Shown here one piece after another: positions 1-64,000 of a stretch of 64,000 nucleotides of DNA (position 1 is its first letter; each line of letters opens with the position of its first letter). This DNA is from Terriglobia bacterium (GTDB taxonomy: Bacteria > Acidobacteriota > Terriglobia > Terriglobales > Acidobacteriaceae): contig JAIQFH010000021.1 of the NCBI GenBank assembly GCA_020073385.1, forward strand, positions 1 through 64,000. Reading direction: 5' to 3'. Below the pieces are notes generated by a model that saw only the letters and a program-made list of their open reading frames with translations, was not told where the DNA came from and ran no database searches. A program made the translations under genes and the position numbers.

Positions 1-134
1 CAAAAGAATTGCGTGATCTCATTGTGAGGCTATGACGGCTCCAAGTAAGTGAGTTGTGATGGTGGTGCGGTATCTTATGCTTGTGAGATAGCCTCTATAA
101 GGCAGGTGTTTGCGAGAGCAGAGGAGGTCTGAAC

Positions 135-767
135 ATGTTCAGGAAATTGTTGCTGGGTTTCACAGGCATAGGAGCCGCAGGTATTGTCGCCCTCTGTCTT
201 CTCACCATCCCACTGCTGCGTCGTCTTCCAAAGCAAAGCCGTGTTTCGATGGATGGTGTCACAAGTATCGATGATGCGGTAGAAGCCTGTCGGCGGACAC
301 ATCTGCAAGGGTGGGAGCTGGTGGCGTATGCGCAGAATCTCGCTGCCAGAAAATTCACCTACTCGCGGCTCAACACGTGGGATACGCCTTCCAGGGCATT
401 TGAACGAGGCATGGGGTACTGCGAGCAACAGGCTCTTGCGCTGAAAAAAATCTATGATCGGCTGGGTATCGAAACCAGGGCGGTGTTTGCCTTGCGGTGC
501 AAATTTCCCGCCGAGGTGATTGATGGAATGCCATGGCCTGGAGGAGTGTCGGGCCATGCTTGGCTGAGAGTCAGGATCGGAGACCAAGAAGTCGATGTCT
601 GTCCTGGCTCTGTTAACAATACGCCCGGCGTGACGCATTTTGAGGTCCTTTCGAAGATGCGGACTTGGCAGCCATGGATACGTCCGTTGACGCACCTGGG
701 ATCGTCGATGGAAAATATCAGGAGGGATATGGTAGCGAGGCGCAGCCTAAAAAGAGCAGGAAGGTGA
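135..767 (+). CDS. Transglutaminase-like superfamily protein
   Basis: A 210-residue protein with an N-terminal membrane segment or signal anchor (about residues 7-28) and a transglutaminase-like core. The likely catalytic Cys is in GMGYCEQQA (about residue 97), the His in SGHAWLRV, and an Asp follows in DVCPGS. This Cys-His-Asp order is that of papain-fold transglutaminase-like enzymes. In bacteria these act as proteases or crosslinkers or are uncharacterised, so the substrate cannot be named. The start is supported by a GGAGG ribosome site just before the ATG. The gene stands alone, and the downstream 194 bases separate it from the opposite-strand lon fragment. The fold assignment is fairly firm; the function is open. 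Confidence 0.75.
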   Translation: MFRKLLLGFTGIGAAGIVALCLLTIPLLRRLPKQSRVSMDGVTSIDDAVEACRRTHLQGWELVAYAQNLAARKFTYSRLNTWDTPSRAFERGMGYCEQQALALKKIYDRLGIETRAVFALRCKFPAEVIDGMPWPGGVSGHAWLRVRIGDQEVDVCPGSVNNTPGVTHFEVLSKMRTWQPWIRPLTHLGSSMENIRRDMVARRSLKRAGR

Positions 768-793
768 TTTCTTCCTTAGGGATACAAAAAGAA

Positions 794-943
794 TTAAGTA
801 TCCGGGGAAGCAGGCGCAGCATAAGAAATGTCCACCAACCAACGTTCCAGACCGCTCAAGCGCTTGATGTGCGTTTCCACCTGGGCCATAGCCTGCTTGG
901 TTAAGCGGACACCCGTGTGATAGGTGGTAGTCAGTAAGCGAAC
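794..943 (-). pseudogene. Possible C-terminal remnant of a DDE transposase
   Basis: On the minus strand an open frame without a start reads TYHTGVRLTKQAMAQVE, then RLSGLERWLVDISY, and stops at 794. The pattern of Y-x-TG, a helical stretch and a closing L-x-x-W-x-V-x-I resembles the C-terminal tails of ISAzo13-like transposases as I remember them. No catalytic part is present. It lies immediately downstream of the lon stop codon. It could also be chance coding potential. Confidence 0.25.
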
Positions 944-961
944 CACTGGCGCTTTGCCCGT

Positions 962-2825
962 TCAGGGGCTTTTTTCCATCAGGGCAATAGTGGCATCCCA
1001 CTGGGAGCGAGGAGGAGCCTTAGACTCTGGTTCAGGGGACGCGACCATTGCCCCGACGGTTTTTTTCTGCCCGGGCTCGAGCGCGGCATCGAGGACCTGG
1101 GTGATATCGGTAGTATACACGAATAGCATCTGTTCGCGCAGTTCGCTGGGCAAGTCCTCCAGCAAGTCCTGCTCGTTCTTCTGAGGCAAAATGACCCTGT
1201 GGATACCCGAGCGGTAAGCAGCCAGCACCTTCTCCTTGATACCACCAATCGGCAGCACCTTGCCACGCAGGGTAATTTCACCCGTCATGGCGACATCCGA
1301 GCGTACCTTGCGACCACTGGCTAGCGAGACCAGCACCGTTGCCATCGTCACGCCAGCTGATGGTCCATCTTTGGGAACGGCTCCTGCAGGCACATGAATA
1401 TGCACACGATCATTCTTAAAGACGTTCTCAGGCAGACCCAGCGCCTCAGCATTGGAACATACATAGCTGAGTGCAGCCGTCGCTGACTCTTTCATCACGT
1501 CGCCCAGTTGTCCGGTGAGCGTCAACTGGCTCTTGTTGGCTGGCATTGAAGCCGCCTCAATGAAGATGATCTCGCCACCTACCGGCGTCCAGACCAATCC
1601 GGTGGCAATACCCGGACGGTCAATCCGTTCGGCGACCTCCTCGAAGAAAAGCTGACGACCCAGGTACGCGGAGACCTTTGCCGCTGTCACGTGTATTGGT
1701 GCCTCGCACCCCTCTGTGATCTGTTTCGCCACTTTGCGACAGAGTGACCCGATTTCGCGCTCCAGGTTGCGTACTCCTGCTTCACGCGTATAATCACGTG
1801 CGACGCGACGAAGGGCAGCATCGTCTATAAGCAACTCCTCCGGCTTCAGCCCATTGGCTTCACGCTGTTTCGGAAGGAGATAAGTGCGTGCAATGTGCAG
1901 TTTCTGCTCTTCCGTGTAACCAGAGAGTTCCAAAACCTCCATGCGGTCACGTAAGGCTGGCGGGATGGGCTCCAGTGAGTTGGCCGTGGTGATAAACATG
2001 ATCTTGGACAGGTCAAAAGCCAGATCGAGGTAGTTATCCCGAAAGGTATAGTTCTGTTCGGAGTCCAAGACCTCCAGCAGTGCCGACGAGGGATCACCAC
2101 GCCAGTCGGCTCCCAGCTTGTCGACCTCATCCAACATGATGACCGGGTCGTTGGTTTCGACACGACGCAGCGTTTCAATGATGCGTCCCGGCATCGCACC
2201 GACATAGGTGCGTCGATGGCCGCGAATCTCGGCCTCGTCGCGAATACCACCAAGCGACATGCGTGCAAACTTCCGATTCAGCGCACGGGCAATCGACTGA
2301 CCCAGCGAGGTTTTGCCTACTCCTGGCGGACCAACAAAACAGAGAATGGGCTCACGGTTGATCTGTCGAATGGCTTCTTGCGAGAACTGCGGGGACACGG
2401 AGGAGCCTCCCTCTGCCGCAACGCTGCCCTCTGCGGGAACGACGTCCTGACTGCGCTGGATGTGCTCGGCCATGCGTTCTTCCTTCAAGTGAAGCACGGC
2501 CAGGTATTCCAGGATACGTTCCTTGATCTTTTCCAGATCATAATGATCGCGATCAAGCACGAGGCGTGCGTGCGATACATCAATCTGCTCGCCTGTGCTC
2601 TTGCTCCAGGGCAAGCTCGTGAGTAGTTCCAGGTAGGTGCGGATCATGCTGTACTCGGGCGATGCAGAAGGCATCTGCTCAAGCCGAGACATCTCGCGCT
2701 GGGCTTCTTTGAGGGCTTCCTCGGGCAGCTGCGCCTCGTCAATCTTGCGACGCAGCTCGTTGACGATAGCCTGCTCTTCACTCTCCTCACCTAGTTCGCG
2801 CTGAATGGCCTTGAGCTCAATACTG
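962..2825 (-). pseudogene. lon: ATP-dependent protease Lon, 5'-truncated by an IS element
   Basis: The frame holds the Lon helical linker, AAA+ module and serine protease domain. It starts at the IS boundary with the linker signature IELKAIQRELGE. Walker A is GPPGVGKTS, Walker B is VIMLDEVDK, and the Ser-Lys dyad is in [11 protein letters not shown] and [10 protein letters not shown]. The N-terminal substrate-binding domain, roughly 240 residues in complete Lon proteins, is missing. The first in-frame ATG after the break is at 2692 and would give 576 residues with intact ATPase and protease domains, so a truncated product is possible if a promoter reads out of the IS. The other side of the IS carries a different gene, so the missing part was deleted rather than merely separated. 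An intact lon elsewhere in the genome is likely but not visible. Confidence 0.9.
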
Positions 2826-2860
2826 TGAACTTAAGCCCAAAAGGGGGAAAGAAAGGACAA

Positions 2861-2910
2861 GAAAGTTCCAAGTCTGGCATAATGTCAGAAAGAAAAAAGA
2901 AGGAACTTTC
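2861..2910 (+). promoter_or_regulatory. Inverted repeat over the IS transposase leader
   Basis: GAAAGTTCC at 2861-2869 pairs with GGAACTTTC at 2902-2910. The second arm sits directly before the transposase ATG at 2913 and covers the purine-rich AAGGA ribosome site. A CATAAT hexamer at 2878-2883 could serve as a -10 element. A hairpin here would limit translation from read-through transcripts, as known for other insertion sequences. The role here is inferred. Confidence 0.45.
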
Positions 2911-2912
2911 CG

Positions 2913-4378
2913 ATGTACAGATTACGGCAAATGGATGTAGATGACAAGGTATGTGAACAGGTCAGTCCAGGAATATTAGAGCGGATCTATCCCAAGGAGG
3001 TGATAGAGCAGTGTGTGCAAGAGAGCGAGCAGTGGGCAGAAACCCAGCGACGCGTGAGGCAGAGTACAGGACTCTCGCTGGTGCTGTTTGTGATGATGTT
3101 AGCACTCTGGAGCCGACTGAACCAACGACAGGTGTGGCAGAAGTTGGTAGGAGGACGGAAGCTACCTGCATCCAGAGGAACCGCTCTGCGAGATGAGCAG
3201 TTCAGCACTGACAGCCCGACGAGGGGAACTCGGCAGTGAAGTGATGCAGACACTGATGCAGGCATGCTGCAAGCCGATGGCGCAGCGGGAGCAGACCCCG
3301 GGAGCCTTCTTTGGACGTGACCGACTGATGGCAATAGATGGGACGCTGTTCAGGACGCCTGACACCCAGGACAATGAGAAAGCCTTTGGTCGCGAGCCTC
3401 AATCAGTACGGCAAAGGGGCCTATCCGCAGGTCCGTTGCGTGCTCTTGGCCGAGTGTGGGACTCACGCGGTGGCAGGGATGCAAATCAGCCGCTATGATG
3501 AGTCAGAGGTCCATGGCTCGCATCTGTTACTCCGCTTGGTTTCCCGCGACATGCTCGTCCTCGTGGATGGGGGGCTCATCTCGGCAGGATTTATCCAAGC
3601 GGTGCGTGATCGTGGGGGCCATGTGTTGGCCTCATTGCCCTCAGGGATGTGGGAAAAGGGATACGAGAGGATCAAGCTGCGCGATGGAAGCGAACTGGTA
3701 CGACTCACGCCCACTCATCGCGGCTGCTATCCTTTAGGCAAACCGATCTGGGTGCGCATTATCTCCTACCGCATCACCGATGAGCGACTGGGAGAGATAG
3801 GCAAGGTGTATCGACTGGTGACCACCCTGCTCAATCCACGCACCGCTCCAGCCCGGGACGCGGGTGGTCTTGTATCATGAACGTTGGGAGATCGAACTGG
3901 TGATTGATGAAGTCAAAACCCATGAGCGAGCACAGCACAAGATCTTACGCTCACGAACGCCTGAGGGAGTACGCCAAGAGCTTTATGGGATCTTTCTGGC
4001 CCATTACGCCGTCCGTGCGTTCATGTATGAAGCCGCATGTGAGGCCGGTATCGACCCGGATCGTTTGAGTTTTACGGAGGGAATGTTCCAACGGATGTCG
4101 AGATGATTCCCACAGCACAGATCATGGAACCAGGGGATGGCGAGCGCCTGTGCAAGCGGCTCCAGCGCAAGATCCGTCAGGTGGTCTTGCCACCTCGTCT
4201 CTTACGGGTCAATCGTCGCGAAGTCAAGCAAGTCTACAACAAATATAAACCCAAGAAGCGCAATCAGCCGCCGCCCCACCCCTTCGAGCCAGGGCAACGT
4301 TTTGAGGATTTTGTCGAGATGGTTGAGCCACTTCTGCCAGCACACCAGGGGAGAACAAAGGCTCGACTCAGTTGCTAA
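2913..4378 (+). pseudogene. IS4-family DDE transposase, frameshifted
   Basis: The coding signal moves between frames at least three times, near 3165, 3400, 3860 and possibly 4100. Fragments in order are an N-terminal IS4-type helical domain (ERIYPKEVIEQCV, then LFVMMLALWSRL), a first-Asp region MAIDGTLFRTPDT, a second-Asp region LVLVDGGLISAGF, and the Y-x2-R-x3-E-x6-K signature in YHERWEIELVIDEVKTHE. These are the expected IS4/DDE_Tnp_1 elements. A small C-terminal lysine-rich part ends at 4378. The shifts mean no full-length enzyme can be made without programmed frameshifting, for which the break number is too high. Confidence 0.85.
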
Positions 4379-4845
4379 GAGCGCCTGAAAAGAGGAGAAC
4401 GCAAGAAAACATGACGTAAGACGGAAAGCCCGATGGATCCCGTGCTTTTGCATGGGGGAAATGAGAACGGCGAGGAACACAAAAGAGGGTTGACTAGAGA
4501 TCTTTTGGGGAAGTTTCATGATTCCAATAGCTCTCTGGGTGAGGTTGTCGTCAAAAGGCACGCAGAAATCAGGCATGAAGTGCAAGACCTGATCTTACTA
4601 GAGACGCCAGAGCCCCCCGAACATCCCCTTTGGCAGAGAACCAAGGGGTCCCTTTTTGGTGCTCGGGTGTAGGATTGCTAGCTATGCCAACCTTCACCAA
4701 TTGGGTGTCTCCTGTTTCAAACCGTGACCACGTGCAAATTGGTTTCGTCGTTTCTCCTCTCACACATTCGGACTTTTTCAATCGCCTCCCCAGAACCTTT
4801 TCCCAGGGAGGCTGAGGAGTTACGACTCTTAAGTTCACAGTATTG

Positions 4846-5020
4846 GGCCGTCTAAGAAGGTGATGTTCCCACGAGTACCGGCAAGGACGATAATCGCATC
4901 TGCTTTCTGGAGACGATCTCGTCGTGCAAATCGTTTTCCCTTTATATAGAATGTGAGCCAGGTCAGAAACGGTAGCAGCGCGATGATACTCACGATAGAG
5001 AGGGTGAGAGTTTTCCGCAT
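4846..5020 (-). pseudogene. YdcF/DUF218-like membrane protein, 3'-truncated
   Basis: Only the first 58 or so residues remain. MRKTLTLSIVSIIALLPF begins a membrane segment, followed by KADAIIVLAGTRGN, the opening strand of the DUF218 (YdcF/SanA/ElyC) domain, and FLDG. The frame then runs into the IS repeat and stops. Complete members continue for another 150 or more residues. The start at 5020 lies two bases after the stop of the upstream TPR gene, so the two were probably co-transcribed. The family is thought to act in envelope or cell-wall lipid metabolism. This fragment is most likely inactive. Confidence 0.75.
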
Positions 5021-5022
5021 GT

Positions 5023-5811
5023 TTACAAAGAGAGCAGTTCGCTCAGTCGAGCGGTGCTCTGTTCCTTTCTCCAATGAGATTGTGTGAGCGTGGCATGGAG
5101 ACTTTTGACTCTGGCGATGGTTTTGCTGGCTCCCACGGCGTGTGCAAGGGTCAATGCATCCTGAGCATGCGTGACACAGGTATCAATTTCACCAAGCCCG
5201 TAATAGGCCTCGGCTTTTTGAGCTATCAAGCGTGCGCGTCCACGAATTAACGTAGGGTCATACTTTGTCAAACTGGTCTCAAGCTGTGTAATCGCACGCT
5301 GATAGTCTTGCAGAAGTACTGCATCAATGCCCCTCTGTGCTGCAACGGAGGCCGCATTGAAGCGTACAAGGCTCCGTTCTTGCATCTGTTGCTCTTGTGT
5401 GAGCATCTCTTCGGCCTGTCCAAGACTCTGCCAGCATTCTTGCATCTGCTGTGTTTTGGCATAGGCTTCTGAAAGCCCTTGTAAAATGTGTCCCTTCAAC
5501 CCGGGGAAGCTTTGTCCATCAATCGTGTCTAACGCACCGTGAAGATAGAGGATGGCTTCCTTTGGTCTCTCTTGTTGAATGAGCATCACGCCTTTGCGTG
5601 CCAGGGCCGATGACATCAGTTCAGGGTCATCTAACTCTTGTGCCACATGAAAAGCTCTTTGATACGCTCCCTGTGCTTGCGTATACTCCATCATATCTCG
5701 CAGCACGCAGCTTTGCAATTGGTAGCTCATCGTTAGGAGTACCAGAGTGGGTGTATGAAAAAGTTGTCGGAGGTCAAGCCACCAGGCGAGATCGATGCTC
5801 CCAGAAGTCAT
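5023..5811 (-). CDS. TPR-repeat protein, likely N-terminally shortened regulator
   Basis: A 262-residue all-helical protein with tandem TPR-like units, for example YTQAQGAYQRAFHVAQEL, PKEAILYLHGALDTI and YYGLGEIDTCVTHAQDAL. The composition and repeat spacing resemble the C-terminal half of the XRE/TPR regulators common in Ktedonobacteria. No helix-turn-helix or nucleotide-binding domain is present, so it may be a shortened copy. The ATG at 5811 has no clear ribosome site. It is followed two bases later by the truncated ydcF-like gene. TPR folds mediate protein contacts; no specific partner can be named. Confidence 0.6.
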   Translation of the reverse strand: MTSGSIDLAWWLDLRQLFHTPTLVLLTMSYQLQSCVLRDMMEYTQAQGAYQRAFHVAQELDDPELMSSALARKGVMLIQQERPKEAILYLHGALDTIDGQSFPGLKGHILQGLSEAYAKTQQMQECWQSLGQAEEMLTQEQQMQERSLVRFNAASVAAQRGIDAVLLQDYQRAITQLETSLTKYDPTLIRGRARLIAQKAEAYYGLGEIDTCVTHAQDALTLAHAVGASKTIARVKSLHATLTQSHWRKEQSTARLSELLSL

Positions 5812-6160
5812 CCTAGGTGCGATTGAACATCGAAGTGCGCAGGGGCAAGATGGCGCCCAACCCCTCGAGAGTCCAGCACATGCCGGCTCGCTTGAGACGA
5901 GTGGTCACGACGGTTTTACAAGAAGCCTCGATGCGCATACACCTGACCTCTTGGACTCCTCTGTCCCACGGGAAGCGCAACGAGATTGTAGTAAGCAAGC
6001 TGTATAATACGAAACTGCTTCACAAGCAATCTTGGTCACATCGCTTGCTTGCTCACTACACTGTTGAGGTTCCGTCTCAGTGCGGCAACCATGAAAGCGA
6101 ACAAAGACGGCCTGGAGCCACTTCGCTTGAAAACTACATCTTCTCATTCTAGCACACGGC
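5812..6160. other. Intergenic region without a recognisable gene
   Basis: This gap separates the stop of the acyl-CoA ligase from the start of the TPR gene, both on the minus strand. It contains short repeated GCTTGCT/AGCAAGC words around 5995-6055 that could fold, but no T-run typical of a terminator. Short ORFs in both directions show no family resemblance. Confidence 0.4.
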
Positions 6161-7834
6161 TTAACCTTTCTGCATACCGCTGTAGCTATGCTTCTGGCGC
6201 ATCACCTTCTTGTCGGGCTTGCCGACACTGGTCTTCTCCAGTGTGTCCACAAAGCGGACCTCTGGCACCGCCCATTTTGAGATCATACCCCGCTCTGCCC
6301 ATGCTTTGACGTGGAGTTGGATGTGTTCCTCGGTGACGGTGCCTATGCTCTCCTCATTCAACACGATCAAAGCCAGCGGACGCTCACCCCATTTCGCATC
6401 TGGTAGAGCAATGGCCGCTACCTCACTTACCCCTGGGTACTGAGAGATGATGTCTTCGATCGCAAGAGAAGAAATCCATTCGCCCCCGCTCTTGATCACG
6501 TCTTTTATACGATCCGTGATCAGCAGATACCCCTCGGGATCGATCGTCCCGAGATCTTGGGTATGCAGATAGCCACCGCGCCAAAGCTCTTCGGAATTGG
6601 TCGGGTCGTTCAGGTAGCCCTGCGTGAGCCATGGGGCGCGAACGATTACTTCACCGGTTGTCTTGCCATCATGGGGGACGTCCTGCATGTGCTCATCTAC
6701 GATACGCAGGTCAACGAGCTGGATAGGGAGACCCGCCCTGGTTCGGTATTCAATTGCCGTGTCCGCGTCTAGTTCGGTCATGCTGGGTTTCAGTTGGGCG
6801 AGCGACAAGATCGGGCAGCTCTCTGACAAACCGTAGCCACCGAAAATGTCGATCCCTTTGTCCAGAGCCAGCTTCGCCAGGCCCTTTGGCAAGGCTGAAC
6901 CACCGATCACTACCGTCAACTCAGACAAATCCATATCTTTGGCAGCCGGACTGGTCAGTATCATGTGCAGAATGGTTGGCACACAGTGAGAGAAGGTCAC
7001 TTTTTCGTGTTTGATCAGGGCCAACAACGTCTCGGGCATGTAGCGGCCCGGGTAGACCTGCTTGAGACCCATGGCTGTTGTCACATACGGAAAACCCCAG
7101 GCGTGGACATGGAACATCGGGGTAAGGGGCATATAGACATCACCGTAATGGAGGCACTGATGCTCAGCAGGGCTAGCTGCCGTTGCAAGCACGGCTAGTG
7201 TATGCAACACCAGTTGCCGATGACTAAAGTAGACTCCTTTCGGATCTCCAGTTGTGCCTGTCGTATAGAAGGTCGTTGCTCGGGTGTTCTCGTCAAAGTC
7301 GGGAAAATCGAAGTCTTGTGTGCCCTTTGCCAGCAGTTCCTCGTACTCAGTCGCACACCTGATGGACGGCGACGGACTTTGGGCATCACTGCCTCCATCG
7401 CTTAACACGACAAAGATTTTTACCGTTTCCAGGCGATCCTTGATGGAGTCGAGAATCGACAAAAAATCGGTGTGACAGAGGATGACATCGGCCCTGGCAT
7501 GATTGAGCGTGTAGAGAATCTGTGCCGGGGAGAGGCGGATATTCACTGTCTGTAAGACGGCTCCCATCATTGGAATGGCGAAGTAGCACTCCAGATAGCG
7601 CGTGCTGTCCCAATCCATCACAGCTACTGTATCGCCCGGCTGGACTCCTAGTCCAGCTAGACCACTTGCCAACCTGCTAATACGTTGACGCAGTGTTCGG
7701 TAGGTATAGCGACTTCTATCCCTGTACACAATCTCCTGTTCTGGGGCCGTCGCTAGCGGCGTGTGAAGCAAGTGCTTGATGAGCAACGGGTAGTCGTATG
7801 CAGAGGGTGTACGTTCAATCAGCGAGACTGACAT
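6161..7834 (-). CDS. Fatty-acid-CoA ligase (AMP-forming, ANL superfamily)
   Basis: A 557-residue acyl-activating enzyme that joins a carboxylic acid to CoA through an acyl-adenylate. The AMP-binding P-loop is YTTGTTGDPKGVYFSH, followed by a GGYGLSESCP A5-type motif, the hinge region ITDRIKDVIKSGGEWIS, and the C-terminal lysine region KTSVGKPDKKVMRQK. The overall order fits medium- or long-chain fatty acyl-CoA synthetases (AlkK/FadD-like). The preferred start is the ATG at 7834, with AGGAG seven or eight bases upstream; an in-frame ATG at 7873 has no such site. No beta-oxidation genes are adjacent, so the substrate chain length is not indicated by context. Confidence 0.88.
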   Translation of the reverse strand: MSVSLIERTPSAYDYPLLIKHLLHTPLATAPEQEIVYRDRSRYTYRTLRQRISRLASGLAGLGVQPGDTVAVMDWDSTRYLECYFAIPMMGAVLQTVNIRLSPAQILYTLNHARADVILCHTDFLSILDSIKDRLETVKIFVVLSDGGSDAQSPSPSIRCATEYEELLAKGTQDFDFPDFDENTRATTFYTTGTTGDPKGVYFSHRQLVLHTLAVLATAASPAEHQCLHYGDVYMPLTPMFHVHAWGFPYVTTAMGLKQVYPGRYMPETLLALIKHEKVTFSHCVPTILHMILTSPAAKDMDLSELTVVIGGSALPKGLAKLALDKGIDIFGGYGLSESCPILSLAQLKPSMTELDADTAIEYRTRAGLPIQLVDLRIVDEHMQDVPHDGKTTGEVIVRAPWLTQGYLNDPTNSEELWRGGYLHTQDLGTIDPEGYLLITDRIKDVIKSGGEWISSLAIEDIISQYPGVSEVAAIALPDAKWGERPLALIVLNEESIGTVTEEHIQLHVKAWAERGMISKWAVPEVRFVDTLEKTSVGKPDKKVMRQKHSYSGMQKG

Positions 7835-8459
7835 GGTAGATCTCCTTTCTTTTTGATCGACTTGTACGAACAAGCCAGGCGGAACCAGCCATCAGCACAT
7901 GAGCAAAGATATGGTATTTCCTCAATCAACAAAGTAGCGCTACAGCCGTGTGCAAAAGCTTTGAGCCGAAAGGGCAATGGGAGAGAGCAACTCGCATCAC
8001 CTCTGCGGACCAATTTCTTTAAGAGAGAAGATACCTCATTGCTCTTACATAACCGTCACATTCAGCTCATAGAGCATCACAGGAACATCACAATCTTCAA
8101 CGAGCTGTTCACTTTCAGCGCAGAAACCAGAGATGCAACGAAGAATGGTCCAAAGCCAATTCGCTTGATATGACATCTCGGTAGTGGCACAATCAAGAAG
8201 GATGGCTCCGGTCACAGGGAATCCCTTCCACCAGTTGAGGGAAGACATCATCTCCCGCAAGACGAGAACCGATCCTTCTTGATTGTGCCACTACCCATAG
8301 CATATTTTAGCCAAAATATGTACTTTTGCATATAGGTATGCTATATTGGTACTCAGACTAATTTTATTGTTTGCTTGCTACTGACGTTGAGGCTAAAATG
8401 ATCGAGCCGACATCTCAGATGAATGGTCAAGAAGGTCGGAATGGATAACGCATGACGAG
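7835..8459. other. Intergenic region holding a short inverted-repeat element
   Basis: No convincing gene is present. The only structure is the element at 8180-8295. A run of AT-rich sequence around 8310-8375, with TATACC/TATGCT-like hexamers, could include promoter elements, but nothing decisive is seen. Confidence 0.4.
8180..8295. repeat. MITE-like element with perfect 24-bp terminal inverted repeats
   Basis: The first arm at 8180-8203 begins GGTAGTGGCACAATC and its exact reverse complement lies at 8272-8295. About 68 bases lie between the arms. There is no coding capacity and no clear target duplication. The size and the perfect ends fit a miniature non-autonomous transposable element or a paired IS end. 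No parent element is visible in this window. Confidence 0.6.
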
Positions 8460-8472
8460 GATTCGGTTGCAC

Positions 8473-8911
8473 TCAGGCCAGTTTGCAGTGTGTTTTTGGC
8501 ACCTTTTTGGGTTTGCGCACCACCGGAAAGCATGGAGCTTTAGTACGCGACTGGCCTTTGGGCCATCCCGGCGATTTTCCGCGTGGTTTGGGCGCAGGAG
8601 CCGGTGTGCCAAGTTGGGCCAAAATGGCGGGCATGACGCGACGAGCCTGTCGCGCAGTCGCCGGACGAGGGCCTCTTTCCCAGAGACGCAGTCGAAAACT
8701 GCCAGCCGACACTGACCGGCTTGGTGGCGTGCGGCATATTCGGCATAGAGATCATGCTGCGATCCGCACTGCACTCGGCTTGGGGCCGCTCGATCCTACT
8801 GCTCTCAATGCCCAGCCAGATGGGGATGTCCCCTGGGTCAATCAAGGCGTCGAGCCAGAGCGCACGCATCTGCTCCTCGTCGATCCGTCCGTCTTGCAAC
8901 GCCTCAGACAC
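8473..8911 (-). pseudogene. DDE transposase remnant with internal deletion
   Basis: The minus strand first encodes a segment around the first catalytic region: IWLGIESSRIERPQAECS, SMPNMPHATKPVSVGWQFST. Coding then switches frame near 8712 to a C-terminal tail, ILAQLGTPAPAPKPRGKSPG, VVRKPKKVPK. The order matches the DDE transposases that end in a PKPRGxSPG-type basic tail, known from cyanobacteria and Chloroflexota. The middle part with the second Asp and the Glu is missing, so the copy is dead. Overlapping plus-strand ORFs are shadows of this GC-rich tract. Confidence 0.65.
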
Positions 8912-9135
8912 GCTGGGCTAGCCTCGGGCAAAGAAGGGCGACAAGGACAGTTCTGCCAAACTGCTTGCCTGACTCTCGCTCAAGAGAGCATCGCACAGGA
9001 TTGAGATAACTTCTGAAACATGCTTGCTCGCTTTTTCGCATGTTTCATCGATACCTGTGTATCTATACATCTATTTGGAAAGGATGCAATATGCATACCA
9101 TGCGCATGTTGTGATTATGAAAGGCAAGATGGTTT

Positions 9136-9846
9136 ATGAGTCGGCCTAAAATCCTTATTGTCGATGATAGTGCAGCAGCATGTCTCTTTATAGCCAACGC
9201 CCTGCAACAGGCAGGGTACGGGGTGAACATCGCTTTTGACGGGCACAACGCTCTCGCCAAGGTGCTAGCTCTACGCCCACAGTGTCTCGTCCTGGATGTA
9301 ATTTTGCCAGACGTCAACGGCTATACCGTCTGCCGCCAGGTGCGGGCGGCGGATCCTCAACATACGGTGCCGATCATCCTCATCAGCACGAAAAACACTG
9401 CTCTTGATCGCACCTATGGGCTAAGCCAAGGGGCAGATCGGTACCTCTCCAAGCCATTTACCGCAGAGGCGCTCCTGCAGACGGTCTGGGATGTGTTACC
9501 TTCACACCTTCGTTCCGCCGTCCCTCCTCCCCCCCTCGTCCCAAAGCCTCCCGCGATGACGCTAGCGAGTCTTATTCCTCGCCGCCGCGTCGATCCTACC
9601 TTGTTTACGACCAGCAATCCATTTGCCGGTTCCATGCGCATGGATCAGCGAACTCGTCAGCTCTATGCAGCCATCGATGGCCTGAAAACGGTGGACGAGC
9701 TCTCTGCGGTGATGGGGGGCGGGATAAAAGAGACGGTAGAGACGCTTCGGACACTCTTTGTTCAACAACGCATTGAGTTCTGTGACAAAGAAGGAGGGAT
9801 CGTAGATTCCCACCGTTTGTTCTCTGACACGAAAGTATCATCTTAA
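9136..9846 (+). CDS. Response regulator with CheY-like receiver and C-terminal domain
   Basis: The first 120 residues form a receiver domain: ILIVDDSAA supplies the acidic pocket, VLDVILPDVNGY the phospho-acceptor Asp (about residue 54), IILIST the switch Thr/Ser and SKPFT the conserved Lys. A proline-rich linker (PPPPLVPKPPA) leads to a C-terminal region of about 75 residues (LYAAIDGLKTVDELSAVMGG) that resembles the winged-helix or DUF4388-type ends of gliding and twitching regulators, though this part is unsure. No histidine kinase is adjacent. The gene is followed 25 bases later by a membrane protein on the same strand, so the two may form an operon. The start has only a weak ribosome site. 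Confidence 0.8.
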   Translation: MSRPKILIVDDSAAACLFIANALQQAGYGVNIAFDGHNALAKVLALRPQCLVLDVILPDVNGYTVCRQVRAADPQHTVPIILISTKNTALDRTYGLSQGADRYLSKPFTAEALLQTVWDVLPSHLRSAVPPPPLVPKPPAMTLASLIPRRRVDPTLFTTSNPFAGSMRMDQRTRQLYAAIDGLKTVDELSAVMGGGIKETVETLRTLFVQQRIEFCDKEGGIVDSHRLFSDTKVSS

Positions 9847-9871
9847 CTGTGATAGAAGGGAAATTAGGAAC

Positions 9872-10501
9872 ATGGATCAAAATCTGATTGCAAACATCCT
9901 TTCGCTCTCTCTCTTTTTCGTCGGCCTTTTCGTCGCACTGCGTTCCTTTGCTCTCTACGTGCAGGTTCGCAGCAATCGCCTATGCATCCTGGGAGTCTCA
10001 ATGACAGTGATCGCATTGACAGCGGCAGCGGGCTTCGCTGGAGATAACGTTACCACCGTGACCCTCAATGTCGATTGGTTCAACTACATTGGTCAAACGG
10101 TTAGCTTTATCTTTATCTTGCTGAGTCTGGTTCGCAGTTCAGAGCACTACCTACGGAGCGTGCTGCGCTACCAACTGCTTGCCACAGTGCCACTGGTGAT
10201 TCTCTTGCTGCTTGCCCCAATGCTGCCCCCTGACTTTCCCAACCCCGTCGTCACCAAAACGCTGTTGAGCGGCTCACGTGGCGTGATCTGCCTTTTTATC
10301 TTCTTTTACTACACCGGCGCCTTTATGACGAAGGAGACACGCTTTAGTTTCCTGATGAGCGGGGCCTTTCTCCTGCTCAGCTTCGGCTACTTCACTATTA
10401 TGCCGAAGTATGCCTATCCCAGCGATCTTCTCGACCACGTCGGAGATCTCATGCGCGTCAGTGGTTTGGCCAGCTTGCTGGCCGCTGTGGTAGCAGGGTA
10501 A
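9872..10501 (+). CDS. Polytopic membrane protein of unknown function
   Basis: A 209-residue hydrophobic protein with about six or seven predicted membrane helices, for example near residues 8-28, 39-58, 75-90, 103-120, 137-150, 160-178 and 190-208. No catalytic motif was recognised. The arrangement resembles small 7-TM sensory or chaperone-like membrane proteins, but that is not enough for a name. It follows the response regulator closely on the same strand, which suggests a joint signalling role. A GGAAATTAGGAAC stretch before the ATG can serve as ribosome site. Confidence 0.65.
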   Translation: MDQNLIANILSLSLFFVGLFVALRSFALYVQVRSNRLCILGVSMTVIALTAAAGFAGDNVTTVTLNVDWFNYIGQTVSFIFILLSLVRSSEHYLRSVLRYQLLATVPLVILLLLAPMLPPDFPNPVVTKTLLSGSRGVICLFIFFYYTGAFMTKETRFSFLMSGAFLLLSFGYFTIMPKYAYPSDLLDHVGDLMRVSGLASLLAAVVAG

Positions 10502-10530
10502 CACATGGCAAAAGTCTTGTGGGGAGTGGC

Positions 10531-10863
10531 TCACTTGAGTAGGATGGCCCGCTCTCGATTGTAACGATGAAGGAAGAGGAGAGGGTCATGCGCCCAAAAC
10601 GGGCGAGGCGTTGCCGTAGGGTATTGTTCTAGCGCTCTACGTGGGCTGTTTCTCCCGTCTCGCGAGTCCACCGCCGTGTGCTGCTCCTCAGGGATCACTG
10701 CCCTGTATGCTGCCCAAAAGTCCGTGAAGCAATGCCCTTGGCGATATCCCTCTGGAATGGCCTCCCACAACCGCTGAATAGAGCTGTTTGCCATTAGGGG
10801 CGTGACCTTTGCGCGCCAGAGCGTCGGTTGCTCTGACAGTGAGGGCAGTGAAGGGTAATGGTG
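10531..10863 (-). pseudogene. IS1-family transposase remnant
   Basis: The minus strand encodes HHYPSLPSLSEQPTLW, then RQGHCFTDFWAAYRAVIPEE, typical of the IS1 InsB region. After EEQHTAV the frame breaks. A second frame continues ETGETAHVER, then a TAG stop where Trp is expected (ER-W-NNTLRQRL), and RLARFGRMTL. The first frame resumes with LLFLHRYNRE at the end. The catalytic segment is therefore interrupted by a frameshift and a nonsense codon. No intact inverted ends were located. Confidence 0.75.
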
Positions 10864-10926
10864 ACCATGAAAGGCTCCTTTTTTTTCTCTGGAATTGGTC
10901 CTCACAGTCTACCATATCCTGCTTAT

Positions 10927-11124
10927 TTGTGCGACTACCCAAACATTTATCTCAGTGATAGGCAGAAAGAACGGCTGCGTGAACGAGCTGTACGCGAAGG
11001 GGTTCCGGTGTCAGAATTAATTCGGCGAGCGGTTGATAGTTTCCTGGCATGGGATGATCCCTCATATGTCCCCGCTCCGCACACGGCCCAAAAGGAACGG
11101 CGCTCTCATCCCCCGCATGAATGA
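10927..11124 (+). CDS. CopG/ribbon-helix-helix protein, 5' end uncertain
   Basis: The core NIYLSDRQKERLRERAVREG, then VPVSELIRRAVDSFLAW, matches ribbon-helix-helix DNA-binding proteins, often antitoxins: a beta strand followed by two helices. A TTG at 10927 would place the strand at the N-terminus as expected, while the longer frame from 10858 adds unrelated residues reaching into the IS1 relic. No ribosome site supports either start, so the original 5' end may have been replaced by the relic. No toxin gene follows. Binding target and partner are unknown. Confidence 0.55.
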   Translation: MCDYPNIYLSDRQKERLRERAVREGVPVSELIRRAVDSFLAWDDPSYVPAPHTAQKERRSHPPHE

Positions 11125-11150
11125 CGGGGACTTTCCCGCGCCGGGTCTGT
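11106..11150 (+). repeat. Solo hairpin resembling a TnpB-element end
   Basis: CCCCGCATGAATGACGGGG folds into a short hairpin. The same core, in reverse complement, occurs at 15965-15986 at the left edge of the TnpB element. A GC-rich inverted pair, CCCGCG/CGCCGGG, follows. There is no TnpB gene here, so this may be a solo IS200/IS605-type end. It overlaps the 3' end of the CopG-like gene. Confidence 0.45.
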
Positions 11151-11172
11151 AACAGATCATTTGCATCTGTGC

Positions 11173-12381
11173 CTATCGAGTTCTAGACTTTAAACCATCC
11201 AAAGCGTATTGTATCTCCTTGCACACCTCTCCATCTTCTTCCTTCTGCAAAGCCTCCTGCAAAGCCTGCCGTGCCTCCTCCCCCCCAATACGGCCCAAGG
11301 CCCACGCAGCATGACCACGTACCAGTGGCTCATGATCTTGCAAAGCCCCAATAAGGGCAGGAACAGCCAGCGGATCACCAATATTGCCAAGAGCAACACA
11401 GACATTACGCAGCAGCCCACGCCGCTTAGCTCGCCGTATAGGGCTACGGCGAAAACGCTCACGGAACTGCTCCTCTGTTAAGGAAAGCAGAGGAATCAGT
11501 TCCGGACTACTGCCCACAGTAGCCCGTGGACGAAATTCCAAACGTGGCTCAAACCGTACCTCTCGCTCCCCACCGACATTGACATCTTGGCGTAGCTCCA
11601 GGCGTCTCTCGGCCACAATGTTGACCGGACAAACCTCCTGGCAAATGTCACAGCCAAAGATAAGGTTGCCCATCAGAGGACGCAACTCCAGAGGGATGCT
11701 GCCACGTAACTCAATTGTCAGAAACGAGATGCAACGTGTATTATCGAGCACATAAGGGGCGGGCAGAGCTTGAGTAGGACAGGCATGCAGGCAGATCTCG
11801 CAGCTACCGCAGTTGGTCTTGACCGGCTTGTCAGCAGGCAGGGGCAGGTTAGTGACGATCTCGGCCAGGAAGACCCATGAGCCCCAGCCTTTGGTTAAAA
11901 TATTCGTGTTTTTGCCGTTCCAGCCCAGGCCGGCCCGCTGAGCAACAGCCCGATCAACCATACGCCCGGTATCCACAAAGAGCCTGGTCTCTAATTCGCC
12001 AGGGATTTCGCCACGTGCATACTCGCGTAGCCAGGCAGCGAACTGCTGAAGTCGAGGTTTAATGCTCTCGTGGTAATCGTCTCCCCAGGCATAGCGCGAG
12101 ATACGTCCGCGTGGCGTACCGTCGTTGATCTCGTCAGGCTGCTGGGTCAAGTAAAACAGAGCAAGCGTAATGATCGATTGAGCATCCGGCAGTAAAACAT
12201 CAGGATGGCAGGAAACTTCAGAGCGTTGTGCCGTAAACCACGGCAGGCCCTCCATCAGACCCTGCGCGATTCGCTCTTTGATCACTTGTTCAGCTATAGG
12301 AAAACTATCGGCTGTCGTAATCCGTGCTATATCGAAGCCCAGCGAGTACGCATATTCTTTAATGGTCAGAGGATTGAGCAT
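11173..12381 (-). CDS. queG: Epoxyqueuosine reductase QueG with C-terminal HEAT repeats
   Basis: A 402-residue enzyme for the last step of queuosine synthesis, reducing epoxyqueuosine to queuosine in tRNA with a corrinoid and two [4Fe-4S] clusters. Residues about 130-165 carry the active-site region LFVDTGRMVDRAVAQRAGLG and WNGKNTN. Cluster motifs are CGSCEICLHACP and CDICQEVCP, with a further Cys in NTRCISF. The C-terminus has a HEAT-like tract (LGNIGDPLAVPALIGAL, AAWALGRIGGEEARQAL), a known extension of this family. It stands four bases from the downstream end of the ABC permease gene on the same strand, so it may be the last gene of that transcript. No other queuosine genes are in the window. 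Confidence 0.92.
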   Translation of the reverse strand: MLNPLTIKEYAYSLGFDIARITTADSFPIAEQVIKERIAQGLMEGLPWFTAQRSEVSCHPDVLLPDAQSIITLALFYLTQQPDEINDGTPRGRISRYAWGDDYHESIKPRLQQFAAWLREYARGEIPGELETRLFVDTGRMVDRAVAQRAGLGWNGKNTNILTKGWGSWVFLAEIVTNLPLPADKPVKTNCGSCEICLHACPTQALPAPYVLDNTRCISFLTIELRGSIPLELRPLMGNLIFGCDICQEVCPVNIVAERRLELRQDVNVGGEREVRFEPRLEFRPRATVGSSPELIPLLSLTEEQFRERFRRSPIRRAKRRGLLRNVCVALGNIGDPLAVPALIGALQDHEPLVRGHAAWALGRIGGEEARQALQEALQKEEDGEVCKEIQYALDGLKSRTR

Positions 12382-12384
12382 GAG

Positions 12385-13359
12385 CTAATTTGTGACATCC
12401 CGGCGTATAGTGACCCACCATGCACTACCAACGAACACAACGATATAGACGACGAGTACCAGCAGAGCCTGCAGGTTAGATGGCCCGCCAGCCTGTAAGC
12501 CTGCGTTTGCTGATATAAGATACTGCTCTTGATTACCCACCAGCACCCCGATGTTTGTCCCAATCAGATAATCAGGCAGTGATTGAAAAAAGCTGCCAAC
12601 CGGTCCACTGATACCTCTGCCGAAGTAACTAATCGTCTCTATCAATGGCTCGATCAGAAAACTCCACGTCAATACACCCGCCAGTCCAGCGGCGGTAGCA
12701 CGCCCTAGCGTCGATAGACATAGGGCCATCATGGCATAGACGAACAAGCCAAGCATGATAGCCAGGAGGTAGAGTACGGCATGACCGAGCCATGCCATGC
12801 TAAAGAAATCGAAGGTAGCGGTTATGCTTGTGGTCAGATTGAACAAGAAACCCGAGATGATACCAAGGAGAGTAATGCCTACGACGCCCAGCACAATGCA
12901 GACCAGAGCTACCCCAACCTTAGAAAAAAAGATCTGTGTACGCGTAGGACCGCGTGTCAGCATTAAACGCACTGTTCCTGCTGTATACTCACCACCAACA
13001 ATCGTGCTTACCAGAATGATAATGAGTACCTGCCCCAATGTTGACAGGAGCTGTCCGGTCCACGTCAGCGAACCAGGCAGGCGCAACGCCTCAGAAAAGT
13101 TGTTGATGGCGTCTGCCGAGGCTCCGCTCCTACTCATCAAAAGGACGATCAAGGCAAACAGGGCAAACAGGCCGATCGTGGCAAGAATGCCGAGCAGGCT
13201 CAAAACTTTGGACATGGCCCGGCGGCGTATCTTGTACAGTTCCATGCTTGTTAAACGCACGATTACGCTCACGTAATCGGGTCGCCCCAGCCTTACTGAG
13301 CTGACTCGCGGATGAGGAGATGCTTGCTGTTCGGACATAAGTGGTTCTGCGGATTTCAT
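12385..13359 (-). CDS. ABC-2 type transporter permease
   Basis: A 324-residue integral membrane protein. After a cytoplasmic N-terminal stretch there are about six membrane segments, for example LLGILATIGLFALFALIVLL, a helix in VGGEYTAGTVRLMLTRG's neighbourhood, and a C-terminal LLVLVVYIVVFVGSAWW. The sequence GEYTAGTVRLMLTRGPTR is typical of ABC-2 permeases of the BcrB/NatB type. The ATG at 13359 has an AGAGG site six bases upstream; the longer frame from 13395 would overlap the ATPase gene. It follows the ATPase gene by 13 bases. Together they form an exporter; the substrate (antibiotic, lipid or peptide) cannot be told. Confidence 0.85.
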   Translation of the reverse strand: MKSAEPLMSEQQASPHPRVSSVRLGRPDYVSVIVRLTSMELYKIRRRAMSKVLSLLGILATIGLFALFALIVLLMSRSGASADAINNFSEALRLPGSLTWTGQLLSTLGQVLIIILVSTIVGGEYTAGTVRLMLTRGPTRTQIFFSKVGVALVCIVLGVVGITLLGIISGFLFNLTTSITATFDFFSMAWLGHAVLYLLAIMLGLFVYAMMALCLSTLGRATAAGLAGVLTWSFLIEPLIETISYFGRGISGPVGSFFQSLPDYLIGTNIGVLVGNQEQYLISANAGLQAGGPSNLQALLVLVVYIVVFVGSAWWVTIRRDVTN

Positions 13360-13372
13360 ATGTGACCTCTCG

Positions 13373-14434
13373 TCAAGGTATGCCTTGTTCATCAAAAATT
13401 GCAGTGGTCTCTCTCGCTAACGCTGCCATCCCAGGCCTTTCCGCTCCTGGTGGAGTGACAGGTGCCGTCAGTTCCAGAAAGATCTCTTCCAGGTTCCCTT
13501 CCTGAGGACGAATTTCGGCCGCAAAGAGACGATGCTCCGCCAGCAAGGCGTTGAGCTCTGCGGAGCGTGTACGTGATGCATCAACACGAATAACAGGTTT
13601 ATTTTGCTTATCCGTATCAACATGGGCACCGCTAATCCAGTGCTGCCCCTCTTCTCGAGCATGTTGCAGAATGGATAGAGCCTGGTGTGTCTCCTCGACG
13701 GTATTCAGACGTATCACAATCTGTTCGTTTTGTTGCAAGAGTTCGCTGACAGCCCCTTGCTTGATAAGGTTGCCCTTTTGCAGAATTGCCACCCGGTTAC
13801 AGACCTGTTGTATCTCATAGAGGATATGGCTGGAGATGAAGATGGTCTTGCCCAGGGTTGCCAGTCGCTGAATCAGCTGACGAATCTCGAACACACCTGC
13901 GGGGTCGAGGCCATTGGTTGGCTCGTCTAATAGCACCAGTTCTGGATCAGCAAGTAGAGCGGCTCCAACGCCCAGACGTTGTTTCATACCGAGCGAATAC
14001 TTGCGGAAAGCGAGGTTAGCATGGCGGCGTAGCTCAACGATGTCCAGCACTTCTTCAACACGCCGATTGCTGGCTTTGCCTTGAAGCATGCCAGAAGCTG
14101 CCGCCACGACGTGCAGGTTATCTTTTCCCGAAAGATAGGGATAGAATACCGGTGTTTCGACGATAGCTCCTACCCGTTGCAGAATTGCAGGCAACTGGTC
14201 AGCATTGTCCATACCAAAGATCACGGCTCGCCCCGCAGTCGGGCGAATCAGACCGAGCAACATACGAATAGTGGTGGTTTTACCCGAACCATTCGGTCCC
14301 AAAAAGCCAAAAACATCTCCACGCATGACCTGCAAGTGCAGATCATTCACGGCGACCAGATTGCCAAAAGCCTTGGTTAGCCTGCTGGTGCTAATGACTA
14401 TATTATCGTCATAATGACTAATGAGTTCGTCCAC
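13373..14434 (-). CDS. ABC transporter ATP-binding protein (bacitracin/daunorubicin type)
   Basis: About 353 residues from a GTG at 14434 that has GGAGGG five bases upstream; longer frames reach back to 14515 without a good site. Walker A is GPNGSGKTT, the signature is YSLGMKQRLGVGAALL, Walker B is LVLLDEPTNGLD and the H-loop is ISSHILYE. A C-terminal part (residues about 230-330) resembles the extra domain of DrrA/BcrA-type ATPases. It is the first gene of the operon with the permease and possibly queG. A dispersed palindromic repeat lies just upstream (14519-14553). Confidence 0.9.
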   Translation of the reverse strand: MDELISHYDDNIVISTSRLTKAFGNLVAVNDLHLQVMRGDVFGFLGPNGSGKTTTIRMLLGLIRPTAGRAVIFGMDNADQLPAILQRVGAIVETPVFYPYLSGKDNLHVVAAASGMLQGKASNRRVEEVLDIVELRRHANLAFRKYSLGMKQRLGVGAALLADPELVLLDEPTNGLDPAGVFEIRQLIQRLATLGKTIFISSHILYEIQQVCNRVAILQKGNLIKQGAVSELLQQNEQIVIRLNTVEETHQALSILQHAREEGQHWISGAHVDTDKQNKPVIRVDASRTRSAELNALLAEHRLFAAEIRPQEGNLEEIFLELTAPVTPPGAERPGMAALARETTAIFDEQGIP

Positions 14435-14518
14435 TAGCCCTCCACTTTTTTTTTCAGAGCACCGCTCCTGTCCCATGATGACCACCGTACCGTCCCGTGA
14501 TGACCACCGCCCCACCCC

Positions 14519-14553
14519 ATGATGACCGCAAGGGTCATCACTACTATATACGG
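14519..14553. repeat. Dispersed palindromic repeat, copy 1
   Basis: The unit contains TGATGACC-GCAAG-GGTCATCA, an 8-bp stem, followed by CTACTATATACGG. The same unit occurs twice in inverted orientation at 37473-37561. Preceding bases carry two partial copies of ATGATGACCACC. This copy lies upstream of the ABC ATPase gene and could act as a transcript end or a regulatory hairpin. Confidence 0.7.
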
Positions 14554-14655
14554 ACGGGATGCTCGTCCAGGGGGTGATGCCTTGGTTTGCTTATCGTTGG
14601 GTAAGTTGCGTTCTCGATCAACTACGCATAGTGTACACGATCAAGGCAAGTGTCG

Positions 14656-14792
14656 GAAGGGCGACCACGAGGGTCGACCAAGAGGCATCAACCTAGCGCA
14701 ACGTTCACTCTCCCGCCCCTACGCGCTCCCGCTTCCGTTCTCGTTTTCTCCGCCAGCTCCCTCCTTAGGCTGATGCCTCTTGGTCGCCCTTC
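14656..14792. repeat. Inverted repeat with an interrupted left arm
   Basis: The right arm at 14771-14792 (TGATGCCTCTTGGTCGCCCT, then TC) is complementary to the left arm at 14656-14690. The left arm is split by 13 extra bases that look like a local duplication (CGAGGGTCGACCA). The arms enclose about 80 bases rich in C. There is no coding content. It is probably a small non-autonomous element or a transcript-end hairpin. Confidence 0.55.
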
Positions 14793-14924
14793 AGGAACAC
14801 CAGCGAACTCTTTGCAAAAATCGTACGCCCCCCCGTTGCCCTAATGGTACTCGACAGCCTCGACAATAATATGCTAGACTAGGCATGGTATCATTCGCAT
14901 TTTTCTATCAGTCAGGAGAAAGCC

Positions 14925-15911
14925 ATGGAAGCAGCATTAATTGGCCCAAACGGGCGTACAACATTGGGAACAATGCCCCTGACCATCGGGCGTTTGCCGG
15001 GTAACCAATTACAGATAACCGATTCGCAGGCTTCATCCCGTCATGCTGAGATTCGTTCTGATGACAGCGGGCAGGGATATAGCATTGTCGATCTGGGTAG
15101 TACCAACGGTACGTTTGTCAATGAGCAGCGCCTCTCCTCAAACATTCCGCGTCTCCTCAAGTCCGGCGACACCATCCGTATCGGTGAAACTTTCTTCACT
15201 TATGAGGCCATTGGCGCAGCAGGGATTGCACCGACTTTCTACGTCGGCTCCGACAATCAGAACAATGCACCGGGTTTTCAACCGACGGTGGCAGCACCTC
15301 AACCCTACACCGATTACAATGCCCAACAGGGATATGCACCACCTGCACCACCACCACCGTCGGCTTACCAACCCCCCCCGACTTATCAGGCATCGTCCTA
15401 TACGCCACCGGCACAGCCAGGGTTTGTCCCACCTCCACCGGGCGGCTATCCACCTCCTGTCGCACCGGTCCAGCAGCAGGCGAAAAGCCGTCGCTCTCTC
15501 TGGCTCATTCTGGGTATCAGTGCCGGGGTCTTAGTGCTCCTCTGCGCCTGCGTTGGCGTCTTTGTTTCGCTCAATCGTTCAACACCGGAGAAGACCCTAA
15601 CAACGTACTGTGCCGATCTCAAGAGTGGTGATTATCATGATGCGTACCAGCAGTTCTCCTCAAGTTTTCAGGCCCAGGAAACTGAAGCGAAATTTACCGC
15701 CAGTTTGTCACAGGCCTTTACCAGTGCTGGTGGTTTAAAGGATTGCACCTTTGGCAATGTTACAACTAGCGGTTCCACGAGCCAGGCTTTAGTTACCTGG
15801 ATCGTGAACTCCGCACCCACTACGCCTATCAACTTCAATGACACTCGGTTGATCAATGAAAATGGCACCTGGAAAATAGAGTTCTCAAGATCAACATCAC
15901 AAACAAGCTGA
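14925..15911 (+). CDS. FHA-domain protein with proline-rich linker and one membrane helix
   Basis: Residues 1-90 form a forkhead-associated domain with the phosphothreonine-binding signature: IGRLPGNQL, SSRHAEI and DLGSTNGTFVN. A long proline/tyrosine-rich linker (residues about 115-185) precedes a single membrane helix, LWLILGISAGVLVLLCACVG, and an outside domain of about 110 residues that resembles DUF4878/SnoaL-like lumazine-type folds (EKTLTTYCADLKSGDYHDAY). FHA proteins read Ser/Thr kinase signals, so this one may transmit phosphorylation state across the membrane. No kinase is adjacent. The AGGAG before the ATG supports the start. Confidence 0.85.
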   Translation: MEAALIGPNGRTTLGTMPLTIGRLPGNQLQITDSQASSRHAEIRSDDSGQGYSIVDLGSTNGTFVNEQRLSSNIPRLLKSGDTIRIGETFFTYEAIGAAGIAPTFYVGSDNQNNAPGFQPTVAAPQPYTDYNAQQGYAPPAPPPPSAYQPPPTYQASSYTPPAQPGFVPPPPGGYPPPVAPVQQQAKSRRSLWLILGISAGVLVLLCACVGVFVSLNRSTPEKTLTTYCADLKSGDYHDAYQQFSSSFQAQETEAKFTASLSQAFTSAGGLKDCTFGNVTTSGSTSQALVTWIVNSAPTTPINFNDTRLINENGTWKIEFSRSTSQTS

Positions 15912-16038
15912 TGAGATGAAGGATGCAGAACAGCCCTGTTTACAGTGATCGGGCTTGGAAGCCCCCGTCATTCATGCGGGCGGCCCCATCCGGGGGATGA
16001 TCAGGGCCAATGAAAAGCCGTTCCTTGTGGGGCGTGAC

Positions 16039-16066
16039 GCCGCGTCTGGGGGACGATGAAGGCAGG
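16039..16066 (+). repeat. Dispersed GCGTCTGGGGGACGATGAAG repeat, copy 1
   Basis: This word is shared with 17173-17200 inside the tnpB pseudogene and, in reverse complement with one base change, with 38849-38876. Here it lies between the left hairpin of the TnpB element and the promoter of the small regulator. The function is unknown. Confidence 0.65.
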
Positions 16067-16085
16067 AGTGGGGCAAAAAAACCAC

Positions 16086-16120
16086 TTGACGATTAGTAGT
16101 CATAGTGGTATAATGACTAC
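16086..16120 (+). promoter_or_regulatory. Promoter with embedded operator for the TnpB-linked regulator
   Basis: TTGACG at 16086-16091 and TATAAT at 16109-16114 are 17 bases apart, close to the sigma-70 consensus. An inverted repeat GTAGTCAT (16096-16103) and ATGACTAC (16113-16120) lies over the spacer and the -10 box. The expected start of transcription, six to eight bases past the -10 box, coincides with the ATG at 16122, so the transcript is probably leaderless. The layout fits autorepression by the encoded DNA-binding protein; that step is inferred. Confidence 0.65.
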
Positions 16121-16121
16121 C

Positions 16122-16286
16122 ATGAACAGCCAACAACTGAACCCCAATATTCGGGTCACACCACAAACCCGCAAGGATTTGAAGATGATTGCGGCTCATA
16201 CCGGTGAAACCATGCTCGAAGTGGTGGCCAGGCTGGCAAAGCAGGAATTAGAGCGTTTGAAAGAGCAAAAGAAGAGCTCATGTTGA
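16122..16286 (+). CDS. Small DNA-binding protein linked to tnpB
   Basis: A 54-residue basic protein beginning MNSQQLNPNIRVTPQTRKDL, with a predicted strand followed by two helices (TRKDLKMIAAHTG, TMLEVVARLAKQELERL). This is the pattern of ribbon-helix-helix proteins. Its stop overlaps the ATG of tnpB (ATGTTGA), so translation is probably coupled. The upstream inverted repeat over the -10 box is a natural binding site. Small RHH-like partners are known beside some tnpB genes, but what they do is not established as far as I know. An in-frame ATG nine bases earlier lies inside the -10 region and is unlikely. Confidence 0.7.
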   Translation: MNSQQLNPNIRVTPQTRKDLKMIAAHTGETMLEVVARLAKQELERLKEQKKSSC

Positions 16287-17436
16287 TCTACGAGTACAAG
16301 TTGGACGGCAAGAAAGCACAATATGCGGCTATCGATGAAGCGATCCGCGTCGTGCAGTTCATTCGCAACAAGTGTTTGCGCCTCTGGATGGACGGACGTC
16401 GGATCAAGAAGAACGACCTGCAGTGCTATTGTGCCGTGCTCGCCAAAGAGTACTCATTTGCCGCATGTCTCAACTCTCAAGCTCGTCAAGCCAGTGCGGA
16501 TCGTGCCTGGGCTGCCATCTCCCGCTTCTATGAGAATTGCCGCGAACCGCGAAGCCTGACAAGAAGGGGTACCCTGCGTTTCAGCACGACAACAGGAGCG
16601 TGGAATATAAACAAACCGGGTGGAAGCTCTCGCCCGATGGACGCCACATCACCTTCACCCTTTGTGGTCGCCTGCGCCTGGTCGGCAATCCCGGACAGCA
16701 GATCGAAGCCTTCCCCATCAAGCAGATCAAGCGGGTTCGAATCCTACGTCGCGCAGATGGGTATTCTGTCCAATTCGGTGTCCAGGCCGAACGAAAGTGT
16801 GAACATGTCGAGACTGGCAGCGTGGTCGGCATCGACATGGGTTTGAAGGTCTTCTACACCGACTCCGACGGCAAGCAAGTTTCGAACCCACGCCACTATC
16901 GCAAGGCCGAGAAGAAACTCAAACGCTTGCACCGCCAGGTCTCCCGCAAGCAGAAGAAGAGCAAAAATCGCAAGAAGGCCAGGCAACACCTGGCTAAAGC
17001 CTATCGTGACGCGTGCAACGGCAGCGTGAAGATTTCGCCAGAAAGACGGCGAACGCGCTGGTCTCGTCTCACGACCTGGTTGCCTACGAACACCTTCAGA
17101 TCCGCAACCTGGTCAAGAACCGCAAATTGGCCAAGAGCATTCATGATGCTGCCTGGGGGCAATTCCTCAGCAGCAGCGTCTGGGGGACGATGAAGGCAGG
17201 TGAAGGCCTATGGCATCATGCATAATGTGCCGATCATCGCCGTCGCCCCACAGTACACCAGTCAAGATTGCTCTGGCTGTGGAGAGCGTGTCAAGAAGAC
17301 GCTCTCAACCCGGACGCATGTGTGTCCCTCGTGTGGGTTGGTGCTCGACCGCGATGAAAATGCCGCCATCAACATCTTGGCCAAAGCTTTAGAGGGTACC
17401 CTGGGGCACAGGGAAACCCATGAGCCCGTCTCATGA
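16280..17436 (+). pseudogene. tnpB: TnpB RNA-guided nuclease, frameshifted
   Basis: TnpB is the RuvC-like nuclease of IS200/IS605 elements. The coding signal runs in frame 2 (MLIYEYKLDGKKAQYAAIDE), shifts near 16545 to frame 1 (VVGIDMGLKVF, the RuvC-I Asp), near 17010 to frame 0 (LVAYEHLQIRNL, the RuvC-II Glu) and near 17200 back to frame 1 (CSGCG...CPSCG zinc finger, then DRDENAAINIL, the RuvC-III Asp). All catalytic residues and the zinc finger remain but three shifts break the protein. The last shift lies at a copy of the dispersed GACGATGAAGG repeat that appears to be inserted between WGQFLSS and the YGIMHNVPIIAV strand. Confidence 0.85.
17173..17200 (+). repeat. Dispersed GCGTCTGGGGGACGATGAAG repeat, copy 2, inside tnpB
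   Basis: The same word as at 16039-16066 occurs within tnpB, where related proteins have no extra residues between GQFLS and the next core strand. About 36 bases appear added and the frame changes here. Confidence 0.65.
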
Positions 17437-17538
17437 AACGCTTGGGGAGAGATGACCTCTACTGTCCTCCTCGAGAGGGGAGGAGGGCAAGCCATCTCGC
17501 CGAACCAAGAACCCCCGCGGCGGCTAGCCCGGGGAGTG

Positions 17539-17958
17539 TCAGGCCTGTTCAATATCTGGAGAACTGCTTGCGCTCTTTCCCTCGCCAGTTGTCTGACTCT
17601 GAGCTGATCCGTAGATCATATCAGAGAGTTCCTTACGGGAACGATCAAGCAATGCACGCAGTTGTGACAGGCGCTCTTTATTCTCGAACGCGCCCCTGCT
17701 GGCGATAGCGAAGAGCCGAGCCACCTCTGCAGCCTCAGCACGTAACGCCAGCAGTTCATCGGGAACACCCCAGTGCTGACCATGTCCGCCGTGATGCCAC
17801 CAGCCATGCCCAGGACCAAAGTGACCACCAAAGCCATGTCTGTGACCGAAAGGTCCGCATGGACCTCGTCCCTCACGCTCCATCCAGGGAGGCGTCCAGC
17901 CTTCCCAGTTCACTTCCTCAGGGGAAGCACCAGATTGTCTGTTAAATGGACCAAACAT
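17539..17958 (-). CDS. Gly/His-rich small protein with C-terminal helix
   Basis: A 139-residue protein starting MFGPFNRQSG from an ATG at 17958 with AAGGAG upstream; a longer frame to 18006 begins inside a palindrome and is less likely. Residues 30-65 are rich in Gly, His and Trp (GHRHGFGGHFGPGHGWWHHG). The C-terminal half (LLALRAEAAEVARLFAIASR, LSQLRALLDRSRKELSDMIY) is helical. Proteins of this type often accompany PadR-family regulators, but none is seen here. Metal binding by the His-rich part is possible. Two TATATCG-type palindromes lie upstream. Confidence 0.65.
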   Translation of the reverse strand: MFGPFNRQSGASPEEVNWEGWTPPWMEREGRGPCGPFGHRHGFGGHFGPGHGWWHHGGHGQHWGVPDELLALRAEAAEVARLFAIASRGAFENKERLSQLRALLDRSRKELSDMIYGSAQSQTTGEGKSASSSPDIEQA

Positions 17959-17991
17959 TGTTCTCGATCTCCTTTCAATTGAGAGAACTTT

Positions 17992-18061
17992 TGCGATATA
18001 TCGCATTTACCAGATGCAACAGTACGGTACATCTTTCTATTCCCATATACGATATATCGCA
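17992..18061. promoter_or_regulatory. Two TATATCGCA-type palindromic operators
   Basis: TGCGATATATCGCA at 17992-18005 is a perfect 14-bp palindrome. A second site, ACGATATATCGCA (core CGATATATCG at 18050-18059), follows about 55 bases on. They lie between the Gly/His-rich gene (minus) and the sugar kinase gene (plus). Such palindromes resemble PadR-type operators; the regulator itself is not in the window. Confidence 0.6.
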
Positions 18062-18209
18062 TTGAAAGTTGTGGAAAGAGACGCATCTTCGTGGCCAGGC
18101 AAAAAAAGGGAAGTACACACACCGTTTCGAGAGGATATAATGTTAAGAATCGTAATTGTTGTCAGAGGCCTTTCCTGGCAGAAAGAGAAGACATACGGGA
18201 GGTGATCTG

Positions 18210-19214
18210 TTGAGTTATGTGATCAGTATTGGTGAGATGCTCATCGACTTTATTCCAGAGAGACGCATGGATACAGTCGAAGGGAGCGATACTTGCTATC
18301 ATCCGCATCCGGGAGGTGCGCCTGCCAATGTAGCAGTGGCTATCGCACGATTGGGAGGCGCTTCACGCTTTATTGGGCAGTTGTCAGAAGATACTTTTGG
18401 TCATATGCTGGCACAGGTGCTCAGAGATAATTACGTGGACACGCGATACATCCGGACCACCGATCAGGGGCCGACAGCACTGGCACTGGTGACGCTTCAA
18501 GCTGATGGACAACGAGCGTTTACCTTCTACCGTCAACACACGGCAGATGTCCTCCTAGAGGTGAGCGATGTGGAGTGGCATGCGTGGCAAGATGCTGTGG
18601 TGTGTCATGCAGGTTCCGTCTCACTGTCTACGGAACCGTGCCGATCGGCGACGCTTGCAGCCATGGACTACACGCGCCAGGTTGGCTCCATTGTGTCATT
18701 CGATGTCAATGTCCGACCGGCGTTTTGGCCATCGGATGAAGCTCTGCAAGAAACACTGGCGGAGGTCATAGAACGGACTGATATTCTGAAGTTCAGCTCA
18801 GAAGAGGCGCATTTCCTGGATGCGTCCGGCCATGCACCCTTACAACCCATCGAGAGGGACCGACTAAACGCACTTGGAGATGCGCTTCTGGAGAAGGGCC
18901 CCCGTCTGGTTATGATTACGCTTGGCCCCCAGGGAGCACTCTTGATGACTCAAAAGCACAGGGTAGAGGTCAAAGCTGTCCCTGTTCGCGCTATTGACAC
19001 GACAGGAGCAGGCGATGCGTTCATGGGTGCTGCGTTATATGCATTGATCCAGCAGGGGTGTGACTCGCCTGCGGCCCTCTCTCAGATTACTGAAAGCGAT
19101 CTGAGCCGTGTGGGAAGTTTTGCCAGTAAGGTCGCCGCTTTGTGTTGTACACGCTTAGGCGGGATCGCTTCGCTTCCTTTCCTAGCAGAAGTAAACAGCT
19201 TCCAGGTCGAGTGA
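18210..19214 (+). CDS. PfkB-family carbohydrate kinase, fructokinase-like
   Basis: A 334-residue ribokinase-fold enzyme that phosphorylates a sugar with ATP. The N-terminal motif is ISIGEMLIDF, the substrate-binding Gly region is PGGAPANVAVAIARLGG, and the C-terminal PfkB signature DTTGAGDAFMGAAL holds the catalytic Asp. The pattern GGAPANVA fits fructokinases. The preferred start is TTG at 18210, because a near-perfect GGAGGTGATC ribosome site lies directly upstream; the longer frame from 18156 lacks one. It is followed 14 bases later by a hydrolase gene on the same strand, probably co-transcribed. Confidence 0.87.
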   Translation: MSYVISIGEMLIDFIPERRMDTVEGSDTCYHPHPGGAPANVAVAIARLGGASRFIGQLSEDTFGHMLAQVLRDNYVDTRYIRTTDQGPTALALVTLQADGQRAFTFYRQHTADVLLEVSDVEWHAWQDAVVCHAGSVSLSTEPCRSATLAAMDYTRQVGSIVSFDVNVRPAFWPSDEALQETLAEVIERTDILKFSSEEAHFLDASGHAPLQPIERDRLNALGDALLEKGPRLVMITLGPQGALLMTQKHRVEVKAVPVRAIDTTGAGDAFMGAALYALIQQGCDSPAALSQITESDLSRVGSFASKVAALCCTRLGGIASLPFLAEVNSFQVE

Positions 19215-19228
19215 AAAAGGAGAGAAGC

Positions 19229-20077
19229 ATGACAGATAGCCGTGATACGCTTGCTCAATCTCAGATGATTAACTTACCTGCTGGTCGCTTTCACTATATC
19301 AGTTGGAGAGCCGAACGGACTGAATTGCCCAGCGTAGTGCTGTTGCATGGCGTTACAAGTTCCGCACAAAGCTGGGTGCGTGTTGGACCGGCACTGGCAG
19401 ACCGCTACCGGGTCTATGCCCTCGATATGCGCGGGCATGGCGATAGTATCAAACCCGCACGAGGAGCATATAGCCTGCGCCATAGCGCTGATGACGCAAT
19501 GGCGTTTATAGAAGCTCTGGGGCTGGAACGTCCCGTGCTGATCGGGCATTCCTGGGGTGGAGCAACAGCCATCGTGCTGGCAAGCGGAGCCTCTACCTCC
19601 AAGCCTGTGCCCAACCTTGCTCAGCTGATCCTTGAGGATCCGGCGCATAACCTTGGTCGTGGTGATCCCGAAAAACGGGCCGCCGACTTTACCAAGGACA
19701 TTGGTCGTCCCGCCGATGAATTGCGAAGCGAAATTGCTGCCGCCAACCCTAGCTGGGCAGAGGCCGATATTGAGGGCAAGATCGACGCACTGCACAAAGT
19801 GACGCGAGAGGCAGTGGTAAGCATCTTTTGCGAGGCAGGCCAGACTGGCAAGCTTCTTCCTCTGCTCGCCAACATCACCACGCGTACGCTCTTGATGCGC
19901 GCTGATCCCACTCTTAGCTCAACTCTGGACGATGCGGCCTGGGAGCAAGCAAAGCAGTATTTGCCTGCACACAGTCGTGCTGTGCAGATCACGGGAGCTG
20001 CGCATAATATTCACCGGAGCAAGTTTTCTGAATTTGTGCAGGTGGTGAAGGAGTTCTTGCACGTACTCAACGTCTGA
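19229..20077 (+). CDS. Alpha/beta-fold hydrolase
   Basis: A 282-residue hydrolase. The oxyanion region is VVLLHGVTSSAQSW, the nucleophile elbow is IGHSWGGATA (Ser about residue 105), an acid lies near MRADPTLSS, and the catalytic His is in ITGAAHNIHR. The strand after the first motif, YALDMRGHGDS, is typical of the alpha/beta hydrolase family. The ATG at 19229 has AAGGAGA upstream. It follows the sugar kinase closely. The substrate cannot be told from sequence. Confidence 0.87.
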   Translation: MTDSRDTLAQSQMINLPAGRFHYISWRAERTELPSVVLLHGVTSSAQSWVRVGPALADRYRVYALDMRGHGDSIKPARGAYSLRHSADDAMAFIEALGLERPVLIGHSWGGATAIVLASGASTSKPVPNLAQLILEDPAHNLGRGDPEKRAADFTKDIGRPADELRSEIAAANPSWAEADIEGKIDALHKVTREAVVSIFCEAGQTGKLLPLLANITTRTLLMRADPTLSSTLDDAAWEQAKQYLPAHSRAVQITGAAHNIHRSKFSEFVQVVKEFLHVLNV

Positions 20078-20687
20078 TGAGCGAAAGAGAAAACCCGTGC
20101 TATGGGCTAAGACCCGTTTGGGCGAACGGATCAGGTCAGGATGTCCGGCCTGCTGAGCTGCGAGAGCGACAATGATGGTGGCGGTGTAGGTCAAAGCCAC
20201 CTGCCGAGCAATGGCCGACCAGCCGTAGAGAGGTGGACGCGGCAGAAAGAGGACGGGCAAAAGGGGCATCATACACAATCAAAGGCATCATGAACTGATC
20301 TTCTTGACGAGGAAGCTAGCCTCGCCTGGAAGTCAGTTTACCCCATTTTTTGAGCTAGGAAATGCCCTCTGATATTATTAACATTTCTGTTCATCCACAC
20401 GTCAAATGTAAGTAGAGATGTGTTTGGATGCTGAAAAGGTTTCCAGTTCAAATAGAGCTACTTTTTACTACAACAGGATATTTACGTCTTAGATAATTAG
20501 GGATAGAGAAGGACAATTCGCAAATCATTTGTACCATCGTCAAAAGTGAATGTAGTATGTTGGTAGTAGGACCGCTGTCGCTATGCGCGATATCTCAGAG
20601 TATGTCAGGAGAAGGGCTCTCTCCTCACATTCAACGTATGATTGTACTGACAGTAAAGCCAGCAGCAACCAAAGAGGAGAGTAACGA
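20078..20687. other. Intergenic region with a possible gene relic
   Basis: On the minus strand at about 20090-20275 there is an open stretch (PLYGWSAIARQVALTYT, then HPDLIRSPKRVLAHS) that looks protein-like but matches nothing I recognise; it may be a transposase tail. The remaining 400 bases are AT-rich and carry the leader of the sigma factor gene. No RNA gene was recognised. Confidence 0.35.
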
Positions 20688-21302
20688 ATGACAGCCGACA
20701 AACCTCACCTTCCATGGCCAGGAGCGGACGATAGGATAGTCATCGAAGAAATGTTAAGAGATGGGCGATCGGGACAGTGGTACGAATGCCGTGAGTTTGT
20801 CAAGAAGCGTGTTCAGATACAGGCAAAAAACATCCCTCAAGATCACTGGGATGATATTGTGCAGGATGCAATGATGCGAATAGATAAATTCTTGCCGACC
20901 TTCCAATATCAATGCAAGTTCAGAACCTGGCTTGTCGGTATCGTAAGTAGCTGTATTATTGATGACTATCGAAGATTGACGCGTGCAGGACAGTTTCTAG
21001 CTCCGGTAGATGATTCACGTGACGATGCTGAGCATGAGGATGATGCATTTACTACAAATATATCAAAAACGGTAGAAGATGAGTGTATCATACGTTATGA
21101 GTTAGGCAAAGCATTGGTAGCGCTGCAAGAATATGTTTCTACGCATGGCAAGCCGAGACGGAACGGACAAATATTGAATATGGTTATATTTGAAGCCCGT
21201 TCCCTCGAGGAGGTGGCTAAAGCAGTTGGATGTTCTGCCGCGGTTGTCGGCTATGTTGTGCGCTCAGCTCAGCGTTATGCACGTGAAAAGTCGAGGGGTT
21301 AA
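20688..21302 (+). CDS. ECF-like RNA polymerase sigma factor
   Basis: A 204-residue sigma-70 family protein. Region 2 is visible in HWDDIVQDAMMRIDKFLPTF and FRTWLVGIVSSCIIDDYRR, which contain the core-binding and -10 recognition helices. An acidic linker follows (DDSRDDAEHEDDAF). Region 4 is a C-terminal helix-turn-helix, ARSLEEVAKAVGCSAAVVGY. Length and spacing fit extracytoplasmic-function sigma factors. AGAGGAG precedes the ATG. The next gene, convergent, is a zinc-finger protein that might act as its anti-sigma factor. Confidence 0.85.
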   Translation: MTADKPHLPWPGADDRIVIEEMLRDGRSGQWYECREFVKKRVQIQAKNIPQDHWDDIVQDAMMRIDKFLPTFQYQCKFRTWLVGIVSSCIIDDYRRLTRAGQFLAPVDDSRDDAEHEDDAFTTNISKTVEDECIIRYELGKALVALQEYVSTHGKPRRNGQILNMVIFEARSLEEVAKAVGCSAAVVGYVVRSAQRYAREKSRG

Positions 21303-21416
21303 GAGTAAACTTCTCTATTTAAATGTGCTCTAAAATCGTAGAGATACTATATATGAACTGGCACCTTGCTTACAGGTACCAGTCCATACTACTTTTGCAT
21401 ACTCCCGCAGACGAAA

Positions 21417-21872
21417 TCAATCGCTCTCGGCTGGCTCGTTGAGGAAGGCTACGGTTTCCTCCAAGGTGGATTGGCAGCTTGGGCATTTTCTTATATGTTC
21501 CGCGAGTATGGGAAAGCGCTTATCTGCCTCCTCTCTACCTTCAGCTACAATTGCCTCGGCATATGCTCCTATGTTCTCGTAATCCTGTGTCTCTATTTCG
21601 TGGTGTAGTGTTACAAATTGTGTGAGTAAATCGTGTACAGGTGCTTCAGGATAATTGTGCAACCTATTGTACTCTTGCTCTGTTGAAAGCAATACTAAGA
21701 GAGTGATTCTGCAATAAGGACACTCTGCAAGATGTGAAACCAGTTGCTCTTGTTGAGCAGGATCAGGTTGCCATCCATCTACAACTAAATCAACCAACTT
21801 ACCTGCAATATGTGGTGGTAGAAGGAGGTCAGGATGAACTTTTTCCATGACGGTAACTTTTTTGTCTTTCAT
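21417..21872 (-). CDS. Putative zinc-finger protein, possible anti-sigma factor
   Basis: A 151-residue soluble protein with two Cys-pair sites: HLAECPYCRITLL (about residues 47-59) and HIRKCPSCQSTLEE (about 126-139). The H-x3-C-x2-C arrangement is the zf-HC2 signature of zinc-binding anti-sigma factors. The family usually has one such site and a membrane helix; here there are two and no membrane segment. It is transcribed towards the sigma factor gene, which is suggestive but not the usual operon order. The role is therefore inferred. Confidence 0.65.
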   Translation of the reverse strand: MKDKKVTVMEKVHPDLLLPPHIAGKLVDLVVDGWQPDPAQQEQLVSHLAECPYCRITLLVLLSTEQEYNRLHNYPEAPVHDLLTQFVTLHHEIETQDYENIGAYAEAIVAEGREEADKRFPILAEHIRKCPSCQSTLEETVAFLNEPAESD

Positions 21873-21977
21873 CTCAGGTATTTCCCTTCCTCGTCTGAGT
21901 TCCGAACGCGCTAACTTGTCATAACAACACTTACTTTGACTAACAAACCTTTTTCAACAGATGTGGAGATATCTGTT

Positions 21978-22008
21978 TATATTTCGACAACTATAACGTC
22001 GAAATATA
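21978..22008. promoter_or_regulatory. 11-bp inverted repeat upstream of the STAND regulator
   Basis: TATATTTCGAC at 21978-21988 and GTCGAAATATA at 21998-22008 are exact reverse complements around nine bases. It lies between the divergent zinc-finger and STAND genes and could be an operator for either. No -10 box could be fixed with confidence. Confidence 0.5.
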
Positions 22009-22250
22009 TGTTTGTTTGTACGCCTAAAAAATACCCAATCTCTCTGACGTTTCTGCAAGGATTTCATAAGAAACTTGTACCGCCTTTCTTATCTAACATG
22101 ACGGCAAACCCTTTGTGGAGGTGATATCATGTGCATATCATACGTATATCAGTTATATTCAAGGGTAGTTAATGTTTGGGCGATTGTCTACGTGCGTTTC
22201 TGGTTCACGAATCGTTTGAAGAAGAGTTGAGCTATGCCGGGAATAATGAG

Positions 22251-24860
22251 ATGGCTACCGAAGATACAACTGAAGCAAAAAAGATTTCCAGGTCGGCTGT
22301 TTCTCGCCTGAAGCAAGAACGAGAGCGACGAGCTTGGACGCAAAACGAAGTTGCCGAACGTATCGGCACGACCCAGATCAACATCAGTCGTTGGGAAAAT
22401 GGCGTTACTGTTCCCAGTCCATACTATCGTCAAAGGCTTGCAGAACTTTTTGGAAAAGGCATTCAGGAACTTGGCTTAATCCCTGAGAGTAGTGAGGGAG
22501 TATCTACCTCTGCGGGTACTCCTGGCTCTCGTACCTCTACTCCTTCTTTCCCTATCTGGAACGTACCATACCGCCGCAATCCATTTTTTACAGGTCGTGA
22601 GGAGATTCTGGCTCATCTGTCTACTGTATTTAGAAACAGTAAAGCCGTCGGTTTGACCCAGGCGCTCAGTGGTTTGGGAGGAATAGGCAAGACACAGATC
22701 GCAGTTGAATACGCCTATCGCTATCGCGACCACTATCAGGCTATTTTATGGATAACCGCTTCTTCTCGTGAAGCTTGCAGTGCCGACTTCGTAATGTTAG
22801 CGGCTTTGCTAGATTTACCTGAACAGCATGGGCAGGATCATGACATAGTGATACGGGCAGTAAAGCGTTGGCTGACTACCCATACTCACTGGCTGCTTAT
22901 GCTCGACAACGTTGATGATCTGGAAATGATCGTTGACTTTTTGCCGATACACAGTACGGGAGATGTGCTGCTTACTACGCGGCTGCAAGCATTGGGAACC
23001 ATTGCTCAAAGTGTTGAAGTTGAAAAAATGGGACTGGATGAAGGCATGGAGTTTCTCTTGCGCCGCACCAAAGTGATTTCACCAGGGGCATCTCTTGATC
23101 ACGCAACGAAAAAGAGCCGGGCACAAGCAGCTGAGATCGTAGTTGCACTGGATGGATTGCCGCTTGCTCTTGATCAAGCTGGTGCATATATTGAAGAAAC
23201 ACGCTGTGGGTTAGCTCAATATCTCAATTTATACGGCACGCGTCGTAAGGAATTACTATTACGACGGGGAAGGTTTCCCATTGACCATCCAGATTCCGTT
23301 GCTGCCACCTGGTCACTCTCTTTTCAGCAGGTGGAGCAGGAGAGTCTAGCTGCCGCTGATCTACTTCGTCTATTCGCTTTTCTCAGTCCAGAAGCTATTC
23401 CGGAAGAAATCATTACGCTGGGTGCGGCAGAACTTGGTCCCCCACTGGGAGCGGCGGCGAGTGATCCTTTAAAGGTTGATAACATCATTGAGTTGTTGCT
23501 GCGCTACTCGCTTATGCGACGCACTTCCGAAGTGAAGTCCTTGAGTATCCATCGGCTGGTGCAAGCAGTTCTTAGGGATGGCATGGATAGAGACATGCAG
23601 CGTCTCTGGGCGGAACGGGTTATACGGGCAGTAAACCACGCTTTTCCCGACGTTGAACTGCAAACCTGGGAAGTGTGTCAGCGTTGTCTTCCACATGTGC
23701 AGATGTGTGCAACATATATAGAAGAATACGCACTGGCCTTTCCCGAGGCTGCTCGATTATTCAACGAGGCAGCATTGTACCTTGTAGCGCATGCAAGGTA
23801 CCAACAGGCGGAACAATTGTTACTCAAAGCTCTGGCGGTCCGTCAACAGATATTAGGAGCCGAGCATCCTGATACTGCTCGCACGCTGAACGATCTGGGA
23901 GCACTCTATCAGGATCAGGGCAAATACCAAGAGGCGGAGCCCCTATTACAGGAGGCGTTAGCGATTCGTCAACGAATGCTAGGGGGAGAGCATCCTGACG
24001 TGGCTCAAACGCTTTATAACCTGGCAAGCTTATATCGTGCGCAAGGAACCTATGTAGAAGCTGAACCATTTTATTTACGAGCTTTACATATTCGAGAGAT
24101 GGCATTAGAAATTGACCATCCTCTGGTCGCACAGAGCTATTATGGTTTAGCTAAACTGTACTATTCACAAGAGAAGTACCAACAGGCCGAAAAGTTCTGC
24201 AAGCAGGCCTTGCGCATTCAAGAACAGCGCTTAGGAGGCAATCATCCCATGATTGCTTCTACGCTGAATATGCTGGCGAAGATCTATCAAGGGCAGAATA
24301 AGCTTGATCAGGCTAAGGAAATGAATGTACATGCGTTACGGATTCGAGAGAGCACTTCGGGTGCAGATCATCCGCATGTGGCAGTCATCGTCAATAGCTT
24401 GGTTGAGATTTACCATGCCGAAGGAAGATATGGCGAAGCCCAGCCGCTGATTGCCAGGTCGCTCAGGATTCACGAGCAAGCGCTTGGCTCAGAGCATCCT
24501 TATATAGCGTACAGCCTCAGTAACCGAGCTGAAAATTTCTTCTTACAGGGGGATTACGTTCAAGCTGAGTCTTACTACAAGAAGGCTCTAGCTATTCGTG
24601 AGCAACATCTGGGTTTTAATCATCCACATACCGCTTCTACTTACGATAATCTCGCGAAGTTTTACTCCGTTTTAGAGCGGTATGAAGAAGCTGAGTCATT
24701 CTACCGTAAAGCACTATCTATCTACGAACGCGCTTTCGGGATTGACCATCCCACTGTTGTCAGCATGCTGGAACAGTACGCTACTTTACTAAAGAAGCTG
24801 AAAAGGGAGGGCGAGGCTTGTGAACTTGAGGCACGTATCCAGGAAATCAGAGGAAGGTAG
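22251..24860 (+). CDS. XRE-STAND-TPR regulator (HTH, NB-ARC, TPR)
   Basis: About 869 residues from ATG 22251; a TTG-started frame reaches 22176. The order is an XRE helix-turn-helix (WTQNEVAERIGTTQINISRW), the linker WNVPYRRNPFFTGREEIL, an NB-ARC NTPase with Walker A LSGLGGIGKTQIAVEYAYRY and Walker B HWLLMLDNVDD, a GLPLALDQAGAYI motif, then at least eight kinesin-light-chain-type TPR units of 42 residues (ALAIRQRMLGGEHPDVAQTL). STAND proteins are switch ATPases in which repeats sense a ligand or partner. In Ktedonobacteria such XRE-linked forms are abundant and may be transcription regulators or defence-like sensors. No effector enzyme domain is fused. Confidence 0.88.
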   Translation: MATEDTTEAKKISRSAVSRLKQERERRAWTQNEVAERIGTTQINISRWENGVTVPSPYYRQRLAELFGKGIQELGLIPESSEGVSTSAGTPGSRTSTPSFPIWNVPYRRNPFFTGREEILAHLSTVFRNSKAVGLTQALSGLGGIGKTQIAVEYAYRYRDHYQAILWITASSREACSADFVMLAALLDLPEQHGQDHDIVIRAVKRWLTTHTHWLLMLDNVDDLEMIVDFLPIHSTGDVLLTTRLQALGTIAQSVEVEKMGLDEGMEFLLRRTKVISPGASLDHATKKSRAQAAEIVVALDGLPLALDQAGAYIEETRCGLAQYLNLYGTRRKELLLRRGRFPIDHPDSVAATWSLSFQQVEQESLAAADLLRLFAFLSPEAIPEEIITLGAAELGPPLGAAASDPLKVDNIIELLLRYSLMRRTSEVKSLSIHRLVQAVLRDGMDRDMQRLWAERVIRAVNHAFPDVELQTWEVCQRCLPHVQMCATYIEEYALAFPEAARLFNEAALYLVAHARYQQAEQLLLKALAVRQQILGAEHPDTARTLNDLGALYQDQGKYQEAEPLLQEALAIRQRMLGGEHPDVAQTLYNLASLYRAQGTYVEAEPFYLRALHIREMALEIDHPLVAQSYYGLAKLYYSQEKYQQAEKFCKQALRIQEQRLGGNHPMIASTLNMLAKIYQGQNKLDQAKEMNVHALRIRESTSGADHPHVAVIVNSLVEIYHAEGRYGEAQPLIARSLRIHEQALGSEHPYIAYSLSNRAENFFLQGDYVQAESYYKKALAIREQHLGFNHPHTASTYDNLAKFYSVLERYEEAESFYRKALSIYERAFGIDHPTVVSMLEQYATLLKKLKREGEACELEARIQEIRGR

Positions 24861-24928
24861 GGCACTCTTGAAAGCCTGTAAATTTTCGAGAGTGGACATG
24901 CCCAATAGTCATTGTATTGTGTTCTACT

Positions 24929-25070
24929 TAATTACCCACGGTTCGTTATGCTTCACAAAGCTAGATGACAAGCCTCTTCATACTGAAGAGATAAGCGTCG
25001 ACTCAGCTGTGGAGATTTACTCTCCAGGCCAATTGTCATTTTATTTAAATGAGCGAACCGTGGGTAATTA
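24929..25070. repeat. MITE-like inverted-repeat element, copy A
   Basis: A perfect 17-bp arm TAATTACCCACGGTTCG at 24929-24945 is repeated in reverse at 25054-25070. The interior includes TGACAAGCC and a GAAGAG stretch that recur in copy B. The element is non-coding. It lies between the STAND gene and a small kinase gene. Confidence 0.65.
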
Positions 25071-25118
25071 TTGTTTATCTTAAATATGATATTTATTTAC
25101 TAAGTGTGAGAGTTGCTG

Positions 25119-25700
25119 ATGGAGAAGATTGCCATCATTGGATCATCTGGCGCAGGTAAATCAATGCTTGCAAAAGAATTAGGTTCCATACTCAAAATTA
25201 AAGTTTTCCACATGGATCGTTTTTGCTGGCTGCGCGGTTGGAAAGGCAAAACTGAGGATACGAGAATAGATATTTTGCACAAACTCGTTCGGGACAAGCA
25301 GTGGATTATTGAGGGGACTTATCTCAATTCATCCACACCCCGCCTGGAAGCGGCAGATACGATTATTTTTTTAGATACTCCTCTCCCGTTGTGCCTTTGG
25401 CGCATAATTAAGCGACATTGTAAGTGTAGTGAGCCCTCTCGTCGTGACATCCCGGAGGGGTGTACAGATAAACTCACCCTGTCCCGCATGTTGAAAGTGC
25501 TAGCCTTTCCGTTTCAAGACCGGAAAGTGCTTATGCGACAACTGCGCGATTACGAGTCTAAACGAATTATCTGGCTTCGTTCAGGTAAAGAGGTAAAAGG
25601 CTTTTTAGCGCAGCTAAGGCAAGATGCGAATGATAAGAGGAATTCTTCCAGTAAAGCTCCTGTTGAAAAAAGAAAAGCCTTAGCGGTTATTGGGCGATAA
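25119..25700 (+). CDS. Small P-loop kinase-like protein (FlaR/topology-modulation type)
   Basis: A 193-residue P-loop NTPase with Walker A IIGSSGAGKSMLAKEL at the N-terminus, the family sequence HMDRFCWLRGW, a Walker-B-like strand ADTIIFLDTPLPLCLWRI, and an Arg-rich lid (IKRHCKCSEPSRRDIPEG). This is the pattern of adenylate-kinase-related proteins often named FlaR or DNA topology modulation protein. The substrate is unknown. The ATG at 25119 is preferred over TTG 25113. The gene is flanked by two related inverted-repeat elements, so it may have travelled as a cassette. Confidence 0.8.
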   Translation: MEKIAIIGSSGAGKSMLAKELGSILKIKVFHMDRFCWLRGWKGKTEDTRIDILHKLVRDKQWIIEGTYLNSSTPRLEAADTIIFLDTPLPLCLWRIIKRHCKCSEPSRRDIPEGCTDKLTLSRMLKVLAFPFQDRKVLMRQLRDYESKRIIWLRSGKEVKGFLAQLRQDANDKRNSSSKAPVEKRKALAVIGR

Positions 25701-25736
25701 CGAAGAACATGACAAATTTGTGACGACAGTTATCCT

Positions 25737-25855
25737 CGGTTCGCTGATATTATATAAACCCAGGTGACAAGCCAGTTTGTATCGAAGAGGTAACTACAAA
25801 CTCTGCAATGGCGCTTCGCTCTTCAGGCGGATTCACCTTAAAAATGACCGAACCG
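25737..25855. repeat. MITE-like inverted-repeat element, copy B
   Basis: Ends CGGTTCG (25737-25743) and CGAACCG (25849-25855) match the inner part of copy A's arms. The interior shares TGACAAGCC and a CGAAGAGGTAA stretch with copy A, and AATGACCGAACCGTGGG with its right end. Length is close to that of copy A measured between the same words (119 versus about 122 bases). The sequence has diverged more than copy A's arms. Confidence 0.55.
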
Positions 25856-25889
25856 TGGGCCAGTTAGGCTTGAATAATCTGTTTGGAGT

Positions 25890-25931
25890 GATCAGCAAGC
25901 AGTGCTTCTACAGAAGCGCTGCTTGCTGATC
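25890..25931. terminator. Long perfect hairpin, probable terminator
   Basis: GATCAGCAAGCAG at 25890-25902 pairs exactly with CTGCTTGCTGATC at 25919-25931, with an inner GCTTC/GAAGC stem around TACA. A T-rich run, TTCATATTTTCTTGTTTTT, follows. It is downstream of the kinase gene and copy B, and would end that transcript; a small IS end is an alternative. Confidence 0.6.
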
Positions 25932-26199
25932 TTCATATTTTCTTGTTTTTGCCGTCTTTATTAGTATAAAGAGTTGTTCCAGTAACGCTCTCTTGTATTG
26001 AAATGTATCTACAATTAAGGAGGTTACATGGTGCAAAATAAATTGTGTACATCCATTACGCTTAATGGAGAAGTATTCTAGAGGCTCACTGCTGGCTGTA
26101 TTCAAAGCGGTTCAATTGAGAGCGCCTCTATGCTCTCCTTTTGCGCAAGGTACAAGAATGTTTCCAAAGCGTGGTAGCCGTGAAAGGAGAAAAATCTTT

Positions 26200-26643
26200 A
26201 TGAGAATTGAGAGAAACCTTTATGCTGGAGCGGTATTCATGGGATGCATCTGCTTGCTGCCTATCGTCGGTTTTGTGCTGGTGTCGCTCTGGCCGCAACG
26301 GGTGTTAGTATCCTGGCTATTGCTCGGTCTTGTCGCACTGGTTATTATTGTAAGACTGGCTTTATGGGTGCTCAAAGCGGGAACGAACGCGAAGGTGCGC
26401 CTGTCTGAAGAAGAACTTCGATCAGGGCGGCTCCACACACACGAGCGTTTGGTTGAGCACGAGGGACGGTACAATGACGAATGGGCAGTTCAACAACAGC
26501 GAGTGACGAAGGATGAGCCATATGTACAACGCCCGTATGTACATTCCCCCCATCGTCAACTGTCCGAGCCCTATGAAGTTCCTTATAGTGGCTTAAAGCC
26601 TCTTAGCATAGATAATGATGATTGGGAAGAAGAGAAGTGGTAG
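26200..26643 (+). CDS. Two-helix membrane protein of unknown function
   Basis: A 147-residue protein from ATG 26200 with AAAGGAG upstream; an in-frame ATG at 26065 would add residues without coding character. Two membrane segments lie near residues 8-30 and 36-58 (VSWLLLGLVALVIIVRLAL). A hydrophilic, acidic and Tyr/Pro-rich tail follows (PYVQRPYVHSPHRQ) and ends DDWEEEKW. No family was recognised. A strong terminator follows, so it is probably a single-gene transcript. Confidence 0.6.
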   Translation: MRIERNLYAGAVFMGCICLLPIVGFVLVSLWPQRVLVSWLLLGLVALVIIVRLALWVLKAGTNAKVRLSEEELRSGRLHTHERLVEHEGRYNDEWAVQQQRVTKDEPYVQRPYVHSPHRQLSEPYEVPYSGLKPLSIDNDDWEEEKW

Positions 26644-26668
26644 CTCGTAAGTAATCTGCTTGCGAAGG

Positions 26669-26694
26669 GGCCTCGATAACTGAGGCCTCTTTTT
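26669..26694 (+). terminator. Rho-independent terminator
   Basis: GGCCTC at 26669-26674, loop GATAACT, GAGGCC at 26682-26687, then TCTTTTT. It follows the stop of the two-helix membrane protein by 26 bases. Confidence 0.85.
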
Positions 26695-26852
26695 GATGAT
26701 CGCAAGTCAGAAGTGTCAGAACTTAGCATAGGTTGTACAAGGTATCTGTGACAAGGCTGTCACTTACGTATGGTAAGAGAGCGTGTGGTGGTATACTTAA
26801 GCCTGGGTACCTCAACTATTATGCCGAACCCGTGGATGTTTTATCGTTGGTG

Positions 26853-27971
26853 TTAGTCCTTTGTGTGTGGATCAAAAGCATCACGCAATCCATCACCAAT
26901 GAACGAGATGGCGAGTACAATGATGGTGAGTACGATGGTGGGCAAGAGGACGTTCCAGGGATGAATCTCCAGCGTATCAGCTCCATCTGCAATCATCAAA
27001 CCAAGACTTGATCCTGGCGGTCTCACACCTAGACCAAGCAAGCTGAGGCCCGACTCGCCGATAATCGTACCGGCAATATTCAGTGTTGAGGCAATAAATA
27101 CGATGCTGAAGATATTTGGAATGATGTGGCGCAAAATAATACGTACATCACTTGTACCTGCTGAGCGGGCAGCCTCGATAAATTGCTGTTGTTTGAGTTG
27201 GAGCGTCTGACCACGTACATACCGCGCCATCAATGGCCACGATACCAGAGCCAACGCAAGTGAGACAATCACGAGGGGACCATTACCGTTGGCCAAAAAT
27301 GGGCCGACCACTGGTAAACTTCCGAAGTAGTCGCTTGCGCTCTGCCCGAAGATACCTGTGAGCAGGATGGCGAAGAGCAGGCCCGGAAAGGCGAAGATGA
27401 GATCGGTAAAACGAGCCAGGATTGTGTCGGTCCATCCTCCATAGTAACCTGCCAACACACCAACAAGGACACCAACTACCACATCTACAATCTCGACGAG
27501 GAGAGCGACGATGATTGAAATGAGTAACCCTTGCATCAAGCGAGCCAGGAGATCGCGCCCCAGGTTGTCTGTCCCGAGCCAGTATTGTGCTGATGGTCCC
27601 TGGTTTTGACTACTCAATTGCTGGTAGTCATAGCTGTGGTAAATAGCCGGGCCGATTGGAGTGCCAAAATCACTTTGATAGGTACCGCCAATGTGTTTAT
27701 AGATTGGTGGACCCCCACTAGCCAGGAGGACCAGGAATATAAGTGCTCCCACGCTTATCATAGCGCGAGTATCGCGCCGGAAACGCAGCATGGACTCTTG
27801 AAATGGACTGAGCGACTTCCTGGCCTTTCTATCAGTTTGTGTTTGCAGGATGCTTTCTGATGTTGCAGGGATGTCTTGTAGATCAAGGAAATCTGGTGCC
27901 GGAATAATGCCTGCGTTGGCATTGGAAGTATCTTTGGCAACAACTTCTGGCTCTTTATCGCTCGTATCCAT
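26853..27971 (-). CDS. Oligopeptide/dipeptide ABC transporter permease, DppC/OppC type
   Basis: A 372-residue inner-membrane permease. After a long cytoplasmic N-terminal extension, a membrane helix lies at MISVGALIFLVLLASGGPPI. The binding-protein-dependent permease core follows, with the EAA loop at FIEAARSAGTSDVRIILRHI. The C-terminus FIGDGLRDAFDPH is typical of DppC/OppC proteins. The start at 27971 has AAAGGA six bases upstream. It is the third gene of an operon after the binding protein and the DppB-like permease. No ATPase genes follow in this direction, so they must lie elsewhere if the importer works. Confidence 0.9.
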   Translation of the reverse strand: MDTSDKEPEVVAKDTSNANAGIIPAPDFLDLQDIPATSESILQTQTDRKARKSLSPFQESMLRFRRDTRAMISVGALIFLVLLASGGPPIYKHIGGTYQSDFGTPIGPAIYHSYDYQQLSSQNQGPSAQYWLGTDNLGRDLLARLMQGLLISIIVALLVEIVDVVVGVLVGVLAGYYGGWTDTILARFTDLIFAFPGLLFAILLTGIFGQSASDYFGSLPVVGPFLANGNGPLVIVSLALALVSWPLMARYVRGQTLQLKQQQFIEAARSAGTSDVRIILRHIIPNIFSIVFIASTLNIAGTIIGESGLSLLGLGVRPPGSSLGLMIADGADTLEIHPWNVLLPTIVLTIIVLAISFIGDGLRDAFDPHTKD

Positions 27972-28012
27972 CTTCATTCCTTTCTTTCTTCATGGTCTAT
28001 TGAGATCTACTG

Positions 28013-28969
28013 CTATTCAGTTTTAATGCGTGGATCAACGAGGAGGTAGAGCACATCGGCTATCAAGTTTCCCAGGACAACGCCTATTGCAATTAAAATT
28101 GTTGTTGCTTGAATAACCGGGTAGTTGCGCTCAAATACAGAATTCACCGTTATACGTGCGACACCTGGAATGCCAAAAATTGTCTCAATGAAAAACGATC
28201 CGGTTACCAGAAGTCCAAGCAATAAGCCAATAACGGTAATAAGAGGTATGATGGCATTTCGCAATGCATGGCGATAAATAACAACCCGTTCTCGCAATCC
28301 TTTTGCTCTTGCTGTACGTATATAATCCTGACGCAACACCTCTAACAAGGTCGTGCGAGTAAGGCGTGCGTAATAGGCGTAGCCTGCCGCTCCATAGGTG
28401 AGAATCGGTGCAAGTTTATACTGAATATCACTCCAACTATATTGCCAGGGAGTGCCCCACCCGATGACCGGCCAACTTATGCCGGCATTGTTCAGCCATA
28501 AAATCAAGATCTGGACGAAGACTGCCAAAATGAAGACAGGCAGTGCATAGAGGGTGAGTGCAGCACTCATATTGAGCGTATCAACCCATGTATTCGCCTT
28601 TAACGCGGACCAGATACCGACTGGTACGCCCAAGAGCAAAGTCACGATCGTTCCCCAAAACGCTAGCTCGACTGAAATAGGTACGCCATCTTTGATAATA
28701 TCCCACACGGCTCGCTGTTGGGGGTGGAATGATGTTCCAAGGTCAAATCTCGCCAGACGAGTGAGAAAATTGAAGTACTGTTGATACCAGGGCAGGTCAA
28801 ACCCATAGACATGGCGTAATTGTTGCCAGGTTTGATAGTCGAAATGCTCACCCATCATTTCTTTTATAGGGTCACTGGGTGCAAAGTAACCTAGCATGAA
28901 GGTGATGAAGGTAACACCAAGAACGATGAATAGTAATCCAATCAAGCGTTTGATCAGAAATTGCATCAT
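28013..28969 (-). CDS. Oligopeptide/dipeptide ABC transporter permease, DppB/OppB type
   Basis: A 318-residue permease with six membrane helices. The N-terminus FLIKRLIGLLFIVLGVTFIT is the classic DppB start. The EAA loop is DYIRTARAKGLRERVVIYRH and the C-terminus ends ADVLYLLVDPRIK. It lies between the substrate-binding protein and the DppC-like gene, with gaps of about 200 and 40 bases. An AGAGGA site lies upstream of the ATG. With its partner it would form the membrane channel for peptides or similar solutes. Confidence 0.92.
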   Translation of the reverse strand: MMQFLIKRLIGLLFIVLGVTFITFMLGYFAPSDPIKEMMGEHFDYQTWQQLRHVYGFDLPWYQQYFNFLTRLARFDLGTSFHPQQRAVWDIIKDGVPISVELAFWGTIVTLLLGVPVGIWSALKANTWVDTLNMSAALTLYALPVFILAVFVQILILWLNNAGISWPVIGWGTPWQYSWSDIQYKLAPILTYGAAGYAYYARLTRTTLLEVLRQDYIRTARAKGLRERVVIYRHALRNAIIPLITVIGLLLGLLVTGSFFIETIFGIPGVARITVNSVFERNYPVIQATTILIAIGVVLGNLIADVLYLLVDPRIKTE

Positions 28970-29166
28970 GCGATGATCCTCTTTTCTCCTTAGAGAGGTC
29001 GCTGCGGCAGGGCAACCTCCTACGACACTCTCTACATGTGCGCTCTTTTCCCCAGATTGTCGTAAGTGAAAAGAGACGAGGAGAGCAACGAGGACGTTCA
29101 GCCCTCGCTGTCCCCCTCATAGGAAACTGTGATGACCAGAGCATACTGGCTCAATTGCGAACTCGC

Positions 29167-30876
29167 CTATTGAGCGAGGTAGATGTTGGCCCAGTCTTCT
29201 GTTGCTAGAGCACCCAGCGAGTTAATTCTCCAGTTTTGCAGTTTGGGGTTGACCGAGTACACGTAAGATGATTGGTACGTCGTGATCCAGCCTACATCAT
29301 TGACGATTTTCTGTTCGGCATCATTGTAGAGTTTTATGCGTGTCGCGTTATCACTCTCTCCATCGGCCTGGGCCATTTCAGCTTGTACAGCCTGTTGTTG
29401 CGCGGCATCGGACGAATTGTTCTGACCATAGTTAAACGTGTTGTGGTCAGTGCCTTTGCCGAAGAAGAGGGTCAGCCAGTCCTGTGGATCGGGATAGTCT
29501 GCTCCCCAGTTTCCATACCACATCTGTAATGGGCCACTATGCCCAACAGTGTCAGCTTCCTGCTTGATCAAATCCGTGCCATGAACACCGATCAGTTTGA
29601 CGGAGATGCCAAGCACTTGCTTCCATTCGTTCGCGATCGCTGAGATGGTATCTGCCCCAGCCTTGTAGTCGATAGAGTAGGTTATGCTGATGGAAGGCAG
29701 CTGACTCAAGCTGCTATAGCCAGCCTCCTGCAAACCTTGCTGCAAGAGCTGCTTAGCCTTTGCCTGGTCGCCTGTTGTACCCCTCACTCCAGCCGGCCCG
29801 GTCAGGTTCGGATTGTAGCCGGGTATGCCCTTGGGCACGATATGGTTGCTCGGAGTTACAAATTTTCCTATGATGTGATTGATGATCAGGTCTTTGTTGA
29901 TCGCGAGCGCGAAGGCCTGACGGATTTTAATGTTGTCCAGTGGCTTTGAGAGGTAATTCAGGCCAATAAATCGGCTCGCCAGAGCTGGAACCACCTGGTA
30001 ACCAGGTTTTGTTGCGGCAACCTCGTCCTGGCTGGGTGGAACGGGAGCAAGATCGAACTGACCAACCTGGAATGCCTTGTAGTTGCTATCTCTATCAGCA
30101 GCGATGATGTACTGAATTTCCGTGAGTTTGGGTTGGAAGCCGAAGTAATAGGGATTGGGCACAAGCACAAGACCCGTGGTATGACTATAGCTCTTCACCT
30201 TAAACGGTCCACAACCGCCGCCTTCCTCCAGGTGATCTGTCCATGTGTTGCCATATTTATCGATCAGCTTTTTCTCGACAACAAAGGAAGTGGAATAAGA
30301 CAATGCTCCCAGGAAATATGCTGCTGGTTTGCTGAGAACAATAGAGATGGTCTTGTCATCTTTGACGATCAGGCTGTCTCCAATGAGAGTGGGAATTGTA
30401 CCTGACGTAACCTTGTCAAAATCCTTGAGCAGCGAGAGATACACTCTGACATCAGATTGCGTGGCTGGCAGAAGGGTGCGGTTGATGCTGTAGGCCACAT
30501 CTGAAGCGGTAAGAGGCGTGCCATCGCTGAATTTGAGATTAGGCCTGAGCGTAAAGGTGTAAGTCAGGCCATCTGATGAGACCGAGTGGGAAGCTGCGAG
30601 TTGATCAATGATAGAGCCATCATCCTGGGTAGTTACCAGGCCATTAAAAATAATATTGTAGGGGTCTCCTAAACCACCAGAGGTAAGAGCTGGATCGAGC
30701 GAGTCAAAGTCACCCCCTTCTAGTGGTATGTGCAAGATTTGTTTATCAGCCGGTGCGGCGGCTGGATTTTTTTGCGTTGACGGAGTACTAGCGCCACCGC
30801 AGGCGGCGATAAAGAGAGAGAGTGCGCATAGAATACTCAACAGGCTTGCTAACCTCAACTTCTTCTTCGGTTGCAT
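29167..30876 (-). CDS. Peptide ABC transporter substrate-binding lipoprotein (SBP_bac_5)
   Basis: A 569-residue secreted lipoprotein. The signal peptide reads KKKLRLASLLSILCALSLFI with the lipobox IAAC, so the mature Cys is near residue 26. The family-5 core includes FDSLDPALTSGGLGDPYNII, TFTLRPNLKFSDGTPLTASD and RQAFALAINKDLII. The start at 30876 (MQPKKK) is chosen because AAAGGAG lies eight bases upstream; the longer frame from 30915 would put that site inside the gene. It is the first gene of the importer operon. It binds peptides or related solutes in the outer compartment. Confidence 0.92.
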   Translation of the reverse strand: MQPKKKLRLASLLSILCALSLFIAACGGASTPSTQKNPAAAPADKQILHIPLEGGDFDSLDPALTSGGLGDPYNIIFNGLVTTQDDGSIIDQLAASHSVSSDGLTYTFTLRPNLKFSDGTPLTASDVAYSINRTLLPATQSDVRVYLSLLKDFDKVTSGTIPTLIGDSLIVKDDKTISIVLSKPAAYFLGALSYSTSFVVEKKLIDKYGNTWTDHLEEGGGCGPFKVKSYSHTTGLVLVPNPYYFGFQPKLTEIQYIIAADRDSNYKAFQVGQFDLAPVPPSQDEVAATKPGYQVVPALASRFIGLNYLSKPLDNIKIRQAFALAINKDLIINHIIGKFVTPSNHIVPKGIPGYNPNLTGPAGVRGTTGDQAKAKQLLQQGLQEAGYSSLSQLPSISITYSIDYKAGADTISAIANEWKQVLGISVKLIGVHGTDLIKQEADTVGHSGPLQMWYGNWGADYPDPQDWLTLFFGKGTDHNTFNYGQNNSSDAAQQQAVQAEMAQADGESDNATRIKLYNDAEQKIVNDVGWITTYQSSYVYSVNPKLQNWRINSLGALATEDWANIYLAQ

Positions 30877-31004
30877 ATGTAGCATCTCCTTTGTCACGAA
30901 AAATACTTGCAACATGGTTGTGCTCTAATGTAAGATTCTCCAGGGCCGAACTTACTCTCAGGTATTCTCTTCCCAAAAGCACCTCCTTCGTTTTCCATAA
31001 AAAT

Positions 31005-31052
31005 GCGGCGTGGGTACCCTCCTGCCTTCAGGCGGAGGGAGGAAACGCCGCC
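31005..31052. repeat. Terminal hairpin at the 3' end of the IscB element
   Basis: CCCTCCTGCC (31017-31026), loop TTCA, then GGCGGAGGG (31031-31039) fold with one bulged T. A surrounding GCGGCG/CGCCGC pair extends the stem. The hairpin overlaps the last codons of the iscB-like gene. Such hairpins mark right ends of IS200/IS605-type elements. Confidence 0.6.
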
Positions 31053-31858
31053 TCCTTTCCTTGCTGATAGGTATAGCCATCACTGCGTGCGACAAGGACA
31101 CAGAAGCGATGATGAATGTCGGTGACGACGCCGTGCGCAGTGGTGATGTTGAAGGTACCACGGGTACGCACGGCGACTTTGCCGACATAGGTTCCCTGCT
31201 TGGTCCCACTTGTGACGACGGATCGCACGAGGTCACCCGTCTGGAACCCCTGCACCCGCTTGTGCTGTTTGGAGCCGGTACGCGGAAAACCGTACTTGTC
31301 CATGCGGCACATCTGCCTAGATCCGTGCCCAGTCGCTCTAATCTGCAATGGAACGACGTTCTTGATGATGAGGGACTCTGGTGTGCTTGTGCCCACACAC
31401 ACTGCATCCAACCAATGCGTTTTGGGCAGTTCTCGCGTGACTCGGTTGAACTTCGTGCGACCCCCTGTACCGCTTTCTAGTGGCAGTCCCAACGTCTGTA
31501 AATGACGGTAGAGTTCCCATCGTGTTGCGTTGACTCCCGCCGCATCTTTGAGCGGAGTCTTTGCCTGGGCGAGAATACGCTTGAGCACTTCTGGCTTCTT
31601 AGCAAGAAACTCCTTAGCCCAGACCACTTCACCCGTGGCATCGTTGACAATTGCCATGCCTGTGGTTTTGCTCCCAGGGTCAATCTTTAGTCGTAGTGGA
31701 GGCGTTGTTGGTGCCTCTACTACCTTTTTCAAAATGATGGTAAAAGGGTACTGCCGAAACACCGCTGCTTTTCCACTAGAAAGCAGTTTCCTTGCTCCTC
31801 CTGGGTGAACAGGTGCGAGCGAATGTTTGTTCGTATCCAAGACAAAGACTTTACTCAT
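31028..31858 (-). CDS. iscB: IscB-like protein lacking bridge helix, RuvC-II and HNH
   Basis: IscB is the transposon-encoded ancestor of Cas9. This 276-residue copy keeps the N-terminal PLMP domain (MSKVFVLDTNKHSLAPVHPG), RuvC-I (LRLKIDPGSKTTGMAI, Asp about 60), and the post-HNH part: KTPLKDAAGVNATRWELYR, GGRTKFNR, and RuvC-III in KTHWLDAVCVG (Asp about 151), followed by the C-terminal domain. Usual IscB proteins have about 400-450 residues. Here GEVVWAKE runs directly into FLAKKPEVLKRILAQAK, so the Arg-rich bridge helix, RuvC-II with its Glu, and the whole HNH domain are gone without a frame break. DNA cleavage is therefore unlikely; RNA or DNA binding may survive. Chance decay is the simple alternative. 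Confidence 0.85.
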   Translation of the reverse strand: MSKVFVLDTNKHSLAPVHPGGARKLLSSGKAAVFRQYPFTIILKKVVEAPTTPPLRLKIDPGSKTTGMAIVNDATGEVVWAKEFLAKKPEVLKRILAQAKTPLKDAAGVNATRWELYRHLQTLGLPLESGTGGRTKFNRVTRELPKTHWLDAVCVGTSTPESLIIKNVVPLQIRATGHGSRQMCRMDKYGFPRTGSKQHKRVQGFQTGDLVRSVVTSGTKQGTYVGKVAVRTRGTFNITTAHGVVTDIHHRFCVLVARSDGYTYQQGKEAAFPPSA

Positions 31859-31861
31859 GAC

Positions 31862-32170
31862 TCATCCTTTGTGTTGTGCCCATGAGGGCCTCTGGTGACC
31901 CAGGTAATGCTCACCTCGTCAACGTTGAGGGAAGGTTTAGCGTACAAGACACTGGCTTTACCCCGTCAACCGGTTTAATCCTGCACCGTAGAGGTCCAAG
32001 ATGGTGAAGCACTTGGACGTACCTAGTTTCTTCCCAAACGGAGCCCCGTTAGCCTCAAAGAGGCTAGTGGCTGAGACTGGTCAAGATGAGGCTTCCTCTT
32101 GCGAGCAAGCCTGTCCCCTTGCAGGGGGCGGGTTCCTGACAGTTATCAACTCTTTCGTCACATTGACCAA
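31862..32170 (-). ncRNA. Candidate omega RNA upstream of the IscB-like gene
   Basis: In IscB elements the guide RNA lies just 5' of iscB. This region, on the same strand and directly upstream, has several perfect stems: GTCCAAG/CTTGGAC (31994-32000, 32012-32018), TAGCCTC-AAA-GAGGCTA (32050-32066), GGCTT/AAGCC (about 32090-32112) and CCCCTTGCAGGGG (about 32116-32128). No ORF of note is present. The position and structure fit, but the identity is not proved by sequence alone. The guide end would lie at the upstream (higher-coordinate) edge. Confidence 0.55.
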
Positions 32171-32414
32171 CCGTGTAGTGAATCATACCACTTGAAGACT
32201 CTGTTGGCGAATGGTATTTGGGGCAAAAGAGCATCACGTTCCTTCGTGACTTTACCGAATATGGCCAGAAAGCTCCCGTGTGTATGATTATATCAAATCG
32301 CGTTCTAGTCGGTATGAATGCCTGTGTTCAACGGCGTCCTTACCCCAAATATGTTATGATTGAGTATCGTCAATTCGTTCCTGGCTGTCTAGTGTAGAGA
32401 GAAACGGGTGAACC

Positions 32415-33251
32415 ATGAGTGCCAATGAGTATGTCAAATTCTGGCACGATACTACGCTGAGCAATCTTGAGCTTCTGCGTGCTACCTATGTCACGCACTC
32501 CTTTGCTCCCCACGCGCACGAGGGCTATGTGATAGGCGTCATTGAACAAGGCGCAGAGCAGTTTGAATATCGGAGAAGCAGGCACATAGCGCCAACCGGA
32601 AGCATTGTGTTTATCAATCCTGGAGAAGTGCATACCGGTTCGTCCGCAACCGATCACGGTTGGACCTATAGGACGCTCTACCCACCGGTTGAGTTGTTAC
32701 AGCGTGCCGTGTGTGATCTCGCCGGTCGGCAGCGCGATATCCCTTTCTTTGCTGAACCTGTGGTTCATGATGCTGAGATGATGATGGAAATCTCTCTCGC
32801 ACATCGTGCCATAGAAGAACAAACGTCTGCCCTCGAAAGGGAAGCGCGGCTCTTATGGACGCTTGCCCGCTTAATTGTGCGCTATGCCGACGATCATCCG
32901 CGTCTGCGTCCACTCACGAAAGAGCATCTGGGCATCCAGCGCGTTCGCTCCTATCTCGAGGAAAACTACGCCGAGAACATCTCCCTCGCAGAGTTGGCCT
33001 CGATTGCTCATCTCAGCCCGTTTCACCTGCTCCGTTCGTTTAGAAACCAGGTGAATCTGCCTCCTCATGCCTATCAGATACAGATACGCATTACGCATGC
33101 CAAGCAGATGTTACGGATGGGTATGTCGTGCGTGGACACCGCACTCGCCGTGGGCTTTGCGGACCAGAGCCACTTCACCAAACACTTCAAGCGCATTGTC
33201 GGCGTGCCTCCCGGACTGTACGGCGGGGCTCACAAAAAAGAGCAATATTAG
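32415..33251 (+). CDS. AraC-family transcriptional regulator with cupin-like sensor
   Basis: A 278-residue regulator. Residues 1-150 form an AraC-type N-terminal beta barrel (FAPHAHEGYVIGVIEQG, VFINPGEVHTG). Residues about 175-270 hold the two helix-turn-helix motifs: ISLAELASIAHLSPFHLLRS and CVDTALAVGFADQSHFTKHF. The gene lies 16 bases upstream of azlC on the same strand. AraC proteins of this type commonly control adjacent azlCD exporters, so branched-chain amino acid sensing is a reasonable inference. Confidence 0.9.
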   Translation: MSANEYVKFWHDTTLSNLELLRATYVTHSFAPHAHEGYVIGVIEQGAEQFEYRRSRHIAPTGSIVFINPGEVHTGSSATDHGWTYRTLYPPVELLQRAVCDLAGRQRDIPFFAEPVVHDAEMMMEISLAHRAIEEQTSALEREARLLWTLARLIVRYADDHPRLRPLTKEHLGIQRVRSYLEENYAENISLAELASIAHLSPFHLLRSFRNQVNLPPHAYQIQIRITHAKQMLRMGMSCVDTALAVGFADQSHFTKHFKRIVGVPPGLYGGAHKKEQY

Positions 33252-33267
33252 ACAAGACAATCCTCTC

Positions 33268-33984
33268 ATGGCTGTCTATAATGGCGCTATGACAACGCTA
33301 CGTTCTGAATTCTTGCATGGTATCAGGGACGAACTTCCGATCCTGATCGGTGTGTTGCCTTTCGGTATGATCTATGGAGTGTCAGCGCTCAGTGCGGGTA
33401 TTCCGGCGAGTAGTGCGCAGGCCATGTCATGTATCGTCTTCGCGGGTTCGGCGCAATTCGTGATCGCCCAGCTCATTGCGACTGGCACGCCTTCACTTGT
33501 CGTCATCCTGACGGCCTTTATCGTGAATATCCGGCATATGCTCTATAGCGCTTCGGTGGCGGCCTACACCAGCAAGCTCCATCCTCTCTGGAAGTGGCTG
33601 CTGGCGTACCTCTTGACTGATGAGGCCTATGCGGTGGCCATCTCACACTATCAGAAGGCTGGAGATGACATGCAGAAGCACTGGTATTTTCTGGGAGCCG
33701 GGCTCGCATTGTGGACGACTTGGCAACTGAGTACGGCCGCAGGTATTTTCCTGGGAGGGCACATCCCAGCGAGCTGGTCACTTGACTTCGCAGCGACGCT
33801 CACCTTTATCGCGCTGGTTGTGCCTGCGCTCAAGGATAACGCCAGTACAGCTGCAGCGCTGACTGCCGCATTGACTGCGTTGCTTGCCATTGCACTGCCG
33901 CTGAAGCTAGGGATAGCCGTGGCGGCGCTGTTTGGCATGGCTGTTGGTCTCTCTCTGGAGATGAAGAAGAACAGGGACCGATAG
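33268..33984 (+). CDS. azlC: AzlC-type branched-chain amino acid exporter, large subunit
   Basis: A 238-residue membrane protein of the AzlC family. The signature stretch is LPFGMIYGVSALSAG, then CIVFAGSAQFVIAQLIATG and FIVNIRHMLYSASVA. About seven or eight membrane helices are evident. AzlC works with AzlD to export leucine-like amino acids and analogues. Start codons at 33268 and 33289 are both in frame and neither has a strong ribosome site; coupling to the upstream araC gene is possible. azlD follows 13 bases later. Confidence 0.9.
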   Translation: MAVYNGAMTTLRSEFLHGIRDELPILIGVLPFGMIYGVSALSAGIPASSAQAMSCIVFAGSAQFVIAQLIATGTPSLVVILTAFIVNIRHMLYSASVAAYTSKLHPLWKWLLAYLLTDEAYAVAISHYQKAGDDMQKHWYFLGAGLALWTTWQLSTAAGIFLGGHIPASWSLDFAATLTFIALVVPALKDNASTAAALTAALTALLAIALPLKLGIAVAALFGMAVGLSLEMKKNRDR

Positions 33985-33997
33985 CAAGGAGGAGGGG

Positions 33998-34330
33998 ATG
34001 TCACTGGGTTTACTGTGGATGACCATCATCATTGTGGGACTGCTGACCCTTGGTATTCGCCTGTCTTTCATCGTATTCATGCACAAGGCGCGGATCTCGC
34101 CAATGGTGCAGCAGGCTCTGCGCTTCGTACCTGTCGCTGTGCTGTCAGCGCTCATCGCTCCCGCGCTCTTCTTCCCTAGAGGCTCAATGGATCTCTCGCC
34201 TGGGAATATCCGGCTCATTGCGGGAGTACTGGCGATACTGGTAGCTTGGCGTACAAAGAATGTTCTGCTGACAATTGTCGTGGGTATGGCCTGCTTACTG
34301 ATCTTGCAGGCCTTTGTAGCACCTCGTTGA
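33998..34330 (+). CDS. azlD: AzlD-type branched-chain amino acid exporter, small subunit
   Basis: A 110-residue protein with four membrane helices (LLWMTIIIVGLLTLGIRLSF, FVPVAVLSALIAPALFF, LIAGVLAILVAWRT, LTIVVGMACLLILQAF). The size and the Arg in helix one match AzlD. It follows azlC, and a GGAGGGG ribosome site precedes the ATG. It completes a three-gene unit with the AraC regulator. Confidence 0.9.
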   Translation: MSLGLLWMTIIIVGLLTLGIRLSFIVFMHKARISPMVQQALRFVPVAVLSALIAPALFFPRGSMDLSPGNIRLIAGVLAILVAWRTKNVLLTIVVGMACLLILQAFVAPR

Positions 34331-34991
34331 GGATATAGCTGGCGAACTTCTTGAACACTAGTCAGGATGATGTGTCGAGGGCTGGGCGATCCTATGTGGT
34401 TATCTGGTGATAGGTTTCTCACAGGTTTGCCTGTTCGTCATCAGGTTTTTTGCCGTACTCTTCTCCGCCTCTTTAATAGAGAGGCACGTTGGCAGTATTC
34501 GCCGAGAGTGAGGGAGACCCTACACAGAACATTCGTATCAACCTTGTTCAGAAGCGCATCTCGACGGCTAAACATAAATTTCTTTCTTAAAATCGGAAAG
34601 GGTGCTCCCTAGACGCAGGCCACCCCTGCCCCTACGCGAGAACTGTTCCCAAGCGGTTTCCCAAAAAACTACCCGTGTAAGACCCTGGAGGCTCCCCACT
34701 GATAGGATCCGGACAGCCTCCACCTCGTCAACCGTGGTCTCATGACCCTGCCCTACTTGTAGCGGCAACCCTACTGTGAACACAGTATACCATTACATGT
34801 GTGTAAATTCTCTCGTGGATGAAGGCTTGCCGGATATGATAGTTCTCCTGGTTGTAGGGGGTCTTCTCAGGCATTAAAGATAACGGCAGTTTCTTACGAT
34901 ATGTATTATTGACCCTTTCGAAGAAGGAAAGGGCCATGCACAATCACTCCGAGATGAAACACAGACCTGCTCTGAGGAATTTGGATAAATA
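34331..34991. other. Intergenic region with a transposon-like relic
   Basis: The minus strand at 34568-34783 is open but lacks a family match: HETTVDEVEAVRILSVGSLQ and RRGRGGLRLGSTLSDFKKEI. The base pattern, with GGGGAGCCTC and CGCGTAGGGGCAGGGGTGG words, resembles the 3' ends of TnpB elements in related genomes as I recall them, but no TnpB core is present. The rest (34786-34990) is AT-rich leader sequence for the polysaccharide genes. Confidence 0.35.
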
Positions 34992-36401
34992 ATGAAAAGC
35001 CCAATACTTAGCGATCCGGTTGGGCCGGGGAACAAGAGACCGCATCTCCTGAAGAATGCGTTCCAGTGGGTGCAAATCAATAGCGTCATCTTAGTCAATG
35101 CCGGATCATTGATGGGTACCACGGTGATAACAGCGATGCTTGGCTTCATTTACTGGTGGCTTGCTGCACGGCAGCTCCCGCCGGAAGCCGTTGGATTGGC
35201 CTCCGCAGCTATCTCGGCGATGACACTGCTGGGAACGTTCGCCATATTGGGTCTGGGTACTCTCTTGCTCGGTGAGCTATCCCAGCGGCGGGGTAAAGAA
35301 GCTTCACTCATCAGCGCTGCTCTGATCCTGGTTGGGGGAGTGGGAGGGCTACTAGGCCTTGCCTTCGCAGTTGCCGCACCGCATATTTCAATCAGCTTCC
35401 AGATCCTGGCTGCAAGCATCGAAAACAGCGCGCTTTTTACCCTCGGCGTCAGCCTCACCGCGATTACCCTGGTTCTTGATCAGGCACTCATTGGGCTATT
35501 TCGCGGTGAACTGCAACTCTGGCGCAACACCCTGTTCGCTGTAGTGAAACTTGCTGCGCTCGCGATCGCCATCTTCTGGCTCGCGCACGTCACTGGGCTG
35601 ACGATCTATGCAACGTGGGTCGTTGGGGAGATCTGTTCGTTAGCCGCTTTAGCCGGGTATGCACTTGTGAAAAAGGGATGGGCTGGGAGAAACTATCTGC
35701 CACAGTGGGGATTAGTAAGAAAACTGGGGCTTCCCGCGCTCAAGCATCACATACTCAATTTAACACTGGATGCTCCTTCCCTGATTCTACCGGTGCTGGT
35801 GACAGTTCTACTTTCCGCGACAGTTAACGCCTGGTTTTACGTATCCTGGAATATTTCCAGTCTCGCAAATATTTTTTCATCTGCCCTCACGACGACGCTT
35901 TATGCCGTGAGTTCTGCACAGCCCAGTACGTTGGCACACAAGATGCGGCTGACGTTGAGCCTGGCATTCGTCGTCAGTGTCTTAGCTAGTGCAGTGCTGC
36001 TGCTTGGCACCAGGCAGGTCCTTGATCTCTTCGGCCATAGCTACGCTGAACAGGCAGCCTGGAGTCTTCGTATCCTGTCACTCGAATCGTTTCCCTTTAT
36101 CATCAAGAATCACTACATCGCGGTAAGCAGAATTCAAGGCCGTGTCACACACGCCGCACAACTCACAATCATTACCGGCATGCTTGAACTGGGAGGATCT
36201 ACACTTGGCGCACTTCTTGGCGGTGTAACCGGCTTAAGTTTTGGCTGGTTCTGTGCGATGTGCATCGAAGCACTGTTTATGTCTCGCACCGTATTCAAAG
36301 CGGCACAGCTCACGGCCCCACCCAGCACGCCTGGAACTTCCCACTTTGAGGGCTTTTCGGTAGGAGAAGGGAGAAGAAATCGCACATGTCTAGACGATTA
36401 G
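34992..36401 (+). CDS. Polysaccharide flippase-like membrane protein
   Basis: A 469-residue protein with about 12-14 membrane helices and no soluble domain. The N-terminal helices (GSLMGTTVITAMLGFIYWWL, ARQLPPEAVGLASAAISAMT) are typical of Wzx/MurJ-type exporters of the MOP superfamily. Such proteins flip lipid-linked sugar units across the membrane. The next genes encode a deacetylase and a glycosyltransferase, which supports a role in exopolysaccharide export. Its 3' end overlaps the deacetylase start by 16 bases. Substrate is unknown. Confidence 0.82.
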   Translation: MKSPILSDPVGPGNKRPHLLKNAFQWVQINSVILVNAGSLMGTTVITAMLGFIYWWLAARQLPPEAVGLASAAISAMTLLGTFAILGLGTLLLGELSQRRGKEASLISAALILVGGVGGLLGLAFAVAAPHISISFQILAASIENSALFTLGVSLTAITLVLDQALIGLFRGELQLWRNTLFAVVKLAALAIAIFWLAHVTGLTIYATWVVGEICSLAALAGYALVKKGWAGRNYLPQWGLVRKLGLPALKHHILNLTLDAPSLILPVLVTVLLSATVNAWFYVSWNISSLANIFSSALTTTLYAVSSAQPSTLAHKMRLTLSLAFVVSVLASAVLLLGTRQVLDLFGHSYAEQAAWSLRILSLESFPFIIKNHYIAVSRIQGRVTHAAQLTIITGMLELGGSTLGALLGGVTGLSFGWFCAMCIEALFMSRTVFKAAQLTAPPSTPGTSHFEGFSVGEGRRNRTCLDD

Positions 36402-37597
36402 AACTCGTGATTGCAGCGTGCCTCTACTACAGCGGGATAGTAAGACTGGCCCGCTGGTGGACGCAGAGACGAGGACAAAGGCTGGTGGTTCTCTGTTACC
36501 ACCGTGCAGAAGGAGGATACTTGCGGCAGCACCTCTTCTACCTACGCCGTCACTATCGCATACTCCACCTTGAGGCCGCGCTGGAAGCGCTGTATCAGCC
36601 GCAAAAAGGCATGTTCCAGGAGAGAAATCAGCGTACGCTGCTCGCCTTGACCTTCGACGATGGATACCACGATAACTATACGGAAGGATTTGCCCTCGCA
36701 TCTGAGCTGCAGATACCCCTCACCATTTTTCTAGTTCCGGGTTACATCGATAGCGGGAGCCGCTTTTGGTGGCAGGAGCCCAAGTATCTTCTCTGCCATG
36801 CACGGGCCAGCGAGGCAACCATTGAAGGGCGCACGTACCATCTGAAGAATGCAGATGAGAGAAGTGCCTTGGAGCAGGCAATCGAGACACGCCTGCGGAA
36901 TGCCTCGTCGATTGACGAACGTGAAGCGTTCCTGGTTGCCGTTCGCAAGGCACTACTGGTGCCTTTGCCAGCGAGATGCGAAGAGAAGGCGGCATTACCG
37001 CTCACCTGGACGGAAGTGCGCGAGATGGGGGAGAGTGGCTGGGTCTCGTTTGATGCCCATGCCATGCATCATCCCACCCTGGCGTGCCTCACCGATCCCG
37101 CAGAGCTACAGTACGAGGTAAGTGAGTGTCGCACTGTATTGGAGAGACAATTGGGCCATCCTGTGCGCGCTTTTGCCTATCCAATCGGGAAGGGTGAGCA
37201 TATTGGAGAAAATGGACTTGCCGCCGTGCGGGCAGCAAAGTATAACTGGGCACTCACCGTTATACCTGGGATCAACACTCCACAAACCGATCCCCATCTG
37301 CTTCACCGCTTCGTGGTGGATGTAGATCAGCACTGGCTGATGATTGCAGCAAAGTCTTCTGGCGCGTGGAACTTCTTCCTGCACCTATGCCGAATGCCAG
37401 GTACTGTTGTAAGAAACATCTTCAGGAGCAATCCACGATGGTTCGGGCGTGCATTTCATTTTTTTGCGAAGCATGATGACCGCAAGGGTCATCACTACTA
37501 TACTACGGCTTCGCAGGCTGATGCATCCGTATATAGTAGTGATGACCCTTGCGGTCATCATGGGGCAGGGTGCGCGAAAGAGCGGAGGAGGAAATAA
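36386..37597 (+). CDS. Polysaccharide deacetylase (NodB domain) with repeat-altered tail
   Basis: A 403-residue protein of carbohydrate esterase family 4. The metal-binding motif 1 is LALTFDDGYHDN, with the zinc-binding H-x3-H at DAHAMHHPTL, and the later motif is FAYPIGKGEH. It would remove acetyl groups from a surface polysaccharide. The start at 36386 follows GGAGAAGGGAG and overlaps the upstream gene. The last 40 residues (KHDDRKGHHYYTTASQADAS onwards) are encoded by a dispersed palindromic repeat at 37473-37561, so the native C-terminus has been changed or extended. The stop overlaps the next start (TAATG). Confidence 0.87.
   Translation: MSRRLELVIAACLYYSGIVRLARWWTQRRGQRLVVLCYHRAEGGYLRQHLFYLRRHYRILHLEAALEALYQPQKGMFQERNQRTLLALTFDDGYHDNYTEGFALASELQIPLTIFLVPGYIDSGSRFWWQEPKYLLCHARASEATIEGRTYHLKNADERSALEQAIETRLRNASSIDEREAFLVAVRKALLVPLPARCEEKAALPLTWTEVREMGESGWVSFDAHAMHHPTLACLTDPAELQYEVSECRTVLERQLGHPVRAFAYPIGKGEHIGENGLAAVRAAKYNWALTVIPGINTPQTDPHLLHRFVVDVDQHWLMIAAKSSGAWNFFLHLCRMPGTVVRNIFRSNPRWFGRAFHFFAKHDDRKGHHYYTTASQADASVYSSDDPCGHHGAGCAKERRRK
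37473..37561. repeat. Dispersed palindromic repeat, copies 2 and 3, inverted pair
   Basis: ATGATGACCGCAAGGGTCAT begins the left copy at 37473 and its reverse complement ends the right copy at 37561. About 27 bases lie between the long arms. The unit matches 14519-14553. The pair lies in frame within the deacetylase gene. Confidence 0.75.
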
Positions 37598-38823
37598 TGC
37601 GTATTTTGATGCTCGCACAATTCTATCCACCCACAATCGGTGGGGAAGAGCGCCATGTCGCCGATCTTAGCGCTGAGCTTGCAGCCAGGGGACATCAGGT
37701 TTCCGTGGCAACACTCTGGCACAAAGGATTCCCATGCTTCGAAGTCGATAAGGGGGTGCGAATCCACCGCATGCGCGGCACAATGCAACGTATGGATGCG
37801 ATCTTCAGCTACAAAGATCGCCAATTCGCGCCGCCGTTCACAGACCCGGAAGCGCTATGGGCCCTTCGCCGAATTATCTCACAAGAGCGACCCGATATCA
37901 TTCATGCCCATAACTGGATCGTACACTCGTTCACCCCGTTGAAAGCATGGAGCAGGGCGAAACTGGTGATGACGCTGCACGATTACAGCCTTGTCTGCGT
38001 GCAGAAGCGACTCATGCATTATGGAGTACGCTGCAGCGGTCCGGGCTTCATGAAGTGTTTAAGCTGCGCCACCGACTTCTATGGGATTGGGAAAGGCGTG
38101 CCATCAACGTTGGCAAATTTCATCTGGGGAGAGATTGGAAGACGAACTGTCGATATGTTTTTGCCTGTCAGCCGATCGGTCGCCGAGCAAACCCAGCTGG
38201 CAAAACGTAGAGTTCCCTACCGAATTATCCCAAACTTTATTCCAGACAATGCAGAACCGCCAGGAGATAATGCGAACTCACTTCTCGCACAGTTGCCAAA
38301 GAACGACTTCTTGCTCTTTGTGGGTGATGTGGTGCCTGACAAGGGCGCAGACACATTGCTTGAGGCGCACGCGCAATTGAACAACCAGATACCCCTGGTT
38401 CTCATCGGGCAACCTGCCGCAGGTTTTGTTGAACGCTTTCCGCCGAACGTCTGGCATATGGGGCGCTGGCCCCATGATGCAATCATGGGAGCCTGGAGCC
38501 GCTGCACCATCGCGCTGATTCCTTCGATATGTCCAGATGCCTGCCCAACCGTGGCCATGGAGGCGATGAGCATGGGACGGCCCATTATCGCTTCACGCAT
38601 TGGTGGACTGACCGATATTATCCTTGATGATAAGACCGGCCTGCTTGTTCCTCCAGGTGACCCACAAGCGCTGCGTGAGGCTATTCAATGCCTGCTCGAT
38701 GATCCAGAGCGAAGGGAATGCATGAAGATGACGGCAAGGCAACGAGTCGTGGAATTCCAGGCAAAGTCGGTCGTACCTCGTATTGAACAAGTCTATCATG
38801 AGGTATTAACCTCGTGCAGTTGA
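37597..38823 (+). CDS. Glycosyltransferase family 4 (GT-B fold)
   Basis: A 408-residue glycosyltransferase. The N-terminal domain starts MRILMLAQFYPPTIGGEERH, typical of GT4. The C-terminal nucleotide-sugar domain has FLLFVGDVVPDKGADTLLEA and the E-x7-E-type motif AMEAMSMGRPIIASRIGGL. The start at 37597, with GGAGGA upstream, overlaps the deacetylase stop. It would add a sugar from a nucleotide donor to a polysaccharide or lipid acceptor. Donor and acceptor are unknown. Confidence 0.88.
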   Translation: MRILMLAQFYPPTIGGEERHVADLSAELAARGHQVSVATLWHKGFPCFEVDKGVRIHRMRGTMQRMDAIFSYKDRQFAPPFTDPEALWALRRIISQERPDIIHAHNWIVHSFTPLKAWSRAKLVMTLHDYSLVCVQKRLMHYGVRCSGPGFMKCLSCATDFYGIGKGVPSTLANFIWGEIGRRTVDMFLPVSRSVAEQTQLAKRRVPYRIIPNFIPDNAEPPGDNANSLLAQLPKNDFLLFVGDVVPDKGADTLLEAHAQLNNQIPLVLIGQPAAGFVERFPPNVWHMGRWPHDAIMGAWSRCTIALIPSICPDACPTVAMEAMSMGRPIIASRIGGLTDIILDDKTGLLVPPGDPQALREAIQCLLDDPERRECMKMTARQRVVEFQAKSVVPRIEQVYHEVLTSCS

Positions 38824-38848
38824 TCAACGTGGGCATGAGACAGGGCGA

Positions 38849-38876
38849 CTGCCTTCATCGTCCCCCGGACGCGGCG
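38849..38876 (-). repeat. Dispersed GCGTCTGGGGGACGATGAAG repeat, copy 3
   Basis: The reverse complement of this stretch reads GCCGCGTCCGGGGGACGATG and then AAGGCAG, one base different from the copy at 16039. It lies in the 130-base gap between the glycosyltransferase and the large membrane protein. Confidence 0.65.
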
Positions 38877-38953
38877 CCAGGGTCGTCCCTACATATAGCA
38901 GTTATGACAAAGCTACACGTAAAACAATTCAGCCCTTTTTCAGGAGAAGAACG

Positions 38954-40975
38954 ATGACCAAGAGCACTGCTCCACCGACGAGGTTAGCTGGGCCGACTTC
39001 TACTCCCAGACATAAAGCGATTGGCAGTCTAGCGGTGATCATACGGCGCACACTTGCCACAGGGCTCGCGCGATTACAAGACCCCCAGCCAGAGGATTTT
39101 GCAGCGCGTGGTCTGCGATCAGCAAAACCTGGCACCAGCCATCTTGGGCTTTTTCCAATACTTGCGTTGGTAAGCACTCTGGGCGTTCTCCTGGTATCTT
39201 TTTCATATGATATGGCACAATATGGCGATCAGGTACTTGAATTCTTATTCCTGCCAGGACTGCTCCTCACCTTTGTGCCCAGTCTGGTGCGCCTCATATC
39301 TCCAGCCCCTCTGCGCTTGGAGCGTATCTGCCTGCTCTGCCTGGTTGGGATGTGTTTCTACCTCATCCAGTTGATGATAAATCCTCTCTCCTTCACCCCT
39401 TATGACGCAATGTTGCACTGGATAACCGCAGATGATATTCTCAGAACACGGCACCTCTTCGGTGAAAACACCTTGCTTCCTGTGAGTCCCTATTACCCAG
39501 GACTCGAAATCGTGACAAATGCCCTAAGCTCGATTGGCGGCCTGAGCACTTTTCAGGCAGGGAACTTCGTAATAGCTGCTGCTCGCTTTCTCATGATCCT
39601 ATCGCTCTATATGTTTTATGAGCAGGTGACGATGTCAAGCCGCATGGCAGGAATCGCGACGATGATCTACATGGCAAATCCACATTTTCTTTTTTTCGAC
39701 GCCGTATTTAGTTACGAAACGCTGGCTCTGCCCATCGTGACGTTTATGCTCTATATCCTGGCACGCTATGACGCGATGAGCAACAACTATCGCTGGATGC
39801 TCTCTCTTGCCTGGCTCTCCCTGATAGCCCTTACGATCACCCACCACATGACGGACTATGTCTTCGACGGGTTTCTCGCACTCTGGACGATCGCTAGCCT
39901 CTTGCAGATTTCTGGGCGCCGTATGCGACGTCCACTGGCCGCCCTTGCTCTTTCCGGCCTCTTGCTCTCTCTCGCCTACGCTTTCTTCATGACGGGAAAT
40001 CCAGTGTGGGAGTATCTCTCCAGCTACTTTGCAACGGCATTCAAGGAACTTGGGAGCATTGTGGAAGGCAGCGGGACGGCCCGGCAATTATTCTCTGGCC
40101 AGGGTGCCCCATCGTCTCCCCTATGGGATCGGCTCTTGATGATGGGAGCAGTGGCACTGACCATGCTTGGGCTCCCCTTCGGCTTGCTCAGCCTCTGGCG
40201 ACAGCACCGTCACAGCGTGCTGGCAATCGTGCTGGGATTCGCCGTGCTTGCCTATCCTGTGACTCAGGTATTCCGCTTCACAAACTACGGTGGCGAAATT
40301 GCTGACCGCTCTGCCGCATTTCTCTTCATCGCCATTGCTTACGTGTTGACCATTTTCATCACGCATTACTGGCCGACCAGGCATCTCAACTGGAGAGTCA
40401 CCACTCTTATTGCTTGCGCGCTATCGGTGATGCTCCTGGGAAATACACTTTTGGAAGTGGGGCGTGCCTACTCAGGACTGCCCGGCCCTTACGCAGTTAT
40501 AGCTGACGGGCGCTCGATCGAACCTATAGGTATTCAAGCAGCCGAATGGTCGCTCTCACATCTTGGGCCGGATAACAGGGTTGCCACTGATCGCATTAAC
40601 CAGACATTGTTCGGCACCTTTGGGAATCAGCATATCGTAACCGAAACAGAAATCAATATGGGTCTTGCCTCCGTCTTTTACTCATCACATCTCGACCACG
40701 AAGCAGTGGCAATTTTGCGAAACGCCGGAATACGCTACCTTGTCGTCGATCTGCGCTTAAGCACGTCGCTTCCTGTAATGGGATTCTATTTTGAGCCAGA
40801 TGAACCCGGCGCATTTCATCTCACCCATCCGATCAGCAGGGAGGCACTGACAAAATTCAGTGCTGTGCCGCAAATCAATGAGGTATTTGATGACGGTAGC
40901 ATTGTGATTTATGACGTAGGAGCTTTGACCAATGAAGCAAGTCATGGATACGCACTGGCAATACCTTCAATCTAG
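38954..40975 (+). CDS. Large polytopic membrane protein, possible glycosyltransferase or ligase
   Basis: A 673-residue protein with about 14 membrane helices between residues 60 and 510, and a hydrophilic C-terminal domain of about 160 residues. The layout resembles GT-C-type membrane glycosyltransferases or O-antigen ligase-like proteins, but no acidic first-loop motif could be fixed. The soluble tail (ATDRINQTLFGTFGNQHIVT, GIRYLVVDLRLS) resembles tails of such proteins. AGGAG precedes the ATG. Its place between a glycosyltransferase and a DUF1616-like protein suggests polysaccharide assembly. Confidence 0.65.
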   Translation: MTKSTAPPTRLAGPTSTPRHKAIGSLAVIIRRTLATGLARLQDPQPEDFAARGLRSAKPGTSHLGLFPILALVSTLGVLLVSFSYDMAQYGDQVLEFLFLPGLLLTFVPSLVRLISPAPLRLERICLLCLVGMCFYLIQLMINPLSFTPYDAMLHWITADDILRTRHLFGENTLLPVSPYYPGLEIVTNALSSIGGLSTFQAGNFVIAAARFLMILSLYMFYEQVTMSSRMAGIATMIYMANPHFLFFDAVFSYETLALPIVTFMLYILARYDAMSNNYRWMLSLAWLSLIALTITHHMTDYVFDGFLALWTIASLLQISGRRMRRPLAALALSGLLLSLAYAFFMTGNPVWEYLSSYFATAFKELGSIVEGSGTARQLFSGQGAPSSPLWDRLLMMGAVALTMLGLPFGLLSLWRQHRHSVLAIVLGFAVLAYPVTQVFRFTNYGGEIADRSAAFLFIAIAYVLTIFITHYWPTRHLNWRVTTLIACALSVMLLGNTLLEVGRAYSGLPGPYAVIADGRSIEPIGIQAAEWSLSHLGPDNRVATDRINQTLFGTFGNQHIVTETEINMGLASVFYSSHLDHEAVAILRNAGIRYLVVDLRLSTSLPVMGFYFEPDEPGAFHLTHPISREALTKFSAVPQINEVFDDGSIVIYDVGALTNEASHGYALAIPSI

Positions 40976-41022
40976 TCTTCGCTTTCCTGTCGTTCAAAAA
41001 GAGATTAATGGAGGGATTACCC

Positions 41023-41868
41023 ATGCGTATAAGAAATCTTGACCTCATTGGAGCGATGTGCTTTGCCCTGTTAGGTGTGGGTTGGGCGCTGCTTTCCAGC
41101 CGTCCTTTGCTCGTGGGGATGATGCTAGCGGTACCTTTAGTTTTCATTCTCCCCGGTTATACGCTTACCCAGGCGCTATTTTGCATGCAACCGGCAGCTC
41201 CACTCTCCGCTTCTTCCAACAACCTTATTCTCCAACCAAGGTTGAAAATAGGCCAACCTTTTAGCACTATGGATTACATGATACTCAGCCTTGGCATGAG
41301 CCTGGTCATTGATGTCGTTACCGGTCTCCTCCTCAATGTAACCCCCATGGGGTTGCAGTGGCAATCATGGATGCTCTCCCTGGGACTGGTCACAGCGGTG
41401 TTTGCTCTGCTCGCAGCCGGCCTTCGTCGAAGGCAGCCCATAAAGAAGAAAGACGTAGCAGGATGGCATATTACCTTTAAGGAAGGCATGCTGCTTGGGT
41501 TAGCGCTCGTAGTAGCCGCCGTAGCTCTCTGGCTCTCAATCATCAGGCCACCACAACCACAGCCCAGTTTTACCCAGTTCTGGATGCTTCCATCAACACA
41601 AGCCAACAAAAGCTGCGCCGTCCTTATTGGCGTGCAGAGCTTTGAAGCAGCTCCGGTAACCTACCGCATCCAGGTGACGATCAACGGGACGCAGGTGGAC
41701 TCATGGCCATCAATCAAGCTGGCCACACAGCAGGAATGGAACCGCCTGGTGCCTGTGTCACCGGCCGCCACAGGAGCGGTTGTTGATGCACGGCTCTATC
41801 GCCTGGATCAGCCGGAGGTAATCTATCGTGAAGTCCATGTGACGTTGCACAGTTGCGGAAGTGCATAG
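41023..41868 (+). CDS. DUF1616-like membrane protein
   Basis: A 281-residue protein with about five membrane helices (for example MCFALLGVGWALLSSR, LLVGMMLAVPLVFILPGY, YMILSLGMSLVIDVVTGLLL) and a C-terminal outside domain of about 90 residues with beta character (TYRIQVTINGTQVDSWPS). The start of the protein with LxxPGY after the second helix is typical of DUF1616. The ATG at 41023 has GGAGGG upstream. It is the last gene of the polysaccharide cluster. Its role is unknown. Confidence 0.6.
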   Translation: MRIRNLDLIGAMCFALLGVGWALLSSRPLLVGMMLAVPLVFILPGYTLTQALFCMQPAAPLSASSNNLILQPRLKIGQPFSTMDYMILSLGMSLVIDVVTGLLLNVTPMGLQWQSWMLSLGLVTAVFALLAAGLRRRQPIKKKDVAGWHITFKEGMLLGLALVVAAVALWLSIIRPPQPQPSFTQFWMLPSTQANKSCAVLIGVQSFEAAPVTYRIQVTINGTQVDSWPSIKLATQQEWNRLVPVSPAATGAVVDARLYRLDQPEVIYREVHVTLHSCGSA

Positions 41869-41907
41869 GTGTTGATCTTGCAGCTTCACGATTGTCAACA
41901 CCTTTTT

Positions 41908-41996
41908 GGTACTGGTGGCGAAGTCAAAAATGATGCGCATTCTGAGCTTGAATGCGCTAGATCGCAAACGTGAAAATCGACTTCGCCACTGGTACC
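41908..41996. repeat. Short inverted-repeat element near the tract boundary
   Basis: GGTACTGGTGGCGAAGTC at 41908-41925 pairs with GACTTCGCCACTGGTACC at 41979-41996 at 16 of 18 positions. The interior of 53 bases is non-coding. The element is similar in size to the others in the left tract. The change in gene style begins within about 110 bases to the right. Confidence 0.6.
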
Positions 41997-42112
41997 ATTT
42001 TTGCTGAATACAGCTAGCTTGTTACAAACATAATGAGGAAGAGCCACTTGATCACGATGGGAGTGACAATGACAATTCAACCGTACAGCCGTTGTGCGGA
42101 GAAGAGGTAATC

Positions 42113-43071
42113 GTGAGATCCGCGCCAATTAACAGCGCACGTTCACGCATGCCTGATAATCCCATGCCAAATTGTTCATCTTGGCTTTGTCCGAACGATG
42201 CCTACTTTCTACTTTCGTTTGGTTCCTGCTGGGCACCATCTTGGAAGCCGTGTTCTTCTTTGCCAAGGCTACAGCGCATTCCGAGCACGGCCTGATTATG
42301 CGCATCGCGCTGATCGATGGTCCGCTACGAGACATCCAGTTGCTCGGCTTCGCGGCATTGATCATCGCTGGCGTGAGCCAGCGCTTCGTGCCCCACGTCT
42401 ATGGTCTCGGGAAACCCGTGCATGATCGCCAGAGGCTGATCTTCTGGTTGATCAACGGCAGCCTGCTGCTAAACATCATCAACTATGTGCTGCTGCTCAC
42501 CACACACAACCTCTATTTCGCCATCGGCCTGGAGTTAGCATATCTGCTCATGCCGCTGTGGGCCGTGTTGCTGGCCGTGCAGATCGGGGTGTTCCGGAGG
42601 CCGACGCAGCCGGATCGCACTTTCAAGTTCATTCGTGCCGCTTACATTTGGTTGGTAATCGCGTGCGGCATGATGCCGTTCTTTCCACTCTACGGGGTGC
42701 TAACCCATCAGCTGTTCGCGCACACGTATATGGGTTCTCATCGGCACGCATTCACCGTGGGCTTCATCAGCATGATGATCCTGGGAGTCTCTTCGCGCGT
42801 TGTGCCCATCCTGGCGGGAATCGATGCGAAGCGAATGAACTCACTGTGGGCGCCGTTCTTGCTGTTCAACGTGGGCTGTACCGCACGAGTGCTTTTGCAG
42901 ATTTTGACGGATTTCGTACCCAACGTGGCTTACCCGCTGATCGGCTTCACCGGGTTCATCGAATTAAGCGCCTTGCTGTGGTGGGGAATCGAGTTGTGGC
43001 GAACCATGAACGTCGCCAGAACCCGTCACGCCAATATGGTGAGGGCTCCGTTTCCCCTGGCGGCACGGTAA
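42113..43071 (+). CDS. NnrS-like heme-copper-type membrane protein, frameshift near start
   Basis: The body (from 42172) is a 299-residue protein with about eight membrane helices. Conserved features include FFAKATAHSEHG, DGPLRDIQLLGFAALIIAG and SHRHAFTVGFISMMILGVSS, the His-rich helix of the NnrS family. NnrS proteins protect against nitric-oxide stress. The frame from 42172 begins with TTG and has a stop 15 bases upstream. A second frame from GTG 42113, with AGAGG upstream, would join it if one A were added in CAAATTG at about 42169, giving a more natural N-terminus. It is either a frameshift mutation, a sequencing error, or a TTG start. Confidence 0.7.
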
Positions 43072-43146
43072 GTCGCCTCGCACGTTGGCGTTGGTACTGG
43101 GAGCCGCTTAGCACATCTAAGAATGAGGAAAGGCAGGATATAGAAC

Positions 43147-43491
43147 ATGAGTTCAACCACAATTGCACGCTCAGAGATTGCTGGGGCAGAAGCTTTACCG
43201 TTGCTGGGTTTGGTCAACTACCAGGAGGGTTCGGTCGTAAGCCGGGTCGTTCTCAAGCGGGAAAAAGGAAATGTGACCATCTTTGCTTTTGACGAAGGAC
43301 AGGGGTTAAGCGAACACACCTCTCCATTCGACGCCCTCGTGCAGGCAGTTGAAGGCGAAGCAGAAATTACTGTCGCGGGCAAGCCCATAGCTGTGAAAAC
43401 AGGCGACGTCGTCCTGCTGCCGGCTGAAAAGCCGCATGCGGTGAAAGCGACCACACGCTTCAAAATGGTGTTGACCATGATCCGGTCATAA
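43147..43491 (+). CDS. Small cupin-domain protein
   Basis: A 114-residue single-domain cupin. Motif 1 is degenerate (LSEHTSPFDALVQAVEGEAE), and motif 2 is GDVVLLPAEKPHAVKA with one His. The metal-binding set seems reduced: one His in LSEHTSP and one in KPHAV. It resembles the small cupins found beside NnrS or nitrite-linked genes. It may sense or bind a small ligand. It lies between the two NnrS-like genes on the same strand. Confidence 0.8.
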   Translation: MSSTTIARSEIAGAEALPLLGLVNYQEGSVVSRVVLKREKGNVTIFAFDEGQGLSEHTSPFDALVQAVEGEAEITVAGKPIAVKTGDVVLLPAEKPHAVKATTRFKMVLTMIRS

Positions 43492-43616
43492 AACAGGGAG
43501 ACATGTGGTATTCCGCAACCGACGATACCTTGCCGCGTCTGTGACAAAAGTCCTCGTTTGACTGTCACGTGGTATCTAGTATCAGGATGTGAGCCGTTCA
43601 CCGGAATTTATGTAGC

Positions 43617-43814
43617 ATGGCTAAGCCCAGAATAGCGCTGAATCCGAAACACCCTGAGCGTCTTTGCTGGGGGTGCGAGAAGTTGTGCGCAGCTAATGAC
43701 CTTCGCTGCGGAAACGGAACCATTAGAACTCAGCACCCAGTTGAGTTGTTCGGTGAAGACTGGATCGAATGGGAACTGGACCCTCAGGGCGGTGAGCCTG
43801 AACGAAGAGGATAA
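43617..43814 (+). CDS. DUF3079 small protein
   Basis: A 65-residue protein with HPERLCWGCEKLCAANDLRC followed by GNGTIRTQHPVELFGEDW, the DUF3079 signature with four conserved Cys. The Cys pairs could bind a metal. Function is unknown. It ends 21 bases before the second NnrS-like gene and probably shares its transcript. Confidence 0.8.
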   Translation: MAKPRIALNPKHPERLCWGCEKLCAANDLRCGNGTIRTQHPVELFGEDWIEWELDPQGGEPERRG

Positions 43815-43835
43815 CTCAAGGCGAATTGAACTCCC

Positions 43836-45188
43836 ATGTCCACCCTTCCAACGCGCATCGAAAGGGAAGCAGGCCGGCGGCTAGCGGCGAGCGAGATCGT
43901 TGACATCACTGCCGCGCGTGAGAGGGCGCTGTCCGGCATGCTGATGCTGTACATCAGCACAGGCCTGGTGTTCATGCTACTTCCGGGGACCTTCCTCGGA
44001 GTCTGGAACTTGCTGACCATCAGCAGCCACCGCGCGGCAAATTCGGTTTCGCCGGTATGGATTCAGGCACACGGCCATGCCCAGATCTTCGGCTGGATCG
44101 GTAGCTTCATTCTTGGAATCGGGTTCTACTCAATCCCCAAACTGCGGCGCATGGGATCGTTTGCTCTTGCGCCGGTGTGGTGCGTTTGGGGACTGTGGAC
44201 TTCAGGTGTTGCCCTGCGCTGGCTCGGGAGCGTCTATCCTTGGCATTGGCGCGTGCTTGTTCCACTCTCTTCGGTTTGCGAGTTGACCGCCTTCCTCGTC
44301 TTTTTCCGTATTGTCTCGGGCCATCACGCCGAAGATTCGGGGAAAACCCCGTTAGACGAATGGGTCTTTGTCGTCATTGCAGGCTCACTCGGGCTGTTGC
44401 TGACATTGTTGATCAATGTTGGCCTCACGTTTTATCTATCCTTTCAAAGTACGTCACCTGAAGTGCCTGCCAACTTTGATCAGCGGTTTCTCGTGCTGGA
44501 AACCTGGGGATGTTTGGTGCCCTTTGTCTGGGGATTCAGCGCCAAGTGGCTACCGGTCTTTCTTGGTTTGAGGCCCCTACGTGGACGGATTCTACTCCTG
44601 GCCATTGCCTTAAATTCAGGTGGAGTCTTGCTCGCGCTTGCTGGCGCGATTTTGCCTGCCACGGTATTAATCCTCGCAGGGTTAGCCACTGCCATTACCG
44701 CGTTACGGTTGTTCGAACCTGCGGAACGTCCAGCCAAGGTGAAGGGGGTTCACGTGAGCTTTCCATTCTTCGTGCGACTCGCCTACATCTGGGCGTTGAT
44801 TGCAGCCTTTCTGAGCCTTTGGGCAGCGTTGAGCCGAGATTCGTCAGGGATCTGGGGGGCGTCGCGTCACGCGCTAACAGTCGGCTTCCTGGCTACGATG
44901 GTGTTTGCCATCGGCCAGCGCGTGCTTCCAGCATTTTCAGGAATGCGGCTGCTGTTCAGTACCAAACTGATGTTCTGCTCTCTCATGCTGCTTGCAGTCG
45001 GCTGTCTCTTGCGAGTCAGTTCAGAAGTATTGGCCTATCAAGGTATGGTTCGCGCTGCCTGGTCATGGCTTCCGACGTCCGCGATTTGCGAGATGGCCGC
45101 GGTCACCGTCTTTGCATTCAATCTCCTCATTACGTTTGCACGCCAGGCCCCCGCTATCGCAGCGCAACCTCTTCGGGAACCAGGGTAA
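43836..45188 (+). CDS. NnrS family protein
   Basis: A 450-residue membrane protein with about 12 helices. Family markers are WIQAHGHAQIFGWIGSFILG near residue 75 and SRHALTVGFLATMVFAIGQR near residue 340, with the His residues that may bind heme and copper. NnrS is a heme- and copper-containing protein that lessens nitric-oxide damage. It is the last gene of the plus-strand group with the smaller NnrS-like protein, cupin and DUF3079 protein. Its 3' end faces the Mo-cytochrome b gene with a 25-base gap. Confidence 0.85.
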   Translation: MSTLPTRIEREAGRRLAASEIVDITAARERALSGMLMLYISTGLVFMLLPGTFLGVWNLLTISSHRAANSVSPVWIQAHGHAQIFGWIGSFILGIGFYSIPKLRRMGSFALAPVWCVWGLWTSGVALRWLGSVYPWHWRVLVPLSSVCELTAFLVFFRIVSGHHAEDSGKTPLDEWVFVVIAGSLGLLLTLLINVGLTFYLSFQSTSPEVPANFDQRFLVLETWGCLVPFVWGFSAKWLPVFLGLRPLRGRILLLAIALNSGGVLLALAGAILPATVLILAGLATAITALRLFEPAERPAKVKGVHVSFPFFVRLAYIWALIAAFLSLWAALSRDSSGIWGASRHALTVGFLATMVFAIGQRVLPAFSGMRLLFSTKLMFCSLMLLAVGCLLRVSSEVLAYQGMVRAAWSWLPTSAICEMAAVTVFAFNLLITFARQAPAIAAQPLREPG

Positions 45189-45213
45189 TTACGCTACGAC
45201 AGAGCGAGTCGTT

Positions 45214-46881
45214 TCAGATGTTAGGGAGCAGATCAAAGTACTCATCGTCCTCGTTCTTTCCCCCTTCTCCCGCGCCCAACTGTTTCTCTGACTGGATAAA
45301 CTCGATGCGCTCAATCCACTTGACCATCTTGTAACCGAGTTGATTCTCGACACGCAGCCGTAGTGGCGCTCCATACACGTCCGGAAGCCGTTGGTCATTC
45401 ATCCGAATCGCAAGCAAGCATTCGGCCTTTAGTACATTCTCCAGGCTCTGTGTGTCGTAATATGGGCCACCGTAGAGTGCTTCGCCGAAGGAGAAGAAAG
45501 CCACCACTTTGGCTTCCGGTTTCGGGCGAACGAGGTCAATCAGCCTCTGCATCGGAATGCCGCCCCATTTGGCAATGCCACTCCAGCCCTGAATGCAGTG
45601 ATGCATTGTGATGTGCTCCACCACGCCCATCTTCTCGATGTCGGAGAGCGAAAGTACCACTGGGTTTTCAACCAGACCGCCGATTTGCAGCTTAAAATCC
45701 TGAAAGCCGCACTCGGCAAGACGTTTCCACTCCTCTCGCACCGGCATCTTTCCATTGGGCCAGAAGTACGGCGAGATATCCTGCTCCGAATAGTTCTGGT
45801 GCGGAACGAGCCGGTTCAACGTGAGTAGTTGCATAGGGTACGTCACGGACTTCAGTGCGTGTTGCAGACCACGCGGATGGTTCCATGAAATGTAGTGCGC
45901 CGCAATCCATGAGAGAACCACCACACCAATTCCCACGAATCCCAGATACATGCCCATATGCCCCTGATCATCCGTTCCCATCACGATGTGGTTCATGTTC
46001 CTCGCGAATCCTGTCATCACAACTAGCGTGACGTGCACCACGAGAAAGGCAAAGAAACTGAGCATGGTGAGGAAATGGATGGATCGGGCCGACTGCCTGC
46101 CGCCAAATATCTTGGCGTACCAGGGAAAGCGGTTCACCACTGCCGGTGACATAGCGATGCCCGTCGCAATGGCCAAGGGTCCGAAGACAAAGACGACAGT
46201 GAAATAGGCAATCTGCTGCAGGGCGTTGTAGCCATAAAAGCCGTTTGGCTCCCCAGGCATATGGAACGTCCCGTAGTGCACCCACGTATTCCAAGCCTGC
46301 AAAAGAACCATCGACGACGTAGGGACGATCCGCCGCCACTGCTCGGTATCGAACAGCATGATGATAAAGAAAATGCCCGTGAAGATGAATCCGTGAACGT
46401 CGATGAAGTGCCAAACCCGCGCAATGCCGATAGTGTGTCTGTAACCCGGCGTGCCAACAATGGGCGAAAGATAGCGGGCATCGTCTTTTGCGGTCCAGAT
46501 GCGGTCGCGCGGAACTTTGAGGGGTGTCAAACGGATCCATTCGCTTCCCGGAGTACAGTCATCATTGAAATAGAGACGAGGATGATCGAACAGGATCGAT
46601 AGGCCACTTCGAATCAGCAGCATCACAAAGAAGAAATTGAAAAAATGGCAGTAGCGCACCCAGAGCGGGAACCCGTGCGGTCCAACGAAGTTGTTGGGAT
46701 AAATCTGAGGCACCGGAGGAACGGCGGGCAGACCAGCTATCGCAACTTCAATCCAGGCGGCGAGGACCGCGGCCAGAACACCGGCTCCGATTCCGATGAG
46801 AATGGAGGGGCGAACCCAAATCCGGAAGCGGCGATCCTTTGGGTAGTGTACGGCGGCGTGTGCCGCATCGAAGGGAATCAT
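45214..46881 (-). CDS. Cytochrome b561-type domain fused to a molybdopterin oxidoreductase
   Basis: A 555-residue fusion. Residues about 20-350 hold six or so membrane helices with His residues suited to heme binding (WVRYCHFFNFFFVMLLIRSG, WHFIDVHGFIFTGIFFIIM, SIHFLTMLSFFAFLVVHVTL). Residues about 375-530 form a sulfite-oxidase/YedY-type domain, with the molybdenum-ligand Cys in MHHCIQGWSGIAKWGG (about residue 429) and VYGAPLRLRVENQLGYKMVK. The fusion would pass electrons between quinone, heme and the Mo centre. The ATG at 46881 is preferred; the longer frame to 46935 lacks support. It is divergent from the NuoG-like gene, with a palindrome between. Confidence 0.82.
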   Translation of the reverse strand: MIPFDAAHAAVHYPKDRRFRIWVRPSILIGIGAGVLAAVLAAWIEVAIAGLPAVPPVPQIYPNNFVGPHGFPLWVRYCHFFNFFFVMLLIRSGLSILFDHPRLYFNDDCTPGSEWIRLTPLKVPRDRIWTAKDDARYLSPIVGTPGYRHTIGIARVWHFIDVHGFIFTGIFFIIMLFDTEQWRRIVPTSSMVLLQAWNTWVHYGTFHMPGEPNGFYGYNALQQIAYFTVVFVFGPLAIATGIAMSPAVVNRFPWYAKIFGGRQSARSIHFLTMLSFFAFLVVHVTLVVMTGFARNMNHIVMGTDDQGHMGMYLGFVGIGVVVLSWIAAHYISWNHPRGLQHALKSVTYPMQLLTLNRLVPHQNYSEQDISPYFWPNGKMPVREEWKRLAECGFQDFKLQIGGLVENPVVLSLSDIEKMGVVEHITMHHCIQGWSGIAKWGGIPMQRLIDLVRPKPEAKVVAFFSFGEALYGGPYYDTQSLENVLKAECLLAIRMNDQRLPDVYGAPLRLRVENQLGYKMVKWIERIEFIQSEKQLGAGEGGKNEDDEYFDLLPNI

Positions 46882-46940
46882 GACTGAATCCCGAGGTGTG
46901 CTCCTGTTCCAGAACGCACTCGACCCTCCAATCAATAGCA

Positions 46941-46961
46941 GTATATCGTGACACGATATAC
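46941..46961. promoter_or_regulatory. Perfect palindromic operator between divergent redox genes
   Basis: The arms GTATATCGTG and CACGATATAC are exact reverse complements around a single A. It lies 60 bases upstream of the Mo-cytochrome b start and 65 bases upstream of the NuoG-like start, so one regulator could control both. The TATATCG core resembles PadR-type sites. The regulator is not in the window. Confidence 0.8.
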
Positions 46962-47025
46962 AATAGAGCCCTAGTCAAGTGACAAGCGATGACGACCCGT
47001 AATGCCACGACCCAAGCGATGACCA

Positions 47026-49440
47026 ATGGCTGACGTAACCATAACGGTCGACGGAAAGAAAGTAGTCCAATCAGCCGGGACGCTGCTGATCGAGGCCTGC
47101 AAGAGTGAAGGAATAGAGATCCCCTCCTTCTGTTACTACCCTGGTCTATCTCTGCAAGGTGCTTGCCGGATGTGTCTTGTAGAAATCGCCAAGATGCCGA
47201 AGCTGCAGACCGCCTGCACCACTTTCATCAGCGAGGGGATGGTGGTGACCACTCAGAGCGACACGGTCAAGCAGGCCCGTAGGGCAATGCTCGAGTTTGT
47301 GCTGCAGAACCATCCCTTAGATTGCCCTGTCTGCGATGCCGGAGGGCAATGCGAACTGCAGGACGCAACTCTCAGCTATGGCCCGGGAGAGTCCAGGCTG
47401 ATTGATCCGAAGAATCACAAAGACGAGCAGCAATGGTCTCCCATCGTGTATTTTGACCGGCCCCGCTGCATCATGTGCTACCGCTGTGTGCGGGTTTGTG
47501 GCGAGGGAATGGATGTATGGGCTCTGGGTATTGCCAATCGGAACTCAGCCCAGCTGATTGTCCCCAACAAAGGGGATTACCTGGAGTGCGAAGAATGTGG
47601 CATGTGCATCGATATCTGTCCGGTTGGTGCCCTGACGTCCGGTCCCTATCGTTACAAAACCCGGCCATGGGAAATGAAGCACGTGGCGACCATATGTACG
47701 CACTGTGCTGACGGATGTACCACGACCTTGGCCGTGCGTCCCAGCGAAACTGGAATGGAGATTGTTCGCGGGTCCAATCGGGATAAGAGCGGGATCAATG
47801 GCGATTTTCTCTGCATCAAGGGACGCTACGCGTTCGATTTCACCGCCCACGCCGAGCGGCTCAAGCAGCCGCTAATTCGTAAGGATGGTCGCTTGGTTCC
47901 AACGTCGTGGGAAGAAGCCTTCGCAACTGTTGCTGGGCGATTCCGCCAAATCCGAGATGAGTTTGGCGGCAAGACGATCGGAGTGATCGGCTCAACGCGC
48001 ACGACTAACGAAGAGAACTATTTACTGCAAAAGATCGCAAGGGTTGTCCTTGGGACCAACAATATCGATCACCACCGGACGGCGGATTTTCCCGCCTTCT
48101 TTCGTGCTCTTGCGGACAAACCTGGTACCACTGCCAGCATGAAGGACGTTTTCGAGGATCCCGCCATTCTGCTCATTGGCAGCGATCCGACGTATCAGCA
48201 TCCATTGCTCGCTTGGCAGATGCGGAACAATGTGAGGCTACACCACGCACGGCTTTACCTGATCAATTCAAGAGTCATCAAGCTCACCCGACAAGCCACC
48301 TGTTTCGCCCGTGTAGACGAAGGCAGCGAAGAGAGGGCGGTGGCGTTCCTCGGTGGGGACGATAGCGCGCGTGACAAATGCAGCGCGAATCCAGCGGACC
48401 GGAACGACCTGACTGCGCTGCGAGAAAAAATATCGACAGAAAAGAACCTTATCGTGGTGTGCGGTGCTGAATTGCAAGGAGGCGACATCGCTCGACTCGT
48501 CCGAGTCATGGCTGCAGCGATGCCCACCTGCAAGTGGGTTTGCCTGGGTGACTACGCGAACTCCCGTGGCGCTTCCGACATGGGGCTATACCCGGATTTG
48601 CTTCCGGGGTATACACCGCTTTCGGAGGGTGGCGAGTTTCGTGAGAAATGGGACGCACAGTTTCCCCAGGAGCCAGGTCTGAATCTGCTCCAGATCCTGG
48701 AAGGCTCCAAGAATGGATTGCTCAAGGCCCTATACGTCGTTGGTTCAAATCCCGTAGGCCGTTACCATGTCGACCCATTTGCGCTGCGTGCGACGTTCCT
48801 GGTTGTGCAGGATTTGTTCCTGACGGAGACTGCTCAGCTGGCGGATGTTGTTCTTCCCGCCACTTCAGCTTACGAGAAATCGGGAACTTTCACGAATACA
48901 TGTGGCGATCTCCAGAGATTGAAGAAGGCCGGAGATGTGGCCGGCCCCAAGAGCGACCTGGAGATCATAGCTCGCGTTGCTCAGTACATGGCTTATCCAA
49001 TTGAAAAGTTGGTCAGGCGTGGAGAAGGCATTCGCGCGGATGCGGGACAGTCACGAGGCGCTCAATCCGGCGAGGTGGATCGCCAGGCCGTGTGGACGGA
49101 AAGGCAGGACTTGGAACCACGGCTCGCCCCGTTTGACCCGAACGCAGTCCTGGACGAGATCCAGAGCGTTGTTCCTGCCTATCGATCTCGGCATGTTGAT
49201 TTTTCCGGCTTGACGCGGCTTGCCACGCTCAATCGAGCGGCTGGAGCTGAGGTACAGTTGATCACTTCCTCCAAGAATGATCTGTTCTCTTCAGGTAGCT
49301 TGGGTCGTTATTGTTCGGCTCTCAATAGCGTGATGGAAAGTCATCTTCTCTTGCCGTACGAACCAGATTCTGGTGACCGCGAACTTTTTGCCAAACCGAG
49401 AGAATGGAATGACCCTGGAAGCGTTCGCTCAGGCTCATAA
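47026..49440 (+). CDS. NuoG-like iron-sulfur/molybdopterin-fold subunit, stand-alone
   Basis: An 804-residue protein with the full NuoG cluster series: [2Fe-2S] CYYPGLSLQGACRMC, then CPVCDAGGQCELQD, [4Fe-4S] RCIMCYRCVRVC and CEECGMCIDICPVG, and the N7-type CTHCADGC. A molybdopterin-oxidoreductase fold follows (KDGRLVPTSWEEAF, VVGSNPVGRY, LPATSAYEKSGTFTN). NuoG is the large electron-input subunit of NADH:quinone oxidoreductase. No other nuo gene is nearby; the next genes are a small unknown protein and an SdhB-like protein. A partner other than complex I is therefore plausible. Residues 680-805 are less conserved. Confidence 0.88.
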   Translation: MADVTITVDGKKVVQSAGTLLIEACKSEGIEIPSFCYYPGLSLQGACRMCLVEIAKMPKLQTACTTFISEGMVVTTQSDTVKQARRAMLEFVLQNHPLDCPVCDAGGQCELQDATLSYGPGESRLIDPKNHKDEQQWSPIVYFDRPRCIMCYRCVRVCGEGMDVWALGIANRNSAQLIVPNKGDYLECEECGMCIDICPVGALTSGPYRYKTRPWEMKHVATICTHCADGCTTTLAVRPSETGMEIVRGSNRDKSGINGDFLCIKGRYAFDFTAHAERLKQPLIRKDGRLVPTSWEEAFATVAGRFRQIRDEFGGKTIGVIGSTRTTNEENYLLQKIARVVLGTNNIDHHRTADFPAFFRALADKPGTTASMKDVFEDPAILLIGSDPTYQHPLLAWQMRNNVRLHHARLYLINSRVIKLTRQATCFARVDEGSEERAVAFLGGDDSARDKCSANPADRNDLTALREKISTEKNLIVVCGAELQGGDIARLVRVMAAAMPTCKWVCLGDYANSRGASDMGLYPDLLPGYTPLSEGGEFREKWDAQFPQEPGLNLLQILEGSKNGLLKALYVVGSNPVGRYHVDPFALRATFLVVQDLFLTETAQLADVVLPATSAYEKSGTFTNTCGDLQRLKKAGDVAGPKSDLEIIARVAQYMAYPIEKLVRRGEGIRADAGQSRGAQSGEVDRQAVWTERQDLEPRLAPFDPNAVLDEIQSVVPAYRSRHVDFSGLTRLATLNRAAGAEVQLITSSKNDLFSSGSLGRYCSALNSVMESHLLLPYEPDSGDRELFAKPREWNDPGSVRSGS

Positions 49441-49648
49441 TTTGCCAGCCCGCTGGCTGGAACTGAGACGGCAATGCGAGGACATGGTGAGGCAACCCGA
49501 TTTTTGGTACCGCACAGATCTACGACAACAAGCCAGCGCCTTGGCGATCCACGCCTCCGATATTCTCGACTCAGCGCTTATTGATACAGCGCGGCGAAGC
49601 CTCGATCGTTCTGACGTGCCAGTGATCCCTACTGCCAAAGTGAAATGA
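49409..49648 (+). CDS. Small unknown protein between NuoG-like and SdhB-like genes
   Basis: An 80-residue soluble protein, mostly helical (LEAFAQAHNLPARWLELRRQ, LRQQASALAIHASDILDSAL). It overlaps the nuoG-like 3' end by 32 bases and ends seven bases before the sdhB-like start, so it is clearly in the same operon. It has no Cys in metal-binding spacing and no signal peptide. No family was recognised. Confidence 0.6.
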   Translation: MTLEAFAQAHNLPARWLELRRQCEDMVRQPDFWYRTDLRQQASALAIHASDILDSALIDTARRSLDRSDVPVIPTAKVK

Positions 49649-49655
49649 GATCTGT

Positions 49656-50405
49656 ATGAACGACAGAACGGTACGCTTTGTCATTCGGAGGCAAAACACT
49701 CCACAGTCAGAACCTTTCTGGGAAGAGTTCGATCTCAAGTGGCGGCCGGGTATGAATGTGATCAGCGGCCTGATGGACATCGCCATGAATCCCGTGAATC
49801 GCACGGGAAAACCGACAACCCCCATCGCCTATGACTCCAACTGTCTCGAAGAGGTGTGCGGGTCTTGCGCCATGCTCATCAACGGCAGGGCTGCCATGGC
49901 GTGCTCGTCGCTCGTGCACAAGCTCAAGCAACCGATTCGCCTGGAGCCGTTGTCACGCTTCCGTGTGATTCGCGACCTCGCAGTCGATCGAAGTGTCCTG
50001 TTCGAGAATCTGAAGCGTGTCAGGGCCTGGGTACCGATCGATGGCACATACGATCTGGGTCCCGGCCCGAGAATCTCTCAGGAAGAGCAGGAGCAGGCAT
50101 ATCCGATGTCCCGATGCATGTCCTGCTGTCTGTGCATGGAAGTCTGTCCACAATTCACCGTGGCTACGGGTTTTGTGGGCGCCGCCATCATCAACCAAGT
50201 ACGACTCTTCAACCAACATCCCACGGGAGCATCTTTGCAACGCGAGCGGCTGGAGTCCATGGCCGGGGACGGTGGAATCCACGAATGCAGCTACGCACAG
50301 AACTGCGTCCGCATCTGCCCGAAAAACATTCCGCTGACGCAATCGATCTCAAACGTTTACGGCCAGGTCATGAAACAGACGATTGTGGACCTCTTCCGGA
50401 AATGA
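49656..50405 (+). CDS. sdhB: SdhB-like succinate dehydrogenase/fumarate reductase iron-sulfur protein
   Basis: A 249-residue protein with all three clusters of the SdhB/FrdB family: [2Fe-2S] in SNCLEEVCGSCAMLINGRA and the following MAC, [4Fe-4S] in CMSCCLCMEVCP, and [3Fe-4S] in CSYAQNCVRICPKNIPL. This protein passes electrons from the flavin subunit to quinone. No sdhA or membrane anchor is adjacent, which is unusual. It ends the NuoG-like operon. Close resemblance to acidobacterial SdhB as I recall it supports the assignment of this tract. Confidence 0.9.
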   Translation: MNDRTVRFVIRRQNTPQSEPFWEEFDLKWRPGMNVISGLMDIAMNPVNRTGKPTTPIAYDSNCLEEVCGSCAMLINGRAAMACSSLVHKLKQPIRLEPLSRFRVIRDLAVDRSVLFENLKRVRAWVPIDGTYDLGPGPRISQEEQEQAYPMSRCMSCCLCMEVCPQFTVATGFVGAAIINQVRLFNQHPTGASLQRERLESMAGDGGIHECSYAQNCVRICPKNIPLTQSISNVYGQVMKQTIVDLFRK

Positions 50406-50710
50406 TGGCAGTGCTGCAGAACGAACCCGCCTCGATAAAGAGCTGTTTCCGCTGCGAGAGCGCGGCTTGGTCGGAACCTGTACCAACTCGAATTGCCTCT
50501 GCTACAATTCAGCACAGAGCATGGACAGATGCTCGGCGTCGCGATAGCCTGCGGACGGTTTTTGGCGGTGTTTCATACTGTCCATTTACTGTCCATTTCG
50601 CACCGGAAACTAGTTATATTCGGTGGAACGGATTGAAGCAGGCGAAACGGTTGACAGCAAGAGTAGACAGTAAACATGCGGGTTTCGCCCTAACCGTATG
50701 AAAAGCAAGA
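50406..50710. other. Intergenic region between sdhB and the split tRNA
   Basis: No gene is recognisable. Two direct copies of ACTGTCCATTT occur at about 50577-50602 (TACTGTCCATTTACTGTCCA). Such direct repeats beside a tRNA suggest part of an attachment or recombination region, but there is no integrase. Confidence 0.35.
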
Positions 50711-50908
50711 GGGGACGTAGTTCAGTTGGTTAGAACGCTGCCCTGTCACCGACTTCCGACACACAATCGCGATCGGGTATCCGCTGTTTCCTCGCAGAGC
50801 ACACCTTTAGCCCGCCAATTCTCTCTTACATTCGCACGGGCTGTTTCACTCAAATTAGGACACCTGTCACGCAGGAGGCCGCGGGTTCGAGTCCCGTCGC
50901 TCCCGCCA
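50711..50908 (+). pseudogene. Split tRNA-Asp: mismatched 5' and 3' halves
   Basis: The 5' half (50711-50749) starts GGGGACGTAGTTCAGTTGGT and ends in CTGCCCTGTCAC, including the GTC anticodon. The 3' half (50863-50908) repeats CCTGTCAC, then GCAGGAGG, GGTTCGAGTCCC and GCTCCCGCCA. The halves are separated by 113 bases. Joined at CTGTCAC, the anticodon stem (CTGCC against GCAGG) and one acceptor pair would not match, so the halves appear to come from two different tRNA-Asp genes. No functional tRNA is expected. Confidence 0.75.
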
Positions 50909-51343
50909 ACTTGGATCCGTCATTGCAGGTCGAATCAGTTCCGCTATCTCCGATTGCAGGTAACATCCGTGGCCCAACGAAGGTCGGAGAACTTGTGGGA
51001 GATTTTGTTGCCCTATAAGATTGCGGGCCAGTTCGTAGCCGGGGATTTGGACCCGTTTTGCCAGCTCGATGACTTCTGCTGTAGATAGCTCACCCGCGGC
51101 CAGAAGTGATAGCAACAGAATTAGACCGTCGGGGCCGACGAAGCGTTCGAGAGACAAGCCTTCCACTACACTTCGACCGCTCCGGAACACCTTCCGTAGA
51201 TCGTACCGGCAGGACTCACGATGAACCAACTGTAGCCCACTTAAAACCGTCGCACCGTGGTCGTCCTCCGAGGCGAGCCACTCCACCCAACCCTCGCTAA
51301 CGCTGGTGATGAGCTGAGCGCAGCAGGCACAATGCCAGCCCAT
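50867..51343 (-). CDS. Hypothetical zinc-ribbon-like protein running into the tRNA half
   Basis: From an ATG at 51343 the frame encodes MGWHCACCAQLITSVSEGWV, a likely Cys-pair start, and continues VVEGLSLERFVGPDGLILLL, then ELSTAEVIELAKRVQIPGYE. It resembles conserved acidobacterial hypothetical proteins. The C-terminal residues (WRERRDSNPRPPA) are read through the tRNA 3' half, so the native end has been lost and the product is extended by chance sequence. Function is unknown. Confidence 0.55.
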   Translation of the reverse strand: MGWHCACCAQLITSVSEGWVEWLASEDDHGATVLSGLQLVHRESCRYDLRKVFRSGRSVVEGLSLERFVGPDGLILLLSLLAAGELSTAEVIELAKRVQIPGYELARNLIGQQNLPQVLRPSLGHGCYLQSEIAELIRPAMTDPSWRERRDSNPRPPA

Positions 51344-51352
51344 AGAGTTGCG

Positions 51353-51409
51353 CAAGCCGCGCCGTAGGCTACCCGCAATGCCAAGAATGCGAATGGGTTT
51401 GTTTTCCAT
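51353..51409 (-). pseudogene. NADPH-dependent FMN reductase stub
   Basis: A strong site TTGGAGGAAGGC precedes an ATG at 51409 followed by MENKPIRILGIAGSLRRG, the N-terminal FMN-binding loop of flavodoxin-like NADPH-dependent FMN reductases. The sequence then runs in frame into the hypothetical protein starting at 51343. The remaining 150 or more residues of the reductase are missing. It is a deletion junction. Confidence 0.65.
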
Positions 51410-51438
51410 GCCTTCCTCCAAGAGCGTGCGAGCCACGC

Positions 51439-51942
51439 TTAGCGGCGCTTACCCAAGGTGCGCCCTTGGGGACCACCGCCAAGATCCGGAACTTCTTCGC
51501 CGAGCGCAGTGGCTAGATCGATTTGATGGTCCTGCTCCTGCACGAGGATCTGGCGAATCTGTTCCGCCATCGCGAATTCTCCAAGAGTTTCGCATTGCCG
51601 GATGCGATCGCGATAATTGCGAATGGTGTCGGTCTCGTTCTCGAGATCGTAGCGGAGCATTTCCTTCGGATCTTTCGATGTGCGTACCGGCTTGGGCGTA
51701 ACCGCTGGCATTTTGCCAAGGTAATCGATCTGGCGCGAGATGATCAGGGCATGATCGAGTTCCTGCTTGGCGTGGATCTCGAGCTGGGAGGCGATGTCCA
51801 TGTATTGGGCGCCGGTGAGCACTTGGGAATAGACTACGTAGCCGATGATGGCTTGATATTCGCGAGCAAGATCTTCGTTTAACAGCTCCGCTAGACGCTC
51901 GCGGGAAACTTCGTTTTCGTTGGCAGTAGACTTATCACCCAT
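51439..51942 (-). CDS. Ferritin-like/bacterioferritin-type protein
   Basis: A 167-residue four-helix protein. Residues about 12-140 carry Glu and His in ferritin-like spacing: LNEDLAREYQAIIGYVVYSQ, SQLEIHAKQELDHALIISRQ, YDLENETDTIRNYRDRIRQC and QILVQEQDHQIDLA. The E-x6-Y and E-x2-H arrangement in helices 2 and 4 fits a di-iron site. Iron storage or oxidative stress defence is likely. The start at 51942 has GAGGAG upstream. It follows the SDR gene on the same strand. Confidence 0.82.
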   Translation of the reverse strand: MGDKSTANENEVSRERLAELLNEDLAREYQAIIGYVVYSQVLTGAQYMDIASQLEIHAKQELDHALIISRQIDYLGKMPAVTPKPVRTSKDPKEMLRYDLENETDTIRNYRDRIRQCETLGEFAMAEQIRQILVQEQDHQIDLATALGEEVPDLGGGPQGRTLGKRR

Positions 51943-51980
51943 TCGAATTCTCCTCTCAATTGACGAACCAGATTGACGGC

Positions 51981-52706
51981 TCACCACCGGCCTTGGTGCG
52001 CACCACCGTCCACGTGTAGCACCTCCCCGGTAATGTTGCGGGCCTCGGTGAGGTAAACAAGGGCGTCCGCAATGTCCCTGACGCTGGAGATTGTCCCCAT
52101 TGGCGAGAGGGTCTTCAGGAAATCTTTCGATTCGTTTGTATGCATTGGAGTGTCGACAATGCCGGGTGCTACGGCGTTGAAGCGAATGTGTTGCTTCGCG
52201 TACTCGATCGCTAAGCTGCGAGTGATCGCTTCAATGCCGCCCTTCGTCATCATCGGCACGGACCCCAATCCGCCAGCAATTGGGTTAACGACCGTCGAAG
52301 CTGTGATACTGACGACGCTCCCACCTCTGTTCTCCTTAAGCATCTGCTTCACAGATCCCTGCGTCACGTACAGAAAACCCTGGAGGTTCACAGTCGAGAG
52401 CCTCTCGAAGTCTTCCGGCGTGAACTCCGTAAAAGGCTTGGCGAAGAAAATGCCAGCGTTATTCACCAGTGCGTCGATCGAACCAAACTTCGTGATCGCG
52501 GTCTCGACAACCTTTGCCGCGATCGGGATCTCCCCGATATTTCCAGCCACGAGGGCGAGTTTGTCAGACTCACGAAATGCGTCGGAACTGGTGATGTGTC
52601 GCGAGTTCGCCACTACGTTGTAGCCGCGTTCGAGGAATGCCTGCACCGCACCAGCGCCGATGCCTTGTGACGCTCCAGTTACGATGATTGTTCTCGTGCT
52701 TGCCAT
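51981..52706 (-). CDS. Short-chain dehydrogenase/reductase (SDR)
   Basis: A 241-residue classical SDR oxidoreductase. The cofactor loop is VTGASQGIGAGAVQ, the NNAG motif is LVNNAGIF, the catalytic Ser lies in VVSITASTVV, and the loop usually holding Tyr-x3-Lys reads VPMMTKGGIEA here, so the Tyr appears replaced by Met while the Lys remains. The C-terminus VLHVDGGAHQGRW is typical. The start at 52706 has GGGAGA upstream. The missing Tyr may reduce or change activity. It lies upstream of the ferritin-like gene. Confidence 0.85.
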   Translation of the reverse strand: MASTRTIIVTGASQGIGAGAVQAFLERGYNVVANSRHITSSDAFRESDKLALVAGNIGEIPIAAKVVETAITKFGSIDALVNNAGIFFAKPFTEFTPEDFERLSTVNLQGFLYVTQGSVKQMLKENRGGSVVSITASTVVNPIAGGLGSVPMMTKGGIEAITRSLAIEYAKQHIRFNAVAPGIVDTPMHTNESKDFLKTLSPMGTISSVRDIADALVYLTEARNITGEVLHVDGGAHQGRW

Positions 52707-52995
52707 GTCATTCTCCCTAATTGAGTCCTTCCAGACTCCTGTGGGTTCACACTGGTGTACTTGCATGTGCGATGCCAATCGCCGCAGCAGAGAACGTGTC
52801 CTTGTCACTTTGAATCTCGTGGAGCGGTCTGGAGGTTTTGATCGTGAACAGTCCTCGATCCTGGTTTTCTCGGATTGCGAAACCATGTCACGAAACGATG
52901 AAGTTCACGGTCTTAGCTATGAGACATTCCGCTGACTCCAGCAAGATCAACATGCTTCGCACTGTTCGGTGATTGCGTCAGAAGGAGCCTTCTTA

Positions 52996-53250
52996 ATGCC
53001 AAACGAGTCCCACAAAATAGATGGACAACAACTTGTCGAACTCACGCCCGACTTTGTTGGAGAGAGTCGGCATGAGTTCGTGGCCAGACTTGCTTACCAA
53101 CATTGGGAGAGGAGGGGCATGCCACTTGGCTCGCCTGAGATTGACTGGTTTGCAGCGGAACGAGCCGTATACGAGTCCCTGATCGCGTCTGGGTTGGTTT
53201 CGCCATCCGCAAGCAACCAACAGGACATGCAGCACGAGATATACCATTAG
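52996..53250 (+). CDS. DUF2934 small protein
   Basis: An 84-residue protein with RLAYQHWERRGMPLGSPEID and WFAAERAVYE, the DUF2934 pattern common in Acidobacteriota and Proteobacteria. It is probably a small helical protein of unknown function. AAGGAG precedes the ATG at 52996. Confidence 0.75.
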   Translation: MPNESHKIDGQQLVELTPDFVGESRHEFVARLAYQHWERRGMPLGSPEIDWFAAERAVYESLIASGLVSPSASNQQDMQHEIYH

Positions 53251-53371
53251 TGAATTTGGCACCCAGGAACAAAGATCGTTAGGGAGTGGACCCAGGTTCT
53301 CAGCACACCGCGCCGCCACCTTCACTACTGACCCCGACCGCACAAAGCTGTCGCGACCTAGAGTAAAGGTG

Positions 53372-53533
53372 TTACTTTGTCGCCCGCAGGTCGAGGCGCT
53401 TGAGAATGCCACTGGCCGCGTCGAGCAGAATGACATACGGCTGTGGCTGGCGGAGCGGCTGGGGATAGAACGCTATCAGTTCGCTCGAAATCCGTATCGC
53501 TTCAAGGGTTGACTCGATTTCATGGCGCTCCAT
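53372..53533 (-). CDS. Short hypothetical protein
   Basis: A 53-residue frame, MERHEIESTLEAIRISSELI then LLDAASGILKRLDLRATK. It looks protein-like and has an in-frame upstream extension to 53563. No family was recognised and the ribosome site is weak. It lies between the DUF2934 gene and a zinc-ribbon-like gene. Confidence 0.35.
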   Translation of the reverse strand: MERHEIESTLEAIRISSELIAFYPQPLRQPQPYVILLDAASGILKRLDLRATK

Positions 53534-53595
53534 GCTGGGGGATAAAGCCTTGTTTGATCTCATTAGTCCTCCTCGACCACGTTCATTGTTCCTAG

Positions 53596-53859
53596 CTAAA
53601 GCAACCCGAACTTCTTGTCCTGGATCTGTTCATGCTTACGAACCACCACCGCCCCACGTTCATGATCAAATCGAATTGACATGTGGCGACAGCATGAAGA
53701 GCACAACCAAGCGTATTCAAGCCGCCTCGATTCACTTGCGTGTCTCGATGAATCGCTTTGCTTCGCTGTTGCCGGACAGGATTCGACAAAATATAGCTTT
53801 CCTTCGTATAGGTAGCGGAACGTATTCGAACAATGTGGGTTTGCGCATTTAGAGAGCAT
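53596..53859 (-). CDS. Small zinc-ribbon-like protein
   Basis: An 87-residue protein starting MLSKCANPHCSNTFRYLYEG, with a C-x4-C pair and a second pair in WLCSSCCRHMSIRF. Two Cys pairs form a zinc-ribbon-like site. Similar short proteins are frequent in Acidobacteriota. Function is unknown. Confidence 0.6.
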   Translation of the reverse strand: MLSKCANPHCSNTFRYLYEGKLYFVESCPATAKQSDSSRHASESRRLEYAWLCSSCCRHMSIRFDHERGAVVVRKHEQIQDKKFGLL

Positions 53860-53916
53860 GTGATCTCCGAGGTCTCAGTTGGTCAGGCGACAATGGCGTC
53901 GTTAAAGGTCTCCCAA

Positions 53917-54684
53917 CTAAATTCCCAGGATTGTTCGAATTATTGAAGACAGGATGCTCTTCGAGTAAAGACCCAGAACAGCCGAGGTCAAGGCGAACTG
54001 GACAGCACCGTAGGCAAGGCTGCGAGGCTTCCAACCGCCAAACTCAGCTGCGAGTCCACGTTTCCACGAAAGAAATCCAAGACTAGATTTACGATATCTA
54101 TTCTGCCGTCGCTCCCGTTCAGTCCCACCGGAAGCGATGCTCTTCGTGAAATTCCCGGCAACGACCGCAGCTTCCTCGGGATCCGCAAATCCGCGGGCGA
54201 TGATGCTGGGTTCTGCAATGAATTTGCGTAAAGATTGCTCGTCCGGATATTCAAGGACCAGTCGTCCAGGCAAATCTCGTTCGCTAGAGACCTGTATCAC
54301 TGCATACTTCACATTCGCGGAATGAACTAATAGATTCATGGCTCTCAGACCGGCCACCTGATGTTCATCAGGCCCTTTCGCTTCCCACTCTGCAAGTCGA
54401 ATTCCAAATGGCTGTCGGGTGAGGAACGTCTGAACCATATGTGGGAGCCTTGTGCCAGGTGTTGAGTGCGTCACCCTGCCGACTGCTTTGTCGAAATCAC
54501 GACGCGCCGCGTCAGATACTTGGCGCAACGAAACCCCGCCGTTCAAGTCACAGCGTTGGAAGACAAGTGTTGTGGGAGCACTTGCGTCTTCCGAAGTCGA
54601 GGCATTTAAAATAGAAACCGCACATGCTCCCAGCGGATACTCCGATAGTATTCGTCGTTGATGATGATGCCGACCTGCGCGCAT
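53917..54684 (-). CDS. Hypothetical protein, start uncertain
   Basis: The frame of up to 255 residues has coding character from about residue 35 onwards ([60 protein letters not shown]). The first ATG at 54684 would overlap the divergent response regulator start by 60 bases; an internal ATG at 54438 is possible. A hydrophobic stretch near the C-terminus ([20 protein letters not shown]) may be a membrane helix. No family was recognised. Confidence 0.5.
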
Positions 54685-55253
54685 CGATCCGGGGTCTGCT
54701 GAAATCAGCGGGTTTGCGCTCTGAAGGCTTTGAGACGGCCGAAGAGTTTCTACGAGGAAACCGTTTGAGTGGCCCCAGTTGCCTGATCTTGGACGTAAGT
54801 CTGCCTGGAATCAGCGGTCTCGATTTTCAGCAGCAACTTCGGAGCGCCGGGCTCCAGATTCCCATAATCTTCGTAACGGGACATGGCGATATCCCGATGT
54901 CGGTCAAAGCCATGAAATCTGGCGCAGTAGAATTCTTGACCAAACCTTTTGACGACAACGAACTGCTCGATGCGGTTCAACAAGCTCTCGCTCGCGATTC
55001 GGTACGCCTTGCGGAGGAAGCAGAAGTTGCTGCCCTGCGAGCGCGCTACGACATGCTGACGCCACGCGAGCACGAAGTGATGTTGCTTGTTGTTTCGGGA
55101 CTCCTTAACAAGCAGATTGCATCAGAGCTGGGAACTAGCGAAATCACCATTAAGGTTCACCGCGCACAGGTGATGCACAAGATGCAGGCTGGCTCCCTTG
55201 CCGAGCTCGTCAGAATGGCAGAGAAGCTCCAGCTTTTCCGAGCAGCCCAGTGA
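54624..55253 (+). CDS. FixJ/NarL-type response regulator
   Basis: A 209-residue two-domain regulator. The receiver has [10 protein letters not shown], the phospho-acceptor Asp in [12 protein letters not shown], switch FVTGHGD and Lys in LTKPFDD. Residues about 145-205 form a LuxR-type helix-turn-helix ([38 protein letters not shown]). The receiver type ([20 protein letters not shown]) is that of FixJ. It lies directly before a second receiver protein and a sigma-54 activator. Probable partners are the two histidine kinases on the opposite strand. Confidence 0.9.
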
Positions 55254-55369
55254 TATCGGTGGAGCGCCGATTTACGGCGCACGATCCCAAAAATCGTCCT
55301 GCCCCCTTATACCAAAGCATAATTGCGCTTTATTCGGTGACGGACTATTCATTAGGCAACGTGGCTGGC

Positions 55370-55738
55370 ATGGAGAAGCCGAAAGTGGTTACGATTGTCG
55401 ATGATGACGAGAGCGTCCGGAGCGCAGTGCAAGGGTTGATGAAGGAAGCTGGCTTTACGTCGCTAGCGTTCGCATCTGCTGAGGATTTCCTGCACTCCGG
55501 CGAACAGCAACGAACTAGCTGTCTGATTGCTGATATCCGTATGCCCGGAATGTCAGGCTTGGAACTCCAGTCACTCCTGAATGCTGAGCGCTTCAAAATT
55601 CCCATCATCTTCATTACGGCACAAGGTGACGAGAAGATGCGGATGCAGGCGTTACGGGCAGGAGCAGTAGAGTTTCTGACTAAACCCTTCGACGACGAAG
55701 CGCTGCTCGACACTGTACGAGCAGCATTAGAGAGCTAA
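55370..55738 (+). CDS. Single-domain FixJ-type receiver protein
   Basis: A 122-residue receiver with no output domain: VTIVDDDESVRSA, phospho-acceptor Asp in LIADIRMPGMSG, and LTKPFDDE. It resembles the FixJ receiver of the preceding gene and may act as a phosphate sink or relay. The ATG at 55370 is preferred; the longer frame from 55250 has no support. It lies between the FixJ-like gene and the sigma-54 activator. Confidence 0.82.
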   Translation: MEKPKVVTIVDDDESVRSAVQGLMKEAGFTSLAFASAEDFLHSGEQQRTSCLIADIRMPGMSGLELQSLLNAERFKIPIIFITAQGDEKMRMQALRAGAVEFLTKPFDDEALLDTVRAALES

Positions 55739-55790
55739 GCTTCTGGCCCATTGCCGTAAGGCTCAGTGGGGAGCCTTACATGAGATCTTC

Positions 55791-56864
55791 TTGGGGTCAT
55801 CTGTGGAAGGTGTCCGCACAGTTCGCCCGTTGGAACCGGATCGTCACGAGAGCCGATTCGGCCAAATTATAGGTGACAGCCCTGCTCTAGAATTTGTGCT
55901 TGCGGAGGTGGAACGAGTGGCGCCCACTGACTCCACCGTTCTTGTCCTTGGCGAAACAGGAACTGGAAAGGAACTGATCGCGCGTGCAATCCATAACCTC
56001 AGCACACGTTGCGGGCGCCCTTTTGTAAAACTGAATTGCTCGGCCATTCCCCTTGATTTGTTGGAGAGCGAACTGTTTGGTCATGAGAAGGGTGCTTTTA
56101 CCGGAGCGATCGCTCAGAAGATAGGCCGTTTTGAAATGGCCGATTCTGGAACTCTGTTTCTGGATGAAATCGGGGACATGCCGTTGATGTTGCAGCCTAA
56201 GCTGCTACGGGTCCTGCAAGAGCAGGAGTTCGAGCGTCTTGGCAGCGGCCGGACCCACCACATCAACGTGCGCCTTGTCGCTGCGACACACCGAAATCTA
56301 GAAGAGATGGTAGCTCGCAACGAATTTCGGAGCGACCTCTATTATCGTCTGAACGTATTTCCTGTAGTGTTGCCACCGCTGCGGGAGCGCCGCCCGGATA
56401 TTCCGCAGCTAGTCGAGCATTTTGTCGAGGTGTTCGCCCGAAAGATGGATAAACGAATTGATCACGTACCGCAGGCGACAGTGGATGCATTCGTCTCGCA
56501 TTCCTGGCCGGGGAACGTGCGGGAACTACAGAACCTGATTGAACGGGCGGTGATACGGTCAACCGATGGGGTGTTGCCAAACCCTTTGCCAATATCAGAT
56601 CAGGGCGCGAGAACGGCGACTCGTGCTTCTGCACCGAACACGTTCAGAGACTCCAATCGAACAGTAATCCTGCAAGCGCTGCGGGCGGCAGGCTGGGTTA
56701 TCGGTGGATCAGGCGGCGCTGCAGTACGGCTGGGACTGAAGCGGACCACCTTAATTGCCAAAATGAAAAAACTTGGGATCACGCGACCGATGCACCAAAA
56801 CAATTTGGATCCGTTCACCGAAACCGTTGAAAGCGACCAATTCCTGCGACCCTCAACAGAGTGA
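55791..56864 (+). CDS. Sigma-54-dependent activator without a receiver domain
   Basis: A 357-residue protein with a central AAA+ domain: Walker A GETGTGKE, the sigma-54-contact loop GAFTGA, Walker B GTLFLDEIGD, sensor I VRLVAATHRNLEE and the arginine finger region YRLNVF. A Fis-type helix-turn-helix lies at the C-terminus (AAVRLGLKRTTLIAKMKKLG). It lacks the receiver that NtrC-type proteins have at the N-terminus; the separate receiver just upstream might take that role. The start is uncertain (TTG 55791 or GTG 55803). It would activate sigma-54 promoters. Confidence 0.87.
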   Translation: MGSSVEGVRTVRPLEPDRHESRFGQIIGDSPALEFVLAEVERVAPTDSTVLVLGETGTGKELIARAIHNLSTRCGRPFVKLNCSAIPLDLLESELFGHEKGAFTGAIAQKIGRFEMADSGTLFLDEIGDMPLMLQPKLLRVLQEQEFERLGSGRTHHINVRLVAATHRNLEEMVARNEFRSDLYYRLNVFPVVLPPLRERRPDIPQLVEHFVEVFARKMDKRIDHVPQATVDAFVSHSWPGNVRELQNLIERAVIRSTDGVLPNPLPISDQGARTATRASAPNTFRDSNRTVILQALRAAGWVIGGSGGAAVRLGLKRTTLIAKMKKLGITRPMHQNNLDPFTETVESDQFLRPSTE

Positions 56865-56904
56865 CACTCCCAACACGCTAGCTGGCTTTGTTTCCGGGTG
56901 AAGC

Positions 56905-57640
56905 TGCTAAGTTATGCAACCTCCCTAGCTGTAGTCTCGATCGGCATCGTAAATTGAAAGGTTGTGCCCGGTCCAGAGTTGGGGGTTGCCCACAAGCGGC
57001 CGCCATGGGACTCGATAATGGACCGGCTAATCGCCAATCCCATGCCCGTGCCTTGAGGCTTTGATGTGAAGAAAGCATTGAAGATTTGCTCCGCCTGTTC
57101 TGGCTTTATTCCGGTTCCAACATCGGCAACGGAGATCAGAACCTGACGATCCTCACGTCGCGAGGTGAGCGTAAGTTTGCCCGGAGTGCTCAAGTCCGTC
57201 ATAGCTTCGATACCATTGAGCATGAGGTTCATTAAGACTTGCTGTAACTGTACGCGGTCTACCATGATCTGCGGCACATCGCTCGCCAGGTCACCATCAA
57301 TCGAAATCGAATGCCGTGCTGCCTCACTGCGCAGCAAAGCAATCATCTCCCGAATGATTTCATTCACGTTAACCATTTCCCGCCGCAGAAGGCCTTTTTT
57401 GAAGAGTGAACCGATCCGACCGACGATGTCGGACGCTCGGGTGACGTCTTTGATGAGTCTCGAGGCTGCGTCGCGTGCTTCCGTCAGATCGGGTTGATCT
57501 CGGCTGAGCCACCGCATGCAGGTCTTGGCATTTGTTACCGCCGCAGCGATAGGCTGCCTGACCTCGTGGGTCAACGCGGCGGTCAGTTCTCCCATCGTGC
57601 TCACCCGGTGTATGTGCGCAAGCTCCGCCCGCGCGCGCCT
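56905..57640. repeat. Direct repeat over kinase modules, copy 1
   Basis: The tract from the sequence downstream of the stop (CTGCTAAGTTATGCAACCTC) through the H-box matches 60345-61085 with a few percent of base changes by eye. It covers the HisKA and HATPase regions. Recombination between the two copies would delete the gene between them. Confidence 0.85.
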
Positions 57641-60235
57641 GAGCTCTTCTTCGGCGCGATGGCGTTCGAGGTAACGCTGCTCGACGCTGCGGACCCGCAG
57701 TCGGTAGAGCATCCAGATCAATACTATGAAAGAAGCCAAGCATGCCGCGCGGAACCAACCAGTCTGATAGTAGGCCGGGGCGATCGAGAAATCCAAAGAT
57801 GTGCCAGCGTTGTTCCATACTCCGTCGTTATTACAGGCGATGAGACGGAAGTGATAAGACCCCGGATCGAGGTTTGTGTAGAAAGCCTCCCGGCGCGTTC
57901 CTGCTTCCTGCCACTCTTTGTCTTGTCCTTCAAGCTTATAGCGAAAGCGAACCCGTTCGGGAACAGTGAGACTTGTAGCCGTATAGGCGATTTGCAAATT
58001 TGCGATTCGGGACGGCAACTTCAAAAGAGTCGAGTTGTTATATTTCCTGCCGTTAGCAATAACAGATTCAATCAATACAGGTGGCGGCACCGTGTTCCGT
58101 ACAATACGCTTGGGATTGATCCACGATAACCCGTTTGTTGTGGCGAACCAAAGGCGGCCGTCCGTTGTTTGCACGGCCGACGGTGAGGCCAGGGGTCCTC
58201 TCAGTGCTGCGGTCAACCCATCCAGCAAACTGAAGCTCTCGAAGCCCACTTTGCCGGAGCCCAACTGTCGAAGCTGAGCTTCGCGAATGTGAATCATTCC
58301 CCGATGTTCGGAAAACCATAACCCATCTTCAGGATCGGCAATGATTCCGGAAACACCGCCGAAGGTACTGCCGTCGGATGGATTTACCGCCTGAAAGCGG
58401 CTGCCATCAAAGAACTCCAGACCAAGCTCGCCACCAATCCATATCTCCGTCCCTTTGCCCTGGATAGACGTGACGGCCCCTATCTGAACGCCGTCCTTGT
58501 CAGAAAAACTTTTGACTCTGTCATCATTCAGCATCGCGACCGTATTCGCGAATCCGAACCATATACGTCCTTCTGAATCAGTAAACTCCGCAGTCGCGGG
58601 GCCCCGGGGACCACCCAGGCTCTCAAGGCTGGTCCAACTGGACCTTTCCAGTCGAAAAGTTCCTGACTCCATCGATATCCACAATCTGCCCAGCCGGTCC
58701 TGAGCGATAGCGTTAATGCGCGATTGCGGACTCACAGCGATCCCACCTGCCGTTGGCAGATCGAGTTGGCGCAGTATTAGTCCCTGCCCTGCAGGCACAG
58801 CGCCATGGTAGTTGTAGGTTACCGCTCCTGGCTTCGAACCAATCGCATCCAAACGTTCGTGGGCAAGGCGGGAGATATTCCACGGCGTCGCGAACCACAC
58901 AACGCCATTCGGATCACGATAGGCGCAATCAACGGGCTGGTCACGCAGTTGTGTCACGATTTTGTCATTCCGAATCTTCAGCAGAACCTGAGGCCCGATA
59001 CCGGCAGCCCAAAGCGCCCCTTGGTCACCCGCCGTCAGAGCGCTTGTTGTAAAAGAGTGCAACGATGGGATCGGCAGAGCCCCGCGATACGAAATTGGCT
59101 GAAGGGGGACCGAGACGACAGGACTTTGTCGGAATCGATCTAGTCCGCCGCTCGTGCCGAACCATACATTGCCCTCGCGGTCCTGCAGCACGCAATGTAC
59201 GTAATCGCTGGTCAGACCATTCTCTTGGGTGAACGCCTCCACCTCGGAATTGTGGAACTGCCATGCAGACGGCCCTTTAATCTTTGGTGGATGGAGGCGC
59301 TCCGGATACGGAACACGACGGATTCCATTGCCAGCGGTGGTAATCCAAAGACTTCCTTGACCGTCAAATGTGATTGCCGGCGCTCCTACAAGGACTGCCG
59401 GCCCCGACCTTCCGTCGTTTTTTCCTGGCAACGGAACAGGTCGGACTCCGTAGCCCCCTTCTGCCATCCACAATGTGTCGTCGGGCGCTTCAGCAAGGCT
59501 TTCCACAATAGGTAGGAGCCGCTGTGCAGCTATCTGAAACTGGTGTCCTCCCTCCACGAGATACGCCACACTGGTCGGCGTCCCCACCCAAACTGTGCCG
59601 GCGTGATCTACGAAAACGGTATTGGCTGGGCCCGCGAACCCCCAATCAGTTCCGACCTTTCTCCAGTGTGAACCTTCTAGGCGAGCTAGCCCATCCTCTC
59701 CTGCCGCTATCCAAATTGCGCCCTGCCGGTCACGTGCGAATGCCAACACCGCACGAGAAGGAAGCCCCTCCGGCTTGCCGTAGTCGGTCACCGTTCCATT
59801 CTTAAGGACGCTGACCCCTCCGTACAGATAGCCCACCCATAGACCTCCATCTGGTACGGCGAATAGAGAGATCACATTGCGTTGCGGAAAGGCCTGCCCG
59901 GATTGCAATTTGTAGGGTTGAAATCGAATTCCATCGAAACGAAATAATCCGGTTGGAGTCCCTAGCCACAAGTAGCCATCCGTGGTTTGGGCCAACGCGC
60001 TTACCTGGCCGGGCGCTCCTTCGATATAGGTCCAGCTTGTGTGGTAGAGCTGGTCGAGGCTGCGATCACGATCGATCCCGTAAAGGTGGCCGCAGAGACA
60101 TAGGAGCCAAGAGCAGAGCCAGAAGCCAAATCTCCTCTGACGGGGTGTGTTCCGGGCCAGGGACCTGACGAAGTCGGTCAATTGTTCTGGATCTCGTTGA
60201 ATGTCCAGCATCATCTTTGATTCGCGACCGACCAA
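56912..60235 (-). CDS. Beta-propeller (Reg_prop/Y_Y_Y) sensor histidine kinase
   Basis: A 1107-residue hybrid-type sensor. After a membrane or signal segment (FGFWLCSWLLCLCGHLYGI) come about 14 propeller repeats of the two-component-regulator type, for example TTDGYLWLGTPTGLFRFDGI and DREGNVWFGTSGGLDRF. A Y_Y_Y domain near residues 735-820 has LEGQDKEWQEAG. Then a membrane helix (AACLASFIVLIWMLYRLRVR), a HisKA H-box ELTAALTHEVRQPI, and an HATPase domain with GTGIKPEQAEQIF and GTGMGLAISRSI. It would sense sugars or polysaccharide products, as in related proteins. The kinase module is almost identical to that of the next gene. Confidence 0.92.
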   Translation of the reverse strand: MVGRESKMMLDIQRDPEQLTDFVRSLARNTPRQRRFGFWLCSWLLCLCGHLYGIDRDRSLDQLYHTSWTYIEGAPGQVSALAQTTDGYLWLGTPTGLFRFDGIRFQPYKLQSGQAFPQRNVISLFAVPDGGLWVGYLYGGVSVLKNGTVTDYGKPEGLPSRAVLAFARDRQGAIWIAAGEDGLARLEGSHWRKVGTDWGFAGPANTVFVDHAGTVWVGTPTSVAYLVEGGHQFQIAAQRLLPIVESLAEAPDDTLWMAEGGYGVRPVPLPGKNDGRSGPAVLVGAPAITFDGQGSLWITTAGNGIRRVPYPERLHPPKIKGPSAWQFHNSEVEAFTQENGLTSDYVHCVLQDREGNVWFGTSGGLDRFRQSPVVSVPLQPISYRGALPIPSLHSFTTSALTAGDQGALWAAGIGPQVLLKIRNDKIVTQLRDQPVDCAYRDPNGVVWFATPWNISRLAHERLDAIGSKPGAVTYNYHGAVPAGQGLILRQLDLPTAGGIAVSPQSRINAIAQDRLGRLWISMESGTFRLERSSWTSLESLGGPRGPATAEFTDSEGRIWFGFANTVAMLNDDRVKSFSDKDGVQIGAVTSIQGKGTEIWIGGELGLEFFDGSRFQAVNPSDGSTFGGVSGIIADPEDGLWFSEHRGMIHIREAQLRQLGSGKVGFESFSLLDGLTAALRGPLASPSAVQTTDGRLWFATTNGLSWINPKRIVRNTVPPPVLIESVIANGRKYNNSTLLKLPSRIANLQIAYTATSLTVPERVRFRYKLEGQDKEWQEAGTRREAFYTNLDPGSYHFRLIACNNDGVWNNAGTSLDFSIAPAYYQTGWFRAACLASFIVLIWMLYRLRVRSVEQRYLERHRAEEELRRARAELAHIHRVSTMGELTAALTHEVRQPIAAAVTNAKTCMRWLSRDQPDLTEARDAASRLIKDVTRASDIVGRIGSLFKKGLLRREMVNVNEIIREMIALLRSEAARHSISIDGDLASDVPQIMVDRVQLQQVLMNLMLNGIEAMTDLSTPGKLTLTSRREDRQVLISVADVGTGIKPEQAEQIFNAFFTSKPQGTGMGLAISRSIIESHGGRLWATPNSGPGTTFQFTMPIETTAREVA

Positions 60236-60344
60236 GGTCCCTCACAGTCCAATCGCTCGGGACAGAAGCAATGACCAGCTTTATTTTGCGGCATCGGGCT
60301 CAGCAGAAACAGGTGATCCGTGGATCACACATCCCGAAAGTCAG

Positions 60345-61085
60345 TGAGGCTGCTAAGTTATGCAACCTCCCTAGCTGCAGCCTCGATCGGCAGCGTGAAC
60401 TGAAAGGTTGTGCCCGGTCCAGAGTTGGGGGCTGCCCACAAGCGGCCGCCATGGGACTCGACAATGGACCGGCTAATCGCCAATCCCATGCCCGTGCCTT
60501 GAGGTTTTGATGTGAAGAAAGCATTGAAGATTTGCTCCGCCTGTTCTGGCTTTATTCCGGTTCCAACATCGACCACGGAGATCAGAACCTGCCCATTCTC
60601 CTCATGCCGCGAGCTGATCGTAAGTTTGCCGGGAGTGTTCAAGTCCGTCATAGCTTCAATGCCATTCAGCATCAGATTCATCAAGACCTGCTGTAACTGT
60701 ACGCGGTCCACCATGATCTGCGGCACATCGCTCGCCAGGTCACCATCAATCGAAATCGAATGCCTTGCTGCCTCACTGCGCAGCAAAACGATCATCTCCC
60801 GAATGATTTCATTTACATTCACCATTTCTCGCTGCAGAAGGCCTTTCTTGAACAGGGAACCGATCCGACTGATGATATCGGAGGCTCGGGTGACGTCTTT
60901 GATGAGTCTCGAGGCCGCGTCGCGTGCTTCCGTCAGATCGGGTTGATCTCGGCTGAGCCACCGCATGCAGGTCTTGGCGTTTGTTACCGCCGCAGAGATC
61001 GGCTGTTTGACCTCGTGGGTCAATGCGGCGGTCAGTTCTCCCATCGTGCTCACGCGGTTGATGTGCGCAAGGTCCGCCTGTGCTT
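60345..61085. repeat. Direct repeat over kinase modules, copy 2
   Basis: It is the partner of 56905-57640. About 20 of roughly 238 aligned residues differ between the encoded proteins by my count, so the copies are recent or maintained by gene conversion. Confidence 0.85.
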
Positions 61086-62064
61086 GGCGCAATCGCTCGT
61101 GTTCCTCCTCTGCCCGCTTTCTTTCAGTGATATCGCGGATAAAGCCAGTGAACACTTGCCCACCTTCAGTGGTCGCCTCCCCAAAGGCGACTTCGACCGG
61201 GAATTCTTCGCCATTCCTCTTTAGGCCGATTAGCTCGGTGCCATCCCAATTCATGTGTCGCTGCCCGGTGCTTACAAATCGTTGCAGACCAGCCTTGTGC
61301 AAATCACGCAGGTAATCGGGCATCAAAATAGTCAGGGATTCACCAATTAACTCCTGGAGCGCGTAGCCAAACATTTTGCTAGCTGCAGAGTTGGCGAAAA
61401 GGATACGGCTGTTCCAATCGATTGTGACAACGGCATCGGTGGCCACCTCGACCACCGACCGATAGCCGGCTTCGCTGCGTCGAAGCGCGTCTTCAGCGTG
61501 GTTCCGCGCCTCAAGAGCTCGGGCGTTGACGATCGCCACGGCTGCTTGATCGGCGAATAACTTCATCCAAGTAAAGCCCTGTCGGTCCAGAGGAACGCGG
61601 GTAAAGACTGCAAGCACGCCCAAAGTCTTGCCACCTGAAATGAGCGGGTACCCCGCAAAACTGCGAATCCCTTCGCGTTGTGCCCATTCTGGCCGTGCAA
61701 TCTGCTCTCGTTCGCTGGCCACGTCGTGAATCAACATCGCTCTTCCACTCCCGCCGACTCTTCCCACCTTCTGTGTATTGACGGGCATACGGCGGAAATG
61801 GCCGTCAAGAACTGTCCAATCTTCTCCAGGCGACTGGAGAGGAGTTCCCGCGCTCGCGACCAAGTGAAAACACTCTGTTTGGTCGAGGCACTCTGCTCGC
61901 ATGAAGCAGGAGACACAGATATCGCCCGGAGACGCAAGCCAGATGCGCGCGAGGGCAATATCAGGGTGACCTGCACACCCTTCCACAATTGTGCGGAGGA
62001 CGCCCTGAACACTTTGTTCAGCGGCGACCCTTACGGCAAGCGAGAGAAGAGCCTCCGCGTTCAT
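60358..62064 (-). CDS. GAF-PAS sensor histidine kinase
   Basis: A 568-residue kinase. Residues about 1-190 hold a GAF domain (IRSFAGYPLISGGKTLGVLA). A PAS domain follows (VVEVATDAVVTIDWNSRILF, EEFPVEVAFGEATTEGGQVF). The H-box is ELTAALTHEVKQPI and the ATP-binding domain carries GTGIKPEQAEQIF. The start ATG at 62064 overlaps the end of a truncated Ser/Thr-kinase-like frame (ATGA). The N-terminus is like the part that follows the ATPase module in trifunctional Ser/Thr kinase-ATPase-histidine kinases. The second and third domains may sense redox or a small ligand. Confidence 0.87.
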   Translation of the reverse strand: MNAEALLSLAVRVAAEQSVQGVLRTIVEGCAGHPDIALARIWLASPGDICVSCFMRAECLDQTECFHLVASAGTPLQSPGEDWTVLDGHFRRMPVNTQKVGRVGGSGRAMLIHDVASEREQIARPEWAQREGIRSFAGYPLISGGKTLGVLAVFTRVPLDRQGFTWMKLFADQAAVAIVNARALEARNHAEDALRRSEAGYRSVVEVATDAVVTIDWNSRILFANSAASKMFGYALQELIGESLTILMPDYLRDLHKAGLQRFVSTGQRHMNWDGTELIGLKRNGEEFPVEVAFGEATTEGGQVFTGFIRDITERKRAEEEHERLRQAQADLAHINRVSTMGELTAALTHEVKQPISAAVTNAKTCMRWLSRDQPDLTEARDAASRLIKDVTRASDIISRIGSLFKKGLLQREMVNVNEIIREMIVLLRSEAARHSISIDGDLASDVPQIMVDRVQLQQVLMNLMLNGIEAMTDLNTPGKLTISSRHEENGQVLISVVDVGTGIKPEQAEQIFNAFFTSKPQGTGMGLAISRSIVESHGGRLWAAPNSGPGTTFQFTLPIEAAAREVA

Positions 62065-62495
62065 AAGAAAACCGACTTTTTTCTGAGGTGCGCTCTGCTG
62101 GGTCTCGTTGCGCGCACATCCTTGTGAATGAGCTTCCTTTCGTGCAACCCGTCGAGCGCTGTTGCGAGGCCGACAGCGACCCGTAAGAACTGCGTCCTCT
62201 CCATCGCCCCTGAAAGGAATCCATCGAGAGTTTCGCCGCCAGGATCTTCAAGTACGAGCGTCAGTTCCGCGCCTCGGTCTGAAAGATCCACGGGCCGCAC
62301 CGCCCAAGCCGAGTCCAGTTCGCTCCTCAATGAGTATTCGTGATCGATCTTCTTGAGTGTCTCGGGGCTGGGCCGAGTTGTAGCCGGGGTCAGCAACAGA
62401 ACGGGAGGTAGTTCTGTTTGCTCCGCGTGAGCCCGGTACAGAATGAATTCTCCGTCGTCACGGAGACGGTTGAGGGAATACCCCGAAAGCTGCAC
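62061..62495 (-). pseudogene. Truncated Ser/Thr-kinase-like N-lobe
   Basis: The first 125 residues resemble the N-lobe of the Ser/Thr-kinase-like domain in trifunctional sensor kinases: YSLNRLRDDGEFILYRAHAE, LTLVLEDPGGETLDGFL, and LATALDGLHERKLIHKDV. The catalytic loop should continue KPAN, but the frame ends RATRPSRAHLRKKSVFL within 17 residues. The C-lobe, and the ATPase and TPR regions found in complete versions, are absent. It is the 5' stump of a larger gene joined to the GAF-PAS kinase gene. Confidence 0.7.
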
Positions 62496-62666
62496 TATGA
62501 CCCCCCACGCCCCACGGCATCACCGTGCTTATTGGCTTTGGATTGGTCCGCACCGAGCGCAAGGGAGGACCGATGATGCCTTTTCAGGAGATTTTAGAAC
62601 CAGATTGCGACAGGAATCAACAACGGAAGGATTGCATGCACGTTTAACGTGTGTGGGAGTGGACGG
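62496..62666. other. Intergenic region without recognisable features
   Basis: No gene, hairpin with T-run or palindrome was seen here. It separates the stump from the small acidic protein gene. Confidence 0.35.
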
Positions 62667-63002
62667 TCACAGCGGGCGCGAACCGTACAAACGCGACACT
62701 CTAAGCATCTCCGCGACGGCCTCTTCACTGAGGGGAGGATCATCAGAATCGCCGGTGATAAGCTCTTCGGCCGCGCGGCCCAGTTCTTCATCGAGACTCT
62801 CGGCTACAAAGCAACAATCCACACAGGCGGTCTCTCGTTGGACGTATTTCGATGGATCCTCGGAGACTAGAATCGCGCGCAGTTCTTCCTCTGTTTCCTC
62901 TAGATACATCTCCTCTTGACTAGCAACCGTCTCGTAGTAGGCGTCTACATCATTCGGAATGTTCTTCGGAATCACATTGTCGTTACTCATATTGATCGAC
63001 AT
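62667..63002 (-). CDS. Small acidic Cys-containing protein upstream of the stump
   Basis: A 111-residue protein from ATG 63002 (an ATG at 63008 is also possible); GAGGGG lies upstream. It has acidic helices (VASQEEMYLEETEEELRAIL, SLDEELGRAAEELI), a Cys cluster ETACVDCC near the middle, and a C-terminal SEEAVAEMLRVSRLYGSRPL. No family was recognised. It follows a ferritin-domain enzyme by 53 bases on the same strand, so it may be part of a two-gene unit. It could be a partner protein or a peptide precursor; there is no direct evidence for the latter. Confidence 0.55.
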   Translation of the reverse strand: MSINMSNDNVIPKNIPNDVDAYYETVASQEEMYLEETEEELRAILVSEDPSKYVQRETACVDCCFVAESLDEELGRAAEELITGDSDDPPLSEEAVAEMLRVSRLYGSRPL

Positions 63003-63055
63003 TGGCATTTCCCCTCTCAATAGTTCGTTTACTCGGTGCGCCTTTCCCCAATGGA

Positions 63056-64000
63056 TTACGGCTTTCTTGCGCAACGATCGGGAACAACATATTCGAAGCT
63101 CGGACCAGCCGCCGCAAGCCCGTCTTCGGTTGGCATTTGCATTAGTGCTTGGGCCTGGGCTTTCAGGATATACATTGCTCCGATCGCGGTTCCGAGCATC
63201 TGCGGGGCACCGTTAAATGCCTCTTCGAGACGTTGCAAAAGCGCGCAATAAGAATGGTTGAACTCTTCCTGGGCAAGGCGAATCGGGCTGCCCGCAACGT
63301 GGTCAGCGGTTCGCGGGTTGCTCCGCATGGATCGGACAGCATCCCAGTCAATGGAGATCGGACCACCGGTGGGCCCTGATCGTGGGGTGTCGCCGCGGCG
63401 ATACCGCCGGCCAAATTGGAGTTCCCGGAAGCGGTAGTAATGGGCGACCTGATCCCGTTCTGGATGAAACACGTCGCTGTCTCCATCCCAAACCTGCGCG
63501 TGGCCCGCGCCCTCGCCTTGTTCCACGATTTCCTCCAGCGCAGCTAGTGCAGTGGCAAGGCTGTCGACGGCGATGATGCGCCCGCCGCCACTGTAGAAAT
63601 GCTGGTCAGTGACTTGTCGCGCGGGCTCGCCGCAAAATACGTTCGCTTCGCCGAGGGCTTCGGAAAGCTCGCGAAGTCCTCGCTTGATCGCCTGATAGAA
63701 CTGGCCAATTGTCTCGTAATTGTCGCCCTCGGGTAGGCCATTCGCCGACGATGGTTGCTCAATCTTCAGAAAGGTCTCGATCGCCTCAGCGCCAAAGCGG
63801 AATAGAGAGATCTCGAACGAGCGGTCGCTATGGGGGAGGGGACGCGGATAACCCGGCAGCATCTGCGGGATGTCCAGTAGTGGTCGTCCACCCACCGCGT
63901 TCAGGAGATTAGCCGCAAGCGTCAGGTGCAACATTTCCTCGACAACAACGCTGCTTATCACTTCGACGGCGTCGAAGTTGCGGCCTGGTTCAATCGAGTA
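63056..64000 (-). CDS. VioB-like ferritin-domain enzyme, 5' end beyond the window
   Basis: The frame stays open to the window end (its first residues here read SIEPGRNFDAVEVISSVVVE). The core SVVVEEMLHLTLAANLLNAV resembles the ferritin-like domain of VioB/RebD-type iminophenyl-pyruvate dimer synthases and related proteins (pfam12902 as I recall it). Further Glu/His positions are RLAQEEFNHSYCALLQRLEE and HYYRFRELQFGRR. Such enzymes couple aromatic amino-acid imines in pigment synthesis, or are of unknown role. No tryptophan oxidase gene is visible. Confidence 0.72.
   Translation of the reverse strand, partial: YSIEPGRNFDAVEVISSVVVEEMLHLTLAANLLNAVGGRPLLDIPQMLPGYPRPLPHSDRSFEISLFRFGAEAIETFLKIEQPSSANGLPEGDNYETIGQFYQAIKRGLRELSEALGEANVFCGEPARQVTDQHFYSGGGRIIAVDSLATALAALEEIVEQGEGAGHAQVWDGDSDVFHPERDQVAHYYRFRELQFGRRYRRGDTPRSGPTGGPISIDWDAVRSMRSNPRTADHVAGSPIRLAQEEFNHSYCALLQRLEEAFNGAPQMLGTAIGAMYILKAQAQALMQMPTEDGLAAAGPSFEYVVPDRCARKP

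What the first reader, a model, noticed from the sequence alone, without database searches (positions are those of the whole stretch)
31028..32170. IscB with in-frame loss of bridge helix, RuvC-II and HNH next to a structured upstream region
The gene keeps PLMP, RuvC-I, RuvC-III and the C-terminal domain, but the segment from GEVVWAKE to FLAKKPEVLK is joined directly, deleting about 150 residues without a frame break. An upstream region with several perfect stems remains where an omega RNA is expected. A nuclease-dead IscB that may still bind RNA would be analogous to the dead TnpB and Cas9 relatives that act as repressors. Chance decay is equally possible; the intact frame is the argument for function.
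Basis: partly seen in the sequence, partly recalled or inferred. Interest (0 to 1): 0.8.

Follow-up and report, generated by a model that had tools for sequence, protein, structure and literature searches.

The report
Internally deleted IscB mobile-element copy
A small bacterial mobile element still has its guide RNA and both ends, but its RNA-guided DNA-cutting protein has lost its middle; this looks like ordinary decay of one element copy rather than a new regulator.

Summary
ORF 31028-31858 (-) encodes a 276-aa IscB lacking residues about 82-243 of a 438-aa relative: bridge helix, RuvC-II and HNH. A full-length HEARO/omega RNA lies 45 nt upstream (31904-32140, 110.3 bits). Element ends look intact. 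The repressor reading is not supported. Among 238 listed relatives, 30 others are internally deleted; none shares the junction. Of 140 omega-RNA loci fetched, 51 lacked a complete iscB ORF, 5 of them only because the contig ends. Large internal deletions there: 3 in frame, 1 out of frame, too few to show or exclude protection of the frame. The closest relatives of the two halves (96% and 99%) look like pieces of iscB genes split at the HNH codons, as by group II introns, so the deletion seems young. The lost parts hold the guide seed and part of the RuvC core. The window is of mixed origin, changing near 42.19 kb from Ktedonobacteria-like to another bacterium's DNA, so copy counts in its 'own' genome say little. 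Best reading: a decayed copy whose omega RNA could at most serve an intact IscB in trans.

The parts
31028..31858 (-). Internally deleted iscB ORF, 276 aa plus stop
31616..31858 (-). N part, residues 1-81: PLMP domain and RuvC-I
   Evidence: aligns to P0002 1-81; PF14239; best relative P0130 at 96%, 78 of 81
31615..31616 (-). Deletion junction GEVVWA|KEFLAKK; 162 residues of P0002 missing in frame (position uncertain by a residue or so)
31031..31615 (-). C part: RuvC-III and C-terminal WED/TAM-interacting region
   Evidence: aligns to P0002 244-438; best relative P0077 at 99%, 192 of 194
31904..32140 (-). HEARO/omega RNA (RF02033), full length; its first base is the left end of the element
   Evidence: left boundary from 140 related loci
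32141..32157 (-). Flanking DNA that would be the omega RNA guide (length assumed)
   Evidence: directly 5' of the element's left end; no second match in window
30995..31039 (-). Right end of the element: hairpin 31017-31039 and terminal TTTTTATGG(A)
   Evidence: same kind of right end as multi-copy complete elements; hairpin read from the sequence
29167..30915 (-). Neighbour: OppA-like peptide-binding protein (not part of the element)
   Evidence: 64% to two Dictyobacter genomes; name from its look, no family search was run on it
32415..33251 (+). Neighbour: AraC-type regulator (not part of the element)

Best explanation
A single internally deleted copy of an IscB/HEARO mobile element from a Ktedonobacteria-like bacterium. 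Shown: both element ends and the omega RNA are present; the deletion removes, in frame, the stretch that in relatives holds bridge helix, REC linker, RuvC-II and HNH. Inferred: the parent gene was probably already split by a group II intron, because the closest relatives of both halves look split; a chance deletion removed the middle; the 276-aa product is an inactive remnant; the omega RNA, if transcribed, can only work with an intact IscB made elsewhere in the cell, and the element could only move if enzymes act in trans.
Against: Among omega-RNA-anchored loci the large internal deletions were 3 in frame (L239, L296, L313) and 1 out of frame (L346, which also lacks the C-terminal end). Chance of 3 or more of 4 at one third is 0.11; of 3 of 3 if L346 is left out, 0.037; L239 needs an alternative start to count as in frame. 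PLMP and C-terminal regions remain, and OgeuIscB without HNH alone still formed the complex whose structure was solved (PMC9640706), so some RNA binding is possible. One deletion protein, P0154, stands for 7 members on 7 contigs, so deleted forms are not all singletons. Both models are of low confidence. dN/dS was mostly saturated and cannot test selection after the deletion.
Confidence: 0.8

Rival explanations
1. A domesticated nuclease-dead IscB that binds its omega RNA and blocks transcription at guide-matched sites, like TldR.
For: Open frame; full omega RNA; PLMP and C-terminal regions kept; lies between an opp-like operon and an AraC gene; in-frame deletions recur.
Against: No deleted family with this junction, and nearly all junctions differ; bridge helix and REC linker lost; both element ends still present, so no sign of domestication; no guide match other than its own place in the window; weak fold.
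Confidence: 0.05
2. Non-autonomous element in which the deleted protein is irrelevant but the omega RNA is used in trans by an intact IscB, so that the copy is kept by the transposon family.
For: Ends and omega RNA present; many related loci have an omega RNA with a match to only about the first 43-51 iscB codons (13 of 140) or no match to the iscB panel (13 of 140).
Against: No second copy of this deleted form was seen; the source genome is not held, so an intact partner cannot be looked for. It overlaps with the best explanation and differs only in claiming upkeep.
Confidence: 0.12
3. Assembly artefact: two different iscB copies joined by the assembler.
For: The contig itself joins two kinds of DNA near 42.19 kb; iscB is a repeated gene; the two halves' best relatives are different proteins.
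Against: The P0001 cluster stands on 2 contigs (the second was not seen and may be the same data); both halves fit the same kind of split lineage; comparable deletions occur in other assemblies.
Confidence: 0.08

Closest known systems
IscB / HEARO (OMEGA) elements
   Same: PLMP domain, RuvC-I, RuvC-III, C-terminal region, omega RNA directly upstream, left and right element ends
   Different: bridge helix, REC linker, RuvC-II and HNH missing; below the NCBIfam IscB cut-off
IsrB (PMC9581776, passages seen)
   Same: no HNH; short protein with omega RNA
   Different: IsrB keeps the bridge helix and a complete split RuvC and nicks DNA; here those are lost
TldR, nuclease-dead TnpB repressors (PMC13418256, passages seen; link to opp genes recalled, not from a call)
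   Same: nuclease-dead, guide RNA kept
   Different: different protein family; TldRs lost nuclease activity without apparent loss of guide RNA and DNA binding and became tied to host genes; here one isolated copy with its core cut out
In-frame deleted IscB products L013/L313, L014/L390, L090, L239, P0121, P0122, P0125
   Same: both ends of IscB joined in frame with part of the middle gone
   Different: each has its own junction

Membership tests
IscB | N-terminal PLMP domain | tested here: met
   PF14239, 84 bits
IscB | RuvC-I aspartate and RuvC-III HxxD | tested here: met
   KIDPGS and KTHWLDA in the ORF; aligned to P0002
IscB | bridge helix and RuvC-II glutamate | tested here: not met
   residues 82-243 of P0002 missing
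IscB | HNH domain | tested here: not met
   no HNH family listed at E up to 10; segment missing
IscB | score over the NCBIfam guided_IscB cut-off | tested here: not met
   162.2 against 175 bits
IscB | omega RNA upstream on the same strand | tested here: met
   RF02033, 110.3 bits
IsrB | HNH absent but complete split RuvC with bridge helix | tested here: not met
   bridge helix and RuvC-II missing
TldR-like repressor | related nuclease-dead proteins conserved as a clade | tested here: not met
   no homologue with the same junction among 31 internal-deletion products, window included, of 238 listed proteins
TldR-like repressor | guide matches a host promoter | tested here: inconclusive
   no second match in the 64-kb window; source genome not held
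TldR-like repressor | RNA-guided DNA binding without cleavage | not testable with these tools
   needs purified protein and RNA

The most novel reading that the evidence does not exclude
In-frame loss of the IscB core is a recurrent route to a short RNA-binding remnant (PLMP plus C-terminal domains) that is kept because it holds or protects the omega RNA, or competes with intact IscB for it. The 3-of-4 in-frame share beside omega RNAs and the many independent in-frame products do not exclude this.
Probability: 0.06. Interest if true: 0.75.

Novelty: new member of a known kind. Interest (0 to 1): 0.2.

Why it matters
If it were functional it would be an IscB counterpart of TldR. As it stands it documents how IscB elements decay: frame changes, group II intron insertions and internal deletions, with omega RNA and element ends outlasting the nuclease. 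It also warns that short 'mini-IscB' proteins in databases can be deletion or intron-split fragments.

Tried and rejected
Own-genome and same-genus counts first suggested a lone horizontally acquired copy; set aside as uninformative after the window proved to be of mixed origin. dN/dS: mostly saturated, no verdict. Empty-site search (six loci with OppA relatives): no AraC or AzlC match, and the element's flanks matched only loci cut from the window's own contig, so no empty site. Promoter scan: 2 weak hits against 0.9 by chance, no use. Guide target in the window: none but its own place. In-frame excess: 3 of 4 (or 3 of 3), too few. Cyanobacterial check: 17 handles asked, 2 not held, 15 genomes searched, 92 N-part matches; I fetched 16 places (15 with shorter frames plus one ordinary one) and left 7 weaker rows with short frames unfetched. 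Only L390 has both ends with the middle gone, in frame, and it is L014, whose genome I had put in knowing of that deletion, so it does not count as unbiased. The structure comparison covers only the top Foldseek chains; absence there means nothing.

Papers: PMC9640706, PMC9581776, PMC13418256 and PMC9755519 were seen as passages found by terms; others only as search listings. Searches on nuclease-dead IscB, internal deletions in IscB and group II introns with IscB listed no paper whose title or shown start of abstract treats deleted, nuclease-dead natural IscB (beyond IsrB) or introns in iscB; I did not open the rest, among them PMC4227781 (a survey of IStrons that holds both 'IscB' and 'group II intron'). 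The library is partial, so this is no claim of absence from print. The original OMEGA report and the opp link of TldR are recalled.

Full report
Observation. The minus strand carries a 276-aa ORF, 31028-31858. It aligns to complete IscB P0002 (438 aa) as residues 1-81 joined to 244-438. Pfam reports the PLMP/RRXRR family and no HNH. NCBIfam's IscB model scores 162.2 bits, under its cut-off of 175. Upstream is a full HEARO/omega RNA at 31904-32140, 110.3 bits, aligned over the whole model, with 45 nt between it and the start codon. Counting the marks for non-standard pairs in the printed alignments gives 9 broken pairs here, 7 in L261 and 10 in L267, both beside complete iscB genes. So the RNA has not visibly decayed, although its score is lower than theirs (110.3 against 124.8 and 123.4).

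Element borders. In 140 related loci the sequence upstream of the HEARO start (GTCA or GTGA in nearly all) looks different at almost every place, while the RNA begins directly at it. This fixes the left end at 32140, and the DNA beyond it is the would-be guide. Near-identical copies elsewhere share a right end made of a hairpin and a short tail; the window has the same at about 30995. Both element ends are therefore present and only the middle of the gene is gone.

Source of the DNA. The contig is mixed. Tetranucleotide profiles in 5-kb steps lie closer to Ktedonobacteria than to the rest of the assembly from about 6 to 43 kb, are undecided in the first 9 kb, and lie clearly with the rest of the assembly from 42 kb on (coarse version). 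OppA beside the element is 64% identical to proteins of two Dictyobacter genomes; in 44 other genomes of the assembly's genus its matches over more than 180 residues are only about 24-34% identical. The NnrS-like gene at 42172 is 98% identical to same-genus genome G011, but only from its residue 8 on, and the G011 frame is longer (523 aa); 4 of the 5 same-genus genomes asked lack it. The next NnrS-like gene is 96% identical to G011 over 426 residues. The simplest reading is a misjoin near 42.19 kb; a real transfer is not excluded. Counts in the 'own' genome (1 close IscB, 1 HEARO) and in 60 relatives (0 of 60) therefore do not describe the element's source.

Relatives. The first protein search listed 120 of 7598 matches (8000 candidates scored). 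A second, with the first 165 residues so that complete IscBs are too long to be candidates, listed 120 of 984. Together these gave 238 distinct proteins. In 31 of them, window included, an internal part of P0002 is missing while both ends are kept; none of the other 30 has both borders within 5 residues of the window's; 23 lose HNH at 22 distinct junctions. Such a list can only hold in-frame cases and says nothing on frame preference. P0154 stands for 7 members on 7 contigs and may have spread.

A sample not chosen by frame. HEARO was searched in 47 genomes of the class of a Dictyobacter genome: 32 had matches, 251 in all by my sum of the table, with candidates capped in the richest genomes. 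I fetched 140, taken from the listed, higher-scoring places; some places cut by contig ends and some identical copies were left out. 89 of 140 have an ORF of at least 380 aa aligning over more than 300 residues to P0002; 51 do not. My reading of the 51: 13 had no match to the iscB panel; 13 matched only about the first 43-51 codons; 5 are cut by contig ends; others show frame changes, a broken full-length match, intron insertions or truncation. Large internal deletions: L239, L296 and L313 in frame, L346 out of frame. For L239 the table shows a frame change near its start, but the frame printed runs through if an alternative start is used, so I count it as in frame. L346 also lacks the C-terminal end. 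Under chance, 3 or more of 4 has probability 0.11, and 3 of 3 has 0.037. This is against my reading as far as it goes, but it is a handful of cases, and the deleted segments differ (about 44|236, 89|209, 282|431).

Among the 80 loci of the first genome scan, L013 (the same element as L313), L014 and L090 are in-frame deletions; that scan ranked by similarity to the deleted protein and is biased towards them.

Age of the deletion. The best relative of the N part is P0130 (96%, 78 of 81 residues), which breaks off after the HNH codons CAYC into VTPV...; the best relative of the C part is P0077 (99%, 192 of 194), which starts with MLRRTVTTLR just before the rest of HNH. Similar tails occur in L022, where a group II intron lies between the halves (RF00029); L269 is likewise split by a group II intron with a reverse transcriptase ORF. 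So the nearest known relatives look intron-split, and the deletion removed the split region. With 3 and 2 amino-acid differences there has been little time for selection to show. DNA of these two contigs was not available, and P0130 and P0077 need not come from one gene.

Verdict. A real in-frame deletion in a known kind of element, best explained as decay. The repressor idea stays possible at about 5%.

Noticed in passing
window about 42190: The contig changes from Ktedonobacteria-like DNA to DNA of another bacterial genus, cutting an NnrS-like gene; probably an assembly misjoin.
   Followed up: partly
L022, L217, L231, L269, L285, L300: Group II introns interrupt iscB at several places: RF00029 hits in L022, L269 and L285, reverse-transcriptase-like ORFs in L231, L269 and L300. 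Sites: HNH codons CAYC, near NATRW in RuvC-III, and near codon 46. L217 is the same element as L022.
   Followed up: partly
L331, L333, L335, L336, L339, L340, L343, L345, L349, L350, L352: Omega RNA followed by a match to only the first 43-51 iscB codons, in 11 copies in three genomes; looks like a family of non-autonomous omega-RNA elements.
   Followed up: no
P0154: A 233-aa IscB with junction 97|303 stands for 7 members on 7 contigs, a deleted form that may have spread.
   Followed up: no
window 22176-24860: 894-aa protein with HTH, NB-ARC and many TPR repeats, looking like a STAND-type regulator.
   Followed up: no
window 33067-34330: AzlC-type transporter gene and a small ORF just downstream of the AraC regulator.
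   Followed up: no
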